Of a stretch of DNA of 64,000 nucleotides, positions 1-64,000 are shown one piece after another; the stretch's first letter is position 1; the number at the start of each line of letters is the position of its first letter. The notes beneath the pieces were generated by a model. That model searched no databases. It had not been told where the DNA came from and worked only from the letters and a program-made list of their open reading frames with translations. The stretch is from Janthinobacterium sp. 17J80-10 (GTDB lineage: Bacteria; Pseudomonadota; Gammaproteobacteria; Burkholderiales; Burkholderiaceae_D). Location: positions 434,001 to 498,000 of the forward strand of contig NZ_CP035311.1 in NCBI RefSeq assembly GCF_004114795.1, read 5' to 3'. Made by a program: the position numbers and the translations under genes.

Positions 1-93
1 CTTTTGTATCGCTGTCACGGCATTTCTTGTTTTCCTTGCAACCCGCCAGGAAAGCCGAGGCATGTCATGCAGCCTTCATACACATCGGTTACA

Positions 94-140
94 ATAAATC
101 CAAGCTATTAGTAAATCAAGAAGCGATTAACTAAGACTAT
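94..140 (+). promoter_or_regulatory. Candidate OxyR-type operator upstream of ahpC
   Basis: Bases 94-108 read ATAAATCCAAGCTAT and fit the OxyR half-site ATAG-N-T-N3-A-N-CTAT at 9 of 10 fixed positions. Bases 126-140 (ATTAACTAAGACTAT) form a weaker second copy with the CTAT end intact. The two centres are 32 bases apart, about three helical turns, where tandem OxyR dimers usually sit 22 apart. OxyR control of ahpC is known in many proteobacteria; its action here is inferred from this similarity alone. No clear -35/-10 pair could be fixed downstream. Confidence 0.3.
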
Positions 141-233
141 CAGACTCATGCAGATTATTCATTTCACAGCACGGGGGATAGTCGATAAGATTTGTCTCAT
201 GCAGTTTTGATCAACCAACAGTGGAGTAAATAA

Positions 234-797
234 ATGTCCCAGATTAATACCCAAGTCAAACCCTTTACCGCCACCGCTTTCCATAATGGCAAATTCGTTC
301 CGGTCTCGGATGCCGACCTGAAAGGCAAGTGGTCCGTGGTGTTCTTTTACCCGGCCGACTTCACTTTCGTCTGCCCGACCGAACTGGGTGACCTGGCTGA
401 CAACTATGCCGAATTCAAGAAGCTGGGCGTGGAAATCTACTCGGTCTCGACCGACACCCACTTCACCCACAAGGCATGGCACGACACTTCCGACACCATC
501 GGCAAGATCCAGTACCCGATGATCGGCGACCCGACCGGCGTCATCTGCCGCAACTTCGACGTCATGATCGAAGCTGACGGCCTGGCTGACCGCGGCACCT
601 TCGTGGTCGACCCGGAAGGCAAGATCCAGCTGGTCGAAGTGACCGCTGGCGGCATTGGCCGCGACGCTTCCGAGCTGCTGCGCAAGATCAAGGCAGCCCA
701 GTACGTTGCAGCCCACCCGGGTGAAGTCTGCCCGGCCAAGTGGAAAGAAGGCGACAAGACCCTGGCACCGTCGCTGGACCTGGTCGGCAAGATCTAA
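234..797 (+). CDS. ahpC: Alkyl hydroperoxide reductase subunit C (typical 2-Cys peroxiredoxin)
   Basis: This cytoplasmic peroxiredoxin of 187 residues reduces hydrogen peroxide, organic hydroperoxides and peroxynitrite, and is recycled by AhpF. The peroxidatic cysteine is Cys47 in the motif FTFVCPTE, and the resolving cysteine lies near residue 166 in GEVCPAKW, matching Cys46 and Cys165 of the Escherichia coli protein. Length equals the family norm. The ATG follows a GTGGAG ribosome site. ahpF begins 188 bases downstream on the same strand, past a hairpin, so the pair is probably one transcript with more ahpC than ahpF. Identity is very clear. Confidence 0.97.
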
Positions 798-808
798 GAC
801 AGGCAACG

Positions 809-832
809 GCGCGCAGCAGAAGCCCTGCGCGC
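809..832 (+). other. Hairpin between ahpC and ahpF
   Basis: A perfect 8-bp GC-only-type stem GCGCGCAG/CTGCGCGC (809-816 and 825-832) with an 8-base loop lies just after the ahpC stop. No T tract follows, so it is not a standard intrinsic terminator. A stabilising or partially attenuating structure that raises ahpC over ahpF is an inference. Confidence 0.4.
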
Positions 833-985
833 GCGCCGATCTTGCACCCCTTGCCGGTCGCGCTTCTGCGGCCGGCAGGTCCACTCCCCGATCAGCCTGA
901 AAACACCGGGAGCCACAAGCTCATCCGGCGGTGGATTTGCACACTCAAAAAAACGCAACGACACACTAAAGAAAGCGAGGACATC

Positions 986-2560
986 ATGTTGGAAACCAAT
1001 CTCAAGACCCAATTGAAAGCCTATCTCGAAAAGGTCACCCTCCCCATCGAGATCACCGCCAATATCGACGGCACCGAGGCCTCGCGTGAAATGCAGGGCC
1101 TGCTCACCGATATCGCCACCCTCTCCGACAAGATCACGCTGAAGGAAACCAGCGACGCCGCCGTGCGCGCGCCATCCTTCGCCATCAACCGCGCCGGCAG
1201 CGACATGGGCATCCGCTTTGCCGGCATCCCCATGGGCCATGAATTCACGTCGCTGGTGCTGGCGCTGCTGCAGGCCGGCGGCCACCCGCCCAAGCTCGAC
1301 GCCGATGTCATCGAGCAGATCCGCGCTCTCGAAGGCGAGTTCGTCTTCGAGACCTATATCTCGCTGTCGTGCCAGAACTGCCCGGATGTGGTGCAGGCGC
1401 TGAACCTGATGGCTGTGCTGAACCCCAACATCCGCCACGTCATGGTCGATGGCGCGCTGTACCAGGATGAAGTCGAGAAGCGCCAGATCATGGCCGTGCC
1501 GACCGTCGTCCTGAATGGCGAGGTATTCGGCCAAGGCCGCATGGGCACCGAGGAAATCCTCGCCAGGATCGATACCGGCGCCTCTGCGCGTGCCGCTGAA
1601 AAGCTGGCGCAGAAAGACGTGTTCGACGTGCTGGTGGTGGGCGGTGGCCCCGCCGGCGCCGCTGCGGCAATCTATGCAGCGCGCAAGGGCATCAACACGG
1701 GTGTTGTTGCCGAGCGCTTTGGCGGCCAGGTGCTCGACACCATGGCCATCGAAAACTTCATCTCGGTGAAGGAAACCGAAGGACCCAAGCTGGCCGTGGC
1801 GCTCGAGCAGCACGTCAAGGAATACGCCGTCGACATCATGAACGTGCAGCGCGCCGAAAAGCTCGTCGCCGGCGACATCATCGAAGTACAGCTGGCCAGC
1901 GGCGCCACCCTCAAGGCCAGGTCCGTCATCCTGGCCACCGGCGCGCGCTGGCGGCAGATGAACGTGCCCGGCGAAGAGCAGTACCGCAACAAGGGCGTGG
2001 CCTATTGCCCGCACTGCGACGGTCCGCTCTTCAAGGGCAAGCGTGTCTCGGTGGTCGGCGGCGGCAACTCCGGCGTGGAAGCGGCCATCGATCTGGCCGG
2101 TATCGTCGCGCACGTCACCCTGCTGGAATTCGGCAGCGAATTGCGCGCTGACGCGGTCTTGCAGCGCAAGCTCTATAGCCTGCCGAACGTGACCGTCATC
2201 ACCGATGCCCAGACCACCGAAGTCACCGGCGACGGCAACAAGGTCAATGGCCTGAAGTACATCGACCGCAAGAGCGGCGCCGCGCACGCCATCGATCTGG
2301 AAGGCATCTTCGTGCAGATCGGCCTGCTGCCCAACACCGAGTGGTTGAAAGGCACGGTGGCCCTGTCGAACCGCGGTGAAATCGAAGTCGATGCGCGCGG
2401 CCAGACGTCGGTGCCGGGGGTGTTTGCCGCCGGGGACGCCACCACGGTGCCTTTCAAGCAGATCATCATCGCCATGGGCGAGGGCGCCAAGGCATCGTTG
2501 TCGGCCTTCGATCACCTGATCCGCACGTCAGCGCCGGCAGAAGAAAAGAAGGCGGCGTAA
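986..2560 (+). CDS. ahpF: Alkyl hydroperoxide reductase subunit F (NADH-dependent flavoprotein disulfide reductase)
   Basis: AhpF (524 residues) takes electrons from NADH through FAD and two disulfide centres to AhpC. The N-terminal tandem thioredoxin-like module carries CQNC near residue 130. The C-terminal thioredoxin-reductase module has the FAD motif [10 protein letters not shown] near 218, the redox pair CPHC near 345 and the NAD-binding [10 protein letters not shown]. The frame stays open further upstream, but the ATG at 986 is chosen because it gives the family length (521 in E. coli), begins the conserved N-terminus and follows the purine-rich GAAAGCGAGG. A strong hairpin terminator lies 28 bases past the stop. 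Confidence 0.96.
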
Positions 2561-2588
2561 GCTGCCTGCAGCAATGCTGCATAAAAAG

Positions 2589-2613
2589 CGCCGGCCACAA
2601 GCCGGCGTTTTTT
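2589..2613 (+). terminator. Bidirectional intrinsic terminator between ahpF and kefC
   Basis: A perfect 7-bp stem CGCCGGC/GCCGGCG (2589-2595 and 2601-2607) with loop CACAA is followed by six T. On the other strand the A run at 2583-2587 supplies a T tract, so the same hairpin can end both ahpF and the convergent antiporter gene. Confidence 0.9.
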
Positions 2614-2622
2614 ATGGCGGAT

Positions 2623-4425
2623 TCAATCCCATCCGCCCGACCGTCCACTTTTCATCGACTCGAGATCACGCGCAAACATTTCCGCCAGTTCGTCGCGCGC
2701 CTGGCGCGCCATCGACACATACTGATCCTGGTCCTTGTAATAGGGATAGACGGCATGCACCGAAGCGATATTGTGCGCGCGGAATTTCATCGCTGCCTGG
2801 CGCGCCTGGTAGGCGCCGTACCCCAGCGTTTGCAAGACCTGGCGGCCCAGGCGCAGCGAACCTTCGAAGGTTTCGCGCTCCAGCATGGTCACGCCGCGGT
2901 CCATCAAGTCATAATAGTGCGTGACGTTGCGGGCGCGCGCCAGGATCGGCAGGTCGGGAAATTCCTGCTTCACCGCATCCACCAGCGCCAGGCTATCCTC
3001 GACGTCGTCGATTGCCACCACCAGCGCGCGTGCCCTGCCAGCGCCGGCCGCGTGCAGCAAGTCGGTGCGGGTGGCATCGCCATAAAACACCTCGAAGCCG
3101 AACTTGCGCAACAAATCGATCTGGTCCGGGTCATGGTCCAGCACCGTCAGGGGCACCTGGTTGGCATGCAGGAGGCGGCCGACAATCTGGCCGAAGCGGC
3201 CGAAGCCGGCGATGATCACATGGCCTTCCCGTTCCTCGATGGCATCGTCAGGCCGGGTTTGCCCAGCCTGGAAGCGCGGCGCAATCATCCAGTCGTAGAG
3301 CAGGAGCAGCAGCGGCGTCATCAGCATCGACAGCGCCACTACCAGCAACAGCATCGACGACACCTCGGACGAGAATACGCGCGCGGTGGCGGCTGCGCCA
3401 AAGACGACGAAGGCGAATTCGCCGCCCTGCGACAACAATAGGGCAAACAGCAATTGCTGGCTGCGCGGCAGGCGGAAGCGCTTGCCCAGGGCATACAGCA
3501 CGCCGATCTTGATGGTTAAAAAGGCGATGACTGCCGCCGGAATCAGCAACGGATGCGCCAGCAGCACGCCGAAATCGACCGACATGCCGACCGCGATAAA
3601 AAACAGCCCGAGCAGCAAACCCTTGAAGGGCTCGAGGTCGGATTCCAGCGCATGGCGGTACTCTGAATTGGCCAGCAGCACGCCGGCGAGGAACGTGCCC
3701 AGCGCCATCGATACGCCCACCGATTGCATCAGCAGGCCGATGCCGATCACCAGCATCAGGGCAAACGCCGTAAAGATTTCGCGCATGCCGGTCTTGGCAA
3801 TGGCGCGCAGCAGGGGGCGCACCAGGTAGCGGCCGCCGACAATCAGGGCCACGACGACGCCGATGATTTTCACCGCGTCCACCCAGTCCTGGGCGCGCTC
3901 GCCCGTCGCGGAAACGCCCAGCATCGGCACGATGGCGATCATCGGAATGGCGGCGATATCCTGGAACAGCAGGAGCGAAAAGCTGGCAGATCCCGCAGGG
4001 GTCGCCATCAGGTTGCGTTCATCCAGCGTCGCCAGCGCAATCGCCGTCGACGACAGCGACAAGCCCAGCGCGGCGATCAGCGCCGTCTTCCAGCCGATGC
4101 CAGACAACACGCCTGCCGCGCACAGGGCCAGCGCTACCAGGGCGACTTGCGCACTGCCCCAGCCAAAGATGGGCTTGCGCATCGACCACAGGCGTTTCGG
4201 TTCCAGTTCCAGCCCGATCAGGAACAACAGCAGCACCACGCCGAATTCGGAAAAGTGCAGGATATCCTCCACTTCCCGGATCAGTCCGAAGCCAAATGGC
4301 CCAATGGCAATCCCTGCTGCCAGATAACCGAGCACGGCGCCCAGCCCCAGGCGTTTGGCGACGGGCACCGTGATGACCGCCGCCGCCAGATAAACCAGGG
4401 CATTGAGTAAAAGATTGTTTTCCAT
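2623..4425 (-). CDS. kefC: KefB/KefC-type glutathione-gated K+/H+ antiporter (CPA2 family)
   Basis: This inner-membrane protein of 600 residues has about 12 N-terminal membrane segments of the Na+/H+ exchanger fold (residues 1-385, with the conserved LLLFLIGLEL and LSLSSTAIA stretches and the QDIAAIP motif). A cytosolic RCK/TrkA-N domain follows from about residue 405, opening with the Rossmann signature GFGRFGQ. In enteric bacteria Kef systems release K+ and acidify the cytosol when glutathione adducts of electrophiles bind the RCK domain. A KefF-like partner is encoded 66 bases upstream on the same strand, supporting Kef over a generic exchanger. Start: ATG after GAGGG. KefB and KefC are not separable here. 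Confidence 0.88.
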   Translation of the reverse strand: MENNLLLNALVYLAAAVITVPVAKRLGLGAVLGYLAAGIAIGPFGFGLIREVEDILHFSEFGVVLLLFLIGLELEPKRLWSMRKPIFGWGSAQVALVALALCAAGVLSGIGWKTALIAALGLSLSSTAIALATLDERNLMATPAGSASFSLLLFQDIAAIPMIAIVPMLGVSATGERAQDWVDAVKIIGVVVALIVGGRYLVRPLLRAIAKTGMREIFTAFALMLVIGIGLLMQSVGVSMALGTFLAGVLLANSEYRHALESDLEPFKGLLLGLFFIAVGMSVDFGVLLAHPLLIPAAVIAFLTIKIGVLYALGKRFRLPRSQQLLFALLLSQGGEFAFVVFGAAATARVFSSEVSSMLLLVVALSMLMTPLLLLLYDWMIAPRFQAGQTRPDDAIEEREGHVIIAGFGRFGQIVGRLLHANQVPLTVLDHDPDQIDLLRKFGFEVFYGDATRTDLLHAAGAGRARALVVAIDDVEDSLALVDAVKQEFPDLPILARARNVTHYYDLMDRGVTMLERETFEGSLRLGRQVLQTLGYGAYQARQAAMKFRAHNIASVHAVYPYYKDQDQYVSMARQARDELAEMFARDLESMKSGRSGGWD

Positions 4426-4491
4426 CCCGTTGCCCTCGTTTCCCGACGCAAACCCAGTTGTTCCGTGTGGCTGATTTCTGAATCCGAATGC

Positions 4492-5100
4492 TTATCCCGG
4501 GGACGATTCGCCCGACCAGTCCTGCCCGACCCCGGGAAATTGCACGACCGCCTTGCCGCACCAGTTGGGGTAATCCGCCAGTTGCGCCACATAGCCCTCG
4601 ACGTAGCGCGTCACTGCCGCATCGTCGACCCGGTGCGCGCCATGGAGAATATAAGGTGGCAGCCAGCGCATGCCGCACAGGGCGGCGGTTTGCTGGAACG
4701 GTGGCAGGAATGCCGAAAATTCCCGGCCATGGTAGCCGCCGGCCTGATAAGACTCGTTCGAGCCGCCGGCAGTGGCCACCAGCCAGAAGTCCTTGCCATG
4801 CAGGGCCGTGCCGCCATGGCCGTGCGCCCAGCCACTTTCCAGCACTACGTCGAGCCATTCCTTCAGCAGCGACGGCATGCTGTACCACATGATCGGATGC
4901 TGAAAGACGATCAGGTCTGCCGCCCTCAGCCGCGCCTGCTCCTGGCGCATATCGATATCGAAATCCGGGTAGGTTTCATACAGGTCATGCACCTCCACGT
5001 GCGCCAGCGTGCGCGCCGCCTCGGCCATCAGCCGGTTGACGCGAGAGCGGTGCGGTGTCGGATGCGCGTAGACAACAAGAATCCTCGGAGGCGTGTGCAT
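4492..5100 (-). CDS. kefF: KefF/KefG-like NAD(P)H quinone reductase, antiporter ancillary subunit
   Basis: A flavodoxin-fold protein of about 202 residues. It opens with RILVVYAHPTPHRS, the FMN-binding start of the KefF/MdaB family, and has the PIMWYSMPSLLKEWLD block and the glycine-rich segment GGSNESYQAGG. In E. coli KefF binds KefC, is needed for full antiport and also reduces quinones. Its position directly upstream of the antiporter fits that role. The ATG at 5100 is preferred because family members start just before this strand; a TTG at 5127 would add nine residues and lie 4 bases from the RIO kinase stop. Neither has a good ribosome site. Confidence 0.85.
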   Translation of the reverse strand: MHTPPRILVVYAHPTPHRSRVNRLMAEAARTLAHVEVHDLYETYPDFDIDMRQEQARLRAADLIVFQHPIMWYSMPSLLKEWLDVVLESGWAHGHGGTALHGKDFWLVATAGGSNESYQAGGYHGREFSAFLPPFQQTAALCGMRWLPPYILHGAHRVDDAAVTRYVEGYVAQLADYPNWCGKAVVQFPGVGQDWSGESSPG

Positions 5101-5131
5101 GGAAGGCGGGCGGCTCGGGTTGTGCAAGCGT

Positions 5132-5980
5132 CTATTCTGCCATCAGCATGCGCCGCTGGCGTTCCTCTTCCTCTTTTTCTGCCAGTTGAATCGCCTGTAT
5201 CACCGCACCGACATCGGCGGGACGCTTGTCTTCCTTGATGCGGCCGGTCAAGGGCGTGTCGGGTTTCAGCAGGCCCGCCTGGTACAGGCCCCAGATTTCC
5301 TTGCCATATTGGGAGTGGGCCAGCTGCGGCGCAAAGCGGCCAAAGTAAGTGGCCAGGTTGTCGACATCGCGCTCCAGCATGGCTCCGGCATTGTTGTTGC
5401 CCGCCGCATCCACCGCCTGGGGCAAGTCGATGATGACCGGACCTAGAGCATCGACCAGGATATTGTATTCGGACAGGTCGCCGTGCACGACGCCGGCGCA
5501 CAGCATCAGCACGACCTGGCGCAGCAGCTGCGCATGGTAGTCGAGCGCGGTCGCCTCGGTCAGTTCGACATCGTTCAGGCGCGGCGCGGCATTGCCCCCG
5601 GCATCCGTCACCAGTTCCATCAGCAGCACGCCTTCAAAGCAGATGAAAGGCCTGGGCACGCGCACGCCGGCTGCCGCCAGCCGGTACAGCGCATCGACCT
5701 CGGCATTTTGCCAGGCTTCCTCGGCCATCTGGCGGCCATAGCGGCTGCCCTTTTCCATGGCGCGCGCCTGGCGGCTGTTCTTGACGCGCCGGCCTTCCTG
5801 GTACGACACCGCCTGGTGAAAGCTGCGCTGGTTGGCTTCCTTGTACACCTTGGCGCAACGCACTTCGTCGCCGCAGCGCACCACATAGACGGTGGCTTCC
5901 TTGCCGCTCATGAGCTGGCGCAGCACCGCGTCCACCATGCCTTCATCGATCAGGGGCTGCAGGCGTTTCGGAGGTTTCAT
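5132..5980 (-). CDS. RIO-family serine/threonine kinase
   Basis: A 282-residue atypical kinase of the RIO1 group. It has the nucleotide-binding SGKEATVYVV (residues 25-34), the ATP-anchoring lysine K44 in CAKVYK, the catalytic loop HGDLSEYNIL with D168 and N173, and the metal-binding IIDLPQAV with D185, so all key residues are present. In archaea and eukaryotes RIO kinases act in ribosome maturation; bacterial members are poorly understood. The C-terminal 25 residues are charged and helical. It is the first gene of a minus-strand run continuing into kefF and kefC, which may be an operon. Target unknown. Confidence 0.85.
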   Translation of the reverse strand: MKPPKRLQPLIDEGMVDAVLRQLMSGKEATVYVVRCGDEVRCAKVYKEANQRSFHQAVSYQEGRRVKNSRQARAMEKGSRYGRQMAEEAWQNAEVDALYRLAAAGVRVPRPFICFEGVLLMELVTDAGGNAAPRLNDVELTEATALDYHAQLLRQVVLMLCAGVVHGDLSEYNILVDALGPVIIDLPQAVDAAGNNNAGAMLERDVDNLATYFGRFAPQLAHSQYGKEIWGLYQAGLLKPDTPLTGRIKEDKRPADVGAVIQAIQLAEKEEEERQRRMLMAE

Positions 5981-6032
5981 GGCGGCAGGTACTCGATTCT
6001 GTGCGGGGTAAGCGCTCAGTGTACCAAGATCT

Positions 6033-6060
6033 GTTGCGCGGAGGCGATTGATCGCGCAAC
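6033..6060. repeat. Perfect inverted repeat downstream of the amidase gene
   Basis: GTTGCGCG (6033-6040) and CGCGCAAC (6053-6060) form an 8-bp stem with a 12-base loop in the gap between the amidase stop and the RIO kinase start. Neither side has a T run, so it may be a factor-dependent end or an RNA-stability structure. Confidence 0.4.
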
Positions 6061-6091
6061 TGCCCCCCGCCCGCCAGCAAACCTGACAGCC

Positions 6092-7486
6092 TTAGCGTGG
6101 CTGCCACAGGGTCCAGCGCTGCGCGATGTTGCCGGCACAACTCCATAGTTGCAGGCTCTGGCCGGACACGCCATTGCCTGCCGGGATATCGAGGCACTTG
6201 CCCAGCGTAGTTTCAAGCTGGCCCCGCAGCCCAAACTGTTGGGCGGTATTGTCCGCAATACAACCCCAGACCTGCACCTTGGTGCCATTGGCAGTGCCAT
6301 TGCCATTGATATCCAGGCAGCTGTTGGTATTGAGTGCGGTACGGAAGCCGCCATTACCCGGTATCCATTGCTGCGCGGGCGTGCCGTTGCAAGTCCAGAG
6401 CTGTACGGCGTTGCCATTGGCGGAAGAGCCGCCCGATACATCGACGCACAAATTGTTGACGGTCTTGATCGTGCCGGTAGGCGGATCGAAAGTGAATTTC
6501 TGTGCATCGCTGGTATTGCAGTCATGCAGCTGCAATGCCTGACCCGACACGAGATTGCCACCAGGTACATCGACACACTTGCCGCTGTTGCCGCCAACGA
6601 TGTTCATGTTTTTAAACCACCACTTCTGGCCAGCCCCGCCGTTGCAGGTCCATTCCTCGATCGGCGAACCATCGGCTATTGCGCCGCCATTGCCAACGAC
6701 CATGCATTTGGCGGCCAGCGGGTTGCGAATATCACGCCAATTGGAAAGGTACCATTGCTGCGCTTTGGTGCTGTTGCAGGTCCATAGCTGGACTTCGCTG
6801 CCGTCTGCTGTGGCGCCGCCGTTAATATCCACGCACAAGTCTTTATAGCCGACGATCGTTCCCGGCAGCGGCTTGGACGGTGTCGTGGTTGGGGTGCCGT
6901 CAACCAGTGTCTTGTAGCGCCTCCAGTCCCAGCCCGAACCCGGGTCGGTATGCGTCTGGTTCGCATAGTTGATATGACCCTTGACGTTGTAATTGGCATC
7001 AGGCAGCTTGGCATTCCAGCCAAGGGACCCGTCATACACCTTGCTTGGCAGGGAACGCGCCGCCAGGATGTCGCGTGTCAGGGCTGCCGACGCGTTGTAC
7101 ATGGCCGTGGTATACCAAGCGGTTGGATTGGCGATATAGCCTTCATGTTCGATGCCAACGGTGTAGCCGTTGGAGGAACCGATATGCCATGCGCGGTCGC
7201 CTTCGCGCACCATCTGCGTGATCTGGCCGTCGGACGAACGCAAAACGTAATGCGCGCTGACGCTGGCGCTGCAATTCTTGAACCAGGAAATGGCGCCGGC
7301 ATACGAGCCTTGCGTGGTATGGATGGCGACATGGGTGAATGGCGTGGAGCGGCCCGCCGTGTAATTACAGGTCGGTGCCGGATTCCAGATCGCCGGCGGA
7401 TAATCGGGCGAGGCCAGGGCCGGCTGGATGCCCGTGGCGCACAACGCCGTTGCGGCCAGCAAGGCCTTTGCTAAAAATCGATTCAT
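6092..7486 (-). CDS. Secreted N-acetylmuramoyl-L-alanine amidase with two ricin-type lectin domains
   Basis: A 464-residue exported peptidoglycan amidase. A signal peptide ends near ALA-S26. An amidase_2/PGRP domain follows (about 45-205), with zinc-ligand candidates His56 in HTTQG and the His of the HTDPG motif, plus EHEG. After a Thr/Pro linker come six QxW repeats (AQQW, GQKW, AQKF, AQQW, AQQF, AQRW), enough for two three-fold beta-trefoils that bind sugars. The ATG at 7486 is chosen over an earlier one because AAGGGGAA precedes it and it starts the signal peptide. It is followed on its strand by nothing related, but lysozyme-like genes lie just upstream. Role: wall turnover or attack on other bacteria; undecided. 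Confidence 0.88.
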   Translation of the reverse strand: MNRFLAKALLAATALCATGIQPALASPDYPPAIWNPAPTCNYTAGRSTPFTHVAIHTTQGSYAGAISWFKNCSASVSAHYVLRSSDGQITQMVREGDRAWHIGSSNGYTVGIEHEGYIANPTAWYTTAMYNASAALTRDILAARSLPSKVYDGSLGWNAKLPDANYNVKGHINYANQTHTDPGSGWDWRRYKTLVDGTPTTTPSKPLPGTIVGYKDLCVDINGGATADGSEVQLWTCNSTKAQQWYLSNWRDIRNPLAAKCMVVGNGGAIADGSPIEEWTCNGGAGQKWWFKNMNIVGGNSGKCVDVPGGNLVSGQALQLHDCNTSDAQKFTFDPPTGTIKTVNNLCVDVSGGSSANGNAVQLWTCNGTPAQQWIPGNGGFRTALNTNSCLDINGNGTANGTKVQVWGCIADNTAQQFGLRGQLETTLGKCLDIPAGNGVSGQSLQLWSCAGNIAQRWTLWQPR

Positions 7487-7557
7487 AGGGTTCCCCTTGT
7501 TACGCGGCCTGCAAGGCCGCGCCATGCTTGAATGAGATATCGGTTTTGTCAGGTGGA

Positions 7558-8289
7558 TTAACGGCTTGGCGACATGGCATCCGCATCGGGCGCGGTCAAC
7601 CTCATGTTGTTCGGGCCGTATTCGAGTAGCACGCGCGATGCCGCCAGGGTGCGCAATTTTTCGTGGCCATAGACTTTTTCCAGATCGACCTCGCGTTGCT
7701 TGATCTTGTAGCGGCCGTTGCCACGTCCTTCCTTGATGGCGTTGAAAACTTCATAGGTTTGCATTTCCGCGATTGCACGCTCTGGAATGCCGCTCAGCTT
7801 CGCCGCGGCGTCTTCCCACTGTTCAAGCGGCGTAGCGCGATTCTTGCGGTTGCCGTACTGCGCCAGGAGAGCGGCGGCGCCACGGATATTGCTGCGCGTG
7901 TCCGTCACCAGCGTGACCGGCATTTCACGAATCAATCCGGCGGCCTGGTTCAACGAGTAGCCGAAATGCGGGTCGTTACGCAAACCCATGATGCCGTAGG
8001 CGGGCGGCATCTCGCCTTCGTGCCAATCGGCTTCCTGAAAATCTTCGCCGTTTTTCTTCGCGTGGCCCTTTGGCACAATCGGGCGCCAGCGTGTTTCGGC
8101 ATAGGCGATCGATTGCAGCAGTTCGACCGGGACGTCAAATTCTGCGGCAGCTTCTTCAAACCATTTTTGGTAAATTTTCGGAAAACCGGTCATCTCGGTG
8201 GCGTTGCCAGCGGCATAAACGGCATAGGCGGTGCCCAGGCTTGCTGTCAGCAACAGTGCCGACACTAGTGACTTGATGCGGGTATGCAT
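7558..8289 (-). CDS. Exported lysozyme-like (SLT-fold) protein, paralogue A
   Basis: A 243-residue protein with an N-terminal signal peptide (about residues 1-27) and a compact domain resembling the soluble lytic transglycosylase fold. Its core is LLQSIAYAETRW, where Glu65 sits where such enzymes keep their catalytic acid, then YGIMGLRNDP and NIRGAAALLAQYG, the usual GLMQ-like and scaffold helices. An AGGAG ribosome site precedes the ATG. Its stop is 72 bases upstream of the amidase start on the same strand, so both may share a transcript. A paralogue is transcribed divergently 253 bases away. Function as a muralytic enzyme is inferred from fold motifs. Confidence 0.7.
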   Translation of the reverse strand: MHTRIKSLVSALLLTASLGTAYAVYAAGNATEMTGFPKIYQKWFEEAAAEFDVPVELLQSIAYAETRWRPIVPKGHAKKNGEDFQEADWHEGEMPPAYGIMGLRNDPHFGYSLNQAAGLIREMPVTLVTDTRSNIRGAAALLAQYGNRKNRATPLEQWEDAAAKLSGIPERAIAEMQTYEVFNAIKEGRGNGRYKIKQREVDLEKVYGHEKLRTLAASRVLLEYGPNNMRLTAPDADAMSPSR

Positions 8290-8542
8290 GCGTATCTCCT
8301 AAGGGTTGAATCAAATTGGTTAAGATTTTTGTGCGGCTGACGCGGCCAGCCAGGCTTTGCCAATTTGCCTGCGGTTAATGTTTGCAAAAGCAGGGCGCTT
8401 ACTATTGCCGAAACGACAGGATTGCGCATCACCATCCATGGTGAGAGGATGGTGAAAATGACATTTTTTTGGGTCTCGAATGACACCTGGACGCAACGCG
8501 AAAGGTGTTTTTCAGAGGAATGTTGCGGAGAGGAATTTTTTT

Positions 8543-9196
8543 ATGGTGCCAGGGATCATAACCTTGCTGCGTACCGCGTTTTTGCTCATGGGCTTGATGG
8601 CGATGGGGCCTGTTCATGCGCAGCGCGAAGCGACAGGACTCACCGCAACAGCAAAAACATTTCAGCACTACTTTGACGAAGCTGCCATCGAATTCAATGT
8701 GCCGGTCGAACTATTGCAAGGGATCGCCTATGTCGAAACGCGCTGGCAACCGATCGTTCCGAAAGGGTATGCGGGCAAAATGCCAGAGTATGGGGTGGCG
8801 GTGGAATCGCACCATGGCAAGCCGGTAGGCTACGGCATCATGGGCTTGCATGACGACCCGTATCATGGCCACTCGCTCATTGAAGCGGCGCGACTGATCG
8901 GCCAGCATCCGGCCACGCTGCAGTCGGCGTCACGTGCGAACATTCGCGGCGCCGCGGCACTGCTCTCGCGATATGGCGCACCCAGGACCACGGCGTCTCC
9001 ACTTGAAGCATGGGAAGCGCCCCTGGCCAGGTACAGCGGCATTCCCCAGCGCGATGTGGCGCAACTTTATACGTATGAAATTTTCGCGGCGATCAAGCAA
9101 GGCAGGCGCAGCAGTCAATATGCAATCACGCCGCGACCTGTCGACCTTGAAAAAATTTATGGCACGGACGGCTTGAAAAGGCTTTCAACGCATTAA
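8543..9196 (+). CDS. Exported lysozyme-like (SLT-fold) protein, paralogue B
   Basis: A 217-residue paralogue of the divergent neighbour. Both share VPVELLQ-IAY-ETRW (Glu65 in both), PIVPKG, YGIMGL--DP, NIRGAAALL--YG and VDLEK-YG; B lacks the C-terminal tail of A. A signal peptide ends near VHA-Q28. The frame opens earlier, but the ATG at 8543 is chosen because GGAGAGGA precedes it and it begins the signal peptide. Likely acts on peptidoglycan outside the cytoplasm. It ends 23 bases from the convergent LuxR-type regulator. The reason for keeping two divergent copies is not evident. Confidence 0.7.
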   Translation: MVPGIITLLRTAFLLMGLMAMGPVHAQREATGLTATAKTFQHYFDEAAIEFNVPVELLQGIAYVETRWQPIVPKGYAGKMPEYGVAVESHHGKPVGYGIMGLHDDPYHGHSLIEAARLIGQHPATLQSASRANIRGAAALLSRYGAPRTTASPLEAWEAPLARYSGIPQRDVAQLYTYEIFAAIKQGRRSSQYAITPRPVDLEKIYGTDGLKRLSTH

Positions 9197-9219
9197 GGCA
9201 GGCTGCGCCATTCTTCCTC

Positions 9220-11874
9220 TTAACCCATCATGCCGAGCTCGCGCAAACGCTCGATGGCTTGCAGCCGGCTGTTGACACCTAGCTTGGCATAGATGCTCTT
9301 CATGTGGGAATGGATGGTATTGGCGGAAATGAACAAGGCCTGGGCAATTTCCTGGTTCGAACTGCCCCTGGCGATATACAGGACGACTTCCTTTTCCTTT
9401 TTGCTGAACAGCGATGGCAGCAGGTGGGCACGGCCGGCATCTTTATCGACGGCTTCCGGTGCGATATGGCCCAGCAGGGAATGGACGCAGGCAGTGTAAT
9501 CGCTGCCGCGCGCCAGTTTGACCAGCAAGCAGCGCAAGGCGGCGCCGTCATTGATAAACAGCCGCACCAGCCGGGTATGCTCGGCCAATGCCACGGATTG
9601 CTGCAATGCTGCCAGCGCTTCACATGGCTTGCCCAGCGCCTGCAGCGCCGTTGCCTTGAGAATGCCGATTTCGATGACAACTGCCTGGCGCTTGCCCTGT
9701 TCGGCGGCAGGCAGCAGGGCATCAAGCAGGGTCAGTGCCCTTAATGGTTGCCGAGATGCAATGAAGTAACGCGCGAGAACCAGGTATTCGGCTTCGCGGC
9801 CGATGGCCAGCGGCAAATCGAGCGACAGCTGGGCTGCATCGGCCCATTGCCGGGCGACGTCGAGTCGATTCTGGTTCAGGCAGAGATAGCCGAGCGCCGC
9901 CGAAAGCGGCGGCAAATCGACCACGAAGCGGCCTGCATATCGGGCCAGCAATGCTTCGCAATCGACATCGGGTTGCGGTCCGGCGGCGCCAGCCGCCAGC
10001 CGGGTTTGCGCCAGCAGGATGCGGCCCCAGGTATTGACGTACTGCATGCCTACCGCCGTCATTTCCACGCCGCGCAGCAGATACCGCTCCGCCGCAGCCA
10101 GGTCGTTCATCTGGTAAGCCAGCTCGCCCATGCCGATGTACAGCATGCCGCAGGCCGGGTAGTCATGCAGCCCGACCGCCAGCGCTTCGCGCATGGCATT
10201 GTGATACACCTGGCCTGCGGCGACCAGGTTGCCGCGCAACAGATGCAGGCGTGCCAGTCCCAGCACGGCGGTGATCGGCACCAGCGCGTTGTACTTCACC
10301 TGGGCGATGCTGGCATGCTGCGCCAGAAGCGGTTGTGCCTGGTCCAGTTCGCCAATGACGAAGCAGGTCACGCCCAGATAGACTGCCGCCGCCCGATGCA
10401 GGGTACGTTCCGGATGTAGCGAGGATAGCGCGCTATGCAATTGCGCCATTGCGCCGTCGATACTGCCATCATAGGCGAGCCGACAGCCGCGCATCAGCGC
10501 CAGCTGACCCCACATGGCGCGTTCATTGCTGCCGCACGGCGCATGCTCGAATCCGGCGATGCAAGCGGCGACCTTGCGGATATGATGATCCATTGCCACC
10601 AGATCATCCATATAGAAGCTGCCCCAGGCGCACATCATCGACAGCGCCGGACGTTGTGCCAGGAGCGCAGTGGGAAGGCATTGCGCCCAGCGCAGGACGG
10701 TACTGATCTCGCCATGGGAAAAAAGCTGGTTGCCATGCTTTTCCATCAGGTCGGCGGCAAACACAAAATCTTCCGCCTTGATGGCGTAATTGATGGCGTC
10801 GGTTGGCAAGCCGTTTTCGTCGCACCACTGGCTGGCGCGCCGGCACAGCATCCTGGCCAGTTCCGGATCAGTGCCGCGCAGGCGCGACTGCAGCAGCGAC
10901 GTAAAGAGATGATGGTAGCGGTACCACAGGCGCTGGTGATCCAGGCCGACGATGAACATGTTGGCGCGTTCCATCTCGTCGAGCATCAGGCGGCTGTCGG
11001 CACGCCCGGTGACGGCATCGCACAAGGGTGCATTGAAGCGTTCGAGCAGGGATGTCTGCAGCAAGAAGCCTTGCATTTCGTCGGAACGGCTGCGCAGCAC
11101 CTCATCTAGCAGGAAGTCGGTGATATGCCGGTTGTCGCCGGCAAAGTTATCGATGAATCCGGCCTTGTCCGACACCGCATGCAGCGATACTGCCGCCAGC
11201 TGCAAGCCGACGATCCAGCCTTCGGTGCGCTGTGCCAGTGTGTCGACCTGTTGTTGCGGCAAGTCCAGCTGCATCAGGTCATTGCAGAAAATTCCGACTT
11301 CTTCTGGCGTGAAACGCAGATCGCTTGCGCGGTATTCCATTACCTGACGCAGTCCGCGCAGACGCGCCAGCGGGAAGGGCGGATCGCAGCGGCCGGCGAC
11401 GATGAGTTGCAACTGCGGCGGATGGTTCTCCACCAGGAAGGCGAGCGCTTCATGGACCGCGACGTCACTAACCAGGTGCAGGTCGTCGAGCATGAGGCAC
11501 AGGCGTCCCTGCAGATTGCACAGCTGGTTGACCAGCGAGCGCATCATTTCGCCGATCGAGGGCAAGGGAGCGTTGCCCAGCATGCCGGTGATGGTGGCGC
11601 CAAAGTCGGGATGCCGGGCCTGAATCGCCGTAATGAAGTGCATCAGGAATCGCAGCGGATCGTTGTCGCCACCATCGAGCGACAGCCAGGCGACCGGCGC
11701 AGGCATCTCTGTTGCCCACGCCGTGAGCAAGGTGGTCTTGCCATAACCGGCAGGCGCACACACCAGAATCAAGCGTGGCGCATCTTGCGGCCGCATCAGG
11801 CGTGCACGCGGCACGATCCGCATCGGCGTAGCAGGAATCACCAGTTTGGTGCTGAGAATATAATCGGTCGACAC
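9220..11874 (-). CDS. MalT-like large ATP-binding LuxR-family transcriptional regulator (LAL)
   Basis: An 884-residue cytoplasmic regulator. Residues 41-48 (PAGYGKTT) form a Walker A site and LMLDDLH a Walker B-like strand of the STAND NTPase. A long TPR-like helical region spans about 350-800. The final 65 residues are a LuxR helix-turn-helix containing EVVLYIARGSSNQEIAQAL and NTIHSHMKSIYAKLGV. Such proteins are activators switched by a small ligand and ATP, as MalT is by maltotriose. The start is GTG with no clear ribosome site. Likely targets are adjacent (wall-hydrolase or lipid genes), but nothing in the sequence fixes this. Confidence 0.88.
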   Translation of the reverse strand: MSTDYILSTKLVIPATPMRIVPRARLMRPQDAPRLILVCAPAGYGKTTLLTAWATEMPAPVAWLSLDGGDNDPLRFLMHFITAIQARHPDFGATITGMLGNAPLPSIGEMMRSLVNQLCNLQGRLCLMLDDLHLVSDVAVHEALAFLVENHPPQLQLIVAGRCDPPFPLARLRGLRQVMEYRASDLRFTPEEVGIFCNDLMQLDLPQQQVDTLAQRTEGWIVGLQLAAVSLHAVSDKAGFIDNFAGDNRHITDFLLDEVLRSRSDEMQGFLLQTSLLERFNAPLCDAVTGRADSRLMLDEMERANMFIVGLDHQRLWYRYHHLFTSLLQSRLRGTDPELARMLCRRASQWCDENGLPTDAINYAIKAEDFVFAADLMEKHGNQLFSHGEISTVLRWAQCLPTALLAQRPALSMMCAWGSFYMDDLVAMDHHIRKVAACIAGFEHAPCGSNERAMWGQLALMRGCRLAYDGSIDGAMAQLHSALSSLHPERTLHRAAAVYLGVTCFVIGELDQAQPLLAQHASIAQVKYNALVPITAVLGLARLHLLRGNLVAAGQVYHNAMREALAVGLHDYPACGMLYIGMGELAYQMNDLAAAERYLLRGVEMTAVGMQYVNTWGRILLAQTRLAAGAAGPQPDVDCEALLARYAGRFVVDLPPLSAALGYLCLNQNRLDVARQWADAAQLSLDLPLAIGREAEYLVLARYFIASRQPLRALTLLDALLPAAEQGKRQAVVIEIGILKATALQALGKPCEALAALQQSVALAEHTRLVRLFINDGAALRCLLVKLARGSDYTACVHSLLGHIAPEAVDKDAGRAHLLPSLFSKKEKEVVLYIARGSSNQEIAQALFISANTIHSHMKSIYAKLGVNSRLQAIERLRELGMMG

Positions 11875-12258
11875 GGCCTAACTGCTCAATAAGATTGAAC
11901 CAAGCTCGAGGGCTAACCCACTTCCAGCCTTAGCGAGTCCGGAAGCACGGCGCCTTGTTCTTGCAATGAAGAACAAATGACATTGCGGGAAAACGTCTCC
12001 TGTATTTTGCTATTATTATTTTTGTAATAGTAACAATGCTTTTGGGAATTGACTACTATCGTTCGATAAATATTCATTTGGGGAAATTTTCCATGTCCTG
12101 GACCGGCAGGCTTTTTTGCGCATCTCTGCCATGTTATTTTTGCATTTAGTATCAAAATTCGATACTTTCCATGTCAATTGCCAATGCTTTGCATGGCATG
12201 GTTTCACTTGTTAATCCATTGCGGCATGATGCCTCGACTTCGACCAAGGAGAACCATC
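11875..12258. other. Divergent intergenic region, AT-rich
   Basis: 384 bases between the LuxR-type regulator and the ceramidase-like gene hold no credible gene. The middle is much more AT-rich than its surroundings. CTATTA (12010-12015) and TAATAG (12025-12030) form a small inverted repeat. The region should hold both promoters, but no convincing -35/-10 pair was found. Confidence 0.4.
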
Positions 12259-13071
12259 ATGCATACTCTGCGTCACTACCTGCGGCTTTTCAGCACGACC
12301 TTCATCACCCTGCTTTTGGCGGGCATCGCGCTCGCTTACGGCCCGGTAGCCCAACTGACGAACTACCACGACTTTGCCGACCAGCACACCCTGTTCGGCA
12401 TCGCTCATGGTGCCGACGTCCTATCGAATCTCGGCTTTGCCCTGGTTGCCTTGTGGGGCTGGCGGCGTCTGGCGCCGGCGCGCAAGCATCCCGGCATCGC
12501 CGCAGGCTGGGCGGGCTACGCACTGTTCCTGGCCGGCCTCCTGCTGACCGCGTTCGGCTCGACCTGGTACCACCTCGACCCCGACAATGCGCGCCTGGTC
12601 TGGGACCGCCTGCCCATCACGCTCGCCTGTGGCGGCTTGCTCGCCGGGGTGTGGGGCGATGCGCGCCAGCGCAGCAGCGCTGCACTGGCTGCCGGGCTGG
12701 CGCTTGCCGGCATGGCCAGCGTGGCCTGGTGGTATTTCACCGAGCTGGCCGGCAGCGGCGACCTGCGTGCTTACCTGCTGCTGCAAATCCTGCCGATCCT
12801 GCTGATTCCCCTGTTGCAGTGGATACACGGTACGCCGCCAGCCGAACGTTGGGCGTTTGCAGGCGCACTGTTACTATATGTTTTTGCCAAGTTTGCCGAG
12901 ATGAACGACCACCAGATTGCGGCGGTGCTGGGCGCGCTTACCGGCCATACCCTGAAGCACTTGCTGGCCACGGCGGCAGCGGCACTGGTGGTGGCGAGCC
13001 TGGTGCAGCGGGTGCGCGCGCCGCTGGAACACAATAAACCGGTTGCGTCGACTTCCGGACAATTTCAATAA
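12259..13071 (+). CDS. Ceramidase-like multi-pass membrane hydrolase (CREST superfamily)
   Basis: A 270-residue inner-membrane protein with about seven hydrophobic segments. The signature STWYHLDPDNARLVWDRLP near residue 95-115 (Ser, Tyr-His and Asp as zinc/catalytic residues) and the C-terminal HTLKHLL match the alkaline ceramidase/CREST family of metal-dependent lipid amidases. The ATG at 12259 follows AAGGAGAACCATC, a near-perfect ribosome site, and gives the N-terminus next to the first membrane helix; an earlier in-frame ATG lacks this. Two phospholipid acyltransferase fusions follow, the first only 19 bases downstream, so a lipid-remodelling role is likely. The substrate (ceramide or another lipid amide) is unknown. 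Confidence 0.72.
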   Translation: MHTLRHYLRLFSTTFITLLLAGIALAYGPVAQLTNYHDFADQHTLFGIAHGADVLSNLGFALVALWGWRRLAPARKHPGIAAGWAGYALFLAGLLLTAFGSTWYHLDPDNARLVWDRLPITLACGGLLAGVWGDARQRSSAALAAGLALAGMASVAWWYFTELAGSGDLRAYLLLQILPILLIPLLQWIHGTPPAERWAFAGALLLYVFAKFAEMNDHQIAAVLGALTGHTLKHLLATAAAALVVASLVQRVRAPLEHNKPVASTSGQFQ

Positions 13072-13090
13072 AAAGAATCAGGGAGTAGTC

Positions 13091-15268
13091 ATGCTGAAAA
13101 CCCTCTTGCGCATCGCCCTCAAGGCATTGTTTCGCGTCCGCGTCACCGGTGACAGGAGCACGTTCCTGAATCCGCGCACCCTGATCGTCGCCAACCACGA
13201 ATCCTTCCTCGACGGCTTGCTGCTCGGCCTGTTCATGCCGGTGGAAGCGACCTTTGTCGTGCATACGCAGATCGCCAGCCGCCCGCTGTTCCGCTTCCTG
13301 CTGCGCTTCGTGCCGCACCTCGCGGTCGATTCCGCCAGCCCGCTGGCCATGAAAGTCATCGTCAAGCTGGTTGAAACCGGGCGGCCGGTCGTGATCTTCC
13401 CGGAAGGCCGCATTACCAATACCGGCTCGCTCATGAAAGTCTATGACGGCGCTGCCTTCGTCGCCGCCAAGACCGGCGCCACTATTGTCCCGGTGCGCAT
13501 CGATGGCGCCGCGCGCAGCTACTTCGGGCGCCTGGCCGGCGTGTATCCGCGCAAGGCTTTCCCGCAAGTCAGCATTGCCATCCAGCCGCGCCGCACCATT
13601 CCCATGCCCGATCTGCCCTCGGCCAAGCTGCGCCGCCGCCGCGCCGGCGAACTGCTGCGCCAGATCCTGCTCGACATGCTGGTGGCCACACGTCCCCAGA
13701 AAACGCTGTTCGATGCCTTCCTCGATGCGAAAAAAACCTTCGGCGCGAACTACAAGCTGGTCGAGGATATCCGCCTGGTGGAAGAATCCTACGGCTCGCT
13801 GCTGAAGATGGCGCTCGGCATCAGCCGCATCATGTCGCGCCTGACCGCCCCCGGAGAAGTGGTCGGCGTGCTGACGCCGAATGCCGCGCCCACGCTCGGC
13901 CTGGTGCTGGCGCTGTCGGCGGGCACGCGCGTGCCCGCCATGCTCAACTATACTGCCGGCGCCGATGGACTCAAGGCTGCCTGCACCGCCGCCGGGATCA
14001 AGACCATCATCACCTCGCGCGCCTTCCTGGAAAAAGCCCGCCTGACCCAGCTGGTGACGCAACTGCCGGGCATCACGGTGCATTACCTGGAAGACCTGAA
14101 GGCGCAGTTCGGCTTCGGCGACAAGCTGTGGGTCGTGTGGCACCTGTTGTTCCCGCGCAGCGCGGCGCTGCCGCAGCAGCCTGACGATCCGGCCATCGTA
14201 TTGTTTACCTCCGGCTCCGAAGGCAAGCCCAAGGGCGTGGTGCATTCGCACAATTCGATGCTCTCCAACGTCGCCCAGGTGCGCGCGGTGGCGGACTTCA
14301 CCCCGCTCGACAAGTTCATGATGGCGCTGCCGCTGTTCCATTCCTTTGGCCTGACCTGCGGCGTGCTGCTGCCGCTGGTGTCCGGCTGCAAGGTCTTTTT
14401 GTACCCCAGCCCCCTGCATTACCGCATCATCCCGGAAATCGTCTACGACCGCGATTGCACGGTGCTGTTCGGCACTTCCACTTTCCTGGCCAATTACGGC
14501 AAGTTCGCCCATCCCTACGACTTCGGCCGCCTGCGCTACGTCGTGGCCGGCGCCGAGAAGCTGTCCGACGATGTGCGCAAGCTGTGGATCGAGAAGTTTG
14601 GCATCCGCATCCTTGAAGGCTATGGCGTCACCGAATGCGCCCCGGTGGTGGCGGTCAACGTGCCGATGGCGTGCCGCATCGGCAGCGTCGGCCAGTTCCT
14701 GCCCGGCATGGAATATGAGTTCGAGCCTGTGCCTGGCATCGACAATGGCGGCGCACTGCACGTCAAGGGGCCGAACGTGATGAAGGGTTACTTCCTGTTC
14801 GACAAACCCGGCGTCATCCAGCCGCCGCAATCCATCGGCGCCGGCTGGTATTCGACTGGCGACATCGTCGCGCGCGACGAGGATGGCTTCGTGCATATCC
14901 GCGGGCGCTTAAAGCGCTTCGCCAAGATCGCCGGCGAAATGGTGTCGCTGGAAGTCGTCGAGAAAATCGCCAATGCGGCCGCGCCCGGCCATGCCCACGC
15001 CGCCTCGACCCGGCCGGACGCCGCCAAGGGCGAGGCGCTGGTGCTGCTGACCACGCTCGCAGGACTTCGCCGCGACCAGCTTGTGGCAGCTGCCAAGGCC
15101 CTCGGCGCACCCGAACTGGCCGTGCCGCGGGTGATCCACCACATCGATGCGATTCCTTTGCTGGGTTCCGGCAAGACCGATTACGTCACCCTGAAGCGCA
15201 TGGCTGAGGAAACCGCCAGCACGGCCGCGAGCGCCGCCGATGCCGATGCGGAAGCTGACGCCGCCTGA
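13091..15268 (+). CDS. PlsC acyltransferase fused to acyl-ACP/acyl-CoA synthetase (Aas-like)
   Basis: A 725-residue bifunctional enzyme. Residues about 20-200 are a PlsC-type acyltransferase with the catalytic NHESFLD (His36, Asp41) and FPEGR. From about 230 an AMP-forming ligase follows, with the P-loop LFTSGSEGKPKG near 371, GYGVTECAP and YSTGD. The layout matches E. coli Aas, which activates a fatty acid on an ACP and re-acylates lysophospholipid. The ATG at 13091 has AGGGAG before it; an upstream ATG would overlap the ceramidase-like gene. The LplT-PlsC gene follows after 36 bases, making the Aas assignment stronger. Confidence 0.88.
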   Translation: MLKTLLRIALKALFRVRVTGDRSTFLNPRTLIVANHESFLDGLLLGLFMPVEATFVVHTQIASRPLFRFLLRFVPHLAVDSASPLAMKVIVKLVETGRPVVIFPEGRITNTGSLMKVYDGAAFVAAKTGATIVPVRIDGAARSYFGRLAGVYPRKAFPQVSIAIQPRRTIPMPDLPSAKLRRRRAGELLRQILLDMLVATRPQKTLFDAFLDAKKTFGANYKLVEDIRLVEESYGSLLKMALGISRIMSRLTAPGEVVGVLTPNAAPTLGLVLALSAGTRVPAMLNYTAGADGLKAACTAAGIKTIITSRAFLEKARLTQLVTQLPGITVHYLEDLKAQFGFGDKLWVVWHLLFPRSAALPQQPDDPAIVLFTSGSEGKPKGVVHSHNSMLSNVAQVRAVADFTPLDKFMMALPLFHSFGLTCGVLLPLVSGCKVFLYPSPLHYRIIPEIVYDRDCTVLFGTSTFLANYGKFAHPYDFGRLRYVVAGAEKLSDDVRKLWIEKFGIRILEGYGVTECAPVVAVNVPMACRIGSVGQFLPGMEYEFEPVPGIDNGGALHVKGPNVMKGYFLFDKPGVIQPPQSIGAGWYSTGDIVARDEDGFVHIRGRLKRFAKIAGEMVSLEVVEKIANAAAPGHAHAASTRPDAAKGEALVLLTTLAGLRRDQLVAAAKALGAPELAVPRVIHHIDAIPLLGSGKTDYVTLKRMAEETASTAASAADADAEADAA

Positions 15269-15304
15269 ACCAGAACCTCCTGACCAGACTTCCACGGACC
15301 CCCT

Positions 15305-17182
15305 ATGAGTTCGCAATTTTCACTTCTCAAGACTCGCCGCTTCGGGCCGTTTTTCGGCACGCAATTTCTCGGCGCGTTCAACGACAATCTTTTCAAGAAT
15401 GCGCTGGTGGTGCTGCTGACTTTCCAGGCGGCGCAGTGGACCACCTTGAAACCCGAGTTGCTGGCCAACCTGGCAGCCGGGATTTTTATCCTGCCATTCT
15501 TCCTGTTCTCCGCCACCGCCGGGCAGCTCGCCGACAAGTTCGACAAGGCCATGCTGGCGCGCCAGGTGAAGTTGCTGGAAATCGGCATCACGGTGTTGGT
15601 CGGCATCGGTTTCTGGCTGCACAGCCTGACAGTGTTGCTGGCCTGCCTGTTCCTGCTCGGCGTGCATTCCACGCTGTTCGGCCCGGTGAAATACGCGATC
15701 CTGCCGCAGCATCTCCATGAAGATGAACTGGTCGGCGGCAATGCCTTGATCGAAGCCGGTACCTTTGTCGCCATCCTGGTCGGTACCCTCATGGGCGGCC
15801 TCCTGGCCGGCATGGAAGGCGGCGCCGTATGGATCACGGCAGGCTGCCTGCTGGTGGCAGTCGCCGGCTATGTCGTCTGCCGCGGCGTGCCGCCCGCGCC
15901 GGCGCCCGAGCCGCAGCTGCGCATGAACCCCAATCCCTTTACCGAGACCTGGCGCAATATCGGCTTTGCGCGGGAAAACCGCACGGTCTTTCTTTCCATA
16001 CTCGGCATTTCCTGGTTCTGGCTGTACGGTGCCTTGTTGCTGGCGCAGTTCCCGGCGTACGCCAAGAATGTCCTGGGCGGCAACGAGACCAGCGTGACGC
16101 TGCTGCTCGCGACCTTCACTTTAGGGATCGGCATCGGCTCGCTGCTGTGCGAGCGCCTGTCGGCCAAGCAGGTGGAAATTGGCCTGGTGCCCTTCGGCTC
16201 GATTGGCTTGACCATCTTCGGCCTCGACCTGGCATTCGCCTCGCCGGCCAGCGTGCCCGCCGCGCCGCTGGCGCTTATGCCGCTGCTGCAGGCGCCGGGT
16301 ACATTGCATGTGCTGTTCGACCTGTTTGCCCTTGGCCTTTTCGGCGGCTTCTTCATCGTGCCGCTGTATGCGCTGGTGCAGCTGCGCTCAAGCCCGGGCC
16401 ACCGCGCGCGCATCATCGCCGCCAACAACATCATGAATGCCTTGTTCATGGTGGTCGGCGCCGGCGCGGCCGCAGGTCTTCTGTCGACTGGCCTCAGCAT
16501 TCCCGCGCTGTTCGGCGTGGCGGCGCTGTGCAACGCGGCGGTGGCGTTCTACATCTATGGCCTGGTGCCGGAATTCCTGCTGCGCTTCATCGTCTGGCTC
16601 CTGGTGCATACCGTGTATCGCCTGGAGAAAAAAGACGTGGAACGGATCCCAGACGAGGGCGCGGCGCTGCTCATTTGCAACCACGTCAGCTTTGTCGATG
16701 CCCTGGTCATCACGGCGGCCTGTCATCGTCCGATCCGCTTCGTCACGGACTACCGGCTGTTTCGCGTGCCGATTCTGTCCTTCGTGTTGCGCTCCGGCAG
16801 GGCGATCCCGATTGCCCCGGCCAAGGAAGATCCCGTCTTGATGGAGCAAGCTTTTGATGCGGTAGCCGCAGCGCTGGCCGAAGGGGAACTGGTATGCATT
16901 TTCCCGGAAGGCGGGATTACCTTCGATGGCGAGCTCTTGCCATTCCGTCCCGGGATCACGCGCATTCTCGAGCGCAATCCAGTGCCGGTAGTGCCGCTGG
17001 CGCTGCGTGGATTGTGGGGAAGTATTTTCTCGCGGCAGGGTGGCAAGGCACTCAGCCAGCCTTGGAAGGCACGGCCATTCCGCAAGATTGCCATCGCCGC
17101 TGGCGATCCGGTAGCGCCGCAAGCAGCGGAACCGCAGGCGCTGCGCGATGAAGTCCTGCAGTTGCGCGGCGCCTGGCGATAG
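15305..17182 (+). CDS. LplT-like MFS lysophospholipid flippase fused to PlsC acyltransferase
   Basis: A 625-residue inner-membrane protein. Residues about 1-425 form an MFS transporter beginning with FGTQFLGAFNDNLFKNAL, the hallmark of the LplT lysophospholipid transporters. Residues about 435-625 are a second PlsC domain, with NHVSFVD (His460, Asp465) and FPEGG. In E. coli LplT flips lysophosphatidylethanolamine inward for Aas; here the transporter carries its own acyltransferase and an Aas-like gene is next door. Some bacteria fuse all three modules, so this two-gene split with duplicated PlsC is a variant layout. Start ATG follows the preceding gene closely. Confidence 0.88.
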   Translation: MSSQFSLLKTRRFGPFFGTQFLGAFNDNLFKNALVVLLTFQAAQWTTLKPELLANLAAGIFILPFFLFSATAGQLADKFDKAMLARQVKLLEIGITVLVGIGFWLHSLTVLLACLFLLGVHSTLFGPVKYAILPQHLHEDELVGGNALIEAGTFVAILVGTLMGGLLAGMEGGAVWITAGCLLVAVAGYVVCRGVPPAPAPEPQLRMNPNPFTETWRNIGFARENRTVFLSILGISWFWLYGALLLAQFPAYAKNVLGGNETSVTLLLATFTLGIGIGSLLCERLSAKQVEIGLVPFGSIGLTIFGLDLAFASPASVPAAPLALMPLLQAPGTLHVLFDLFALGLFGGFFIVPLYALVQLRSSPGHRARIIAANNIMNALFMVVGAGAAAGLLSTGLSIPALFGVAALCNAAVAFYIYGLVPEFLLRFIVWLLVHTVYRLEKKDVERIPDEGAALLICNHVSFVDALVITAACHRPIRFVTDYRLFRVPILSFVLRSGRAIPIAPAKEDPVLMEQAFDAVAAALAEGELVCIFPEGGITFDGELLPFRPGITRILERNPVPVVPLALRGLWGSIFSRQGGKALSQPWKARPFRKIAIAAGDPVAPQAAEPQALRDEVLQLRGAWR

Positions 17183-17194
17183 TGGCGATGCCGG

Positions 17195-17446
17195 TTAGTT
17201 GTCCTGGCGGATTTCGTAGGTGACTTCTTCGCTTTCCACCAGGTCCAGCACGTCGTTGAGGAAAGTGTCGTCGTCGGTGCTGGTCCAGGTATCTTCCGGA
17301 TCGGCGGCAAACAGCGGTTCAAACGTCAGGTCCAGGAATTGATTGTTGGGAAGTTTGATGACATCCACGCCGGTGGAAGTCTTGACCAGCTCCCAGTCGT
17401 CGGGGATGGACATTTCAAGCTTCATGGTGACGGCAAGTTTTTTCAT
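17195..17446 (-). CDS. Small conserved-looking protein of unknown function
   Basis: An 83-residue acidic protein starting MKKLAVTMKLEM and ending in a run rich in Asp and Glu. No known domain is recognised, and no signal peptide or membrane segment is seen. The ATG at 17446 has AGAAAG about 8 bases upstream; a TTG at 17530 would add 28 residues, and an ATG seven codons in is also possible. It is convergent with the LplT-PlsC gene, with stops 12 bases apart. Codon use resembles its neighbours, so it is probably a real gene. Confidence 0.55.
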   Translation of the reverse strand: MKKLAVTMKLEMSIPDDWELVKTSTGVDVIKLPNNQFLDLTFEPLFAADPEDTWTSTDDDTFLNDVLDLVESEEVTYEIRQDN

Positions 17447-17607
17447 TTCAGGGCTTTCTATGGAGAGCTTGATGGGAAGGCTGGCGATGTTATCAGACTT
17501 CGGGCTCAGACCCACAAACGCTACAACCAAAAGGATTCGTCTTCAATAAGACGCTGGGCAAACTCTTTGGTTGAAAAACCCGTGATCGGCTTGGCTGAGC
17601 GCTGCGC

Positions 17608-18993
17608 TCAGGCCGGCTTGATGTTCTGGTTCATCTGGAAGAAGTTGGTCGGGTCATATTTTTTCTTGATCTCCACGAGTCGGTCATACGCCGCGCCGTA
17701 GGCGAACGCGATGCGGTCGGCTTCGTCCTGGGTGAGGAAGTTGATGTACGCGCCGCTGCTGGCGAACGGCTTTGACTTGCCGAAGAACTCGCGTGCCCAG
17801 GCGATGACGCGCTCGTCCTCGGCAGGCGACTCCCAGCGTCCGTGCACGTTCATGACGTAATTGGCTTCCCGGCTTGAGTAAGCCATTGCTCCGGGCGCTA
17901 TGCGTGTCGTCTGGCCACCGATCGTGCCGATGAAGATCTCGCATTGCGGCGATGGCAGCTTGGCGGCGTAGTCGAGGATGACGGCGATCGCATCATCACT
18001 GAGCTGCGAGAAGTTATGCGACTTCCAGTAGTTTCGCGCACCTGGCGTCAGGAGCGGATCGAAGGTCTGCTGCCAGGCGCAGTACGGCTGCACGCCGACG
18101 TGCTCGCCGTGCGCCGTGCCGAACCCGCGCAGCGGCGCGATCAGCTTCATGCCTTCAGCGGGATCCCCCACATAGCACAGTGCGAGCGCGATAATTTCTT
18201 TGCCGTGAACGTCCTCGGGCAGGAAAGGCAGCGGGGGCGCCTTGCGGGTGACCATCCAGACGTTAAGCTCGTCCGGCATCGTCTCGGTGAAACGGGCGAA
18301 CTGCGTGAGCACGGACCTGGCCTGGTCGAACGGGAAGACGATGAGCCCGCTCAGCACGTCCGGCCCGACGGGATGGAGCTGGAACTGGAAGTTGGTGACA
18401 ATGCCGAAATTCCCGCCGCCACCACGCAGCCCCCAGAACAGGTCGGCGTTTTCCGTTTCGCTGGCGTGCACCTGCCTGCCATCCGCGGTAACGACATTGG
18501 CGGAGAGCAGGTTGTCGACGGTCATGCCGTACTTCCGGCTCAGCCAGCCGAAGCCGCCTCCGAGCGTCAGGCCGGCTACGCCCGTGGTCGAGTTGATGCC
18601 CAGCGGCGTGGCGAGGCCGTGCGCCTGTGCGGCCTTGTCGAAATCGGCGAGGGTGCAACCGGGCTCGACGCTCGCCCGGCGGGTGCTCGGATCCACCTGG
18701 ACATTCTTCATCAATGAGAGGTCGATCATGAGGCCGCCGTCGCAGACGGCATTGCCGGCGATATTGTGCCCGCCCCCGCGGATCGAGACCAGGAGCTTGT
18801 GCTTGCGCGCGAACGCGACGGCCAGGACGATATCGTCTGGAGAGGTGCAGCGGGCGATCAGCGCGGGCCTGCGGTCGATCATGGCGTTCCAGATCTGGCG
18901 CGCCTTGTCGTAGGCCGCGTTGCCAGGAAGAAGTGCCTCGCCCCGAAATTGCGCTGTGAATGCGTCGATGTCTGCTTTTTGTAGCTGAGCCAT
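17608..18993 (-). CDS. FAD-linked oxidoreductase of the PCMH/berberine-bridge family
   Basis: A 461-residue oxidase. The N-terminal FAD-binding PCMH domain (about 35-210) has SIRGGGHNIAGNA, whose His is the usual site of covalent 8-alpha FAD attachment, and the GLTLGGGFGWLSRKYG motif. At the position of the second covalent Cys in berberine-bridge enzymes the sequence reads GVAGL, so attachment is probably single. The C-terminal BBE segment ends in YDPTNFFQMNQNI, typical of the family. GGAGG lies 6 bases before the ATG. Substrates of bacterial members are often sugars or phenolics; none can be assigned. It stands alone. Confidence 0.85.
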   Translation of the reverse strand: MAQLQKADIDAFTAQFRGEALLPGNAAYDKARQIWNAMIDRRPALIARCTSPDDIVLAVAFARKHKLLVSIRGGGHNIAGNAVCDGGLMIDLSLMKNVQVDPSTRRASVEPGCTLADFDKAAQAHGLATPLGINSTTGVAGLTLGGGFGWLSRKYGMTVDNLLSANVVTADGRQVHASETENADLFWGLRGGGGNFGIVTNFQFQLHPVGPDVLSGLIVFPFDQARSVLTQFARFTETMPDELNVWMVTRKAPPLPFLPEDVHGKEIIALALCYVGDPAEGMKLIAPLRGFGTAHGEHVGVQPYCAWQQTFDPLLTPGARNYWKSHNFSQLSDDAIAVILDYAAKLPSPQCEIFIGTIGGQTTRIAPGAMAYSSREANYVMNVHGRWESPAEDERVIAWAREFFGKSKPFASSGAYINFLTQDEADRIAFAYGAAYDRLVEIKKKYDPTNFFQMNQNIKPA

Positions 18994-19194
18994 GCTTGCC
19001 TCCTTTGTCTGCGTCTAACAGGCAATTGAACGGACACGGCGTCCAATGAACGCAGTAAATAGCAGGGTGATAAGCAAAGAGATTCGATTCTCTGCAAGCT
19101 GGCCCAGTTCCAAGGTTGGCAGCTGCTTGTTTGACTTGATCGACTACAGGCGTTGCATCCTGGGGCTTTTGCACAACCGCATTTAAAAACGCGC

Positions 19195-21183
19195 CTATTC
19201 GGTACGCCGCCAGTCTTGCAGTTGCCAAAGCCGCAAAGCAATATGGACTTCCAGTGCGCGCCCGGAATGCGTCCAGTCCGCCAGGATTGCATTCATCATG
19301 TCCAGGCGCTGGCGGAAGGTATTGATGTGAATGCCGAGAATGGCTGCAGCGGCTTTTGCATTATGCCCCTGGTCCAGGTAGCAAATCAGGGTCCTGGCCA
19401 GTTCAACTTTCCTTGCGTCTGCCTCGGTAAACAGCTTGCCCAGCGCCGAAGAAAGGAAGGCATTGACATCACTTCGGCTTTTATCCTTGAAGAGGATGGA
19501 ATAAAGCGATAGCGCACTTTCATCAAAGATGGCGCCCGCGCTGCCCAGCAAGGGCAGCAGATCCAGGCATCTGCACAGACCCTCATTACTGGCTGGCAGA
19601 TCCGACAGGTGCTCAACCGGTTCGGACATGACGCCATGGATTTTTTCCCGGGTATGTTCAGTGAAGAATTTTGTAACGGCTTCTTTCGTTTGGCGGCTGT
19701 TTCCTGCGGAACCAATCATCACCAGCACGCCATCGATTTCATCGATCAGCGTATTTGCCAAGGGCGATAGCTTGCGCATCCGGTTGATGAAGTAACCCAG
19801 GTCGCTGCCGGTGGGCTTAATCCGCATCAGGTACATGGGCTTGGCGGGATTGATGCCATGGCGATCCAGCTGGTGTGCGAGTTTTTCCGGATCGTGCTGC
19901 GGCTGGCTCAACAGGCTGCGCAAGACGATGGGGATCTCGCTTCGGGCAGCCGCCTCGTTGCGCTCCAGGGACAGCAGTACGACGCCGGTCACCACGGAAC
20001 TGCGCTCGAAGATCCGCACGGCCACGTCATTGAGTTCCTGCCTGGTGTAAATCACCAGGCCGCCCAGCATGCCGCGTCCGCCGACCACTGCCGATACGCG
20101 GCATATGCCCGCCTCGGTGGCAAACGCAGTGACCGACTTGCCGAGCGTGCGGCTTTCCACCAGGGCGGCATGGATTTTATCTTGCGCTGAATAATTGTCG
20201 TGCGAGGCATTGCGGTCATGATGGTCGGGCGCGCCGTGCGCAGTTGCCAACGCGGTATAGGCCGGTTGCTCGCCTTCATCCAGGCAGACGACATCGCCAT
20301 CCAGCATGGTGGCCACCATGTCGCACAGTTCCTTGACGCCCCCGCCGCGTGCAACCAGCGTGGTCAAGCGCTCGTGGGCCTCGGCGGCGATCTGCGTGTC
20401 TGCCGTTTGCTGCGCAAGCTGCTTGTTGGCTTCGCTCGCCTGGCGCAGTGCATCCTGCGATTGTTCAAACAGGCGGGCATTTTCGATGGCAACCGACGCA
20501 TGGGCGGCCAGGGTCGAAAGAATCGACATTTCCCACGCATTGTAAGCGCGGATGTAACGGTCGCCGACAAACAGGACGCCGATCACCTGGGAGCCGGATA
20601 GCAGCGGGACGCCCAGGATGGACTTGATGTCTTCATCGGTGACGGCAGAGTCGATCAGGTTGGTATGCGCAAAACGGCTATCGGCTTCGTAATCCGAAGA
20701 ACAATAGGCGGAACGGTTGCGCGCGACAAAGCCGCAAATGCCCACGTCGCGCGGCACGCGAATCTGCTTGAATTTTTCGGAAAAGGCGCCGTCAGTCGCG
20801 CGCACATAAAAATCGCCGCGTTCACGATCATAAATGGATAAATAGCCGATATCGCATCCGATCAGGTTGCGCGCCCGGTTCACGATGGCTTGCAGTACCT
20901 GGTCGATATCGCGAATGGCCGTCAGGCTTTGCGCGGTTTCGATGAGTGCCATCAATCCACGCTCCCGAGTCTGCAGCAATTCCAGGCGGTCCTTGAGCGC
21001 GATGGCCTTTTGCGCGTAATCGATCAGGGACGCCTTGGCAGGATAATCGGCAAGCGCTTCGATACGGGCGAGAATCCGGATCAGATCCTCTTTCGCATCG
21101 GTCTTGAACAGCGAAGCAATGATGTCATGCTCGAGCGCCGTGCTGACAGCAGCAGCGGATTCGGTGAATCGGGTATCGGCCAT
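19195..21183 (-). CDS. GAF-domain transcriptional regulator with PucR-type C-terminal helix-turn-helix
   Basis: A 662-residue regulator. A GAF sensor domain (about 75-240, including GICGFVARNRSAYCSSD and ILGVPLLSGSQVIGVLFVGDR) is followed by a helical linker, a middle region and a terminal PucR-like DNA-binding domain with the block GHNAKAAAAILGIHINTFRQRL. It diverges from the mevalonate-degradation genes across a 371-base region that holds perfect inverted repeats, so control of those genes by an effector sensed in the GAF domain is a reasonable inference. The family also controls degradation of aromatics and other carbon sources. Confidence 0.82.
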   Translation of the reverse strand: MADTRFTESAAAVSTALEHDIIASLFKTDAKEDLIRILARIEALADYPAKASLIDYAQKAIALKDRLELLQTRERGLMALIETAQSLTAIRDIDQVLQAIVNRARNLIGCDIGYLSIYDRERGDFYVRATDGAFSEKFKQIRVPRDVGICGFVARNRSAYCSSDYEADSRFAHTNLIDSAVTDEDIKSILGVPLLSGSQVIGVLFVGDRYIRAYNAWEMSILSTLAAHASVAIENARLFEQSQDALRQASEANKQLAQQTADTQIAAEAHERLTTLVARGGGVKELCDMVATMLDGDVVCLDEGEQPAYTALATAHGAPDHHDRNASHDNYSAQDKIHAALVESRTLGKSVTAFATEAGICRVSAVVGGRGMLGGLVIYTRQELNDVAVRIFERSSVVTGVVLLSLERNEAAARSEIPIVLRSLLSQPQHDPEKLAHQLDRHGINPAKPMYLMRIKPTGSDLGYFINRMRKLSPLANTLIDEIDGVLVMIGSAGNSRQTKEAVTKFFTEHTREKIHGVMSEPVEHLSDLPASNEGLCRCLDLLPLLGSAGAIFDESALSLYSILFKDKSRSDVNAFLSSALGKLFTEADARKVELARTLICYLDQGHNAKAAAAILGIHINTFRQRLDMMNAILADWTHSGRALEVHIALRLWQLQDWRRTE

Positions 21184-21554
21184 CGCGAATTCTCGTTTGA
21201 TTAAAGGCTGTTGTTGCCAAATTAACGTGGCAAATGTCCGGTGGATGTTTTACACATCCTATACGGCTGGGATAGTCGTTTTTAGCCAAAAAAACGCCGG
21301 CGCCGGAGGATGAAAATTACTTTTTCAGTGCCAAAGCCAATGGCGCGAACGCTAAATGGTTGAATACAAACAAAAATATGGTGCAATGCAAAATAAGATT
21401 GCTCATCGGTTAGCTTGCAAGAATTGACGCGAATTACATAATTTAGCTCAACATATGTAATTTAATCACATATCAATCTGCATTGGGTCTGCCTACACTG
21501 CTTCATTCGAATCGCAATGTGCTTGCGATCAGCATGTCACTACTGGAGACCAAA
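21184..21554. other. Divergent regulatory region of the mevalonate locus
   Basis: 371 bases between the PucR-type regulator and mvaA with no gene. It is AT-rich, and its mvaA-proximal third carries two overlapping inverted repeats listed separately. Both promoters must lie here. Confidence 0.5.
21432..21473. promoter_or_regulatory. Nested inverted repeats, likely operator of the mva genes
   Basis: AATTACATA (21432-21440) and TATGTAATT (21454-21462) are perfect 9-bp inverted repeats 13 bases apart. ATATGT (21453-21458) and ACATAT (21468-21473) form a second pair 9 bases apart that shares the middle arm. They end 81 bases before the mvaA start codon. The geometry suits a dimeric regulator, most simply the divergently encoded PucR-type protein; this link is inferred. 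Confidence 0.45.
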
Positions 21555-22835
21555 ATGCGTATTGATTCCCGCCTGCCCAACTTCCGCGCCCTGGATCCTG
21601 CGGCCCGCCTCGATGAAATTGTGAATAAAGTCGGCTTGACCCCGGAAGAGCGTGCGCTAATTTCCGAGCCGAATGCTTTGCCCTTGGAAACAGCCAATGG
21701 CATGGTCGAAAACGTCATCGGCAAGTTCGAGTTGCCTTATTCGGTGGCCGGGTACGTTCAGATCAATGGCCGGGATGTTTTGGTGCCGATGGTCGTTGAA
21801 GAGCCATCCGTGGTGGCGGCGGCGTCGTTCATGTCAAAGCTGATCCGCGACGCCGGCGGCTTCCAGACCTCCAGCAGTGGGCCGATCATGCGCGCCCAGG
21901 TGCAAATCATGGGAATAACGGACCCCTATGGCGCGCGCCATGCGCTGCTGAACCACAGGCAGGAAATCATTGAAATGGCAAACCAGCGCGACAAGGTGCT
22001 GATCGGCCTGGGCGGCGGTTGCCGCGACATCGAAGTGCATATTTTCCCTGACACGCCGCGGGGCCCGATGGTGGTGATGCACCTGATCGTCGATGTGCGT
22101 GATGCGATGGGCGCCAACACCGTCAATACGATGGCGGAAACGGTCGCGCCGCGTGTGGAGGAAATCACGGGCGGCAAGGTGCGCCTGCGCATTCTGTCCA
22201 ATCTGGCTGACCTGCGGCTGGCGCGCGCCCGGGTACAGATTCCCGCGGCGCTTCTCAAAACCGACAAGTACAGCGGCGAAGATGTCATCAACGGCATCGT
22301 CGATGCTTACACGTTTGCGGCCGTCGACCCCTATCGTGCCGCCACGCATAACAAGGGCATCATGAATGGCATCGATCCCATCATCGTCGCAACAGGCAAC
22401 GACTGGCGTGCTGTCGAGGCCGGCGCCCATGCCTATGCCTGCCGTGGCGGCCGCTATACCTCCCTGACCACCTGGGAAATTTCCAAAGAGGGCGACCTGG
22501 TGGGCACGATCGAGATGCCGATGCCGGTCGGCCTCGTCGGGGGCGCCACCAAGACGCATCCGCTGGCCCGGCTGTCGCTCAAGATCATGCAATTGAAATC
22601 GGCGCAGGAATTGGCCGAAATTGCCGTCGCGGTCGGCCTGGCGCAAAACATGGGTGCCCTGCGCGCACTGGCGACCGAAGGGATCCAGCGTGGCCACATG
22701 GCGCTGCATGCCCGCAATATCGCGATTGCCGCCGGCGCCAAAGGCGATTTGATCGACAAGATCGCGCAAAAAATGGCCGCCGCAAAAGATGTGCGCACCG
22801 ACTATGCGATCGAATTACTGAAAGAATTCCAGTAA
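21555..22835 (+). CDS. mvaA: Degradative class II hydroxymethylglutaryl-CoA reductase
   Basis: A 426-residue cytoplasmic enzyme that oxidises mevalonate plus CoA to HMG-CoA with NAD+ in the catabolic direction. It aligns almost without gaps to the Pseudomonas mevalonii enzyme (428 residues). The catalytic Glu83 lies in VVEEPSVV, Lys near 267 in [11 protein letters not shown], Asp near 283 in ATGNDWRA and His near 381 in [13 protein letters not shown]. The conserved [16 protein letters not shown] block is also present. The ATG at 21555 is chosen over upstream in-frame ATGs because it begins the conserved DSRLPNF start and follows CTGGAG. HMG-CoA lyase follows 44 bases downstream, which supports catabolism rather than isoprenoid synthesis. 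Confidence 0.95.
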
Positions 22836-22879
22836 GCGCATTCACGCTTCATGCGAACGACATACGCAAAGGGACAGGC

Positions 22880-23851
22880 ATGGCAATGACGCATATCGGG
22901 AACGCCGCACAGGGCTTGCCAAAGCGGGTCAAGATCGTCGAGGTGGGTGCGCGTGACGGCTTGCAGAATGAAAAAATGCAGGTTGCCACCGCGGTGAAAC
23001 TTGCCTTGATCGATCGCTTGACCAATTCTGGCATCCAGTCAATCGAGGTCGGGTCATTTGTCTCGCCCAAATGGGTGCCGCAGATGGCTGATACCGCCGA
23101 GGTGGTGCGCGCCTTGCCAGTCAAGTCCGGCGTGGCATATTCAGTCCTGGTGCCGAACATGCGCGGCCTGGAGCAGGCGCTGGAAACCGGTTGCCGGGAA
23201 GTCGCGGTATTTGCCGCGGCATCGGAAGCCTTCTCACAAAAAAACATCAATTGCTCGATCGCCGAAAGCCTGGCGCGATTTGCGCCTGTGATCGAGGCTG
23301 CGCAAAAAGCCGGCGTCAACGTGCGGGGGTATGTTTCCTGCGTGCTGAACTGCCCTTTTACCGGCGATGTGCCAGCCGAAAAAGTTTCTGAAGTCGCAGC
23401 TGCGTTATATGCAATGGGGTGTTACGAAATCAGCCTGGGCGACACCACCGGTGCGGGCGGACCGCTGGCGACACGCAGGATGATCGATGCCTGCGCCCGC
23501 CAGGTGCCGGTGACTGCGCTGGCAGGACATTTTCACGATACCTACGGCATGGCGCTCGCCAATATCTGCGCCAGCCTGGAAAGCGGCGTCGCCGTTTTCG
23601 ACAGCTCCGTAGCCGGCCTGGGCGGCTGTCCATATTCGCCGGGCGCCACCGGCAATGTCGCCACCGAAGATGTCGTCTACCTGATGCAGCAGCTGCAGAT
23701 TGAAACCGGTCTGGACCTGCCTTTGCTGGTCGCGGCAGGCAATGACATCAGCACGTATCTTGGGCGTTCAAGCAATTCGCGTATCGCCAAGGCGCTGTCA
23801 GCAAAATCATCACCAACGATCACTGGCGCAGCATCATCGCACGCCGGGTAG
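22880..23851 (+). CDS. mvaB: Hydroxymethylglutaryl-CoA lyase
   Basis: A 323-residue TIM-barrel lyase that splits HMG-CoA into acetyl-CoA and acetoacetate, the second step of mevalonate catabolism. It has the substrate motif VGARDGLQNE near residues 22-31, SFVSPKWVPQMAD, metal ligands in AGHFHDTYGMALAN, and the catalytic-cysteine loop GLGGCPYSPGATGN near residue 250. It is about 20 residues longer than many homologues at the C-terminus, where the tail (SHAG) looks unconserved. It lies directly after mvaA and before a binding-protein gene on the same strand, probably as one transcript. Confidence 0.94.
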   Translation: MAMTHIGNAAQGLPKRVKIVEVGARDGLQNEKMQVATAVKLALIDRLTNSGIQSIEVGSFVSPKWVPQMADTAEVVRALPVKSGVAYSVLVPNMRGLEQALETGCREVAVFAAASEAFSQKNINCSIAESLARFAPVIEAAQKAGVNVRGYVSCVLNCPFTGDVPAEKVSEVAAALYAMGCYEISLGDTTGAGGPLATRRMIDACARQVPVTALAGHFHDTYGMALANICASLESGVAVFDSSVAGLGGCPYSPGATGNVATEDVVYLMQQLQIETGLDLPLLVAAGNDISTYLGRSSNSRIAKALSAKSSPTITGAASSHAG

Positions 23852-23909
23852 CAGCATTCATACCAAATCAAAAACGGCCATTCAAGGCTCATTACACAGG
23901 AGATACAAC

Positions 23910-25118
23910 ATGAACAAACAGATTTTCACCACGATAGCAGCCGCGACTGTGGCCTTGTCGTCGCTATCCGGCGCCGCCCTCGCCCAATCCAGGGAACCCT
24001 TCCGCATCGGATTCATTACCGACATGTCCGGTGCCTATCAGGACACCGATGGTCCCGGCGGCCTGGAAGCCATCCGCATGGCAATCGAGGATGCGGGCGG
24101 CACCGTTCTCGGGCGGAAGATTGAATTGTTGTACGCCGACCATCTGAACAAGGCCGATATTGCTGCCGCCAAAACGCGCGAATGGATTGACCAGCAAGAC
24201 TTGAAGATGCTGGTCGGCGGCGTCAACTCCGCCGCCGGCCTGGCAATGAACAAGGTCATTGCCGACAAAAAGCGTGTGTATTTCAATGTCGGCGCCGGCA
24301 GTGCCCGCTTCACCAACGAAGAATGCACGCCTTATACCGTGCACTATGAATACGATACGGTGGCTCTAGCCAAAGGAACCGGCTCGGCAGTGGTCGCGCA
24401 GGGCGGAAAATCCTGGTATTTCCTGGTTGCCGATTATGCCTTCGGCCATTCATTGGCCAATGACACCTCTGAAGTGGTGAAGGCGCATGGTGGTACCGTC
24501 GTTGGCTCGGTGAAGCATCCGCCGACGGCAAACGACATGTCTGCCTTCTTGCTGCAGGCGCAGGCTTCCAAGGCGCAGGTGCTGGGTCTGGCCAATGCCG
24601 GCGCCGACACGATCAATTCGATCAAGGCTGCGCACGATTTCGGCTTGACCAAGAATATGAAGATTGCCGGATTGCTGATGGTAATTAATGACATCCACGG
24701 GTTGGGACTGCCGGTTGCGCAAGGCCTGCTGATGACGGATAGCTGGTACTGGGACAAGGACGAGGCATCCCGCAAATTTGCCAACCGCTTTTTCCTGAAA
24801 ATGAAGAAAATGCCGAGTTCGCATCAAGCCGCCGATTATTCTGCGACAGCAAACTACCTGAAAGCAGTGACTGCAGCAGGGACCGATGATGCCGACAAGG
24901 TGATGGCGGAACTGAAGAAAATGAAACTGAACGATTTTTATGCCAAGGGCTATATCCGCGGCGATGGGCGCTACATCCATGACATGTACCTGATGCAGGT
25001 GAAAACCCCGGCCGAGTCGAAAAAGCCCTGGGATTACATGAAGGTTGTCACCACCATTCCGGGCGAAGAGGCATTTACCAAAATCGCGGATTCGAAGTGC
25101 TCGTTACTGAAGAAATAA
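23910..25118 (+). CDS. LivK-like periplasmic substrate-binding protein of an ABC importer
   Basis: A 402-residue exported protein with a clear signal peptide ending ALA-Q25. A type I periplasmic binding fold of the branched-chain amino-acid family (Peripla_BP_6) follows, with FRIGFITDMSGAYQD at its start. The ATG at 23910 has CAGGAGAT before it; the frame opening inside mvaB is a shadow. No permease or ATPase genes are adjacent, and a terminator follows at once, so the importer must be completed elsewhere. Its place after mvaAB suggests that it binds mevalonate or a related hydroxy acid; this is inferred from context only. Confidence 0.85.
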   Translation: MNKQIFTTIAAATVALSSLSGAALAQSREPFRIGFITDMSGAYQDTDGPGGLEAIRMAIEDAGGTVLGRKIELLYADHLNKADIAAAKTREWIDQQDLKMLVGGVNSAAGLAMNKVIADKKRVYFNVGAGSARFTNEECTPYTVHYEYDTVALAKGTGSAVVAQGGKSWYFLVADYAFGHSLANDTSEVVKAHGGTVVGSVKHPPTANDMSAFLLQAQASKAQVLGLANAGADTINSIKAAHDFGLTKNMKIAGLLMVINDIHGLGLPVAQGLLMTDSWYWDKDEASRKFANRFFLKMKKMPSSHQAADYSATANYLKAVTAAGTDDADKVMAELKKMKLNDFYAKGYIRGDGRYIHDMYLMQVKTPAESKKPWDYMKVVTTIPGEEAFTKIADSKCSLLKK

Positions 25119-25189
25119 TCGCGAATCTGTTTCAACGGTTTTCTGAGTAAGTTCAGTCCTGCGCCAACTTCTTCACGAAATCAGACTTT

Positions 25190-25214
25190 GCCCGCTCCCC
25201 TGAGCGGGCATTTT
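25190..25214 (+). terminator. Intrinsic terminator after the mva gene cluster
   Basis: A perfect 8-bp stem GCCCGCTC/GAGCGGGC (25190-25197 and 25202-25209) with loop CCCT is followed by ATTTT. It lies 71 bases past the binding-protein stop and just before the convergent antitoxin-like gene. Confidence 0.8.
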
Positions 25215-25218
25215 CATA

Positions 25219-25470
25219 TCAGGGCTTCAGCGAGCCGACATGGGAAAGCACGGCTTCTTCCCGGCCTTCATTCACCAGCTCCGCTGGCGTCTTGCCCTCA
25301 AACGCCGGCAAGGCTGCATTCATCCAGGCATTGGCAGCATCGTCGCTGCCGGCGATTGCCCGGACTTGATGCATGATCGTGTAATAGGCCTGGGCTTTGC
25401 GCGACTGTTCCTGAAAACGTGCGCGGAGTGCTTCAAGCCCTTCGGGTGAAAGATTGCCGTCTTTAGACAT
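25219..25470 (-). CDS. Small protein resembling the MbcA/ParS/Xre antitoxin C-terminal domain
   Basis: An 83-residue protein. Its last 40 residues (W49 to L81, with AFEGKTPAELVNEGREEAVL) resemble the toxin-binding domain of the MbcA/ParS/Xre antitoxins, where F-G-TP-EL-G-E-VL is the typical pattern. The N-terminal half is helical and charged, with no obvious DNA-binding helix-turn-helix. A RES-type toxin partner, normally immediately downstream, is absent. It may be an orphan antitoxin or a domain reused elsewhere. GAGGT precedes the ATG. Family assignment rests on this short pattern. Confidence 0.55.
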   Translation of the reverse strand: MSKDGNLSPEGLEALRARFQEQSRKAQAYYTIMHQVRAIAGSDDAANAWMNAALPAFEGKTPAELVNEGREEAVLSHVGSLKP

Positions 25471-25558
25471 GGTGACCTCGAAATTTGTGCATCTATTTTA
25501 TGCCTTCATCTTATCCGTTTCCTGATGTTTACGTGGGCCCATACGCCGCGCGCCGATC

Positions 25559-26452
25559 TCAGGGAAGCCGGATATTTTTCCGCATAAAGTCAAACAACAT
25601 TTTTACCCGTTGCAAGTGACGTGCATCCGGATGTGCCAGCGCCCATAAATCCGTGTCGAGTTCCTCAAGTGGCCCCGCGACTATCTGAACTTGCGGATTA
25701 TCTTTCAGTAAAACAAGCGGAACAACGCCGATGCCCAATCCATTGACGATGGCACCGGCGGTAGACAGCACACTATTGACGCGATAACGGGGTTTAAGCT
25801 TGGGATAATGCTGCCGGCGCCACTTTTGGGAGGGATGGTCGGGTAGGGATTCGTCAAGCGCTACCCATGCCATCTCCTCCGGTAACGTTGCTTCGCCAAG
25901 ACTGCGCAAATAGTCTTTGCTCCCATAAACTGCGGCACGCAGTGTGCCGAGTTTGACCCCCACCAAATGCTCCGGCGGCTTGCGCGTTGCGCGCACAGCG
26001 ATATCGGCATCGCGTTGACTCAAGTTTGCGAGTGCATTCGACGCAATCAATTCAAGATCGATTTTTGGGTAAGCCTTCGAAAAATCCGCCAGTACTGGTA
26101 ACAGCACACTATGCAGAACCGTGTCGGTAGTCGTGATGCGCAGCACACCTGAGGGTTCCGTCCCCTTTTTATGGGCGACTTCCCGCGCTTCATGCAATTG
26201 CGATTCGATGCGTTCGGCGTAGGCGGCTAGCGCCTGAGCCAGTTCTGTCGGCATATAGCCTTGCCGTCCACGATCAAACAATACCTCGCCCAGGTCCTTT
26301 TCGAGCCGTTTGATCGACCTGAAAACCGTCGAAGAATCGACCCTCATCCTTTCTGCCGCACCAAGGAGCGTGCGCCCGCGAATCAGGGCAAGCAGCAGCT
26401 CCAGGTCAGCCAGGCTCAGTGAGCTTTGCATATTTGCATAGGATGTTTTCAT
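25559..26452 (-). CDS. LysR-family transcriptional regulator, divergent from the GST gene
   Basis: A 297-residue regulator. An N-terminal winged helix-turn-helix (about 10-70, with LLALIRGRTLLGAAERMRVD and the recognition helix STVFRSIKRLEK) is followed by the periplasmic-binding-like effector domain of LysR proteins. An alternative ATG seven codons in is equally plausible. It is transcribed away from the glutathione transferase gene with 74 bases between its start and the leader codon upstream of that gene. LysR proteins usually control the divergent neighbour, so the GST is the likely target. The effector is unknown. Confidence 0.88.
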   Translation of the reverse strand: MKTSYANMQSSLSLADLELLLALIRGRTLLGAAERMRVDSSTVFRSIKRLEKDLGEVLFDRGRQGYMPTELAQALAAYAERIESQLHEAREVAHKKGTEPSGVLRITTTDTVLHSVLLPVLADFSKAYPKIDLELIASNALANLSQRDADIAVRATRKPPEHLVGVKLGTLRAAVYGSKDYLRSLGEATLPEEMAWVALDESLPDHPSQKWRRQHYPKLKPRYRVNSVLSTAGAIVNGLGIGVVPLVLLKDNPQVQIVAGPLEELDTDLWALAHPDARHLQRVKMLFDFMRKNIRLP

Positions 26453-26526
26453 GATTGCCTATTTTAATTGCTCCATTGCATAGATAGAGTATCACCACCT
26501 TCACTTCATTTCAAAGGACTCTCACC

Positions 26527-26577
26527 ATGATTGAGCAACGTTATGCCCCCTATGTCGACCTCCTGAGGCCATCATGA
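26527..26577 (+). CDS. 16-residue leader peptide or gene relic overlapping the GST start
   Basis: A short frame of 16 codons begins with ATGATTGAGCAACG after a good ribosome site (AAAGGA) and ends in a TGA that overlaps the GST start as ATGA. Its sequence MIEQRYAPYVDLLRPS looks like the N-terminus of a DoxX-type membrane protein. It may be the scar of a deletion that joined a lost gene's start to the GST, and now works as a translational-coupling leader. This is inference from a short stretch. Confidence 0.4.
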   Translation: MIEQRYAPYVDLLRPS

Positions 26578-27239
26578 AACTCACGCTCATTAGCCATGCC
26601 TTATGCCCGTACGTACAACGGGCAGCTATCGCATTGAAAGAAAAAAATATTCCTTTTGAACGCATCGATATCGACTTGCGCAAAAAGCCCACATGGTTTC
26701 TGGCAATGTCACCGCTTGGCAAGACGCCTGTGCTGAAAGTCGATGACCAGCCAATCTTCGAATCCGCCGTGATCTGCGAATATCTAGAGGATACCGCCGG
26801 TCCTGCGCTGCATCCGGAAGATCCGCTGACTCGCGCCAGACATCGCGCCTGGATCGAATTTGCATCGGCCACACTCAACAATATCTGGACTTTTTATGTG
26901 GCTAAAGATGCAGGTGCCTACAGTGATGCGGCGAATGCGCTGATACAGCGCTTCGTTCAGATCGAAGGAGTGCTGCAGGATGGGCCTTACTTCGGCGGAA
27001 AACATTTTTCGCTGGTTGATGCGGCGTTTGCTCCGGTGTTCCGGTATTTCGATGTCTTTGATGAAGCAAGCGGCATCACATTCTTTGCGAATACGCCAAA
27101 GGTGCGTGCATGGCGGCGTGCTTTGTCAGAACGCCCGTCCGTAAGAGGCGCTGTGAGCACTGACTATCCCGCTCTTCTGCGTCAGTTCGTGACGGATCAA
27201 CACGGCGAGCTTGCCAGGCGATTTGCAGTAACAGCCTGA
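26574..27239 (+). CDS. Glutathione S-transferase family protein
   Basis: A 221-residue protein. The N-terminal thioredoxin-like domain begins KLTLISHALCPYVQRAAIAL, where Cys and Ser near residues 7-11 occupy the catalytic region, and includes the glutathione-binding cis-proline and ESAVICEYLED motif (about 60-72). An all-helical C-terminal domain follows. This layout fits the omega/beta-like bacterial GSTs that handle electrophiles by conjugation or thiol transfer. Its start overlaps a 16-codon upstream frame, and its 3' end runs 43 bases into the convergent hydrolase frame. A LysR regulator is divergent. The substrate is unknown. Confidence 0.88.
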   Translation: MKLTLISHALCPYVQRAAIALKEKNIPFERIDIDLRKKPTWFLAMSPLGKTPVLKVDDQPIFESAVICEYLEDTAGPALHPEDPLTRARHRAWIEFASATLNNIWTFYVAKDAGAYSDAANALIQRFVQIEGVLQDGPYFGGKHFSLVDAAFAPVFRYFDVFDEASGITFFANTPKVRAWRRALSERPSVRGAVSTDYPALLRQFVTDQHGELARRFAVTA

Positions 27240-28048
27240 AATTCGCAAGCCGCTTCAGAAAAATGTTTCAACAAATTTCTGGATATGACGTCCGGGATTT
27301 CCACCATCGGCCAATGGCCGCACTGTGGAAAGTGTTTCACCTTCTGGGCGCCAAAACGCTCCGCGTAGCGGCTGTCAATATAAGTATCACGATCGCCCCA
27401 CATGACCAGGGATGGCACATTAGCGGCAAGCGCGCGCAATTGGGCATCCCAGGTCTGAAAGATTTCCGGATCGAGTCCGCGGTACACACGGAGCACCATC
27501 TTGCGCACTGAACCGGAAAAGCCGCGGTAAGTGGCGCTGATATGTTCGCGGCTGGGCTTGATTGCTCCGGAATTGGCATGCATGGAGCGTGCGAGCCCGG
27601 ACTGCGGCATGAAAAGATGGAGCAACTCGCCGAGAATCGGCATGCGGCAAATCCGTCCATAGCGGTGCCACCGGTACTCGGACTGAAAAACCGTATTCAT
27701 GATGGTGACGCTGCTTACTTTTTCCGGATGGCGCACGGCCCACGCCAGACCGAATGGACCACCGATGTCATGCACAACCAGGTTTACGGGCTCGCTGATA
27801 CCGACCGCTCCCAGGAAAGCGTCGATGAATTCAGCCATCCCCTCAAGGGTGACCTGAAAGCCTGCCGGCACTGCCGACTGCCCGAATCCTGGAAGATCGG
27901 GAACAATGCATCGGTATGAGGCGCTCACGACGCGCGTCACGTCTTCCCACACCGTACCGGAGTCAGGTATGCCATGCAAAAAGAGTGTTGGCACCCCGTG
28001 GCCTGCATCCGAATAATGGATTTTTGCTCCTTGAACATTCACAAACAT
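27197..28048 (-). CDS. Alpha/beta hydrolase of the epoxide hydrolase/haloalkane dehalogenase type
   Basis: A 283-residue hydrolase. The oxyanion-forming strand is LFLHGIPDSG. The nucleophile elbow reads VHDIGGPFG, so the nucleophile is aspartate, as in epoxide hydrolases and haloalkane dehalogenases, not serine. The acid lies in WGDRDTYID and the catalytic His in QCGHWPMVEIP. The ATG at 28048 is chosen because it starts the first conserved strand (FVNVQGAKIHYSD); the frame opens 13 codons earlier without support. Its 3' end overlaps the convergent GST gene by 43 bases. It lies 96 bases after a tautomerase on the same strand. Confidence 0.85.
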   Translation of the reverse strand: MFVNVQGAKIHYSDAGHGVPTLFLHGIPDSGTVWEDVTRVVSASYRCIVPDLPGFGQSAVPAGFQVTLEGMAEFIDAFLGAVGISEPVNLVVHDIGGPFGLAWAVRHPEKVSSVTIMNTVFQSEYRWHRYGRICRMPILGELLHLFMPQSGLARSMHANSGAIKPSREHISATYRGFSGSVRKMVLRVYRGLDPEIFQTWDAQLRALAANVPSLVMWGDRDTYIDSRYAERFGAQKVKHFPQCGHWPMVEIPDVISRNLLKHFSEAACEFQAVTANRLASSPC

Positions 28049-28100
28049 GGTCGTCACTTTTAAGTAAGGCGCGCAACAGAACTGCACGCGTGAATGAATA

Positions 28101-28125
28101 CCGAAGGAAGCCTGGCTTCCTTCGG
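28101..28125. repeat. Perfect 10-bp hairpin between tautomerase and hydrolase genes
   Basis: CCGAAGGAAG (28101-28110) and CTTCCTTCGG (28116-28125) pair perfectly around the five-base loop CCTGG. It lies in the 96-base gap of a same-strand gene pair. No T run follows on either strand. It could be an RNA-processing or attenuation structure that separates expression of the two genes. Confidence 0.5.
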
Positions 28126-28144
28126 GCTTGTGTGATTCTGCCCA

Positions 28145-28528
28145 TCAGGCATATTGGGCTTCGCCATTGCCCAAAGACCAGTTTTCCTTTTTTACCTCGA
28201 CCAGGTTGATGAACACATCTTCGCGGCGCATTCCCAGTCGCTCGTGCAAACCATCCGCCAAAGCCTTGTAGTACGCCTTCTTCAGCTCCAGCGTCGCGCG
28301 GCCCTCGTTCAGCGTGACCTGGATGATGATGGCGTCCTCGCTTCGGTGAATGCCGTAGTAGCCTGGGTCCATCAGCAAGTGCGTGCTCGCATGCTCGGTG
28401 ATCACGTGGAACCGGTTGTCTTTGGGGACATTCAGCACGTTGATCGTTGTGTCGTAAATGACATCGCTGATGGTGCGACGATATTCAGCGGACTTGCCTT
28501 GTGGAACATCGATGCGAACGAGTGGCAT
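28145..28528 (-). CDS. Tautomerase-superfamily protein (MIF/4-OT type)
   Basis: A 127-residue protein beginning M-P-L-V-R-I-D-V. Pro2 is the general base of the tautomerase superfamily once Met1 is removed. The pattern of two beta-alpha-beta units and length near 120-130 match the Tautomerase_2 subgroup. GGAG-like AAGGAG precedes the ATG. Members isomerise keto-enol compounds or dehalogenate small acids; the substrate here is unknown. The hydrolase gene lies downstream on the same strand and a LysR regulator diverges upstream, so the two enzymes may form a small catabolic or detoxifying unit. Confidence 0.85.
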   Translation of the reverse strand: MPLVRIDVPQGKSAEYRRTISDVIYDTTINVLNVPKDNRFHVITEHASTHLLMDPGYYGIHRSEDAIIIQVTLNEGRATLELKKAYYKALADGLHERLGMRREDVFINLVEVKKENWSLGNGEAQYA

Positions 28529-28687
28529 GAGAAATCTCCTTGCGAGCGGCGAAAAATGCCTGGTTTAGGTTCGGAAGCGGCGTCAGGTGCAGGCCATGAA
28601 TGAACGATGACCATGCAGGCATTGTGACCACACGGCTGGCACCGGACAACTGACTTTTTTCCAGACATGGAATAGAATAACTATCTT

Positions 28688-29584
28688 ATGAAAGATCTCC
28701 CACCTCTTCGCTCCCTGGTCGCTTTCGAGGCGGCGGCAAGGCACATGAGCTTTGCAAAAGCGGCTGAAGAGCTGTATGTGACGCCCGGAGCGGTGGGGCA
28801 GTTGATCCATAAGCTGGAAGACTGGCTCGGCGTAAAACTATTTCATCGGGAAGTGCGAAAGGTAACCTTGACGGAAGCTGGCGCCGCTTATTTCGGGCGT
28901 ATCAGTAACGCCCTGGGCCAGATTTCGCATGCCAGCGGTGCGCTCAAGCAGCGGCGGCGCAACCAGATACGAATTTCGATGCCGCCCAGCTTTGCGAGGA
29001 AGTGGTTTGTGCCACGCATGGCGCGGTTCATGGATCTTCATCCTGAAATCAGCGTGCAGATCGATGCAAGTGCGGCCCTGGCGGATTTTGACAACGATGC
29101 GATTGATGTCGCGGTCAGGCATTTCAAGGCGCAGGAGAGCAACAAGCTGGATGTCGAATTGCTTTTTCTTGACGAGCTGCGTGTCTATTGCAGTCCGAGC
29201 TATTGCGAAAAACTGGCATTGAAACAGCCAGAAAACCTGGCAAAAGCGACGCTTCTGGCAACCAGAATTCACCCCTACTGGGAGCGCTGGCTCCTGCAAT
29301 TTACCAGGCTGTCACGGCAAGAAATTGCCGCGATCCCCACCATCCACTTCGATGCCTCCCATCTGGCGATTGATACTGCCAAGCGCGATCAGGGGGTTGT
29401 GCTGACCAGTACGTCGCTCGTGGAGGCTGAAATTGCAAGTGGCGAGTTGATCGAACCGGTTGACGCCCGGCTTGCCGTCGATGAAGGCTACTATCTCGTT
29501 GGCCCCAAAGGCTCTTTCGCGCAGGGGGGCGCGGTTGAGGCGTTGAGGCTTTGGTTAAGACAAGTGTGTCGCACAAGTTCGTAA
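28688..29584 (+). CDS. LysR-family regulator, GcvA-like
   Basis: A 298-residue regulator whose N-terminus LPPLRSLVAFEAAARHMSF and helix-turn-helix AAEELYVTPGAVGQLIHKLE match the GcvA branch of LysR proteins. The effector domain has the usual SMPPSFARKWFVPRM strand near residue 98. The gene diverges from the tautomerase-hydrolase pair with 159 bases between start codons, which are its most likely targets. No inverted repeat strong enough to call the operator was found. Its stop is followed by a small unrelated reading frame. Confidence 0.88.
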   Translation: MKDLPPLRSLVAFEAAARHMSFAKAAEELYVTPGAVGQLIHKLEDWLGVKLFHREVRKVTLTEAGAAYFGRISNALGQISHASGALKQRRRNQIRISMPPSFARKWFVPRMARFMDLHPEISVQIDASAALADFDNDAIDVAVRHFKAQESNKLDVELLFLDELRVYCSPSYCEKLALKQPENLAKATLLATRIHPYWERWLLQFTRLSRQEIAAIPTIHFDASHLAIDTAKRDQGVVLTSTSLVEAEIASGELIEPVDARLAVDEGYYLVGPKGSFAQGGAVEALRLWLRQVCRTSS

Positions 29585-29633
29585 ACCTGATAGTTCGCCG
29601 AAATCGGTTGAAGCGAATCGCTATAACGAAGCA

Positions 29634-29768
29634 ATGAGCGCAATGATTGAACTCGGGCTCAAGATCATGAAGCACAAGAGCGCGTTGGATGCAGCACGCC
29701 TTCTGACTGTCGCGGGCGTACCCGTGCGGGTTATCTCCCGGGACCTGAAGCGCCGGCATTATGCATAA
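29634..29768 (+). CDS. Small basic protein of unknown function
   Basis: A 44-residue frame (MSAMIELGLKIMKHKSALDA... ending in RRHYA) with clear protein-like composition: a hydrophobic helix DAARLLTVAGVPVRVI followed by a basic tail. The same frame stays open about 20 codons upstream without an ATG, so the start is uncertain and the gene may be a relic. No ribosome site is obvious before the ATG. No function is assigned. Confidence 0.4.
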   Translation: MSAMIELGLKIMKHKSALDAARLLTVAGVPVRVISRDLKRRHYA

Positions 29769-29865
29769 AGGTCAATCAGTTATAAATAGTGCTCGAAAAG
29801 CTCGACAGTCTCCCATTTAGTCGGCCAGCGTCCTTTGCAAGAAATCGCTGAAATAGCGTGCTGAA

Positions 29866-30879
29866 TTAATAAAGCCGTTCTGCAATATCCTCGCGATCGA
29901 GCACTGCCCGTATTGTATTGTTGCCTGCCTTGCCCGCGAATTTGCATTCCGTTTCGAGATTTTCCTCGGTGCCGCCGCTCAACAGGGGGCAATTTCCAAA
30001 CAGTTCGGCGATCCAGTCGACAAACGCACGTACCTTGGGCGACAGATGCCGGTTGTGGAGATAGACAACCGAGATTGCCATAGGCGACGAACTCAGCTGG
30101 GGCATGATTTCAACCAGCTCCCCGGTCTGCAGGTGCGGCAATACCATGTAGCGCGCTGCCTGAATCAGGCCGAATCCCTGCAGAGCGCAGGCAATGTAGG
30201 CATCCGCATCGTTGACGGAGACGGCGTCCTCGAGTTTCACCTCGGTGGCGACGTCGTCGATAATGAAATCCCAGTCGATGTTGCGGCCGGTACGGCTGGA
30301 AAAATAATTGACTGCTTTGTGGTCCTTCAGGTCTTCGATCGATTGCGGGGTGCCATGGCGTTCCAGATAGCCTGGCGCCGCGCAGGTCACCGGATGAAAC
30401 GTGCCGATGCGCCGCGCAACCATGGTGGAATCCTGCAGTTCTCCGATGCGGATGACGCAGTCGACCGCTTCCTGCACCATGTCGACCGTACGGTCGCCCA
30501 TGCCGATCATCAGTTCGATGTCGGGATAACGCTCGTAGAACTCGCATAGCTGCGGAATCAATATCAGTCTGCCGATGGAAGACGGTACGTCGACGCGTAA
30601 GCGCCCCTTGGGGCCGCGCGCGACATTGCGGAACGAGGTCTCGGCTTCTTCCACATCGGCCAGTATGCGGATACAGCGCTCGTAGTACGACGCACCGTCC
30701 GGCGTCAGGCTGAGCCGGCGTGTGGTGCGGTTCAGCAATCTTACTTGCAGCGCGGCTTCCAAAGTCTGGATCGTGGTAGTCACGGTGGTCCGCGGCAATC
30801 CCAGGCTCTCCGCCGCGCGGGTAAAGCTGTTTGCGTCCACCACGCGGGTAAATACCTGCATCGCTTGAAAACGGTCCAT
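29866..30879 (-). CDS. LysR-family regulator, likely controller of the RND efflux operon
   Basis: A 337-residue LysR protein. The winged helix-turn-helix (MQVFTRVVDANSFTRAAESL, then TTVTTTIQTLEAAL) is followed by an effector domain ending in FVDWIAELFGNCPLL, where most relatives stop. About 30 further residues follow and look unconserved, so the tail may be due to a lost stop codon. It diverges from the RND efflux genes; many RND pumps of the MexEF type are activated by a divergent LysR regulator (MexT), so control of that operon is a fair inference. Confidence 0.88.
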   Translation of the reverse strand: MDRFQAMQVFTRVVDANSFTRAAESLGLPRTTVTTTIQTLEAALQVRLLNRTTRRLSLTPDGASYYERCIRILADVEEAETSFRNVARGPKGRLRVDVPSSIGRLILIPQLCEFYERYPDIELMIGMGDRTVDMVQEAVDCVIRIGELQDSTMVARRIGTFHPVTCAAPGYLERHGTPQSIEDLKDHKAVNYFSSRTGRNIDWDFIIDDVATEVKLEDAVSVNDADAYIACALQGFGLIQAARYMVLPHLQTGELVEIMPQLSSSPMAISVVYLHNRHLSPKVRAFVDWIAELFGNCPLLSGGTEENLETECKFAGKAGNNTIRAVLDREDIAERLY

Positions 30880-31065
30880 TTTTCTCTTTCATCCGAACGG
30901 CCGTCCCTCACTGGCCTTTCGCCAAATAATATCCCATCTAAGCGTTCATTGTTCGGCTGGGCGGAATAGTGTTGCTGAGCCAGACATGTTTATCCGGCGG
31001 GCCGAAACCCTCAATATACGAACCGTTGCCTCGTCCCTTACCAGAAAAGACGTAAAAACCCCGTT

Positions 31066-31270
31066 ATGAACGTATCGCTTTTAGCCGTTGCCAAATCGTA
31101 TTCCGATATCTCGGCAGTGGTGGAAGGCCACGCATTGCCTGTGCTGAATTTCGCAATTCCCGGGGGGCGCGTTTAACGGTGTCACGCATGTCGCCCTTCC
31201 CACGTATCCCCCGGTACTCGACGAGATTGCCGGGTTTCTTCGCCACCGTCTGGCGGCAAATCCCGAATAA
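31066..31270 (+). pseudogene. Frameshifted C-terminal gene fragment before the RND operon
   Basis: Frame one (31066-31176) reads to ALPVLNFAIPGG and stops in TAA. Removing one G from the G6 run at 31161-31166 restores a frame that continues AFNGVTHVALPTYPPVLDEI and stops at 31268-31270, about 67 residues in all. The joined end resembles the last part of an alpha/beta hydrolase, though not firmly. The missing N-terminal half marks it as a relic of a larger gene. It ends 27 bases before the RND adaptor gene. Confidence 0.5.
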
Positions 31271-31297
31271 GCCAAAAAAACCTCTCAAGGATCCATC

Positions 31298-32530
31298 ATG
31301 ACTATCTCCCGCACACGCTACGCCCTTTTGGCGACTACCGTCGCAATCATTGCTGTCTTTGGCAGTTTCGCCGCTCTCGGCGTTTATGCCAGCGCCGGAG
31401 AGGGCAAGCCGGCAGCGCCACCCGCTGCAACGGTGGATGTGGCCGAAGTCGTCAGCCGTGCGGTGACCGATTGGCAAAGCTACTCCGGCCGGCTAGAGGC
31501 GGTCGACCGGGTTGAAATTCGTCCGCTGGTATCGGGCACACTGGCAGCAGTGCATTTCAAGGATGGCAATCTGGTCAGGAAAGGCGACGTGCTGTTTACC
31601 ATCGATCCGCGCCCGTACGCAGCCGAGGTGGCGCGTGCCCAGGCCCATCTGGCGGGCGCGGAAGCACGCGCCGCGTACACGGCTTCGGATCTGGCACGGG
31701 GACAGCGGCTGCTGGCAGACAATGCTATTGCCCGCCGCGATTTTGAAGAAAAGCAGAATACATCCCGCGAAGCTGCCGCCAACCTGCAGATGGCGCGCGC
31801 GGCATTGCAATTGGCACGGTTGAACCTGGAACATGCGCGAATCGTCGCGCCGGTCGCGGGCCGTATTTCACGCGCCGAGGTGACGCCCGGAAATGTGGTC
31901 GCAGCCGGATCAGCGTCGGCACCGCTCACGACACTGGTGTCGGTATCGCGCGTGTATGCCTCGTTTGACGTCGATGAGCAAAACTTCCTGAAGTACGTCA
32001 ATCCGGGCAGAGCGCCCGGTGGCGCCCAGGTTCCTGTCTTTCTCGGCCTGGCCAACGAAGACGGCTACCCGCGCCAGGGCAAGGTGAGTTCAGTTGACAA
32101 CCGCGTCGATACGTCGTCCGGCACGGTGCGGGTGCGCGCTGTCTTCGAGAATGCCGACGGCGTCCTGTTGCCCGGCCTGTATGCGCGAATCCGTCTCGGC
32201 AGTGGCGGGCAGCGCACGGCGATGCTGATCGATGAGAAGGCAATCGGCACCGACCAGGACAAGCGCTTCGTACTGGTGGTCGACAAAGACAACCGCACGT
32301 CCTATCGGGAAGTACGCACCGGCGCGAACCAGGACGGCTTGCGCGTCGTGAGCAGCGGTCTGAATGCCGGCGAACGCATTGTCGTCAACGGCTTGCAACG
32401 CGTACGGCCTGGCGATCTGGTCAGCCCGCATCCCGTTGCCATGGCAACGGCGAACGGTGCCGTCTCCCTGAACGTCCCGGCCAAGCCTGCGGCTGCCGCG
32501 ACCAAATCCGGCCCGGCCGATAAAACCTGA
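31298..32530 (+). CDS. RND efflux periplasmic adaptor (membrane fusion protein, MexE/AcrA type)
   Basis: A 410-residue adaptor with an N-terminal membrane anchor or signal (about 8-30). The lipoyl halves (VEIRPLVSGTLAAVHFKDGNLVRKGD near 70-95, and RIVAPVAGRISRAEV near 180-195) flank a coiled-coil hairpin. The beta-barrel and membrane-proximal domains end at a low-complexity Ala-rich tail. It links the inner-membrane pump to the outer-membrane channel. CAAGGA precedes the ATG. It is the first of three genes, with the pump starting 20 bases downstream. Confidence 0.93.
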   Translation: MTISRTRYALLATTVAIIAVFGSFAALGVYASAGEGKPAAPPAATVDVAEVVSRAVTDWQSYSGRLEAVDRVEIRPLVSGTLAAVHFKDGNLVRKGDVLFTIDPRPYAAEVARAQAHLAGAEARAAYTASDLARGQRLLADNAIARRDFEEKQNTSREAAANLQMARAALQLARLNLEHARIVAPVAGRISRAEVTPGNVVAAGSASAPLTTLVSVSRVYASFDVDEQNFLKYVNPGRAPGGAQVPVFLGLANEDGYPRQGKVSSVDNRVDTSSGTVRVRAVFENADGVLLPGLYARIRLGSGGQRTAMLIDEKAIGTDQDKRFVLVVDKDNRTSYREVRTGANQDGLRVVSSGLNAGERIVVNGLQRVRPGDLVSPHPVAMATANGAVSLNVPAKPAAAATKSGPADKT

Positions 32531-32550
32531 GCGGTGAATCAAGGAACATC

Positions 32551-35500
32551 ATGAATATCTCCAAATTTTTCATCGACCGGCCCATTTTCGCGGGCGTACT
32601 GTCGATCATCATCTTGCTGGCGGGTATGCTTGCCATGTTCCAGTTGCCGATTTCCGAATATCCGGAAGTCGTGCCGCCCTCGGTGGTCGTGCGCGCCCAA
32701 TATCCCGGCGCCAACCCGAAAGTGATTGCTGAAACGGTCTCCTCGCCGCTCGAGGAAGCGATCAACGGCGTGGAAAACATGCTTTACATGCAGTCGCAAG
32801 CCAATAGCGACGGCAACCTGACGGTCACCGTCAATTTCAAGCTGGGCGTGGACCCCGACAAGGCGCAGCAACTGGTGCAAAACCGCGTGGCGCAGGCGCT
32901 GCCGCGGTTACCGCCGGACGTGCAGCGGCTGGGCGTCACCACAATCAAAAGTTCGCCTACGCTGACCATGGTGGTGCACCTGATTTCGCCGGACGACCGT
33001 TACGACATGACCTATCTGCGCAACTACGCCGTGTTGAATGTGAAAGACCGGCTGGCGCGGATTCAGGGCGTGGGCGAAGTCGGATTGTTTGGCTCCGGAA
33101 ATTATGCGATGCGGGTCTGGCTCAATCCGCAAAAAGTAGCCCAGCGCGGGCTCACCGCAGCCGATGTCGTGCATGCAATCCGCGAGCAGAACGTGCAGGT
33201 CGCCGCCGGCGTCATCGGCGCCTCGCCGAGCGCAGCCGACGTGCCGCTGCAATTGTCGGTGAACGCCCAGGGCCGCCTGCAAAGCGAAGCCGAGTTCGCC
33301 GACATCATTCTCAAAACATCGCCCGATGGCGCGGTAACACGCCTGGCTGACGTGGCGCGCATCGAGCTGGCGGCGTCCGAATACGGCTTGCGTTCATTGC
33401 TCGACAACAAACCGGCGGTCGCCATTCCCATTTTCCAGGCGCCCGGCGCGAATGCACTGAATGTTTCTTCGCAGGTGCGCGACGCGATGCAGGAATTGTC
33501 GCGGGATTTTCCGGCATCGGTTGAATATCGCATCGTCTACGATCCGACGCAATTCGTCAGAGCCAGCATCAAAGCGGTCGTCATCACGCTGCTCGAGGCG
33601 ATTGCGCTGGTGGTCCTGGTCGTCATTGTGTTCCTGCAGAGCTGGCGCGCATCAATCATTCCGTTGCTGGCAGTGCCGGTGTCGATCGTCGGTACGTTTG
33701 CCCTGATGCTGGGTTTCGGGTACTCGATCAATGCGCTGTCGCTGTTCGGCATGGTGCTGGCAATCGGCATCGTGGTGGACGACGCGATCGTGGTCGTGGA
33801 AAACGTCGAACGTAATATCGCCGGTGGCCTGTCGCCGCGCGAAGCCACCTATCGCGCCATGCGCGAAGTCAGCGGGCCCATCATCGCCATTGCCTTGACT
33901 CTGGTGGCCGTGTTCGTTCCGCTCGCCTTCATGACGGGCTTGACTGGCCAGTTTTACAAGCAGTTTGCCATGACGATCGCGATCTCGACCGTGATCTCTG
34001 CATTCAATTCGCTGACGCTGTCGCCGGCGCTCGCTGCCCTGCTGCTCAAAGGACACGATGCCGCGCCGGACCGGCTGACCCGTATCATGAATCGCGCCTT
34101 CGGCGGATTTTTCGCGCGTTTCAATCGTTTCTTCGGACGTGCTTCGGAAAGTTATGGCAGAGGCGTCACCGGCGTCATTTCGCGCAAGGCGTCCGCCATG
34201 GGGGTCTACGCGGTTCTGCTGGCGTTGACGGTCGGCATTTCATACCTGGTGCCGGGCGGGTTCGTTCCGGCGCAGGACAAGCAATACCTGATCAGCTTCG
34301 CCCAGCTGCCCAGCGGTGCCTCGCTCGATCGCACCGAAGCCGTGATCCGCCGCATGGGTGACATCGCCTTGAAGCAGCCGGGAGTGGAAAGCGCGGTCGC
34401 CTTCCCGGGCCTGTCGATCAACGGCTTCACCAACAGCTCCAGCGCCGGCATCGTGTTCGTCACGCTCAAGCCGTTTGAAGAACGCCGCGGCAAGGCGCTT
34501 TCAGCGGCGGGAATTGCCGATTCGCTCAATCAGCAGTATGGCGCCATCCAGGACGCATTCATCGCCGTATTTCCGCCGCCGCCGGTGATGGGACTGGGCA
34601 CCGTCGGCGGTTTCAAGATGCAGCTTGAAGACCGGGGCGCCCTCGGCTATGCCGAGCTGAACAACGCCGCAAATGCATTCATGGCAGCAGCAAAATCGGC
34701 GCCCGAACTCGGGCCGATGTTTTCCAGCTATCAGATCAATGTGCCGCAACTCGATGTGGATCTGGACCGGGTGAAAGCCAAACAGCAAGGCGTGCCGGTG
34801 ACCGATGTGTTCGACACCATGCAGATTTATCTCGGATCGCTGTACGTGAATGATTTCAATCGCTTCGGACGCGTGTTCCAGGTGCGGGCGCAGGCGGATG
34901 CCCCGTTCCGTGCCCGCCCCGAAGATATTTTGCAACTGAAGACCCGTAACGCCGCAGGCGATATGGTGCCGTTGTCATCGCTGGTGAAAGTCAGTTCCAC
35001 CTACGGCCCGGAGATGGTGGTGCGTTACAACGGCTATACGGCGGCCGATATCAATGGCGGGCCGGCGCCGGGCTATTCGTCAACGCAAGCCGAGGCGGCG
35101 GCAGAAAGGATCGCGGCAAAGACCCTGCCGCGCGGCGTCAAGTTCGAATGGACCGATTTGACTTACCAGAAAATCCTGGCGGGCAATGCCGGTATCTGGG
35201 TGTTCCCTATCAGTTTGCTGCTGGTATTCCTGGTGCTGGCTGCGCAGTACGAGAGTCTGACGCTGCCGCTGGCTGTCATCCTGATCGTGCCGATGAGTAT
35301 CCTGGCTGCACTGACCGGTGTTTGGCTGACCGGCGGCGACAATAATATTTTCACCCAGATTGGTTTGATGGTGCTCGTCGGATTGGCGTGCAAGAACGCA
35401 ATCCTGATCGTCGAATTTGCGCGAGAGCTGGAAATCCAGGGAAGCACGGCGCTGCAAGCAGCGATTGACGCCAGCCGCCTGCGCCTGCGCCCGATCTTGA

Positions 35501-35766
35501 TGACCTCGATTGCTTTCATCATGGGCGTGGTGCCGCTGGTGATCTCCAGCGGCGCCGGCTCGGAAATGCGGCATGCGATGGGAATCGCCGTGTTTTTCGG
35601 CATGCTGGGCGTGACGCTGTTCGGCCTGTTTCTGACGCCTGTGTTTTATGTGTTGCTTCGCACGTTCGGCAAGCGCCATCCATTGCATTCGGCCGCCACG
35701 CACGAAGCACCGCTTCCATTGGCCGCGGCCGCCGTTGCCGGGTCCCAGGCAGGCAATCAAACATAA
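32551..35766 (+). CDS. RND multidrug efflux pump, inner-membrane transporter (MexF/AcrB type)
   Basis: A 1071-residue proton-driven exporter of the HAE-1 family with 12 membrane segments and two large periplasmic loops. It begins MNISKFFIDRPIFAGVLSI, the family signature. The proton-relay segment in TM4 has GIVVDDAIVVVENVERN (two adjacent aspartates) and the second half has the lysine-bearing VGLACKNAILIVEFARE. The length is normal. It is flanked in order by adaptor and outer-membrane channel genes, so the locus encodes a full tripartite pump. The substrate range cannot be read from sequence; the MexF-like group often exports phenicols and quinolones. Confidence 0.95.
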   Translation: MNISKFFIDRPIFAGVLSIIILLAGMLAMFQLPISEYPEVVPPSVVVRAQYPGANPKVIAETVSSPLEEAINGVENMLYMQSQANSDGNLTVTVNFKLGVDPDKAQQLVQNRVAQALPRLPPDVQRLGVTTIKSSPTLTMVVHLISPDDRYDMTYLRNYAVLNVKDRLARIQGVGEVGLFGSGNYAMRVWLNPQKVAQRGLTAADVVHAIREQNVQVAAGVIGASPSAADVPLQLSVNAQGRLQSEAEFADIILKTSPDGAVTRLADVARIELAASEYGLRSLLDNKPAVAIPIFQAPGANALNVSSQVRDAMQELSRDFPASVEYRIVYDPTQFVRASIKAVVITLLEAIALVVLVVIVFLQSWRASIIPLLAVPVSIVGTFALMLGFGYSINALSLFGMVLAIGIVVDDAIVVVENVERNIAGGLSPREATYRAMREVSGPIIAIALTLVAVFVPLAFMTGLTGQFYKQFAMTIAISTVISAFNSLTLSPALAALLLKGHDAAPDRLTRIMNRAFGGFFARFNRFFGRASESYGRGVTGVISRKASAMGVYAVLLALTVGISYLVPGGFVPAQDKQYLISFAQLPSGASLDRTEAVIRRMGDIALKQPGVESAVAFPGLSINGFTNSSSAGIVFVTLKPFEERRGKALSAAGIADSLNQQYGAIQDAFIAVFPPPPVMGLGTVGGFKMQLEDRGALGYAELNNAANAFMAAAKSAPELGPMFSSYQINVPQLDVDLDRVKAKQQGVPVTDVFDTMQIYLGSLYVNDFNRFGRVFQVRAQADAPFRARPEDILQLKTRNAAGDMVPLSSLVKVSSTYGPEMVVRYNGYTAADINGGPAPGYSSTQAEAAAERIAAKTLPRGVKFEWTDLTYQKILAGNAGIWVFPISLLLVFLVLAAQYESLTLPLAVILIVPMSILAALTGVWLTGGDNNIFTQIGLMVLVGLACKNAILIVEFARELEIQGSTALQAAIDASRLRLRPILMTSIAFIMGVVPLVISSGAGSEMRHAMGIAVFFGMLGVTLFGLFLTPVFYVLLRTFGKRHPLHSAATHEAPLPLAAAAVAGSQAGNQT

Positions 35767-35788
35767 TCAGGCAGGCAGGAGCATTCAA

Positions 35789-37321
35789 ATGACGCATTTC
35801 AAAAACATTCCCATCGCAGCGTCGTCTGCACTATTGAGCGCATTGCTGATTCTCGCGGGTTGTTCGGTAGCGCCGGTGTACCAGCGTCCCGCCGCCGGGA
35901 TTCCGGCGGCATTCAAGGAAGCTGCGGCGCCGGTTGCCGATACGGCGGCGCAATGGAAAGCCGCGCAACCTGCGGAGGAAGCCGCCCGCGGCCAGTGGTG
36001 GAAAGTTTTCGGCGACGATGCACTCAATGCGCTGGAAGACCAGGCATTGCTGGCCAATCAGGATTTGAAGGCCGGCGCGGCGCGGCTGGGCCAGGCGCGC
36101 GCGCTGGAGCAAAGTGCGCGGGCCGGCCTGTTTCCGCAGGTCGGCGTGGGCATCGGGCCGACCCGGCAGCGCCCCTCCGCGGCATCGCAGGGCCTGGCGC
36201 CCGGCACGGAGACGGCGGCAACCACCCTGTGGCGCGCGCAGGCCGGCTTCTCGTACGAGGCGGATTTGTTCGGACGGGTGAATTCGGTCGTGGACGCCGC
36301 CGGCGCCGATGCGCAAAGGAACACGGCATTGTTCCAGTCGCTGCTGCTGGCGATCCAGGCCGATGTGGCGCAAGCGTATTTCCTGGTGCGCGAACTCGAC
36401 GCGGAGCAGTCGATCTACACAAGTACCGTTGCGCTGCGAGGGCAGACGCTCAAGCTGCTGCAGCGCCGCTTTGAGGAAGGCGACATCGGCGAGGTTGATG
36501 TTGCGCGCGCCCGGGCCGAACTGGCGGCGGCGCAGTCGGAGTCTTTCGGCGTTGTCCGGCGCCGCGCCATCGCCGAACATGCGCTGGCAATCCTGCTTGG
36601 CAAGACGCCTGCCGATTTCAGCTCGCCGCAACGTCCCTTGACCCGCATCGCGATCACTGTCCCGGCCGGACTGCCGTCCGCATTGCTGGAGCGGCGGCCG
36701 GACATTGCAGCCGCCGAACGTGCCATGGCGGCCGCCAATGCCCGCATCGGTTCCGCAAATGCCGCGTTCTTCCCGCGCCTGAGCATCACCGGCGCACTCG
36801 GCTTCGAGTCGCGTGAACTGGGAGATCTGTTCAATTGGTCGAGCCGCACATTTTTGCTCGGGCCATTGCTTGGCACCATATTGTCTTTGCCGGTCTTCGA
36901 TGGCGGCGCACGCCAGGCCGAAGTGGACCGTGCAGGCGCGAGTTACGACGAGGATGTCGCCAAGTACCGACAGGCGATCTTGAAAGCATTCGGCGAAGTG
37001 GAAGACAATCTGGCAACTTTGCGCATCCTTGGCGATCAAACCCTGGCGCAGGACGAAGCCGTCAATGCGTCGGCGCGCGCTGCGAAGTTGTCGCATCTGC
37101 AGTACCGTGAAGGTTCGGTCAGTTATTTGAACGTGATCGATGCCGACCGCAGCGTGCTGCAACAGCAACGCGTCGCGGTGCAACTGGATGGAGAGCGTGC
37201 GCGTTCGACAGTTAACCTGATACGCGCAATCGGCGGAGGGTGGGGTGAGCCGGAACGACTTTCTCAGGCGCCAAACGAGCCGCGCCCTATGCCGAGTGCA
37301 ACGGCAGCCTGGAAATTCTGA
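35789..37321 (+). CDS. Outer-membrane efflux lipoprotein (NodT/OprM family)
   Basis: A 510-residue channel subunit. The signal peptide ends in a lipobox LAGC (Cys near residue 28), so it is an outer-membrane lipoprotein. Two repeated OEP domains follow, each opening with helical hairpins; LERRPDIAAAERAMAAANARIG near the middle is typical. The ATG at 35789 is chosen because it starts the signal peptide and has AGGAG nearby; the longer frame overlaps the pump gene. It completes the tripartite RND system, 22 bases after the pump stop. Confidence 0.93.
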   Translation: MTHFKNIPIAASSALLSALLILAGCSVAPVYQRPAAGIPAAFKEAAAPVADTAAQWKAAQPAEEAARGQWWKVFGDDALNALEDQALLANQDLKAGAARLGQARALEQSARAGLFPQVGVGIGPTRQRPSAASQGLAPGTETAATTLWRAQAGFSYEADLFGRVNSVVDAAGADAQRNTALFQSLLLAIQADVAQAYFLVRELDAEQSIYTSTVALRGQTLKLLQRRFEEGDIGEVDVARARAELAAAQSESFGVVRRRAIAEHALAILLGKTPADFSSPQRPLTRIAITVPAGLPSALLERRPDIAAAERAMAAANARIGSANAAFFPRLSITGALGFESRELGDLFNWSSRTFLLGPLLGTILSLPVFDGGARQAEVDRAGASYDEDVAKYRQAILKAFGEVEDNLATLRILGDQTLAQDEAVNASARAAKLSHLQYREGSVSYLNVIDADRSVLQQQRVAVQLDGERARSTVNLIRAIGGGWGEPERLSQAPNEPRPMPSATAAWKF

Positions 37322-37335
37322 CGCGCTATGGGGCT

Positions 37336-37510
37336 AAGGAGTTCGGTCCGCCAAAATCCAGAGTTTGAAGCCAAGTTTGCCGGCCAGACTGCTCTCGGAA
37401 AAATCGGTTAGGCTGACGACCTAGGTAGGGTGATCGCCAGTTTTTTGTCGGAAGACAATGGCTGGGTTAATGCGCAGACGATTGCAGTCGGCGGCGGCTA
37501 CAACATTTAA
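37336..37510 (+). pseudogene. C-terminal relic of a short-chain dehydrogenase (SDR)
   Basis: A frame of about 58 codons ends in WVNAQTIAVGGGYNI and a TAA at 37508-37510, the classic SDR C-terminus. Upstream it reads QNPEFEAKFAGQTALGKIG then a single in-frame TAG (37409-37411) where functional relatives have a Glu codon (GEADD), and then ADDLGRVIASFLSED. The N-terminal three quarters of the gene are missing. It sits directly after the RND operon and is 18 bases before the VOC gene. Confidence 0.75.
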
Positions 37511-37528
37511 AATAAGCGGAGAACAGCG

Positions 37529-37933
37529 ATGCTGGACCACGTCTTCATCTCAGTAACTGACATCAATCGATCCATTGCTTTTTATAGCGCGGTATTCAAG
37601 CCGCTTGGGATCATGAATCGCGTCGACTACGACGGCAAAGATGGGCCGCCGGGGCATCCTGATCTCAAAGGATTCGGTGCCGACGGCCGGATATTTTTCT
37701 GGCTTCGGGAAGGAACGGTTGAAGGACGCGCCGCACATATCGGCTTTGTTGCAAGGAACGCCGCCGAGGTCGACGCCGCATACAACGCAGCTATCGCCGC
37801 TGGCGCCACTGACAATGGCGCGCCGGGTGCTCGCCTCTACTATGACCCTCGCTACTATGCTGCCAATTTCTTGGACCCCGACGGTTACAGCATCGAGATT
37901 GTCTATAAAAGCTGGCAGCATCCGCAGACTTAG
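37529..37933 (+). CDS. VOC-superfamily (glyoxalase/bleomycin-resistance-like) protein
   Basis: A 134-residue protein with two beta-alpha-beta-beta-beta modules. The first starts MLDHVFISVTDINRSIAFY and the second has AHIGFVARNAAEVDAAY and ends FLDPDGYSIEIVYK. His4, His71-like and Glu near 127 are placed as metal ligands of the vicinal oxygen chelate fold. Members include glyoxalase I, dioxygenases and drug-binding proteins. GGAGA precedes the ATG. It may once have been co-transcribed with the SDR now reduced to a relic. Substrate unknown. Confidence 0.85.
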   Translation: MLDHVFISVTDINRSIAFYSAVFKPLGIMNRVDYDGKDGPPGHPDLKGFGADGRIFFWLREGTVEGRAAHIGFVARNAAEVDAAYNAAIAAGATDNGAPGARLYYDPRYYAANFLDPDGYSIEIVYKSWQHPQT

Positions 37934-37954
37934 GTCCGCGGCCGGTATTTTCAT

Positions 37955-38899
37955 TCATTTGACCTGCGTTGCCGCCGGGTGTTTGGTGTCCAGTCGGGCC
38001 CATGACTGGGGTCGCCGAAAAAACGCAAGCTTGCCGGATGAATACAGTACGCCGGTGATCACCAGGCCTGCGCCGCATACCTGCGCAATCGAAATCGACT
38101 GCCCGAGCACAACGCCGATCAATGCCGTGAAGATCGGCACCAGGTTCAAAAACACCGCAACCGAGGTCGCGCCCATGTGTTGCACTGCCTGATTCCACCA
38201 CAGGTAAGCGACTGCCGAACCGAACAGTCCCATGAAGGCAATTCCCGCCGCAATCGGCAACGGTGGTGGTGTCAGGAAGTCAGGCGCCGCCATCATCGCG
38301 AACGCAGCCATCAAGGCAGCCCCGCCGGCAATCGAGGCGCCAGTCGTTTGCAATGCCGACATGCCATGCACGAAGCGTTTCGGGATAATCGGGTAAATCG
38401 CAAAGCACAGGCTGCCAACCATGACCAGCAAATCGCCGGTTGACAGCGACATAGCCGCAAGGGCGTGCCATGAACCTTTGCTGACCACCACAACCACGCC
38501 GGCAATACCCAGCGCCATGCCGACCACCTGTTGTCGCGACAGGGATTCGCGGTTGACGAGGGTCGACAGTACGGCTGTCAGCGCAGGCGTGAATCCCATG
38601 ATGAGCGCGCCATTGACCGCGGAGGTCATGCGTAATCCATAGAACAGCGAAACATTGAAGCCGAACACGCCGATGGCCGACATCACCAGCAATCCGAAGG
38701 CGCTGCGGCGTAGCGCGGAAAGCGACCATCCTTCGCGCATTGCAATGATTGGCACCAGGACTGCGGCGGCAATCATGAAGCGCCAGGAAGCGGCGAATAA
38801 TGGCGATACCACTTCGACGGCATACTTCCCGATCTGGAAGACCGATGCCCAAAACAGGGCGACCAATACCAGCCTTACATAGATTCCCGATGCGCTCAT
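37955..38899 (-). CDS. EamA/DMT-family exporter
   Basis: A 314-residue inner-membrane protein with about ten helices in two EamA repeats (about 8-140 and 155-290). Typical segments are RFMIAAAVLVPI in the first half and VAVFLNLVPIFTALIGVVLG in the second. Such proteins export metabolites or amino-acid derivatives. A LysR regulator is divergent, 87 bases away, across a perfect inverted repeat, so regulation by that protein is likely. The convergent VOC gene ends 22 bases from its stop. Confidence 0.9.
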   Translation of the reverse strand: MSASGIYVRLVLVALFWASVFQIGKYAVEVVSPLFAASWRFMIAAAVLVPIIAMREGWSLSALRRSAFGLLVMSAIGVFGFNVSLFYGLRMTSAVNGALIMGFTPALTAVLSTLVNRESLSRQQVVGMALGIAGVVVVVSKGSWHALAAMSLSTGDLLVMVGSLCFAIYPIIPKRFVHGMSALQTTGASIAGGAALMAAFAMMAAPDFLTPPPLPIAAGIAFMGLFGSAVAYLWWNQAVQHMGATSVAVFLNLVPIFTALIGVVLGQSISIAQVCGAGLVITGVLYSSGKLAFFRRPQSWARLDTKHPAATQVK

Positions 38900-38936
38900 G
38901 ATGATTGCTCCCAGTTGGATACAGGGGTAGTATAGT

Positions 38937-38976
38937 TTTCTAAATATAAAAATCTTGCTATGAATTTAGAAATTCA
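38937..38976. promoter_or_regulatory. Inverted repeat between DMT exporter and LysR gene, probable LysR operator
   Basis: TTTCTAAAT (38937-38945) and ATTTAGAAA (38964-38972) are perfect 9-bp inverted repeats with an 18-base spacer. The right arm lies inside a second palindrome TGAATTT-AG-AAATTCA (38961-38976). The position, midway in an 87-base divergent gap and 11 bases before the LysR start codon, suits a LysR activation and recognition site that also represses its own gene. Confidence 0.55.
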
Positions 38977-38986
38977 TTTTCCATAA

Positions 38987-39892
38987 ATGAAAAACCTGAG
39001 CTTTGACTGGAATGATCTGAAATTCTTCCTGGCGACCGCCCGTCATGGCGGCTTGACGGGCGCGGCGGCGGCATTGCATACGAGCCCGTCCACCGTCTCC
39101 CGCCATGTGACGGCGCTCGAGGAGCGGATGCAGGCAACGCTATTCCTGCGCCAGCAGAGCGGTTATCAACTCACCGATGACGGCGACGCGTTATTCAGGC
39201 ATGTCGAGCAGGTTGAAGAGTCCATGATGGCGGCGGAAAGGAGTGGCCATGCGTCAGTGCAGCGGGAAATCACCGGGCAGGTTCGCCTTGCCACGTCGGA
39301 GACATTGGCATTTCACCTTATCGTGCCAAACCTGCATTTGTTCCGCGCGCAGTACCCGAAGCTCAGCGTCGAAATGAACATTTCACTTGCGCGCGCCAAT
39401 CTGTCCAAGCGCGAGGCAGACCTGGCCTTGCGGATATCGGACCCCGCCATCCGCGATGGCGGCGGCGACTATATCGCCAGCCGCGCGGGCACGCTGGACT
39501 TCGCCGCCTACTGCCGTGCCGGCTCGACGGCAGCAAAGCTGGCCAGGAAGGGGCCGGATGCATGGCAGCAGCTCGATTACGTTTCATGGGACGAAGCCTG
39601 GGCCGACTTGCCCATGGCAAAGTGGCTCAAGGCGACTTTTTCGGAAAAACCCCCCGCACTGGCATGCAATAGCATTCAAGCCCAGCACGTTGCCATCCGG
39701 GCCGGACTCGGCATCGGTGTGCTGCCGTGCTTTGTCGGCGATCGCGATGCGTCGCTTGAGCGGTTCGGCGCAAGCCAGCCAATCTTTTCGCGTGACCTAT
39801 GGCTGGTCTATCACCGCGATCTCAAGGCCAGCCAGCGCATGATTGCGCTGCGCGACTTCATCCAGGGCCTGGTCAAAAGCCATCTCAATTGA
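38987..39892 (+). CDS. LysR-family regulator divergent from the DMT exporter
   Basis: A 301-residue regulator. The N-terminal helix-turn-helix (FDWNDLKFFLATARHGGL, then AAAALHTSPSTVSRHVTALE) and the effector domain beginning GQVRLATSETLAF place it near the LysR proteins that control small efflux or catabolic genes. It diverges from the EamA exporter across a perfect inverted repeat. The next gene on the opposite strand is a dienelactone hydrolase that ends 46 bases past its stop. The effector is unknown. Confidence 0.9.
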   Translation: MKNLSFDWNDLKFFLATARHGGLTGAAAALHTSPSTVSRHVTALEERMQATLFLRQQSGYQLTDDGDALFRHVEQVEESMMAAERSGHASVQREITGQVRLATSETLAFHLIVPNLHLFRAQYPKLSVEMNISLARANLSKREADLALRISDPAIRDGGGDYIASRAGTLDFAAYCRAGSTAAKLARKGPDAWQQLDYVSWDEAWADLPMAKWLKATFSEKPPALACNSIQAQHVAIRAGLGIGVLPCFVGDRDASLERFGASQPIFSRDLWLVYHRDLKASQRMIALRDFIQGLVKSHLN

Positions 39893-39937
39893 AATGCGCA
39901 AGCCATCCTGCCTCAAGCAGGCTGGCGCTTGATACCG

Positions 39938-40837
39938 CTACGCCCGTAGATGGGTATTGAAAAAATCGATGGTGCGTCGCCACGCCAGCTTGGCAGCCGC
40001 TTCGTCGTAGCGGGGCGTGGTGTCATTGTTGAAGCCATGCTGCGTGCCGGGATAGATGTAGGCTTCATACTTGACGCCGGCAGCCTTGAGCGCGGCTTCA
40101 TATGCCGGCCAGCCCGCATTGATGCGCTCATCTTTTTCGGCATATTGAATCAGCAGCGGCGCCTTGATTTTGGGAACCTCTTCCGTCGGCGCCTGACTGC
40201 CGTAGAAGGGCACCGCAGCGCCGAGGTCGGGAAGTCGCGTCGCCAGGAAATTGGCGATGCCGCCGCCATAACAGAAGCCGACCACGCCAACGCGGCCAGT
40301 ACCTTGCGGCAGATGTTTCAGGTAGTCGGCCGCTTTCAGAAAATCCGCGCGCGTCTTGTTCTGGTCGAGCTTGGCGAACAGTTCGCGCGCCTTGTCTTCG
40401 TCGCCCGGGTAGCCCCCCAGGGGGAAAAGGGCATCGGGCGCGAATGCAATGAAATTGTCCAGCGCCACACGGCGCGCAATATCTTCAATATGCGGATTCA
40501 GGCCGCGGTTTTCGTGCACGACCAATACGGCGGGCAGCTTGCCCTTGGCCGACGCCGGCTGGACTAGATAGCCGCGAAGCGTGCCGCTGCCTTCCGGCGA
40601 AGGAATTTCAACATAGCCCGCCACAATGCGCGGGTCGCTGCCGGACACTTGCTGGGCCTGGGCGAAACGTGGTTGCAGGGCCTGCAGCAAACCTTCGGCG
40701 GTCACGGCACCGACGGCGAATCGGCTTGCAGACGAAAGGAAGTCACGGCGCGTGATAGCGCCATGGACGTATTGGTCGAAGAGTTTAAAGACTTCAGGAT
40801 CGAAGTCTTGCGTGGTGTCGTTTGTACTCTGGGACAT
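39938..40837 (-). CDS. Dienelactone hydrolase family protein with internal twin-arginine motif
   Basis: A 299-residue hydrolase. Residues about 29-62 look like a Tat signal (TRRDFLSSAS, then a hydrophobic stretch and AQA), set about 28 residues in from the start behind a hydrophilic leader. The DLH domain has the nucleophile elbow GFCYGGG with Cys, the acid in AEKDERI and His in GTQHGF. Such proteins hydrolyse lactone or ester bonds; the substrate is unknown. The ATG at 40837 with GAGG upstream is preferred over an ORF opening 31 codons earlier. Export as a folded protein is inferred from the twin arginine. Confidence 0.85.
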   Translation of the reverse strand: MSQSTNDTTQDFDPEVFKLFDQYVHGAITRRDFLSSASRFAVGAVTAEGLLQALQPRFAQAQQVSGSDPRIVAGYVEIPSPEGSGTLRGYLVQPASAKGKLPAVLVVHENRGLNPHIEDIARRVALDNFIAFAPDALFPLGGYPGDEDKARELFAKLDQNKTRADFLKAADYLKHLPQGTGRVGVVGFCYGGGIANFLATRLPDLGAAVPFYGSQAPTEEVPKIKAPLLIQYAEKDERINAGWPAYEAALKAAGVKYEAYIYPGTQHGFNNDTTPRYDEAAAKLAWRRTIDFFNTHLRA

Positions 40838-41171
40838 GTTCGCCTCACGGATAAATAAGTTGGCATTACGGATTGCAAAATTCAAGCCATGTATCAAGGA
40901 GCATTTGGCCTGCATTGTTGTTCGATGCAAGTTATTTTCAAGCGGAATGCAGCGTTGCCCTGCACGAAATGCAGCAAATTCCGCGGCACATGTTGAAATT
41001 CGAACAGTCTGCTTGCTTGAAGCGGTCCAGCATGTATTTTCCGAGTATGGATGTACGAATTTATTCGTTTTTCCGTATTGCCAAATTCGCTATAGTGAAA
41101 CGGGGCACTTTCAGCTTCGAACAGGATCGCGATTTTTTGCTTCTTATTCATTGGACCGCATCAGTACGGAT
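40838..41171. other. Intergenic region between hydrolase and HAD gene
   Basis: 334 bases between divergent genes. The frames through it are open but lack coding character. It is more AT-rich than the genes around it and must hold both promoters. No clear -35/-10 pair, repeat or operator was found. Confidence 0.4.
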
Positions 41172-41858
41172 ATGCCTTATCTACTCTGGGATTTCGACAA
41201 TACCTTAGCATATCGTCCTGGCCTGTGGTCCCAGTGCCTGGCTGATCTGGCAAATGCTGAATTGCCAGGGCTCAATCTGAAGCGGGAGCATCTGGTTCCC
41301 CATCTATCGAGTGGTTTTCCATGGCATACGCCCGATCTCGAACATCACCATCTTTCCACCTCGGATGCCTGGTGGCGCAACCTGCATCCAGTACTGGCGG
41401 CGTCGCTGGTCGCCGGTGCAGGCATCGACGCTTCCCTCGCGTTTGAACTCGCTGAACGTGTCCGCGCTGAGTACGTCAATCCCGGGCAGTGGGTGGTATT
41501 TGCCGATACTGAGCCGACACTGACGGCGCTTTCGAGTAGCGGCTGGCAGCACATCGTGCTCTCCAACCATGTTCCGGAGTTACCGCAACTAATCGCCGCC
41601 TTGGGTCTAGAGCGCCACTTTGCCCGCATTCTTACGTCCGCCGCACTGGGCTACGAAAAGCCGCATCCGTTAGCATTCAAGGCAGCGGTGTCAGGCATTC
41701 CGCATCGGGAGCAGGTCATCATGGTTGGGGACAGTTTTGTTGCTGACTATCAGGGCGCCCGTGCCGCAGGCCTCGATGCAGTCCTTGTGCGCAACGCGCA
41801 TCCAGACTGCAAGACTGCACTGCCAGACCTTCATGCACTCGTGCGCCACTTGCAATAA
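41172..41858 (+). CDS. HAD-superfamily phosphatase
   Basis: A 228-residue hydrolase with all four HAD motifs: I, WDFDNT near residues 6-11 (nucleophile Asp8 and acid Asp10); II, VLSNH; III, the lysine in GYEKPHP; and IV, MVGDSFVADYQGA. It is of the beta-phosphoglucomutase-like subgroup with a helical cap. The ATG at 41172 starts the first strand; its ribosome site is weak (GGA), and a TTG seven codons upstream is possible. It stands alone. The substrate is probably a small phosphate ester and cannot be named. Confidence 0.85.
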   Translation: MPYLLWDFDNTLAYRPGLWSQCLADLANAELPGLNLKREHLVPHLSSGFPWHTPDLEHHHLSTSDAWWRNLHPVLAASLVAGAGIDASLAFELAERVRAEYVNPGQWVVFADTEPTLTALSSSGWQHIVLSNHVPELPQLIAALGLERHFARILTSAALGYEKPHPLAFKAAVSGIPHREQVIMVGDSFVADYQGARAAGLDAVLVRNAHPDCKTALPDLHALVRHLQ

Positions 41859-42073
41859 GGGGGCAACTTGTCAATCGGCGCGAGTACCTTAAGTCATAGA
41901 CTGGGCCGTTCTGGACCGCCGCAAACTACGATACATCATCGAGTGACCATTGGAAGAAGCGAATTTTGTAAATGCCAATCGACGATATTTCGAGGAAGCG
42001 TTGCTTTGAAGGCTAGCCTCTCGTATGGCCAGATTGTTCCTCATCGCGGTTGCTTGCCCCTGAACGTGTTCGA

Positions 42074-43312
42074 TTATTGTCGTTGCACAATAGGACTTGA
42101 AAGGGTATGTAAAAACGCGATGACGTCCCGCACTTCCTGCTCCGACAGATTGATCGGTTTGAGCTCGCTGTGACCTGCGGCAGATGCTGGCGCATTCGCG
42201 TAGTGCCGCACCACGTCCTCGAGTGAGGCCAATTGCCCCGCATGCATGTACGGTGGCCTTGAGGCGACGTTACGCAGGCCCGGTGTCTTGAACGCTGCCT
42301 TCGTCGTGTGATCGGCAGCCGCGATGAAGTTCAGCTCCTCGCAGAGTTCAGGCTTGGCATCGCTATAGCGCCCGAGGCAATTGAATTCATCGTTCATCAC
42401 CTTGTCGATTGCGGCATAACGACCCATATCCGGCGTTTTTTCGTGGCGCTGGGGAACACCCGTGTTATGAAAATGCTGATCCGTCAGCAATGGGCCGTTA
42501 TGGCAAGTGATGCAATTGCCCTTGCCGATAAAGATGCGCAGGCCGTGCTTTTCCTCTGGGCTGAGTATCTGCAGCGACGGTTGATCCCCGCTGACGACGC
42601 CCTCGACATAGCGGTCCAGGCGCGATTCTCCATGCTGCAAGGTCTTCTGATACGCGGCAAGGGCCTTGCCCATGTTGGCAAATATCCGCGATACGTCATG
42701 GCGCGCCGACTCCGGCATGGTGTTCCAGGTGGTCTTGTGCAATGGCGTGCCGGCTGGGCTGGCATGTTTCGGAAAATGCCGAAGATCCGGCATCGCGCCG
42801 AAAATCGCTTCGTAATCCTTGCGGTAATGCGCCTGCATCAGATGCGCATAGGCCAGGCGGTTGCCACCATGCTCTGCCGGGTCTTCCAGTGGCCCCAGCG
42901 CCTGCGACCAGAGGCTGTCCTTGCGTCCATCCCAGAACAGGAAGGGACTATGGTCGGCCGCAACCACCGGCATGGTCCTGCGGCTGCCGGTGCCGACGCC
43001 CAGTCCGAGCGGCGCGCCATCCTGAAAATGCTTGTCCGGCTGGTGACAGCTGGCACAGGACACGGCGCCATTGCTGCTGAATCTGCGGTCGGCAAAGATG
43101 CGCTCACCGAGATGCACGGCGGCCGGCAACGCTTCATAGGCGTTGGAGGGATCTTTCGGCGCCGGCGGCAACTGCTTCAGGCTTAACGAAGCCAAGATGG
43201 CCATCTCTTCCCGTGTCCAGCCGTCGATGTAGTCCGGCATGCCGGCCAGTGCAGCGCCGGCAATCAGCGCCGCACTGCCAGCTGCCAGCAAGGCCCCTGT
43301 AAGTTTATGCAT
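42074..43312 (-). CDS. Di-haem cytochrome c peroxidase/MauG-family protein
   Basis: A 412-residue exported haem protein with a signal peptide ending near ALA-G24. It has two haem c sites, CASCH (Cys86, Cys89, His90) and CITCH near residue 255. The blocks LFWDGRKDSLWSQALGPL and GLRNVASRPPYMHAG are typical; in the latter a Met stands where peroxidases have Met and MauG-type enzymes have Tyr. It uses peroxide in the periplasm or on a partner protein. The ATG at 43312 is taken; a TTG at 43330 overlaps the upstream stop as TTGA, so translational coupling is possible. It is the last gene of a three-gene run. Confidence 0.88.
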   Translation of the reverse strand: MHKLTGALLAAGSAALIAGAALAGMPDYIDGWTREEMAILASLSLKQLPPAPKDPSNAYEALPAAVHLGERIFADRRFSSNGAVSCASCHQPDKHFQDGAPLGLGVGTGSRRTMPVVAADHSPFLFWDGRKDSLWSQALGPLEDPAEHGGNRLAYAHLMQAHYRKDYEAIFGAMPDLRHFPKHASPAGTPLHKTTWNTMPESARHDVSRIFANMGKALAAYQKTLQHGESRLDRYVEGVVSGDQPSLQILSPEEKHGLRIFIGKGNCITCHNGPLLTDQHFHNTGVPQRHEKTPDMGRYAAIDKVMNDEFNCLGRYSDAKPELCEELNFIAAADHTTKAAFKTPGLRNVASRPPYMHAGQLASLEDVVRHYANAPASAAGHSELKPINLSEQEVRDVIAFLHTLSSPIVQRQ

Positions 43313-43326
43313 GGTTTCGGTAAAGC

Positions 43327-43800
43327 TCAAAAATGACGTTCCGCGGACGTGCCACCTTCCGCCAGGATCGCAGGCTGGATAATGACCGTATTGAAGGTGA
43401 CCTTGTCCGTGCCGTAGGTCGAATCAATCGTCAGCTTGATTTCCCACCAGCCCGGCATGCTGAATTTCATGCCTTCGAGCAGGTAACGTCCGCCGCCAAG
43501 CTCTTTTGTGACCCTGGGCTGCGTCGGGAAACCATGGCCATGCTGCGGCATGCCACCGTCGACGGTAATCCGGGCGTGCTGCACAGGTTCACCCGATTGC
43601 GACTGCAACCGGATTTCCCAGGCGTGCATCTTGTTGATGACAATCGGTTCCGCCAATGCATGCACTTTGGCGACATACTTGGATTGTGCTGTCGGCCGCT
43701 CCAGCGACAGGTTCAGGTCGGCCGGCATTGACATGCAGCCGGACGTGCCGGCCACGGCCAGGAATGCCAGGGTCGAATAAATTTTTTGAAGCTGCATCAT
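43327..43800 (-). CDS. FixH/YtkA-like exported protein, probable lipoprotein
   Basis: A 157-residue protein. Its signal-like N-terminus ends TSGC, a near lipobox with Thr where Leu is usual (Cys near residue 23). The rest is a beta-sandwich of the FixH/YtkA type: MHAWEIRLQSQSGEPVQHARI, then DGGMPQHGHGFPTQP with two His, and FSMPGWWEIKLTI. The same family often sits beside di-haem peroxidases and copper genes. The frame opens far upstream, but ATG at 43800 has GGAGCA before it and starts the signal. It may be a copper or partner protein for the peroxidase; that is inference. Confidence 0.72.
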   Translation of the reverse strand: MMQLQKIYSTLAFLAVAGTSGCMSMPADLNLSLERPTAQSKYVAKVHALAEPIVINKMHAWEIRLQSQSGEPVQHARITVDGGMPQHGHGFPTQPRVTKELGGGRYLLEGMKFSMPGWWEIKLTIDSTYGTDKVTFNTVIIQPAILAEGGTSAERHF

Positions 43801-43880
43801 TGCTCCTGCGAATAAAAGAGGGGAGGTTTGGCGTGACCGGTCCGGATCGCAAGGAGCGAACCGGTCACGTGCGCTGCAGG

Positions 43881-44030
43881 CTAGCTTTTTGCACAGGCGC
43901 ATTGGTCGCCGCAACGGCATTGCGGTCCGCACGCGCAAGTCTTTTGCCCGGCAGGTTGCTGGCAGCCGCATTTGCAGCCGGCGCCAACGCAGGGGGTGCA
44001 TTTGCAGGGGGTATTTGCAGGGGTGTTCAT
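43881..44030 (-). CDS. Metallothionein-like cysteine-rich protein, 49 residues
   Basis: A short gene absent from ordinary length-filtered gene lists. Its 49 residues contain 12 cysteines (positions 9, 11, 14, 19, 21, 23, 32, 34, 38, 40, 44 and 46), mostly as Cys-x-Cys and Cys-x-x-x-Cys, and end CRCGDQCACAKS. There are no aromatic residues and no signal peptide. This is the composition of a metallothionein, able to bind several Cu(I), Zn or Cd ions in the cytosol. GGAGATTCAC precedes the ATG at 44030. It starts a same-strand run with the FixH-like gene 80 bases downstream and the di-haem peroxidase after it. The metal is unknown. Confidence 0.75.
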   Translation of the reverse strand: MNTPANTPCKCTPCVGAGCKCGCQQPAGQKTCACGPQCRCGDQCACAKS

Positions 44031-44102
44031 GTGAATCTCCTATCGGTTGACATTGAAATGCCAGTCTAGGAGAGCACGTTGAGGCCGGCTTGAACGAAAC
44101 GG

Positions 44103-44240
44103 CTATTCTTGCTGGATGCTTGCCGCCGCGACACCAAACATACGCCGGAAGGTGCGCGAAAAATGCGCGGAATCGGCAAAGCCGCCGGCATAGGCGGCTT
44201 CGGTCAGGCTGTTGCCTGCTGCATAGTACGGCCGTACGTT
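44103..44240 (-). pseudogene. 3' remnant of a second AraC-family regulator gene
   Basis: Read on the minus strand, this encodes AAGNSLTEAAYAGGFADSAH followed by FSRTFRRMFG and stops in TAG at 44103-44105, matching the C-terminus of the intact AraC gene upstream. Before the Tyr-Ala-Ala block the fragment has only RPY, so it breaks off or has an internal deletion at that point. Against the intact gene about 11 codon differences are silent and only two change the residue, so it is a diverged functional paralogue later lost, not a fresh duplication. It lies 72 bases upstream of the metallothionein-like gene. Confidence 0.8.
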
Positions 44241-44573
44241 GTAGATGGGTTTTGAAATGACGCTTTGAGTTCGACTTGACTAATATTAACGATGTCCTAC
44301 ACTGGAAGTGCCGACAAACTCCCATAGGATGGCATATAGAGCACCATAAATTGAATTCATCCATTTGCTGGAACTGTTCGTACGGGTGGTGCGCTTAGTA
44401 AGATGCGATTTCTTACTTCTGGTTTTAGTCGGTACATTGGAAATGGAGGCGCAACACCTCTGTTTTTAGGAGCTGGCCCCGTAGGGCCAGTTTTCATTTT
44501 CCCGGACCGTGAACGACCACGCCTAGCTGGAATCCGCCGCGTTTCGTTCAGGTTGGCCAGCTTGAACAAACAG
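44241..44573. other. Intergenic region between AraC remnant and AraC gene
   Basis: About 330 bases without a supported gene. It holds a 12-bp palindrome GTACGGCCGTAC just at its edge (44226-44237) and, near 44446-44494, two tandem hairpins listed separately. Base composition is lower in GC than its neighbours. Overlapping short frames on both strands lack ribosome sites and family resemblance. Confidence 0.4.
44446..44500 (+). terminator. Tandem hairpins ending in a U-rich tail
   Basis: A small hairpin GAGG/CCTC (44446-44449 and 44457-44460) is followed by a strong 7-bp stem CTGGCCC/GGGCCAG (44473-44479 and 44484-44490, loop CGTA) and TTTTCATTTT. The second is a good intrinsic terminator on the plus strand, though no plus-strand gene precedes it, so it may end a small RNA or a lost gene. 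Confidence 0.5.
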
Positions 44574-45356
44574 CTATTCGCGCTGGATGCTTGCCGCAGG
44601 GACACCGAACATGCGCCTAAATGTTCGTGAGAAATGCGCGGAATCGGCAAAGCCGCCGGCATATGCGGCTTCGGTCAGGCTATTGCCGGCTGCATAGGAT
44701 GCAATGGCAAGTTCCAGGCGTAACCAGAGGACATAGGGCCGGAAGCGGATACCGGTTTCCTGCAGAAAGAGATGACGAAACCGTTCGGGCGAAAGATGCA
44801 CCGCATTGGCGATATCGGTAAGTGTAACCGTTGATTCAACACGATCACGCAGTACTTCAATGGCACGTGCAATGCGGTTGTCCAGGGAGCTTGCCGGTAA
44901 GGTAGGGCTTGAAGATAAAGTCGCAATCACCGCTCGTGCACGCGCAATGACTTCCTTGTCGGGGGCCTTTTCACGGTAGGCGGCTACAAGGGCGGCGATT
45001 TCGCAGTCGAGTAAGCCTTCCGGCAGGGGCGACAGTCCCGCACCGTAGCGTTCCTGGATCGTTATGCCCTCGCATGATTCGGGCTCGACAAAAATCAGGG
45101 CAACCAGCTCGCCGCGGGCCTCGAATGCGTGCGGCTGGTGTGCCGGAACGATTACTGCAGTAAAGGCCTGCCAGCCTTCGTCTGGTTGACGGAATCGCAG
45201 CGCGCCCTTGGCAAGCGCAAGCGTAATCTGGATCGCATGGTGGGAATGAAAATCCGTAGCTTCCTGGGCGCTGCCAATCCAGATACTGCCCCCGCGCCAA
45301 AGCAGGATGCGCCCGATCCCGGTTGCCTTGATACCCCCGCGTTGCCCGGAAATCAT
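44574..45356 (-). CDS. AraC-family transcriptional regulator
   Basis: A 260-residue regulator. The N-terminal cupin-like sensor (HSHHAIQITLALAKG near residues 37-52, then PAHQPHAFEA) is followed by the two-helix-turn-helix AraC domain (about 165-258), with LTDIANAVHLSPERFRHLF and FADSAHFSRTFRRMFGVPAA. It lies upstream of, and on the same strand as, the metallothionein operon, with a truncated AraC paralogue between them. Regulation of that operon is possible but unproven. The effector is unknown. Confidence 0.9.
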   Translation of the reverse strand: MISGQRGGIKATGIGRILLWRGGSIWIGSAQEATDFHSHHAIQITLALAKGALRFRQPDEGWQAFTAVIVPAHQPHAFEARGELVALIFVEPESCEGITIQERYGAGLSPLPEGLLDCEIAALVAAYREKAPDKEVIARARAVIATLSSSPTLPASSLDNRIARAIEVLRDRVESTVTLTDIANAVHLSPERFRHLFLQETGIRFRPYVLWLRLELAIASYAAGNSLTEAAYAGGFADSAHFSRTFRRMFGVPAASIQRE

Positions 45357-45565
45357 AGTATCGCCGTAAGTTGTGGATGATTTTTGGAGTGATGCGGCTT
45401 CGAACTTGTCCGAATAACTGTATCAGCAAGAATGAACCCATTCCACGAAAAAACTGGTGAGTTCCTGCCTTACTTTAACGTAGTGGCCGCCAACGGCTCA
45501 GATTTGAACAAAATAAGTAATAATCGAGGGTCGCCATATTTTTTCTGATATCCAAGGCATTCCCG

Positions 45566-45949
45566 ATGACCACCTTCAAAAAAGCCATCCTCTATACCGA
45601 TTCCGACGGCCGCGCCAAATTCCGTGAAGACGAGGTCGCCCTCACCGAAGGCACGCCGCAAGCCATGCTCTCGCCGCTGTTTCCCTCCGCCGGTTACCAG
45701 TTGCGCCAGAGCCCCGTGGGTTTTCGCAGCCAGTTCCATTGCACCACGGCCTCGCAATGGCTGTTCGTCCTGAGTGGCCAGATGGAAATCGGCCTGCAGG
45801 ATGGCACGTCGCGCATCTTTGGTCCCGGCGAGCATTTTTACTCAGATGATACCTTGCCCGCAGGCGCAACTTTCGACCCTGCCGTGCACGGCCACTGGAG
45901 CCGGCAAGTCGGCGACACGCCGCTGGTCACCCTGTTCGTCCGCACCTAG
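45566..45949 (+). CDS. Small cupin-domain protein
   Basis: A 127-residue single-domain protein of the cupin fold. The segment FHCTTASQWLFVLSGQMEIGL is cupin motif 1 with the usual His partly replaced, and GPGEHFYSDD with HGHWSR forms the second half. Roles of such proteins range from sugar binding to metal dioxygenase; none can be given. Its last codon overlaps the convergent helicase stop in the sequence CTAG, so both genes end within four shared bases. The ATG follows a short AT-rich gap with no strong ribosome site. Confidence 0.75.
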   Translation: MTTFKKAILYTDSDGRAKFREDEVALTEGTPQAMLSPLFPSAGYQLRQSPVGFRSQFHCTTASQWLFVLSGQMEIGLQDGTSRIFGPGEHFYSDDTLPAGATFDPAVHGHWSRQVGDTPLVTLFVRT

Positions 45950-47922
45950 CGGCTCGGTTTCTGCCGCCGGCGCAAGGCGGTGTTCTGCGCCTGCAGCATC
46001 GCATCCACCCGCTCCGATGCCTGGCGCGCCAGTTCATGCGCCAGCTCGCCATCCGGAAAATGCTCGGGAATGCGAAAACTCAGCCAGGCGTACGCTGAAT
46101 ACCTGCGGCAGGTATCCTCCACTTCCTGCAGGTTTTGTCGTGACATCTCGTACGGATCGCGCTGCAGCGTGCAGGATTTGCGCTTGGCCAGGCTGCGCGC
46201 CCATCCTTCCCAGACCTGGTGCAGCGACGGAATGCGCGATGAAATCGGCACCAGCGACAGCGTGAATTTTTCCGCCACCGACAGCGCCAGAGTATCGAGC
46301 CACATTGCCCGCTCCATTTGTTCGTCGGTGATGCGCGGATAGAAAAAGCCGTCGGGCACGTCGATATTGTGCACGAAGCGTTTGAACAGGCGCGCCAGCG
46401 CTTGCTCGCCCGTGACCGAAGAAATCCGGTGCAAATGCTCGATCGACGGCGCCACGGCGAAGCCGCTAGCGGGAATCGGCGGAATTTTTTCCTTCAGCAG
46501 GGAGCGCATGACCTGATGGGTGTCGTCGTCATAGCCGGCAACGAAGCCTTCCTCATGCACGCCGAATCGTCCGGCACGGCCGGCAATTTGCCGTGCCAGC
46601 GCCACCGGCACTTCTTCCTCTTCGACGCCGTTGAATTTCACGTACGTGGTCATGACGATGCGCTCGATCGGCAGGTTCAGGCCCATGGCAATCGCATCGG
46701 TGCCGATGACGATCTCGGCGCTGCCGTCGCGAAAGCGCGCCGCCTGCGCCTGGCGCACCTCCGGCGAGAGGTTTCCGTAAATGGTGGCGACAGAATGTCC
46801 CTGTTCCGCAATCATGTCGCGCCACATCAGCACGTCGCGCCGCGAAAAGGCAATCACGGCGTCGCCCGGCCGCAGGTTGCGCAATTTCTTGACCGGCCCG
46901 GCTTCCATGGTGAGCGGCGCCTTGCGCTTCAGGACATGCACTTCGAGCGGACATTCCAGGCGCTCGGCCAGCGCCTCGATGGCGCGCCGCGCTTCCAGCG
47001 CGCCGACCAGGTATACCACGCCGGCCGGTGCGCCGCAGACCGCCGCCGTCCAGGCCGCGCCGCGGTCGCGGTCGGCCAGCATCTGGATTTCATCGATGAC
47101 CGCGACATCCACGCGCGTCCTCGGGTCGAGCATTTCCACGGTGCTGGCCACATGGGTGGCGCCTTCGGTGATCCGGCGCTCTTCGCCGGTGATGAGGTTG
47201 ACCTTGAGTTCCTTGCCGTGCGGCCTGGCTTCGCGCAGGCGCTCGTAGTTTTCCAGTGCCAGCAGGCGCAAGGGTGCCAGGTACAGGCCGGTCTTTGCCT
47301 TGATCAAGGCTTCCATCGCCTGGTGTGTCTTGCCGGAATTGGTTGGTCCCAGGAGCGCAATGAAGCGGCGCGGCAGGCGGCGCGCCATTTCGAAGGACGC
47401 CGGATATTCCGCCAGGTTGATGCTTTCGCGGGTGAGCGCGGCATGCCGCTCTTCCTGCTGCCGCTCGACGGCGTGTTCCAGGCGCTGTTCGATGCGCTCG
47501 AAGACCTGGGGCGCCGGCATTGAAGCCGGCGCGTCGGCCAGCGTGTTTAACAAGGCCAGCGGATCGATGCCGGCATCCTCGGCCTCTGCCAGGATTTTTC
47601 CGGCAAAGGCGACGACGCTGCGGCGCAATTCTTCGAAGGCTTCGGGATGGACGCGCTCCCTGACCAGTTCGAGTTGGCCCTCGGGACCCAGCTTGCGCCA
47701 TTTGGATGGCTTGGCCAATACGCCATGGCGCGGCACCAGCGCGTACGGCACCTGCAGGCCGCCCGCCTCGGCGATGCCCGAAAAGCGCACAATCACGCTG
47801 CCTTCCAGCTTGAGCAATTCGGCGCCGAAATTTTGCGCGTGCAACTCCGGCGTATCAGGTCCTGCCCCGTTTGGTGTCATTGGCAAGGAATCGGACGCAG
47901 TAGGAGTAGGCGGCATTTTCAA
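45946..47922 (-). CDS. Suv3-like DExH-box RNA helicase
   Basis: A 658-residue helicase of the Ski2/Suv3 branch. After about 180 poorly conserved residues come motif I GPTNSGKTHQA, motif II DEIQM (DExH-type), the GDAVIAFSRRD of the second RecA fold, and motif VI QIAGRAGRFG. A C-terminal helical region of about 180 residues matches the Suv3 C-terminal domain. In mitochondria Suv3 unwinds RNA for a degradosome; bacterial homologues probably act in RNA decay. It is transcribed toward the cupin gene with overlapping stops. The role here is inferred from family. Confidence 0.85.
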   Translation of the reverse strand: MKMPPTPTASDSLPMTPNGAGPDTPELHAQNFGAELLKLEGSVIVRFSGIAEAGGLQVPYALVPRHGVLAKPSKWRKLGPEGQLELVRERVHPEAFEELRRSVVAFAGKILAEAEDAGIDPLALLNTLADAPASMPAPQVFERIEQRLEHAVERQQEERHAALTRESINLAEYPASFEMARRLPRRFIALLGPTNSGKTHQAMEALIKAKTGLYLAPLRLLALENYERLREARPHGKELKVNLITGEERRITEGATHVASTVEMLDPRTRVDVAVIDEIQMLADRDRGAAWTAAVCGAPAGVVYLVGALEARRAIEALAERLECPLEVHVLKRKAPLTMEAGPVKKLRNLRPGDAVIAFSRRDVLMWRDMIAEQGHSVATIYGNLSPEVRQAQAARFRDGSAEIVIGTDAIAMGLNLPIERIVMTTYVKFNGVEEEEVPVALARQIAGRAGRFGVHEEGFVAGYDDDTHQVMRSLLKEKIPPIPASGFAVAPSIEHLHRISSVTGEQALARLFKRFVHNIDVPDGFFYPRITDEQMERAMWLDTLALSVAEKFTLSLVPISSRIPSLHQVWEGWARSLAKRKSCTLQRDPYEMSRQNLQEVEDTCRRYSAYAWLSFRIPEHFPDGELAHELARQASERVDAMLQAQNTALRRRQKPSR

Positions 47923-48205
47923 TATCGATTGAGCGGATTTTGCGGCAGCGCGAACTTGGGTTGCAATCTCCCCAGACCTGCCGATAGTTAGCCTACACTA
48001 CAGTGTGAAGATAAAAAAGCCTGCTGTTTTTTGGCATCAAGGTTTTAAACTTTTTTTAAAAAAAGAAGCCTTAAGATATTTTCGGCTGATCAGAGTCACG
48101 AGCGTTGAAGGCGGCGTGATATAGCCACACTGCAACATCGCAATCCGCATGGTTTGAATAAAACGATGACTGGCGAGACGGTTTCATTACTTCGGGCATT
48201 TTCAT
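47923..48205. other. Intergenic region with runs of A and T
   Basis: 283 bases between the divergent helicase and cyclic-di-GMP genes. It contains several homopolymer tracts: AAAAAA near 48012, TTTTTT near 48027 and the perfect palindrome CTTTTTTTAAAAAAAG at 48050-48065. The phased tracts suggest bent DNA or a promoter region. No gene is seen. Confidence 0.4.
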
Positions 48206-50818
48206 ATGAATAAAAAAGATCCATCGAAAAATGGCATGGATCTCGGGGTATTGGTGAACGCTTCACCTTTTCCCTATTTGTTACTGACGACCCGCTTTAT
48301 CATTCTCGGTGCCAATGATGCCTATCTTCGCCTGACCGGGCGATTACGCGAAGAAATTGCCGGGCGCAATCTGTTTGACGCTTTCCCGCTTGATCCCCGT
48401 GAGCCGGATACGACGCATGCCGATGTCTTGCAGGCCTCCTTGTTACGGGCAATAACAACACGCCAGCCCGACCATCTTGCTGTCGTGAAATATAACATTC
48501 CGGTGCATACCGCCGCAGGCCTGGCATTCGAAGAACGTTACTGGAGCCTGATCCATACGCCGGTTCTCGATCAGCAAGGGGACGTGGCGTTTGTGATTCA
48601 AAATCCGATCGATGTGACAGAGCTTGTCCGTTTGCAACAAGACGGGCAAGGACGCACTGTGCAAGGTGATGTGGATTATCAGATTGCCGGCAGCGTATTC
48701 AGTCGTGCCCAGGCGCTGGAAGCAACCAACCGGATGCTCGACAAGGAGCGTGAACATCTCCTGAACCTGTTCCGCCAGGCCCCCGGTTTTGTGGCCATTG
48801 TCCGTGGTCCGGAGCATGTGGTCGACATGGTCAATGAATCGTTTTATCAACTCGTGGGCCACCGCGACATTGTCGGCAAGCCGGTAAGAGACGCCTTGCC
48901 GGAGTTGTCCGGGCAAGGCTACGATGGCTTGCTGGACAAGGTCTTCAGGGAGGGCACGGCCTTTGTCGGGCGGCAAATGAAGATCATGTTGCAGTTGTAC
49001 CGCGATGCCCCGCTGACCGAACGGTATGTCGACTTCGTTTGCCAGCCAATTAGCGGTGCCAAGAATGAAACTGCCGGCATTTTCATCCAAGGCCAGGATG
49101 TGACCGACCAGAAGCGCGCGCAGGATGCGCTCCAGGCAAGCCATGAGCGCTGGGAACGGGCAGTGGAAGGCACCGGCGATGGCCTCTGGGACTGGGACAT
49201 GATGACGGGGGAATTGCTTTATTCAAAGCGTTTCAGGGAGATGTTCGGCTACAGCGAGGAAGACTTTCCCGACCGCATTGAATCCTGGTCGAGCCGCATC
49301 CATCCGCACGACCTGCCCGTGGCGATGGCTCTGCTCGATACCGCGATCCGCAGCAGAGACCCGGTAGCGCTGGAATATCGCTTCCTGTGCCGCGACGGCA
49401 GCTGGAAGTGGGTACGCTCCCGCGGTGTCGCGATCGGGCACGACAAGAATGGCAAGCCATCGCGCATGACGGGCACGATCAGCGATATTTCTGAAAAAAG
49501 GGAATCCGAGGAACGCATCTGGTACCAGGCCAATTTTGATGCGCTCACAGGACTGCCGAACCGGCGCCTGTTTCGCGACAGGCTGGACCAGGAAGTCAAA
49601 AAGGCGGCACGCGCCGAGCATTCGCTCTGCCTGATGTTCATCGACCTGGACCGCTTCAAGGAAGTCAATGACCTGATGGGGCACGACACCGGCGACCAGT
49701 TGCTGGTGGAAGCTGCACAGCGCCTTGCCGGATGTGTCAGGTCGTCCGATACGGTGGCCAGGCTGGGTGGCGACGAATTCACGGTCATCCTTACCGAGCT
49801 TTCCGACCTGTCCTATGTCGAGAATGTCGCGCAGAAAATACTCGAGCGTCTTGCTGCGCCTTTTCTCCTGAACCAGCAAACGGTCTATGTTTCGGCCAGC
49901 GTGGGCATCACCCTCTACCAGGCAGATGCCACGACGTCGGAACAACTCATCAGCAATGCCGACCAGGCCATGTATGCAGCCAAGAATGCGGGGCGCAACC
50001 AGTTTCGCTACTTCACGCCGTCGATGCAGGAAAGGGCGCAACATCGCCTGCGCCTGGCCAATGACTTGCGCAAGGCATTGGCCGCCGGCGAGCTGGAAGT
50101 GGTGTACCAGCCGGTAGTGAATCTGGCCACGGGGCGTATCGCCAAGGCAGAGGCCCTGTTGCGCTGGAATCATCCCACGCTGGGCCGGGTCGCGCCGGCG
50201 CATTTCATTCCGATTGCAGAAGAGACTGGCCTGATCAATGAAATCGGCGACTGGGTATTCAAGCAGGCTGCCAAATGCTCGCGGCAATGGCAGGAACATT
50301 TGGGCAAAGCCGTGCAGATCAGCGTCAATGCCTCGCCTGCGCAGATTCGCTCGACCGTGCCGGGAGTGAACTGGCTGAAGTACCTGGAAATGCTTGGATT
50401 ATTGGGCAGCAGCATTGTGGTGGAAATCACCGAAGGCTTGCTGCTGAATGCATCGACAACGGTCGCCGACAAGCTGTTCGAGTACCGCGATGCCGGCATC
50501 CAGGTTGCCATCGACGATTTTGGCACAGGGTATTCGTCGATGCAGTACCTGAAAAAATTCGATATCGATTACCTGAAAATCGATCAGTCCTTCGTGCGCG
50601 ACATGGTGACCGATGCCAGCGACCGCACCATCGTCAAATCGATCATCGTCATGGCCCACGAGCTTGGCTTGCAAGTCATCGCCGAAGGCATTGAAAACGA
50701 CGAGCAAAAAGAATTGCTGCGCACGGCGGGGTGTGATTACGCCCAGGGGTTCCTGTTTTCAAAGGGGATCAATCCTGAGGCATTCGAACAATTAATGGTG
50801 CGGGAGGCGTCGCACTAG
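48206..50818 (+). CDS. PAS-GGDEF-EAL protein (cyclic-di-GMP synthesis and turnover)
   Basis: An 870-residue protein with three N-terminal PAS-like sensor domains (about 15-140, 185-305 and 310-435, the last with WDWDMMTGELLYSKRF). A GGDEF domain follows (about 440-605), with an intact RLGGDEF site near 520 and an RxxD inhibitory site (RSSD) five residues before it. The EAL domain (about 620-865) has EALLRW, VEITEG, DDFGTGYSS, LKIDQSF and VIAEGIE, the residues needed for phosphodiesterase activity. It therefore has both catalytic sites apparently intact. It would sense a cytosolic cue and set cyclic-di-GMP levels that govern motility and biofilm. Confidence 0.92.
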   Translation: MNKKDPSKNGMDLGVLVNASPFPYLLLTTRFIILGANDAYLRLTGRLREEIAGRNLFDAFPLDPREPDTTHADVLQASLLRAITTRQPDHLAVVKYNIPVHTAAGLAFEERYWSLIHTPVLDQQGDVAFVIQNPIDVTELVRLQQDGQGRTVQGDVDYQIAGSVFSRAQALEATNRMLDKEREHLLNLFRQAPGFVAIVRGPEHVVDMVNESFYQLVGHRDIVGKPVRDALPELSGQGYDGLLDKVFREGTAFVGRQMKIMLQLYRDAPLTERYVDFVCQPISGAKNETAGIFIQGQDVTDQKRAQDALQASHERWERAVEGTGDGLWDWDMMTGELLYSKRFREMFGYSEEDFPDRIESWSSRIHPHDLPVAMALLDTAIRSRDPVALEYRFLCRDGSWKWVRSRGVAIGHDKNGKPSRMTGTISDISEKRESEERIWYQANFDALTGLPNRRLFRDRLDQEVKKAARAEHSLCLMFIDLDRFKEVNDLMGHDTGDQLLVEAAQRLAGCVRSSDTVARLGGDEFTVILTELSDLSYVENVAQKILERLAAPFLLNQQTVYVSASVGITLYQADATTSEQLISNADQAMYAAKNAGRNQFRYFTPSMQERAQHRLRLANDLRKALAAGELEVVYQPVVNLATGRIAKAEALLRWNHPTLGRVAPAHFIPIAEETGLINEIGDWVFKQAAKCSRQWQEHLGKAVQISVNASPAQIRSTVPGVNWLKYLEMLGLLGSSIVVEITEGLLLNASTTVADKLFEYRDAGIQVAIDDFGTGYSSMQYLKKFDIDYLKIDQSFVRDMVTDASDRTIVKSIIVMAHELGLQVIAEGIENDEQKELLRTAGCDYAQGFLFSKGINPEAFEQLMVREASH

Positions 50819-50824
50819 CCCGTC

Positions 50825-51055
50825 TTACTTGCGGAATGCCTTGGGATTGGACTTGTTGCGCTGTTCGTAAATCGTCTTCGCATCCAGTTCCGCACGCTCT
50901 TGCGTACGCATTTCAGGCTTGTCGTCGTGCAAGCTGAAAAAATCTCCAGCCTGTGCGCGCACCACGAATTTCACCGCATCGGCTTCGCTGACGTTGTACT
51001 TCTCATAAATCAGCGTGGTGACTTCATCCAGGTATTCTTCGTAAGTCATCGTCAT
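50825..51055 (-). CDS. Small hypothetical protein
   Basis: A 76-residue acidic and basic mixed protein (MTMTYEEYLDEVTTLIYEKY at its start, ending NPKAFRK) with no signal peptide, membrane helix or recognised domain. Predicted mostly helical. GGAGT lies 6 bases before the ATG at 51055, a good start. Convergent with the cyclic-di-GMP protein, stops 6 bases apart. Codon use is normal for the window. Confidence 0.65.
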   Translation of the reverse strand: MTMTYEEYLDEVTTLIYEKYNVSEADAVKFVVRAQAGDFFSLHDDKPEMRTQERAELDAKTIYEQRNKSNPKAFRK

Positions 51056-51188
51056 CGCATTACTCCAATCCAGTCATTATTTCGCTGCTGCAGCGCTTCT
51101 TGCCGCCTTTCCCCGCCATTTTGAACCATAACGGCCTATCGCACCTGCAGTTTTGCACGCCCATGTTTGCATTTCCTGAAAATGCCGA

Positions 51189-51217
51189 TTGTGCGAAACC
51201 CCAATGCGCGGTATTAT
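51189..51217 (+). promoter_or_regulatory. Candidate promoter of the initiator tRNA gene
   Basis: TTGTGC at 51189-51194 and TATTAT at 51212-51217 are 17 bases apart, a good sigma-70 pair. The -10 box ends only 5 bases before the mature tRNA 5' end, so transcription would start nearly at base 1 of the tRNA; that is unusual for a processed tRNA and limits confidence. Confidence 0.35.
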
Positions 51218-51222
51218 TCGCC

Positions 51223-51299
51223 TGCGGGGTGGAGCAGTCTGGCAGCTCGTCGGGCTCATAACCCGAAGGTCACAGGTTCAAATCCTGTCCCCGCAACCA
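51223..51299 (+). tRNA. Initiator tRNA-Met (anticodon CAT)
   Basis: A 77-base cloverleaf with encoded CCA (51297-51299). The anticodon is CAT at 51257-51259 and the anticodon stem has the three consecutive G:C pairs (GGG/CCC) that mark an initiator tRNA. The acceptor stem pairs TGCGGGG with CCCCGCA, so position 1 is U and pairs with A72; bacterial initiators usually keep a C1-A72 mismatch. D-, T- and variable-loop sequences are standard. A strong hairpin terminator follows 8 bases downstream. Confidence 0.95.
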
Positions 51300-51306
51300 G
51301 ATACCG

Positions 51307-51339
51307 CAAAAGCCCGACGCAGCCAGTCGGGCTTTTTGC
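51307..51339 (+). terminator. Intrinsic terminator after the initiator tRNA
   Basis: AAAGCCCGAC (51309-51318) and GTCGGGCTTT (51326-51335) form a perfect 10-bp stem with a 7-base loop, followed by TTGC and preceded by A residues. The T tract overlaps the stem end. Confidence 0.85.
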
Positions 51340-51419
51340 TTTCTGCGGTCTGCCCAGAAATCCTGCCCTTGCCGGCCAGCCTGCTAGACTGTCTTACCCT
51401 CACACCGGGAAGCACCCTC

Positions 51420-52805
51420 ATGAATGACACCGCATTTGCCAGCCTGCCGCTGGCGCCGGCCCTGCTGGCCAACCTCGAATCGCTCGGCTACCTTGAGATG
51501 ACGCCGATCCAGGCCAAGACCCTGCCGGTGGCAATCGAAGGCCGCGACCTGATCGCCCAGGCCAAGACCGGCAGCGGCAAGACCGCCGCGTTCGGCATCA
51601 GCATCCTGCGCAAGCTCAATCCGACCTGGTTTGCCATCCAGGCGCTGGTGCTGTGTCCGACGCGCGAGCTGGCCGACCAGGTGGCCAATGAATTGCGCCG
51701 CCTGGCGCGCTTTGCCGACAATATCAAGGTGCTCACGCTCTGCGGCGGCGCGCCGATGCGCCCGCAAATGGCGTCGCTGGAACATGGCGCGCATATCGTG
51801 GTCGGCACGCCGGGGCGTATTCGCGACCACCTGGGCCGCGGCAGCATCAACCTGGGCACGGTGCAAACGCTGGTGCTGGATGAGGCCGACCGCATGGTCG
51901 ACATGGGCTTTCAGGAAGAAATCGCCGGCATTGTCAGTGCTTGTCCCTCGCGCCGCCAGACCCTGCTGTTTTCCGCGACGTATCCGGACGATATCCGCAA
52001 GGTGAGCAGCCCATTCCTGATCGATCCCGTCGAAGTCTCCGCCGAGGTCCAGCACGAGGCCGGCAAGATCGAGCAGCGCTTTTACGAGATCGGTTATGAA
52101 GAGCGCAATGCGGCGGTAGCGCGCCTGCTGCGCCACTTCAAGCCGGTGTCGACGATTGCCTTTTGCAATACCAAGATCCATTGCCGCGAACTGGCCGATG
52201 AGCTGCAGGCGCAGGGCTTTTCCGCGCTGGCGCTGCACGGCGACCTGGAGCAGCGTGAACGCGATGAAATCCTGGTGCTGTTTGCCAACCGCAGCTGCTC
52301 GGTGCTGGTGGCCACCGACGTCGCCGCGCGCGGGCTGGATATCCAGTCTCTCAGCGCAGTGATCAATGTCGATGTGTCGAAAGATACCGAAGTGCACGTG
52401 CACCGCATCGGCCGCACCGGCCGCGGCCAGGAAAAGGGCCTGGCGCTGTCGCTGTGCGCGCCCAATGAAAAGAAGTGGGTCAAGCTGATCGAGGAATACC
52501 AGCACCAGCCGGCCGAGTGGCATGAACTGGCCACGCTGGAAGCCGGCCAGGGCAAGGCGCTGCAGGCGCCGATGGTGACGCTGTGCATCCAGGGCGGCAA
52601 GAAAGACAAGCTGCGCCCCGGCGACTTGCTGGGCGCGCTGACCGGCGACGCCGGTCTGACCAAGGAGCAGGTCGGCAAGATCAACGTGTTTGAATTCGTC
52701 ACTTACGTCGCGCTGGACCGGCACATTGCCGACCAGGCGTACGAGCGCCTTTCCAGCGGCAATATCAAGGGCCGCAATTTCAGGATGCGCTTTATTACCC
52801 TCTGA
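51420..52805 (+). CDS. dbpA: DbpA-type DEAD-box RNA helicase
   Basis: A 461-residue helicase. It has the Q motif (MTPIQAKTLP), motif I AKTGSGKT, motif II DEAD, motif III SAT, and HRIGRTGR, and ends in the DbpA RNA-binding domain (about 385-461, beginning MVTLCIQGGKKDKLRPGDLLGAL). In E. coli DbpA binds hairpin 92 of 23S rRNA and helps large-subunit assembly. The ATG at 51420 has GGAAG before it; the frame is open across the tRNA gene upstream, which is a shadow. It follows the tRNA terminator and precedes an exporter gene on the same strand. Confidence 0.93.
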   Translation: MNDTAFASLPLAPALLANLESLGYLEMTPIQAKTLPVAIEGRDLIAQAKTGSGKTAAFGISILRKLNPTWFAIQALVLCPTRELADQVANELRRLARFADNIKVLTLCGGAPMRPQMASLEHGAHIVVGTPGRIRDHLGRGSINLGTVQTLVLDEADRMVDMGFQEEIAGIVSACPSRRQTLLFSATYPDDIRKVSSPFLIDPVEVSAEVQHEAGKIEQRFYEIGYEERNAAVARLLRHFKPVSTIAFCNTKIHCRELADELQAQGFSALALHGDLEQRERDEILVLFANRSCSVLVATDVAARGLDIQSLSAVINVDVSKDTEVHVHRIGRTGRGQEKGLALSLCAPNEKKWVKLIEEYQHQPAEWHELATLEAGQGKALQAPMVTLCIQGGKKDKLRPGDLLGALTGDAGLTKEQVGKINVFEFVTYVALDRHIADQAYERLSSGNIKGRNFRMRFITL

Positions 52806-52819
52806 GGCCGGAAGTTGCG

Positions 52820-54217
52820 ATGGCAATAAGCACGACAGAAAATTCCCAACGCATGCTGCTGTGGCTGGTAGCGGTGGCTTTTTTCATGCAGACGCTCGAC
52901 GCCACCATCGTCAATACCGCCTTGCCGGCGATGGCGGCCAGCCTCGGCGAAAGCCCCTTGCGCATGCAATCGGTCATCATTGCCTATACCCTGGCCATGG
53001 CAACACTGATCCCCGCCTCGGGCTGGATTGCCGACCGCTTCGGCACCCGCCGGGTTTTTCTGGGGGCGCTCATCCTCTTCAGCCTCGGCTCGCTCCTGTG
53101 CGCATACGCGCCTTCCCTGTCGTGGCTGACGGCGGCCCGCGCACTCCAGGGCGCCGGCGGCGCGATGCTGCTGCCGGTTGGCCGGCTGGCCGTGCTGCGC
53201 GCCTTTCCCCGCGAGAAATTCATGCCGGCGATGACCGTCGTGGCCATCCCGGGACTGATCGGCCCCCTGCTTGGCCCGACCCTTGGCGGCTGGCTGGTCG
53301 AGTACGCATCGTGGCACTGGATCTTTCTCATCAATATCCCCATCGGCGCGCTGGGCTGCATGGCGACGCTCTCCCTGATGCCGGACTTCCGCGCCGAGAC
53401 GCGCGCGCGCTTCGACCTTGCCGGCTATGTGCTGCTGGCGGCAAGCATGGTCATGATTTCGCTGGCGCTCGATGGCCTGGCCGACCGCGGCATGCGCCAG
53501 GCTGTCGTGGTCGTGCTGATCGTCTTCGGGCTGGCGTGCCTGGCGGCGTACTGGCTGCGCGCTTCCCGTCATGCCGCGCCGCTATTTCCGCTGGCGCTCT
53601 TCAAGGTCAATTCCTTCAGCGTCGGTTCCCTGGGGAACCTGTTTGCGCGCATTGGCACCGGCAGCATGCCCTTTCTGATTCCCTTGCTGCTGCAGGTCAA
53701 GCTCGGCTATTCCGCCCTGCATGCCGGGGTGATGATGATCCCCGTGGCGATCGGCGGCATGCTGGTCAAGCGCTTTGCCACGGCGCTCGTGCGGCGCGCA
53801 GGCTACCGCAATGTCTTAATCGGCAATACCGTGCTGGTGGGCGCCTGCATTGCCAGCTTTGCGCTGTTTTCCGAAAGCCTGCCGCTGTGGTTGCGCATTG
53901 CCCAGCTGGGATTGTTTGGCGCAATTAATTCGCTGCAGTTTTCAGCGATGAATGCGGTGACCCTGAAGGACTTGCCGCCATCGCTTGCCAGCAGCGGCAA
54001 TAGCCTGCATTCCATGGTGCAAATGCTTTCCATGAGCCTGGGGGTGGCGGTCGCCGGCGGCTTGCTGGCGACTTTTACCGGCCTGCTGGCACAGCCGCAG
54101 CCGGGTGCGCCTTCGGCATTTCAGGCGACCTTTTTGTGCATGGGCGTGATTACCGCGGCGTCCGCCTGGATCTTCTGGCAGCTGCCGGCGCGCCGCCTTA
54201 ATGTTCGCGGCGAATAA
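52820..54217 (+). CDS. mdtD: MdtD-like MFS exporter (14-segment type)
   Basis: A 465-residue MFS protein of the DHA2 family. It begins LWLVAVAFFMQTLDATIVNTALPAMAASLG and continues GWIADRFGTRRVF, nearly in step with E. coli MdtD, an exporter of the mdtABCD gene group; the shared block ARALQGAGGAMLLPVGRLAVLR also matches. It is not here linked to RND genes. Its last 20 bases overlap the convergent LapA-like gene. Start ATG is 14 bases past the helicase stop, with GAGGCCGGAAG upstream. Exported substrate unknown. Confidence 0.86.
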   Translation: MAISTTENSQRMLLWLVAVAFFMQTLDATIVNTALPAMAASLGESPLRMQSVIIAYTLAMATLIPASGWIADRFGTRRVFLGALILFSLGSLLCAYAPSLSWLTAARALQGAGGAMLLPVGRLAVLRAFPREKFMPAMTVVAIPGLIGPLLGPTLGGWLVEYASWHWIFLINIPIGALGCMATLSLMPDFRAETRARFDLAGYVLLAASMVMISLALDGLADRGMRQAVVVVLIVFGLACLAAYWLRASRHAAPLFPLALFKVNSFSVGSLGNLFARIGTGSMPFLIPLLLQVKLGYSALHAGVMMIPVAIGGMLVKRFATALVRRAGYRNVLIGNTVLVGACIASFALFSESLPLWLRIAQLGLFGAINSLQFSAMNAVTLKDLPPSLASSGNSLHSMVQMLSMSLGVAVAGGLLATFTGLLAQPQPGAPSAFQATFLCMGVITAASAWIFWQLPARRLNVRGE

Positions 54218-54710
54218 TCCGTTCCGGCGTTGCGCCCGGCGGTAGCGGCGCCAGCCGGCTTTCCAGTTCGCCCATATAGGCAGCCACGGTATTGTTGGCA
54301 TCCTGCAGGGAGCCGCGCACCGATTCATCCAGCCGGTCCATGCGCGAAAGTAAGGTAACGTGCATTTCCGCCTCGTGCGTGCCGCGCGCCTGCAATTCCC
54401 CCTCGATAAATTTGCGCAATTCCGTAAAGCGCGACGCTTCGGCCTGGTCTGCCAGGGCGCGGTGCGCCTGCAGTTCGCGCGCATGGCGGCGGGTTTCCAG
54501 CAGCACGGAAGTTTGCAGGGTCACCAGATACGCCAGGAACAGCACGCTGACTGCCACTAACAGCCCCAGCATGATCAAGCCCAGCGGCGCCGTGACATTG
54601 GTAAAGCCCAGCGAGAGCGTGGTTGCCTGATTAAACGTCGGCCAGTTCAGGGCGGCAAATGCGGCGGCCACCGCCAGCGCAAGAACCAGAAATAACGTGC
54701 TGATTTTCAT
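54198..54710 (-). CDS. LapA-like inner-membrane protein with coiled-coil tail
   Basis: A 170-residue protein with two membrane helices near the N-terminus (about 4-22 and 42-65) followed by a helical coiled-coil region (about 75-155), the shape of the LapA/YciS-type assembly proteins. No enzyme motif is seen. The ATG at 54710 with GGAGAAC before it is chosen; the frame stays open 35 codons upstream without a start site. Its stop overlaps mdtD by 20 bases on the opposite strand. Function inferred from topology only. Confidence 0.65.
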   Translation of the reverse strand: MKISTLFLVLALAVAAAFAALNWPTFNQATTLSLGFTNVTAPLGLIMLGLLVAVSVLFLAYLVTLQTSVLLETRRHARELQAHRALADQAEASRFTELRKFIEGELQARGTHEAEMHVTLLSRMDRLDESVRGSLQDANNTVAAYMGELESRLAPLPPGATPERIIRREH

Positions 54711-54943
54711 GGTGTTCTCCTTGAGGAAACCACAAGTGCATTCTTGCAAGTCGGTACGTCCTGTTGCAGGAGATGTACTTCTACAGACTCCCACGTTGCG
54801 CGAGCGTTCATCCATCGGATTCAGATATAGGCCAGGCTTATGTCTGATATCAATGTTTTTCCTATTTTCTTCCGTGCAGAAACTATTTCTAACGGGCAGG
54901 TATCACAGGGGCTTCCTGAAAACATTATTGCCCCTCGATAAAA

Positions 54944-56134
54944 ATGCAACTCATCGCAACTGCTCCATCGCAACGATTGTCCTGGCAGCGGGTTCAACCC
55001 GCCGCACTGCCCGTCGTCTTTGTCTTGTTTGGCCTCATCATGGGTTCGTGGGCCGGCCGCATACCCGGCATACAGGCAGACCTGCATATCCCGCACTCGG
55101 CCCTGTCGATGGTATTGCTGTGCGGCGGCGTCGGGGCCGTCATTTCCTATCCGGTGTCCTCATGGATGATGGCGCGGCTTGGCGGGCGCAAGACGGTCTT
55201 GATCGCCGGACTGGCATTGCTGGCCGCCCTGGTCGGCATCGGCTGGGCAACCGAGATTTCATTGTTGATGACGGCAGTATTCTTGATGGGCATTCCTGCC
55301 GGGTGCCTGAATGTCGGCATGAATGCAGTTGCCACCAGCCTGGAAAAGAAAACCGGAAAATCGACCATGGCAAGGCTGCATGCCGGTTGCTGTGCCGGCG
55401 GCCTGGCAGGCGCCACGCTGGGTGGCTTTATGGCCAGCAAAAGCATCGCGCCGGCCAGCCACTTTCTTTTGCTGGCTGCCCCACTGGCCGTGCTGCTCTG
55501 GCTGGCATGCCATCTTCTCAAGGCCGAGAGCGGCGACGACGGCAGCCTCAAGGCTGACGCTCCTGCCGCTGGAAATGCAGCCAAAACAATATTTGCCATG
55601 CCGCGCGGACCGCTGACCATGCTGGGCGCGCTGGTTTTTCTGGGCGCCATGTCCGAGGGCAGCATTGCCGACTGGAGCGGCGTATTCCTGAAAGACCATT
55701 TTGGCGTGACGGACGGCGTGGCGCCGCTGGCTTATTCAGCATTCCTGGTGACGATGCTGCTGGCGCGCCTGGCGGGCGACCACCTCAAGCGCCGGCATGG
55801 CGCGCGCCCGCTGGTATCGGGCGGCGCGACGCTGGCGGCGGCCGGCCTGCTGTTTTCCGTGTTGGCCGATAGCCCCTATCTGGCCATGGCGGGCTTTGGC
55901 GCCGCCGGCTTCGGCCTGGCGCTGGTATTCCCATTCGTCTTCAGCGCGGCCGGCAAACAAGGGCCGGTTGCCCTGGCGGGCGTGGCCACCATGGCCTACA
56001 GCGGCAGCCTGATGGGGCCGCCGGTGATCGGCGCGCTGGCGCACGGCTTTGGCATGCAGGCAGCCATCGGCTTTATCGGCGTGCTGGCCGCGCTGATTGC
56101 CATCGTCGCCGCGCGTGCGGGCCTGCTCAGGTAA
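54944..56134 (+). CDS. MFS transporter of the YbjJ type
   Basis: A 396-residue MFS protein with about 12 segments. It starts near VVFVLFGLIMGSWAGRIPGIQADLHIPHSALSMV and contains MTAVFLMGIPAGCLNVGMNAVATSLEK, which fit the YbjJ subgroup of small putative sugar or drug exporters. The ribosome site is weak. It is preceded by a 233-base gap and followed by the convergent katE gene 38 bases past its stop. Substrate unknown. Confidence 0.82.
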   Translation: MQLIATAPSQRLSWQRVQPAALPVVFVLFGLIMGSWAGRIPGIQADLHIPHSALSMVLLCGGVGAVISYPVSSWMMARLGGRKTVLIAGLALLAALVGIGWATEISLLMTAVFLMGIPAGCLNVGMNAVATSLEKKTGKSTMARLHAGCCAGGLAGATLGGFMASKSIAPASHFLLLAAPLAVLLWLACHLLKAESGDDGSLKADAPAAGNAAKTIFAMPRGPLTMLGALVFLGAMSEGSIADWSGVFLKDHFGVTDGVAPLAYSAFLVTMLLARLAGDHLKRRHGARPLVSGGATLAAAGLLFSVLADSPYLAMAGFGAAGFGLALVFPFVFSAAGKQGPVALAGVATMAYSGSLMGPPVIGALAHGFGMQAAIGFIGVLAALIAIVAARAGLLR

Positions 56135-56172
56135 GCAGAGGCCCGCCAACGTCAGCTGCCGCCTCTCAACGC

Positions 56173-58287
56173 TCAGGGCAGTATCCGCACGGAAGGCTCG
56201 CGCGCCCACTGGCGCGTGGCGGCGGCGGCGATGAAGCCCTTGGCATCATCGGCGGCGATGACGCCGGCGTCCGGCACCACATTGGCCTTGTCCAGCAGCG
56301 CTTGCGCCCCCGGGTTGGCGGCGATCGCCTTCAGATGGGCAAAGGCGTCGCTGACGAAATCGAGCGCGGCGGCTTCACTGCACAGCATCTGCGCGCCTGC
56401 CGCCGACAGCACCACGGCGACCGCGTCGAACATGACCGAGGGCGTGCCGGCCAGCTGGCCATCGGCCGGCAGCAGCGTGCCATCGGCCAGCGTTGCGCCG
56501 CCGACCTTGGGGGCGATGATCTTCACGCCGGCGCCGACATCGGCAGCAGCCTTGCGCAGGGATTCGATGACCTTGCCGTCGCTGCCGTCAGCGACCAGGA
56601 TGCCGACGGCGCGGCCGGCAAGCGTGTGGCGCATCTTGCCGATGATTTGCAATGCCGGCGAGGGCGCCATGTCCTGCACCGGCACAGCGGGCTTGGGCGC
56701 CTCCGGCAACGGCAACCCCAGGCCATCGGCGACGCGCTGCGCCAGGTCCGCATCGATGTGGCGCAAATGGCCGACCATCGCCTGGCGCACATGCAGGTGC
56801 GCGACCTTGGACAGTTCGAACACCAGCGCAAAGGCCAGGTGGGTTTGCTCGGTGGGCGTCTGGCTGCGATAGAACAGGCGCGCCTGGGTGTAATGGTCGG
56901 CAAAGCTTTCGGCACGGATGCGGCCCTTTGCGCCGCTCTCGGGGGTGGCGTGACTGGGAAAGCCGGCGGCCGGGGTCTCGCGCGGCGAATCCGGGTCCAG
57001 CGATTGCGGCTCGTACGCCACCCGCCCCTTGGGCTGCGCCATCTGCATGTGGCCGTCGCGCTGGTGGTTGGCGAACGGGCATTTCGGCGCGTTGACCGGG
57101 ATCTGGTGGAAGTTGGGCGAGCCCAGCCGCGACAGCTGCGTATCCAGGTAGGAAAACAGGCGGCCCTGCAGCAGCGGGTCGTTGGAGAAATCAATGCCGG
57201 GCACGATATTGGCGGGGCAGTAAGCCACCTGCTCGGTCTCGGCGAAAAAATTGTCCGGCCAGCGGTCCAGCACCATGCGGCCGATCACTTGCAGCGGCAG
57301 CATTTCTTCGGGGATCAGCTTGGTCGCATCGAGGTGGTCGAACGGGAATTTTTCAGCCTCTTCCTCGGTGAAGAGCTGCACGGCCAGTTCCCATTCCGGA
57401 AAGTCGCCGCGGCCGATGGCTTCGAACATGTCGCGCCGGTGGAAGTCGGGATCGGCGCCGGCGATCTTGCAAGCTTCATCCCAGAGCGTCGACTGCAGTC
57501 CGAGCCTGGGGCGCCAGTGGAACTTGACGAAGGTGGATTTGCCGGCGGCATCGAGCAGGCGGAAACTATGTACGCCAAAGCCTTCGATCATGCGCAGCGA
57601 GCGCGGGATGGTGCGGTCGGACATGATCCACATCACCATGTGCATCGATTCCGGCGTCAGCGATATGAAATCCCAGAAGGTGTCATGCGCCGAAGCCGAC
57701 TGCGGAAAGCCGCGGTCCGGCTCCATCTTGACCGAGTGCACCACGTCCGGAAACTTCATGGCATCCTGGATGAAGAAGACCGGGATATTATTGCCGACCA
57801 AATCCCAGTTGCCTTCCTTGGTGTAGAACTTGACCGCAAAGCCGCGCACGTCGCGCGGCGTATCGACCGAGCCGGCGCCGCCAGCCACGGTCGAAAATCG
57901 CGTGAATACCGGGGTTTTTTCCCCGACTTCCGTGAGAATTTTCGCAGTGGTGTACTGCGCCAGCGAATGGGTCAGTTCGAACGTGCCATGCACGCCGGTG
58001 CCGCGCGCATGCACGATGCGCTCCGGGATGCGCTCATGGTCGAAATGCGTGATTTTTTCGCGCAGGATAAAGTCTTCCAGCAGGGTCGGTCCGCGCGTAT
58101 TGGCTTTCAGGGAATTCTGATTGTCAGGAATCGGAATGCCCTGATTGGTTGTCAGTTGCGGCTGACTGCCGTTGGCAACCTGGTGTAACTCGCCGCCCGT
58201 GCCCGCGAGGGTGCCTGGTTCGCCGGCGCCCTTGGAGGCTTGCTTGCGGGGCGTGCCACTGTCTCCGGATTTCTTGTCATTGGCCAT
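56173..58287 (-). CDS. katE: Catalase HPII (large-subunit monofunctional haem catalase)
   Basis: A 704-residue cytoplasmic catalase that converts hydrogen peroxide to water and oxygen. The distal His93 lies in RIVHARGTG and Asn166 in GNNIPVFF; the proximal Tyr is in [14 protein letters not shown]. The length and C-terminal flavodoxin-like domain (about 540-704, with [16 protein letters not shown]) identify the large HPII type. In proteobacteria katE is usually under RpoS. It lies 153 bases downstream of the AsmA gene on the same strand. Together with AhpCF and the di-haem peroxidase it enlarges the peroxide defence of this window. Confidence 0.96.
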
Positions 58288-58440
58288 TTTTACTCTCGTC
58301 AGTTAGCGTAGGGAAAGGGACAAGGCGATCCTGCCGCCGGCACGACCGCTTGCAATTTGGTTAACGAATACGGGTAGATGCAAGGCGCAAAGTGAAAGTT
58401 CCTGCTGTGCGATAGGCCGTCCGTGGCAGGGCAGGTGTAC

Positions 58441-60474
58441 CTATTGCACCCCCTTCTTCTGCTTTGTCCGGGTTGCCTCGGCAGGCGGCGCAACGGGCTT
58501 TTCCTTTGCCATGGCCAGCAGCTGCGCGCACGGACTCTTTTGATCCGGGCCGGGATTGATCAAGGCAAGCAGGGCCGCCAGCGGAGTCGCCAGGGTGCCC
58601 AGCAAGGTTGCTGCGCCCGCCTTCATGGCCACAATGCCCTTGTCGACCCCCACATCCGGCTGCTTGAATGTCCCGCGCACATGCAGCGGCGAGCGCAGCG
58701 AAATCACGCGCAAGCCCTTGCTTTCGGGGAGGATCGTCAGCCCCAGCGTTTCGCGGGCAAGGTTGATTTGTCCCTCCACGCCAATGATCGCATCTTCGGT
58801 ATCAACCACGAATGTGCGGGCCTGCATGAGGCCATCCTTGACGGAAAAGTCGCCGGCGAGGCAGTTCAGGCGCACCTGTCGGTCGCCAAAAATCTGCGTG
58901 ACGACGAGGCTGCCCAAATTCAACCCCATGGCCTCCAGGATGAACTTGCTGATGGTGCCTTCGGTAATAAAGCCCTTGATTTCGCCGTTGGCTGACGCTG
59001 CCAGCGCCGCGAGGGAATTGCCGCTGGCCGATAGCGCTGCATTGACATGAATTTGCCCGAGGCTTGCACGCATCGATTCTGCCTTGGGAAACAGCCGGTT
59101 GAGCTGGATGCCGCGCGCGGTCACCTGCATGCGTGCCCGCGCCGGTTCGCGCTTGCCATCGATGTCCAGTTCGGCGTTGAACCTTCCGCCAGCCACGCCG
59201 AAATTCAGCGGTGCCAGTGACAGGGCACCGTTATCCAGGCGCACGGTGGTAACGAGGTCGTCGATCGGGATGCTTTCTTCGCGGATGATTTTTTTTCCGG
59301 TGAAGCGCACTTGCGCATCGATCTTGTCCCAACGCTCGCTGCGAAATTGCGCCACCGGCAAGACCTTGTCCGGTGGTTGCCGGGTCTTGTCGCCGCGTTT
59401 CTTTTTTTCTTCCGCACTGTCGGATCCCACCAATGCCCCCAGGTCTTTCAGGCTCAGGTGGTTCGACACCACTTCGCCACGCAGCAGCGGGCGTGGTTCT
59501 TTGCGCAGGTATTCCAGGGTGCCGCCAATATCGCTATTGCCCACCTTGCCGGTGAATTTTTCATAGCGCAAATGGAAATTGTCGCGCGCCAGCGAGCCGA
59601 CCACCCGTCCCTCCGTTGAAAAGCGCGGCGTGTCCGGCAACACGATGCCGGAAAACGGGAAAAGATGCGCCATGCTGGCGCCCGTGATTTTCAGCTGCAC
59701 ATCGAGCGCACTGATGTGCCGCGGGTTGGTCAGGGTGCCGCGGGCGACCAGTGTGGAATTGCCGACCTTGAGTTGCGCTTCCACGGGATAGCGGGTATCG
59801 CGCTCCTGCAGCGACAGCAGCGCGCCTGCCTTGCCATCCCCGGAGACCGTATCCTTATCCAGCTTGCCGCTGATTTTCCAGACGATGCTGCCGTCGTCGA
59901 GGGTGTCGATGCGTGTCGTGACATCGGCTTTGCGGACCGGATCGACCAGGCGCACCGTGCCTTCGTTCAGCGACAGGTCGCGCAGGTCCAGCTGCCATGG
60001 CGATGGCGCCTGGCTTGCGTCTTTCTTTTTGAAGGTCCAGTTGTTCTGGCCCTCCTTGCCGAGTTCCAGCACCAGGTCAGGCTCGGTCAGGATCAGGCCC
60101 GATACGCTGACTTTCTTTTGCAGCAGCGCCAGCGGGTTAAGGACGAAATCGACTTGCGGCACCTTCGCCATGGTTGGGCCGGTGGTGGCCCATAACGGAT
60201 TGCCCAGTTCCAGATCATGGGCGCGCAAGTGTGGCCAGGGCAGCAACCTGCGCCAGCCAACTTCGGTTTGTGCCGGCTTGCGCCAGCTCAGCACGAGGTC
60301 GCCATGGATGGCAAATGCCCTGCCGGTGGCTTCGCTGACGCGCTCGCTGATCCAGGGCTTGGCAAAATTCCAGTTAATAACGCTAAGCAATAACGGAATC
60401 AGCACCAGCAGGGCAACGACCCCGACAAGAATTCTTGTCAGGATTTTTCGATTGCGCAGCAATGGGGTCGCCAC
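58441..60474 (-). CDS. AsmA-family envelope protein
   Basis: A 677-residue protein with one N-terminal membrane anchor (about 15-35, RILVGVVALLVLIPLLLSVI) and a long repeated-beta region typical of AsmA proteins, which in E. coli affect outer-membrane lipid balance and assembly. Recognisable blocks include LEGTLEYLRK-like segments and EGTISKFILEAMGLNLGSLV near residue 510. The start is GTG at 60474 with a weak ribosome site. It follows a small gene by 17 bases and precedes katE, so the three may be co-transcribed. Role inferred from family. Confidence 0.85.
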   Translation of the reverse strand: MATPLLRNRKILTRILVGVVALLVLIPLLLSVINWNFAKPWISERVSEATGRAFAIHGDLVLSWRKPAQTEVGWRRLLPWPHLRAHDLELGNPLWATTGPTMAKVPQVDFVLNPLALLQKKVSVSGLILTEPDLVLELGKEGQNNWTFKKKDASQAPSPWQLDLRDLSLNEGTVRLVDPVRKADVTTRIDTLDDGSIVWKISGKLDKDTVSGDGKAGALLSLQERDTRYPVEAQLKVGNSTLVARGTLTNPRHISALDVQLKITGASMAHLFPFSGIVLPDTPRFSTEGRVVGSLARDNFHLRYEKFTGKVGNSDIGGTLEYLRKEPRPLLRGEVVSNHLSLKDLGALVGSDSAEEKKKRGDKTRQPPDKVLPVAQFRSERWDKIDAQVRFTGKKIIREESIPIDDLVTTVRLDNGALSLAPLNFGVAGGRFNAELDIDGKREPARARMQVTARGIQLNRLFPKAESMRASLGQIHVNAALSASGNSLAALAASANGEIKGFITEGTISKFILEAMGLNLGSLVVTQIFGDRQVRLNCLAGDFSVKDGLMQARTFVVDTEDAIIGVEGQINLARETLGLTILPESKGLRVISLRSPLHVRGTFKQPDVGVDKGIVAMKAGAATLLGTLATPLAALLALINPGPDQKSPCAQLLAMAKEKPVAPPAEATRTKQKKGVQ

Positions 60475-60491
60475 GATGGCCGCTTGAACAA

Positions 60492-60677
60492 TTACTGGCC
60501 GGGCTTTCTTGGCTGCGCGGGGCCCGTTTGTTCGGGGTTGATGCCTTGCTTGCCAGGATTTTTTTGTTTGACGGGCGGCTTTTCGGGTTGCGGCGGTTCC
60601 TTGATTTCGGGCTTTTGCGGATTGTCTTCTGGAACGATGGTGGGCGCGTCATCCTTGCGCCGGGAAGTGTCGGCCAT
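60492..60677 (-). CDS. Small proline- and lysine-rich protein
   Basis: A 61-residue, very hydrophilic protein, rich in Pro, Lys and Glu (about a quarter proline), with no hydrophobic helix; probably unstructured. The ATG at 60677 follows AGGAGACTAAG, a strong ribosome site; the frame opens six codons earlier. It immediately precedes the AsmA-family gene on the same strand. No domain is recognised. Confidence 0.6.
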   Translation of the reverse strand: MADTSRRKDDAPTIVPEDNPQKPEIKEPPQPEKPPVKQKNPGKQGINPEQTGPAQPRKPGQ

Positions 60678-60787
60678 CTTAGTCTCCTGTGTCAAATAAC
60701 TATGAACGTTTATTGATTCTATAGAGCACGAAAAACGGTGAAAGTTTGCCTAGGTCGCAACGGCCTCGTGAGCAAAGTCATTTACGC

Positions 60788-60970
60788 TTAAAAAACAATA
60801 ATGATGAGAGACCCGGCGACGATCAAAAAACCGCCCAGTGCCACCAGGCAGCTCAGTTTTTCTCCCGCGAAGACAATGCCAGGAACGATCGGGAATGCCA
60901 CGCTCAGCTTGTCAATCGGAACAACCTTGGTAACTGTACCAAGCTGCAAGGCGCGGTAGTCACTAGTCAA
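60788..60970 (-). pseudogene. C-terminal relic of a small EamA-type membrane protein
   Basis: The 60 codons read YRALQLGTVTKVVPIDKLSV then FAGEKLS and a final hydrophobic helix ending IIIVF. Small EamA proteins of about 140 residues normally carry this exact terminal block (RALQLG, APIDKLSVV, GE-LS) after three earlier helices. Nothing matching the N-terminal part lies upstream in frame, so this is a truncated gene. Confidence 0.6.
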
Positions 60971-61144
60971 GACAGTGCGGTGGTTGCCGGAAATTGTGTT
61001 GAGGTTGCGTAATATTTTTTAAAAGATGCCGGCACGGATTCGCTGGTACTGAAACGCTTTATATCCCAGTCCAATATCAAGAGGAACTTCCAGGAGACAA
61101 AAGCATTCTCATAAAAATGCGTTTCTTACATTAAAAGGATCGTG

Positions 61145-61423
61145 ATGAAAAATTTCATTATTGCCTGTTCCCTGCTACTTTCTTTCGCATCGGTTTCTGG
61201 AACGGCGAATGCGAAAGGTTGCTTGAAAGGCGCTGCCGTTGGCGCCGTTGCCGGACATGTAGCTGGAAAGCATGGTGGCGTGGGCGCCGCAGCAGGGTGT
61301 GCCGTCGGACACCATAAGGCCGCCAAAAAAGAGAAGGAAGAGAAGGAACAGCACGCCGCGCAAGCCAACAGCGGCACAACATCTGGTCAGCCCGGTTCTA
61401 CCAAGACTGCGCCGGCCAAATAG
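61145..61423 (+). CDS. Small exported glycine-zipper-like protein
   Basis: A 92-residue protein with a signal peptide ending near ANA-K24. A Gly/Ala-rich segment (KGAAVGAVAGHVAGKHGGVG) follows, like a glycine-zipper membrane-interacting helix, then a charged Lys/Glu run and a low-complexity Ser/Gly/Thr tail. Two cysteines and several His are present, so it may bind metal. The ATG at 61145 follows AAAAGGATC; a GTG one codon earlier is also possible. A terminator lies 23 bases past its stop. Function unknown. Confidence 0.7.
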   Translation: MKNFIIACSLLLSFASVSGTANAKGCLKGAAVGAVAGHVAGKHGGVGAAAGCAVGHHKAAKKEKEEKEQHAAQANSGTTSGQPGSTKTAPAK

Positions 61424-61445
61424 CCGTCAAGGCTTTAATCTCAAG

Positions 61446-61484
61446 AAAATGCCAGGCCCGTTCCGCACGGCCCTGGCATTTTTG
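61446..61484 (+). terminator. Intrinsic terminator after the glycine-zipper gene
   Basis: AAAATGCCAGG (61446-61456) and CCTGGCATTTT (61472-61482) form a perfect 11-bp stem, extended inward past one mismatch, followed by TTTTG. It lies 22 bases past the gene stop. Confidence 0.85.
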
Positions 61485-61556
61485 TGTGCAACCAGTCTTT
61501 TTGCCAGCCAAACTGCCGCGCCGATGCACCGATTTTATTGAAATCAACGGATAGCA

Positions 61557-62063
61557 ATGAATGCCCACCCTGGCGTGGATCGACGAACATTACAAGGGAT
61601 TGCCCTGTTTGAAGCGTTGAAGGGAATCGCTGTGCTTGCCGGCAGTTTCGGGCTCATCAGCCTACTGCACCATGATGTAAGGCATCTTGCCCATGAATTG
61701 ATTGCCCATTTGGGCATGAATCCTGGAGGACGGTATCCCACGGCTCTTTTGCGCTACGTGGATATCCTTGAAAACACCGACGTGCGTCTACTGGTGTTAC
61801 TGAGTATTGGCTACGCTGTTGTTCGCCTGATTGAAGCGTATGGACTTTGGCATGATCTGGCCTGGGGCGAGTGGGTAGCTGCAATGTCCGGTGCGCTGTA
61901 CGTCCCCTTTGAAATCAGTCATTTTTTACACAAGCCGTCGGTTATCGGCGCCTTGGTATTTGTCGCCAATGTTTTTGTGGTTGGCTTTCTGGCGCTGCAG
62001 TTATATCGCAGGCGCAGTGCAGCTTCGCAATCGCCGGCTTGTGGGTGCAAGCGTAGATCTTGA
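61557..62063 (+). CDS. DUF2127-type membrane protein
   Basis: A 168-residue integral-membrane protein with four helices, starting RTLQGIALFEALKGIAVLAGSFGLI and containing YAVVRLIEAYGLWHDLAWGEWVA, which match the DUF2127 family of unknown function. The C-terminal 20 residues are basic with a Cys-Gly-Cys near the end. The ATG lies 133 bases past the glycine-zipper stop, after the terminator. Context gives no hint of its role. Confidence 0.75.
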   Translation: MNAHPGVDRRTLQGIALFEALKGIAVLAGSFGLISLLHHDVRHLAHELIAHLGMNPGGRYPTALLRYVDILENTDVRLLVLLSIGYAVVRLIEAYGLWHDLAWGEWVAAMSGALYVPFEISHFLHKPSVIGALVFVANVFVVGFLALQLYRRRSAASQSPACGCKRRS

Positions 62064-62200
62064 GCGGCAGTTGTTCACCATAGCCTTGCAATCGGAATGA
62101 CAATGCCGCCGAAGACGGACCAGACCGGAGAGGCGCGGTTAACTCCCTTGGCCACACCGACTATTGACTATCGGGCGGATGGAAATATTAACGGCGTTTT

Positions 62201-62989
62201 TTAGGGCAATGGATACCGCAGAACATGCCAGCTTACACCCAGCCGCACGTCCGTCTTGAGCGCTACCAGCTTGCGTGACAGTTCCAGCTGGCCGCGCTCC
62301 TTGCGCAGCCGTTCACCCAGCGGATTCATGAGGATGCCGGCGCCCGCCAGCACCTGCTCGAGGCTGCCGTAATTTTGCAGCAGTTTGGCTGCGGTCTTGG
62401 CACCAACCTTGGAGATGCCGGGGACATTGTCGGAAGGTTCGCCCGCCAGCGCCAGCAGTTCCGGCAAGAGCTGCGGCAGTACGCCAAACTTGTGTTCGAC
62501 CCATTCGCGGTCGTGCCATTCCTGCTTGAAGTGGTCCCACAGCAGCGCGCCCTGGGCAATCAGGCAATGCAAGTCCTTGTCGGTCGAGGCGATCACGGCT
62601 TCGCCGCGGCTTTCCTGTAGCCAGCGCAGCACCGCGGTGCCGATCACATCTTTGGCCGCGACTTCGGGCACCGAGACGATAACCATGCCAATTGCGCGCA
62701 ACTGCTCGAAAAAGGCCGGCAGGCGTTCGCGCAACTCCTCCGGCGGCGGCGCATGGTTGGCGCGGTAGCCGGAGTGGAGCGCGTGGCGCCAGGTGTGCGA
62801 CGCATGGCCGCCGTGATCGAACGCGCCCAGCACATGCGTCGGCTGGTGGGTCGCCAGCAGGCGGCGGAAGGAAGGCAAGGCGTGGCGCAGCGCTGCCTGG
62901 GCCTTGTCTGCCGGTGCCACCTCGTCGTTGGCTTCATAGATGCGCCGGACAATGTGCATGCCATCGATAACGAGTAACTTTGCCATCAT
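62201..62989 (-). CDS. xni: Xni-like 5'-3' exonuclease/flap endonuclease with altered active site
   Basis: A 262-residue nuclease of the FEN/Xni family. It keeps the first aspartate (LLVIDG), AFDHGG, the STDKD pair and SDNVPGISKVGAKTAAKLL near the helix-hairpin-helix. The usual carboxylate cluster EADDVIGT is AAKDVIGT here (residues 111-118): two of the metal ligands are Ala and Lys. E. coli Xni keeps EADD. The enzyme may therefore bind one metal only, or act as a DNA-binding or structure-sensing protein. It is divergent from the channel gene; start codons are close. Confidence 0.85.
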   Translation of the reverse strand: MMAKLLVIDGMHIVRRIYEANDEVAPADKAQAALRHALPSFRRLLATHQPTHVLGAFDHGGHASHTWRHALHSGYRANHAPPPEELRERLPAFFEQLRAIGMVIVSVPEVAAKDVIGTAVLRWLQESRGEAVIASTDKDLHCLIAQGALLWDHFKQEWHDREWVEHKFGVLPQLLPELLALAGEPSDNVPGISKVGAKTAAKLLQNYGSLEQVLAGAGILMNPLGERLRKERGQLELSRKLVALKTDVRLGVSWHVLRYPLP

Positions 62990-63018
62990 TTGTCTGAATG
63001 CTGGATAATTCCCCGATT

Positions 63019-63684
63019 ATGAACTATCTACGCCTCGTTCTTCGCACCCATCGCCATCCCTCGGCAATCCTGCTGGTGGCGCAGCTGCTCGGCATGTTGC
63101 TGTACCCGTTCGTCGAAAATACCGATCTTGGGCGTATCGCCTTCAACCTGTTCGGTGTGGCCATATTGGGCATCACGACGGCCATGGTCAGGCGTACGCC
63201 GGGGCTGGCCTGGATCAGCGCCTGCATTGCCGCCCCGGCGATTGTCATGCTGGTGCTGCAGCTGGCATTCGGCATGGCGCAACTGGTTGCCTGGACCTCA
63301 TTTCTGGAAGCGGTATTCTACTTTTACGCCGCCGGCAGCCTGACTGCCTACATGCTGGAAGATCATCGCGTCACCACCGATGAATTGTTTGCCGCCGGCG
63401 CTACCTTCACCCTGCTGGCCTGGGGATTTACCCACCTGTTCATCCTGGTGCAGGCGCTCGAGCCCGGCTCCTATGCTGCGGCAGTCAATACCGCTGACCC
63501 GCGCACCTGGACCGAGCTGATGTACCTGAGCTTTGCGTTGCTTTCCAGCACCGGCATTGGCGACGTGATTCCCCTGACGACGAAGGCGCGCGCCCTGGCC
63601 AGCCTGGAAATGTTCGTTGGCCTGATGTATCTGGCGCTGGTGGTGTCGCGCTTGGTCGGCATGACCCTTCAGGCGCGCAGGTAG
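63019..63684 (+). CDS. Membrane protein with potassium-channel-like pore motif
   Basis: A 221-residue protein with about six hydrophobic helices. Near residue 180 the sequence SSTGIGDVIPLT resembles the TVGYGD selectivity filter of two-helix-pore K+ channels, with its flanking pore helix (YLSFALLS) and a final helix. The start at 63019 is one of two in-frame ATGs (the other at 62998); neither has a ribosome site. It diverges from xni, with 8 to 29 bases between starts. Potassium or another cation flux is inferred from the motif. Confidence 0.7.
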   Translation: MNYLRLVLRTHRHPSAILLVAQLLGMLLYPFVENTDLGRIAFNLFGVAILGITTAMVRRTPGLAWISACIAAPAIVMLVLQLAFGMAQLVAWTSFLEAVFYFYAAGSLTAYMLEDHRVTTDELFAAGATFTLLAWGFTHLFILVQALEPGSYAAAVNTADPRTWTELMYLSFALLSSTGIGDVIPLTTKARALASLEMFVGLMYLALVVSRLVGMTLQARR

Positions 63685-64000
63685 CACCACTATTGTTGCT
63701 TAAAAGTAGCTATTTTCTTATTTATCGACCAGGTTGTATATTCTTGTACGCTATAATTTCCTTGGAAAATCTTATTTAAGACAAGCTGTTGTCGCAAGGG
63801 AAACATGTTGTCTTGAATAGCAATTTTGTATGGTTTTTGCATTATCCCGGTTTTACTAGAATATCCCCTACTGTCATCACTCTCCAACCAAGTTTCCAAA
63901 AAGCAAGTAGCGATTCTCTATGCGGGAGGGCCGGATTTGGCTCGATTATTGGCATTTGGCGTTGAGTTTTTGTATTGAAAAGATTGTATCCATCATGCCT
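63685..64000. other. AT-rich 3' end of the window without a supported gene
   Basis: 316 bases, clearly lower in GC than the rest. A frame starting at ATG 63920 runs open for 27 codons to the window end, and might be the start of a gene cut by the boundary, but it lacks a ribosome site. A TATAAT near 63752 has no fitting -35 box. Nothing firm can be said. Confidence 0.3.

Follow-up and report, generated by a model that had tools for sequence, protein, structure and literature searches.

A compact three-gene run on the minus strand of the window (the 64,000-nt stretch of the Janthinobacterium sp. 17J80-10 genome analysed here) looks like an undescribed copper-stress module made up of a Cys-rich peptide, a surface protein and a haem enzyme. 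Its conserved core is a YtkA-type gene followed by a gene for a MauG-type di-haem enzyme, with the peptide as an optional third member. The run is probably an operon for copper stress, whose di-haem enzyme is predicted to act chemically on its putative copper-binding partner. The features of the locus are as follows.

42074-43330, minus strand: MauG-type di-haem protein with two CxxCH motifs and Tyr377 (PF03150, AF2 model, fold matches, relatives)
43327-43800, minus strand: putative copper-binding lipoprotein with a YtkA domain of predicted CrdA fold and the motifs MPxHxHG and FxMxGWW (PF13115, AF2 model, alignment of 76 sequences)
43832-43869, minus strand: predicted intercistronic hairpin between the peptide gene and the YtkA gene (inverted repeat, folding)
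43881-44030, minus strand: Cys-rich metallothionein-like peptide of 49 aa with 12 Cys (ORF, 13-sequence alignment)
44090-44105, minus strand: conserved operator-like site TAGCCGTTTCGTTCAA, 5' of the peptide gene (relatives, genome scan)
44097-44226, minus strand: partial duplicate of the AraC 3' end, 130 nt (second copy at 44568-44697, 88%)
44574-45356, minus strand: cupin-type AraC-family regulator gene, likely controlling the run (HTH_18, E 2.8e-18; homologues)

The three open reading frames described in the first-pass annotation (the peptide, a FixH/YtkA-like protein and a MauG/CcpA-type protein) were all present as claimed, as was the near-overlap of the last two: the TTG start of the di-haem gene at 43330 overlaps the stop of the YtkA frame, which ends at 43327. 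An alternative in-frame ATG for the di-haem gene lies at 43312. The YtkA frame likely starts at the ATG at 43800, giving a protein of 157 aa. The peptide gene is separated from the YtkA gene by an 80-nt gap containing an inverted repeat with 13-nt arms that are 92% complementary. The predicted hairpin has a folding energy of -27.9 kcal/mol (z -2.55; 3 of 200 shuffles were equally low), and the sole match in an Rfam search was one tRNA. Upstream, the two copies of the AraC 3' end are separated by 341 nt of other DNA, and the gap between the AraC gene and the peptide gene is 543 nt in the window compared with 72 nt, or 471 nt shorter, in a same-genus relative (L010). Judged from the sequence, the duplicate in the window is a derived insertion. 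The 344-nt insert stretch had no further copy in the genome, its sole match being itself.

Conservation of the pair was examined in named genomes by searching for YtkA-type genes with the patterns F[SHN]MPG[WQR]W[EQ] and MPxHxHG.., and the best 80 of 565 confirmed loci were analysed; since the patterns held the conserved motifs, motif conservation among these 80 is partly built in. In 70 of the best 80 of 565, the next gene 3' of the YtkA-type gene, in the same orientation, was a di-haem gene. As for the other ten, the di-haem gene was 0.5 to 2.7 kb downstream in three (L057, L067, L091) and a few kb away on the opposite strand in three (L054, L066, L082). Two (L081, L084) ran into a contig end with the di-haem gene not seen, and two (L040, L048) had no di-haem gene despite about 6 kb of remaining sequence. 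Hosts among the best 80 of 565 included Pseudomonadota, Chloroflexota, Nitrospirota and a Sphaerobacter.

A test free of this pattern bias used 34 PF13115 loci from other genomes. All seven loci with the MPxHxHG motif were beside a di-haem gene, compared with none of the 27 without it, where no di-haem ORF was found within about 1.5 kb and two loci had a one-haem ORF nearby (Fisher test, P = 2e-7, a value that overstates the case because six of the seven motif loci came from one genus label). A PF13115 search of relatives gave six more motif-bearing matches (the window, G003, G006, G035, G049 and G061), each with a di-haem gene, that of G035 being cut by the contig end. Combined, the motif was accompanied by a di-haem neighbour in 13 of 13 cases, under seven genus labels. 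The conserved core of the module is the YtkA-type gene and the di-haem gene.

The di-haem protein belongs to the CCP_MauG superfamily (PF03150, E 3.6e-36, 125.5 bits against a gathering threshold of 25.6), and both CxxCH motifs were invariant in an alignment of 66 sequences. Scores against the curated models for MbnH (TIGR04039, 121.6 against a cut-off of 362.85 bits) and MauG (TIGR03791, 151.5 against 443.85 bits) fell below both cut-offs, and filing the protein as either was rejected. The AF2 model (pLDDT 94) matched the folds of cytochrome c peroxidases, MauG, BthA and 6e1c, an entry titled as a MauG-like protein associated with microbial copper homeostasis. These matches bear on a rival account: the enzyme would be an ordinary periplasmic cytochrome c peroxidase that clears H2O2 under copper stress, the YtkA protein would soak up copper on its own, and the two genes would be paired solely because they are regulated together. 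Bacterial cytochrome c peroxidases were indeed among the best PDB relatives by sequence and by fold, and a plasmid record labels a homologue as cytochrome c peroxidase. The ligand position argues otherwise. Met275 is a haem ligand in the Pseudomonas aeruginosa cytochrome c peroxidase, and in MauG Tyr294 is a haem ligand. Counted along the alignment to the P. aeruginosa enzyme, Y377 corresponds to Met275 and W133 to position 94; the window enzyme thus has Tyr where classical bacterial cytochrome c peroxidases have Met at position 275. This residue was Tyr in 80 of 80 di-haem relatives with a residue there (83 aligned), and W133 was Trp in 83 of 83. In addition, across the loci surveyed the MPxHxHG motif of the partner occurs together with the enzyme gene, and the YtkA-linked enzymes form a distinct clade. 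In a tree of 58 rows, 57 of them different, 26 YtkA-linked di-haem enzymes formed one group (support 100/99), seven above-cut-off MbnH proteins formed a separate group (100/100), and the other 25 MauG-like rows fell elsewhere; the rows were gathered by different queries, a procedure that can make such groups look sharper than they are. A plain peroxidase is therefore considered unlikely. The proposal that the enzyme oxidises its partner, raised in the first-pass annotation by reference to related pairs, is compatible with the close pairing of the two genes and with a Tyr of MauG type, the chemistry being predicted. The enzyme also carries two non-haem Cys, C318 and C330, each kept in 78 of 81 relatives, which may possibly form a disulphide.

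The partner protein is a member of the YtkA-like family (PF13115, E 3.3e-15, 56.9 bits against a gathering threshold of 25.9). It contains the DGGMPQHGHG segment, and Cys22 lies in a TSGC lipobox-like site. This Cys aligned with a Cys in 27 of 76 homologues; the other homologues look membrane-anchored. A PDB sequence search with the single protein gave no meaningful match. The best PDB fold match of the AF2 model (pLDDT 89) was Helicobacter pylori CrdA, in both apo and silver-bound forms (Z 13.4, rmsd 2.0 over 100 residues), and the family profile reached CrdA by sequence (E 0.0014). The next matches, at Z 9 to 10, were mostly P19/FetP/FtrA-type proteins, several solved with copper, and included DUF4426 and DUF4785 proteins. 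When counted along the profile alignment, M84, H87 and M115 corresponded to CrdA Met69, Met72 and Met99, with H87 replacing a Met. These are three of five Met proposed to form a Cu(I)-type sulfur cluster (PMC9182242). The window protein is CrdA-like by fold and by these Met positions, and differs in that CrdA is given there as lacking His (PMC9182242).

Conservation was concentrated at the same positions. H87, H89, G90, M115 and W119 were invariant in 87 homologues, and M84 was Met in all 86 with a residue there. W118 was kept in 81 of 87 and W61 in 78 of 85. W119 was the sole Trp invariant across the pairs, yet unpaired YtkA proteins often have it too, which leaves Trp modification without special support. 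Conversion of Trp to kynurenine was accordingly not adopted as settled chemistry, W118 and W61 not being universal.

The first-pass annotation had proposed a metal-and-redox defence role, with Cu, Zn and Cd as candidate inducers. The metal is most likely copper, in view of the CrdA fold and of CueR-type boxes in relatives. Published CueR and HmrR signals are ACCTTCCC-5-TGGAAGGT and ACCTTCCAG-3-CTGGAAGG, lying in 19-bp spacers (PMC1526738). Taking the ACCTTCC palindrome in a 19-bp promoter spacer as the mark of a CueR/HmrR regulon, box-like sites were found in relatives and none in the window. A loose CueR-like pattern gave seven matches, three at YtkA or peptide genes (L061, L088, L149) and four elsewhere, and was dropped as too unspecific. 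The strict pattern TTGACCTT[CA]C-N5-9-G[GT]AA was scanned across 2.39 million strand-bases of fetched loci (about 1.2 Mb, both strands). Each of its eight matches was located no more than about 115 nt 5' of a gene of the module, a YtkA gene in six loci (L053, L061, L079, L088, L110, L112) and a peptide gene in two (L148, L149), although the pattern was written after seeing the loose-pattern matches and L148, so that only L053, L079, L110 and L112 are independent. A rescan of 1.44 Mb of loci returned the same eight boxes. The hosts were Devosia, Chelativorans, Pseudaminobacter, Mesorhizobium and two genera of the window's family, and in each of the latter the box preceded the YtkA gene in one species and the peptide gene in the other (G328/G399; G418/G154). 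The strict pattern had no match in the window, for which the case for copper comes from relatives and from the fold. A further point against copper is that simple motif scans identified a recognisable copper gene near only one locus among the best 80 of 565, a single P-type ATPase gene (L030).

The module might instead answer another signal, such as peroxide, thiols or a different metal, through AraC or LytTR regulators, the CueR-type boxes being a side branch. Loci with AraC homologues (28 of 84) or LytS genes (7 of 84) do outnumber the eight CueR-type boxes. Against this stand the CrdA fold with its aligned Met and His positions, and the presence of the boxes before six YtkA and two peptide genes in four named genera and two family genera. 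A signal other than copper is accordingly regarded as quite unlikely, and copper is retained as the probable signal.

The cupin-AraC gene upstream of the run, together with its operator, had not been mentioned in the first-pass annotation. Of 17 peptide loci, 13 had an AraC homologue adjoining the peptide gene, even where no YtkA gene was nearby; one of these homologues was a contig-edge fragment. The site TTAGCCGTTTCRTTCAA, or a close form scoring 14 to 17 of 17, preceded 15 of 26 peptide genes, and the other 11 scored only 9 to 10 of 17. Two of these low-scoring genes (L148, L149) have a CueR-type box. Another seven of them (L018, L020, L021, L022, L026, L050, L142) lack the AraC-linked site but share an CATCGAAGACATCCCGTCGTCGA-like sequence ahead of the peptide gene. 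A LytS gene was nearby in six of these seven, L142 being viewed to 1.5 kb.

The site model was derived from peptide genes and was then applied to YtkA genes. Of 26 AraC loci, 20 had a site of at least 13 of 17 ahead of the YtkA gene, compared with 2 of 54 others; among the 20, that in L017 is the peptide's own site, that in L031 is on the other strand and that in L030 is 443 nt away. In one locus (L096) the site preceded both the peptide gene and the YtkA gene. Across the 4.0-Mb genome there was one exact match, one with 2 mismatches and the rest with 3. A wider regulon in this genome was rejected, as a reversed control pattern gave 78 matches and the site 28. The cupin-AraC protein, with its conserved operator, is likely the regulator of the run, a prediction made from sequence comparison.

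The peptide had 10 invariant Cys columns, and one more at 90% or above, in the alignment of 13 relatives, and is not a chance ORF, since these columns are common to the aligned sequences. It had no match to any Pfam family, bacterial metallothioneins included, or to any NCBIfam family at E 0.1, and a PDB sequence search gave no meaningful match. In searches of 392 genomes of the window's family (the YtkA and peptide searches being taken as covering the same set), the YtkA protein was found in 26 and the peptide in 16. The two co-occurred in 11 of the 16 peptide-bearing genomes, against 1.06 expected (P = 4e-11, kinship ignored), and of the 17 places with a peptide gene, eight, carrying six genus labels, had it immediately 5' of a YtkA gene in the same orientation. 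A conserved neighbourhood of the two genes, as the first-pass annotation had anticipated, therefore exists, and the outcome which that annotation named as refuting its idea, a peptide with no conserved place beside the other genes in relatives, did not occur. The core, as a correction to that annotation, is the YtkA and di-haem pair; among 84 loci, the peptide turned up in 12. That it was not found in the other 72 of 84 would suit the view that it is a chance neighbour in this genome. That view, already disfavoured, is highly improbable given the co-occurrence, the direct adjacency under several genus labels and the shared AraC-linked site in L096. The peptide is an optional third member of the module. 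DUF2938 and LytS/LytTR genes separate it from the YtkA gene in five loci (L018, L019, L020, L022, L026), and LytS/LytTR genes do so in L021. In a Cupriavidus necator strain (L040, 5700-6700), stops and a frame change disrupt the YtkA gene that adjoins the peptide gene.

From these data a working model can be proposed. The cupin-AraC activator, bound at its site, would switch on the promoter before the Cys-rich peptide gene, and the peptide would act as a cytosolic Cu(I) buffer. Transcription continuing through the hairpin would then yield the YtkA/CrdA-fold lipoprotein and its dedicated MauG-type di-haem enzyme. In the periplasm, the lipoprotein would bind Cu(I) through Met84, His87/His89 and Met115, and the enzyme would direct peroxide-derived oxidising power at it. 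The outcome may be modification of a residue in the partner, as in MbnP/MbnH and MopE, or conversion of bound Cu(I) to Cu(II). A more specific version, judged less likely than not, is that of a further, separately evolved lineage of protein-modifying di-haem enzymes, in which a MauG-type enzyme oxidises an exported CrdA-fold lipoprotein and so builds or resets a copper site, within one regulon that includes a cytosolic copper thionein.

The module appears to be copper-type and built round the di-haem enzyme and its partner, in a layout that resembles MbnP/MbnH or MopE/SACCP. In the former (TIGR04052/TIGR04039) a di-haem MauG-like enzyme is conserved beside its partner in copper-related methanobactin operons (PMC3621798). 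The window pair differs: the enzyme falls below the MbnH cut-off and outside the group of seven above-cut-off MbnH proteins, and the YtkA/CrdA-like partner matched none of the NCBIfam models searched at E 0.1. MopE/SACCP and CorA/CorB of methanotrophs likewise join a copper-binding partner to a di-haem peroxidase, and the copper ligands of MopE are a kynurenine and two His (PMC3621798). As described, however, these systems are made under low copper or are copper-repressed, whereas the CueR-type boxes seen here suggest induction by excess copper. The window enzyme shares with MauG the di-haem fold and a Tyr at the ligand position, and departs from it in score, as given above. In mtoX-SCO1-mauG clusters a MauG-like gene adjoins copper-protein genes, as PMC5739008 describes; here, by contrast, a one-query blast of 84 loci placed a methanethiol-oxidase-like gene at a single one (L018). 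Methanethiol oxidase was rejected as the enzyme's partner, given its occurrence in this one locus.

A search of the open-access literature found no description of a module of YtkA protein, di-haem enzyme and peptide, which is a weak sign of novelty. Few systems are known in which MauG-type enzymes remodel partner proteins. If the model is correct, this phyla-spanning clade, with a small partner of confidently predicted fold whose motif accompanies the enzyme gene, would offer a tractable model of how a haem enzyme and a copper protein cooperate to defend the cell against metal. Functions would be suggested, too, for a cupin-AraC regulator and for a kind of bacterial Cys-rich peptide that the Pfam and NCBIfam models used here failed to recognise.

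Several other genes recurred near the module in relatives. DUF3703 genes (PF12487) neighboured one of the three genes, YtkA, di-haem or peptide, at 16 of the 84 loci (L018, L019, L020, L022, L028, L029, L030, L032, L035, L036, L045, L050, L055, L063, L071, L073), as well as in L101, L102 and L147. In a Polaromonas plasmid, a gene annotated as DUF3703 spans the YtkA match. The methanethiol-oxidase-like gene near one Rubrivivax locus (L018, 523-1893) is one that we take to be of the SBP56 type. DJ-1/PfpI-type genes were frequent neighbours of the pair, in 15 of 84 loci, both with an AraC domain (L033, 952-1956) and without one (L054, 2986-4131).
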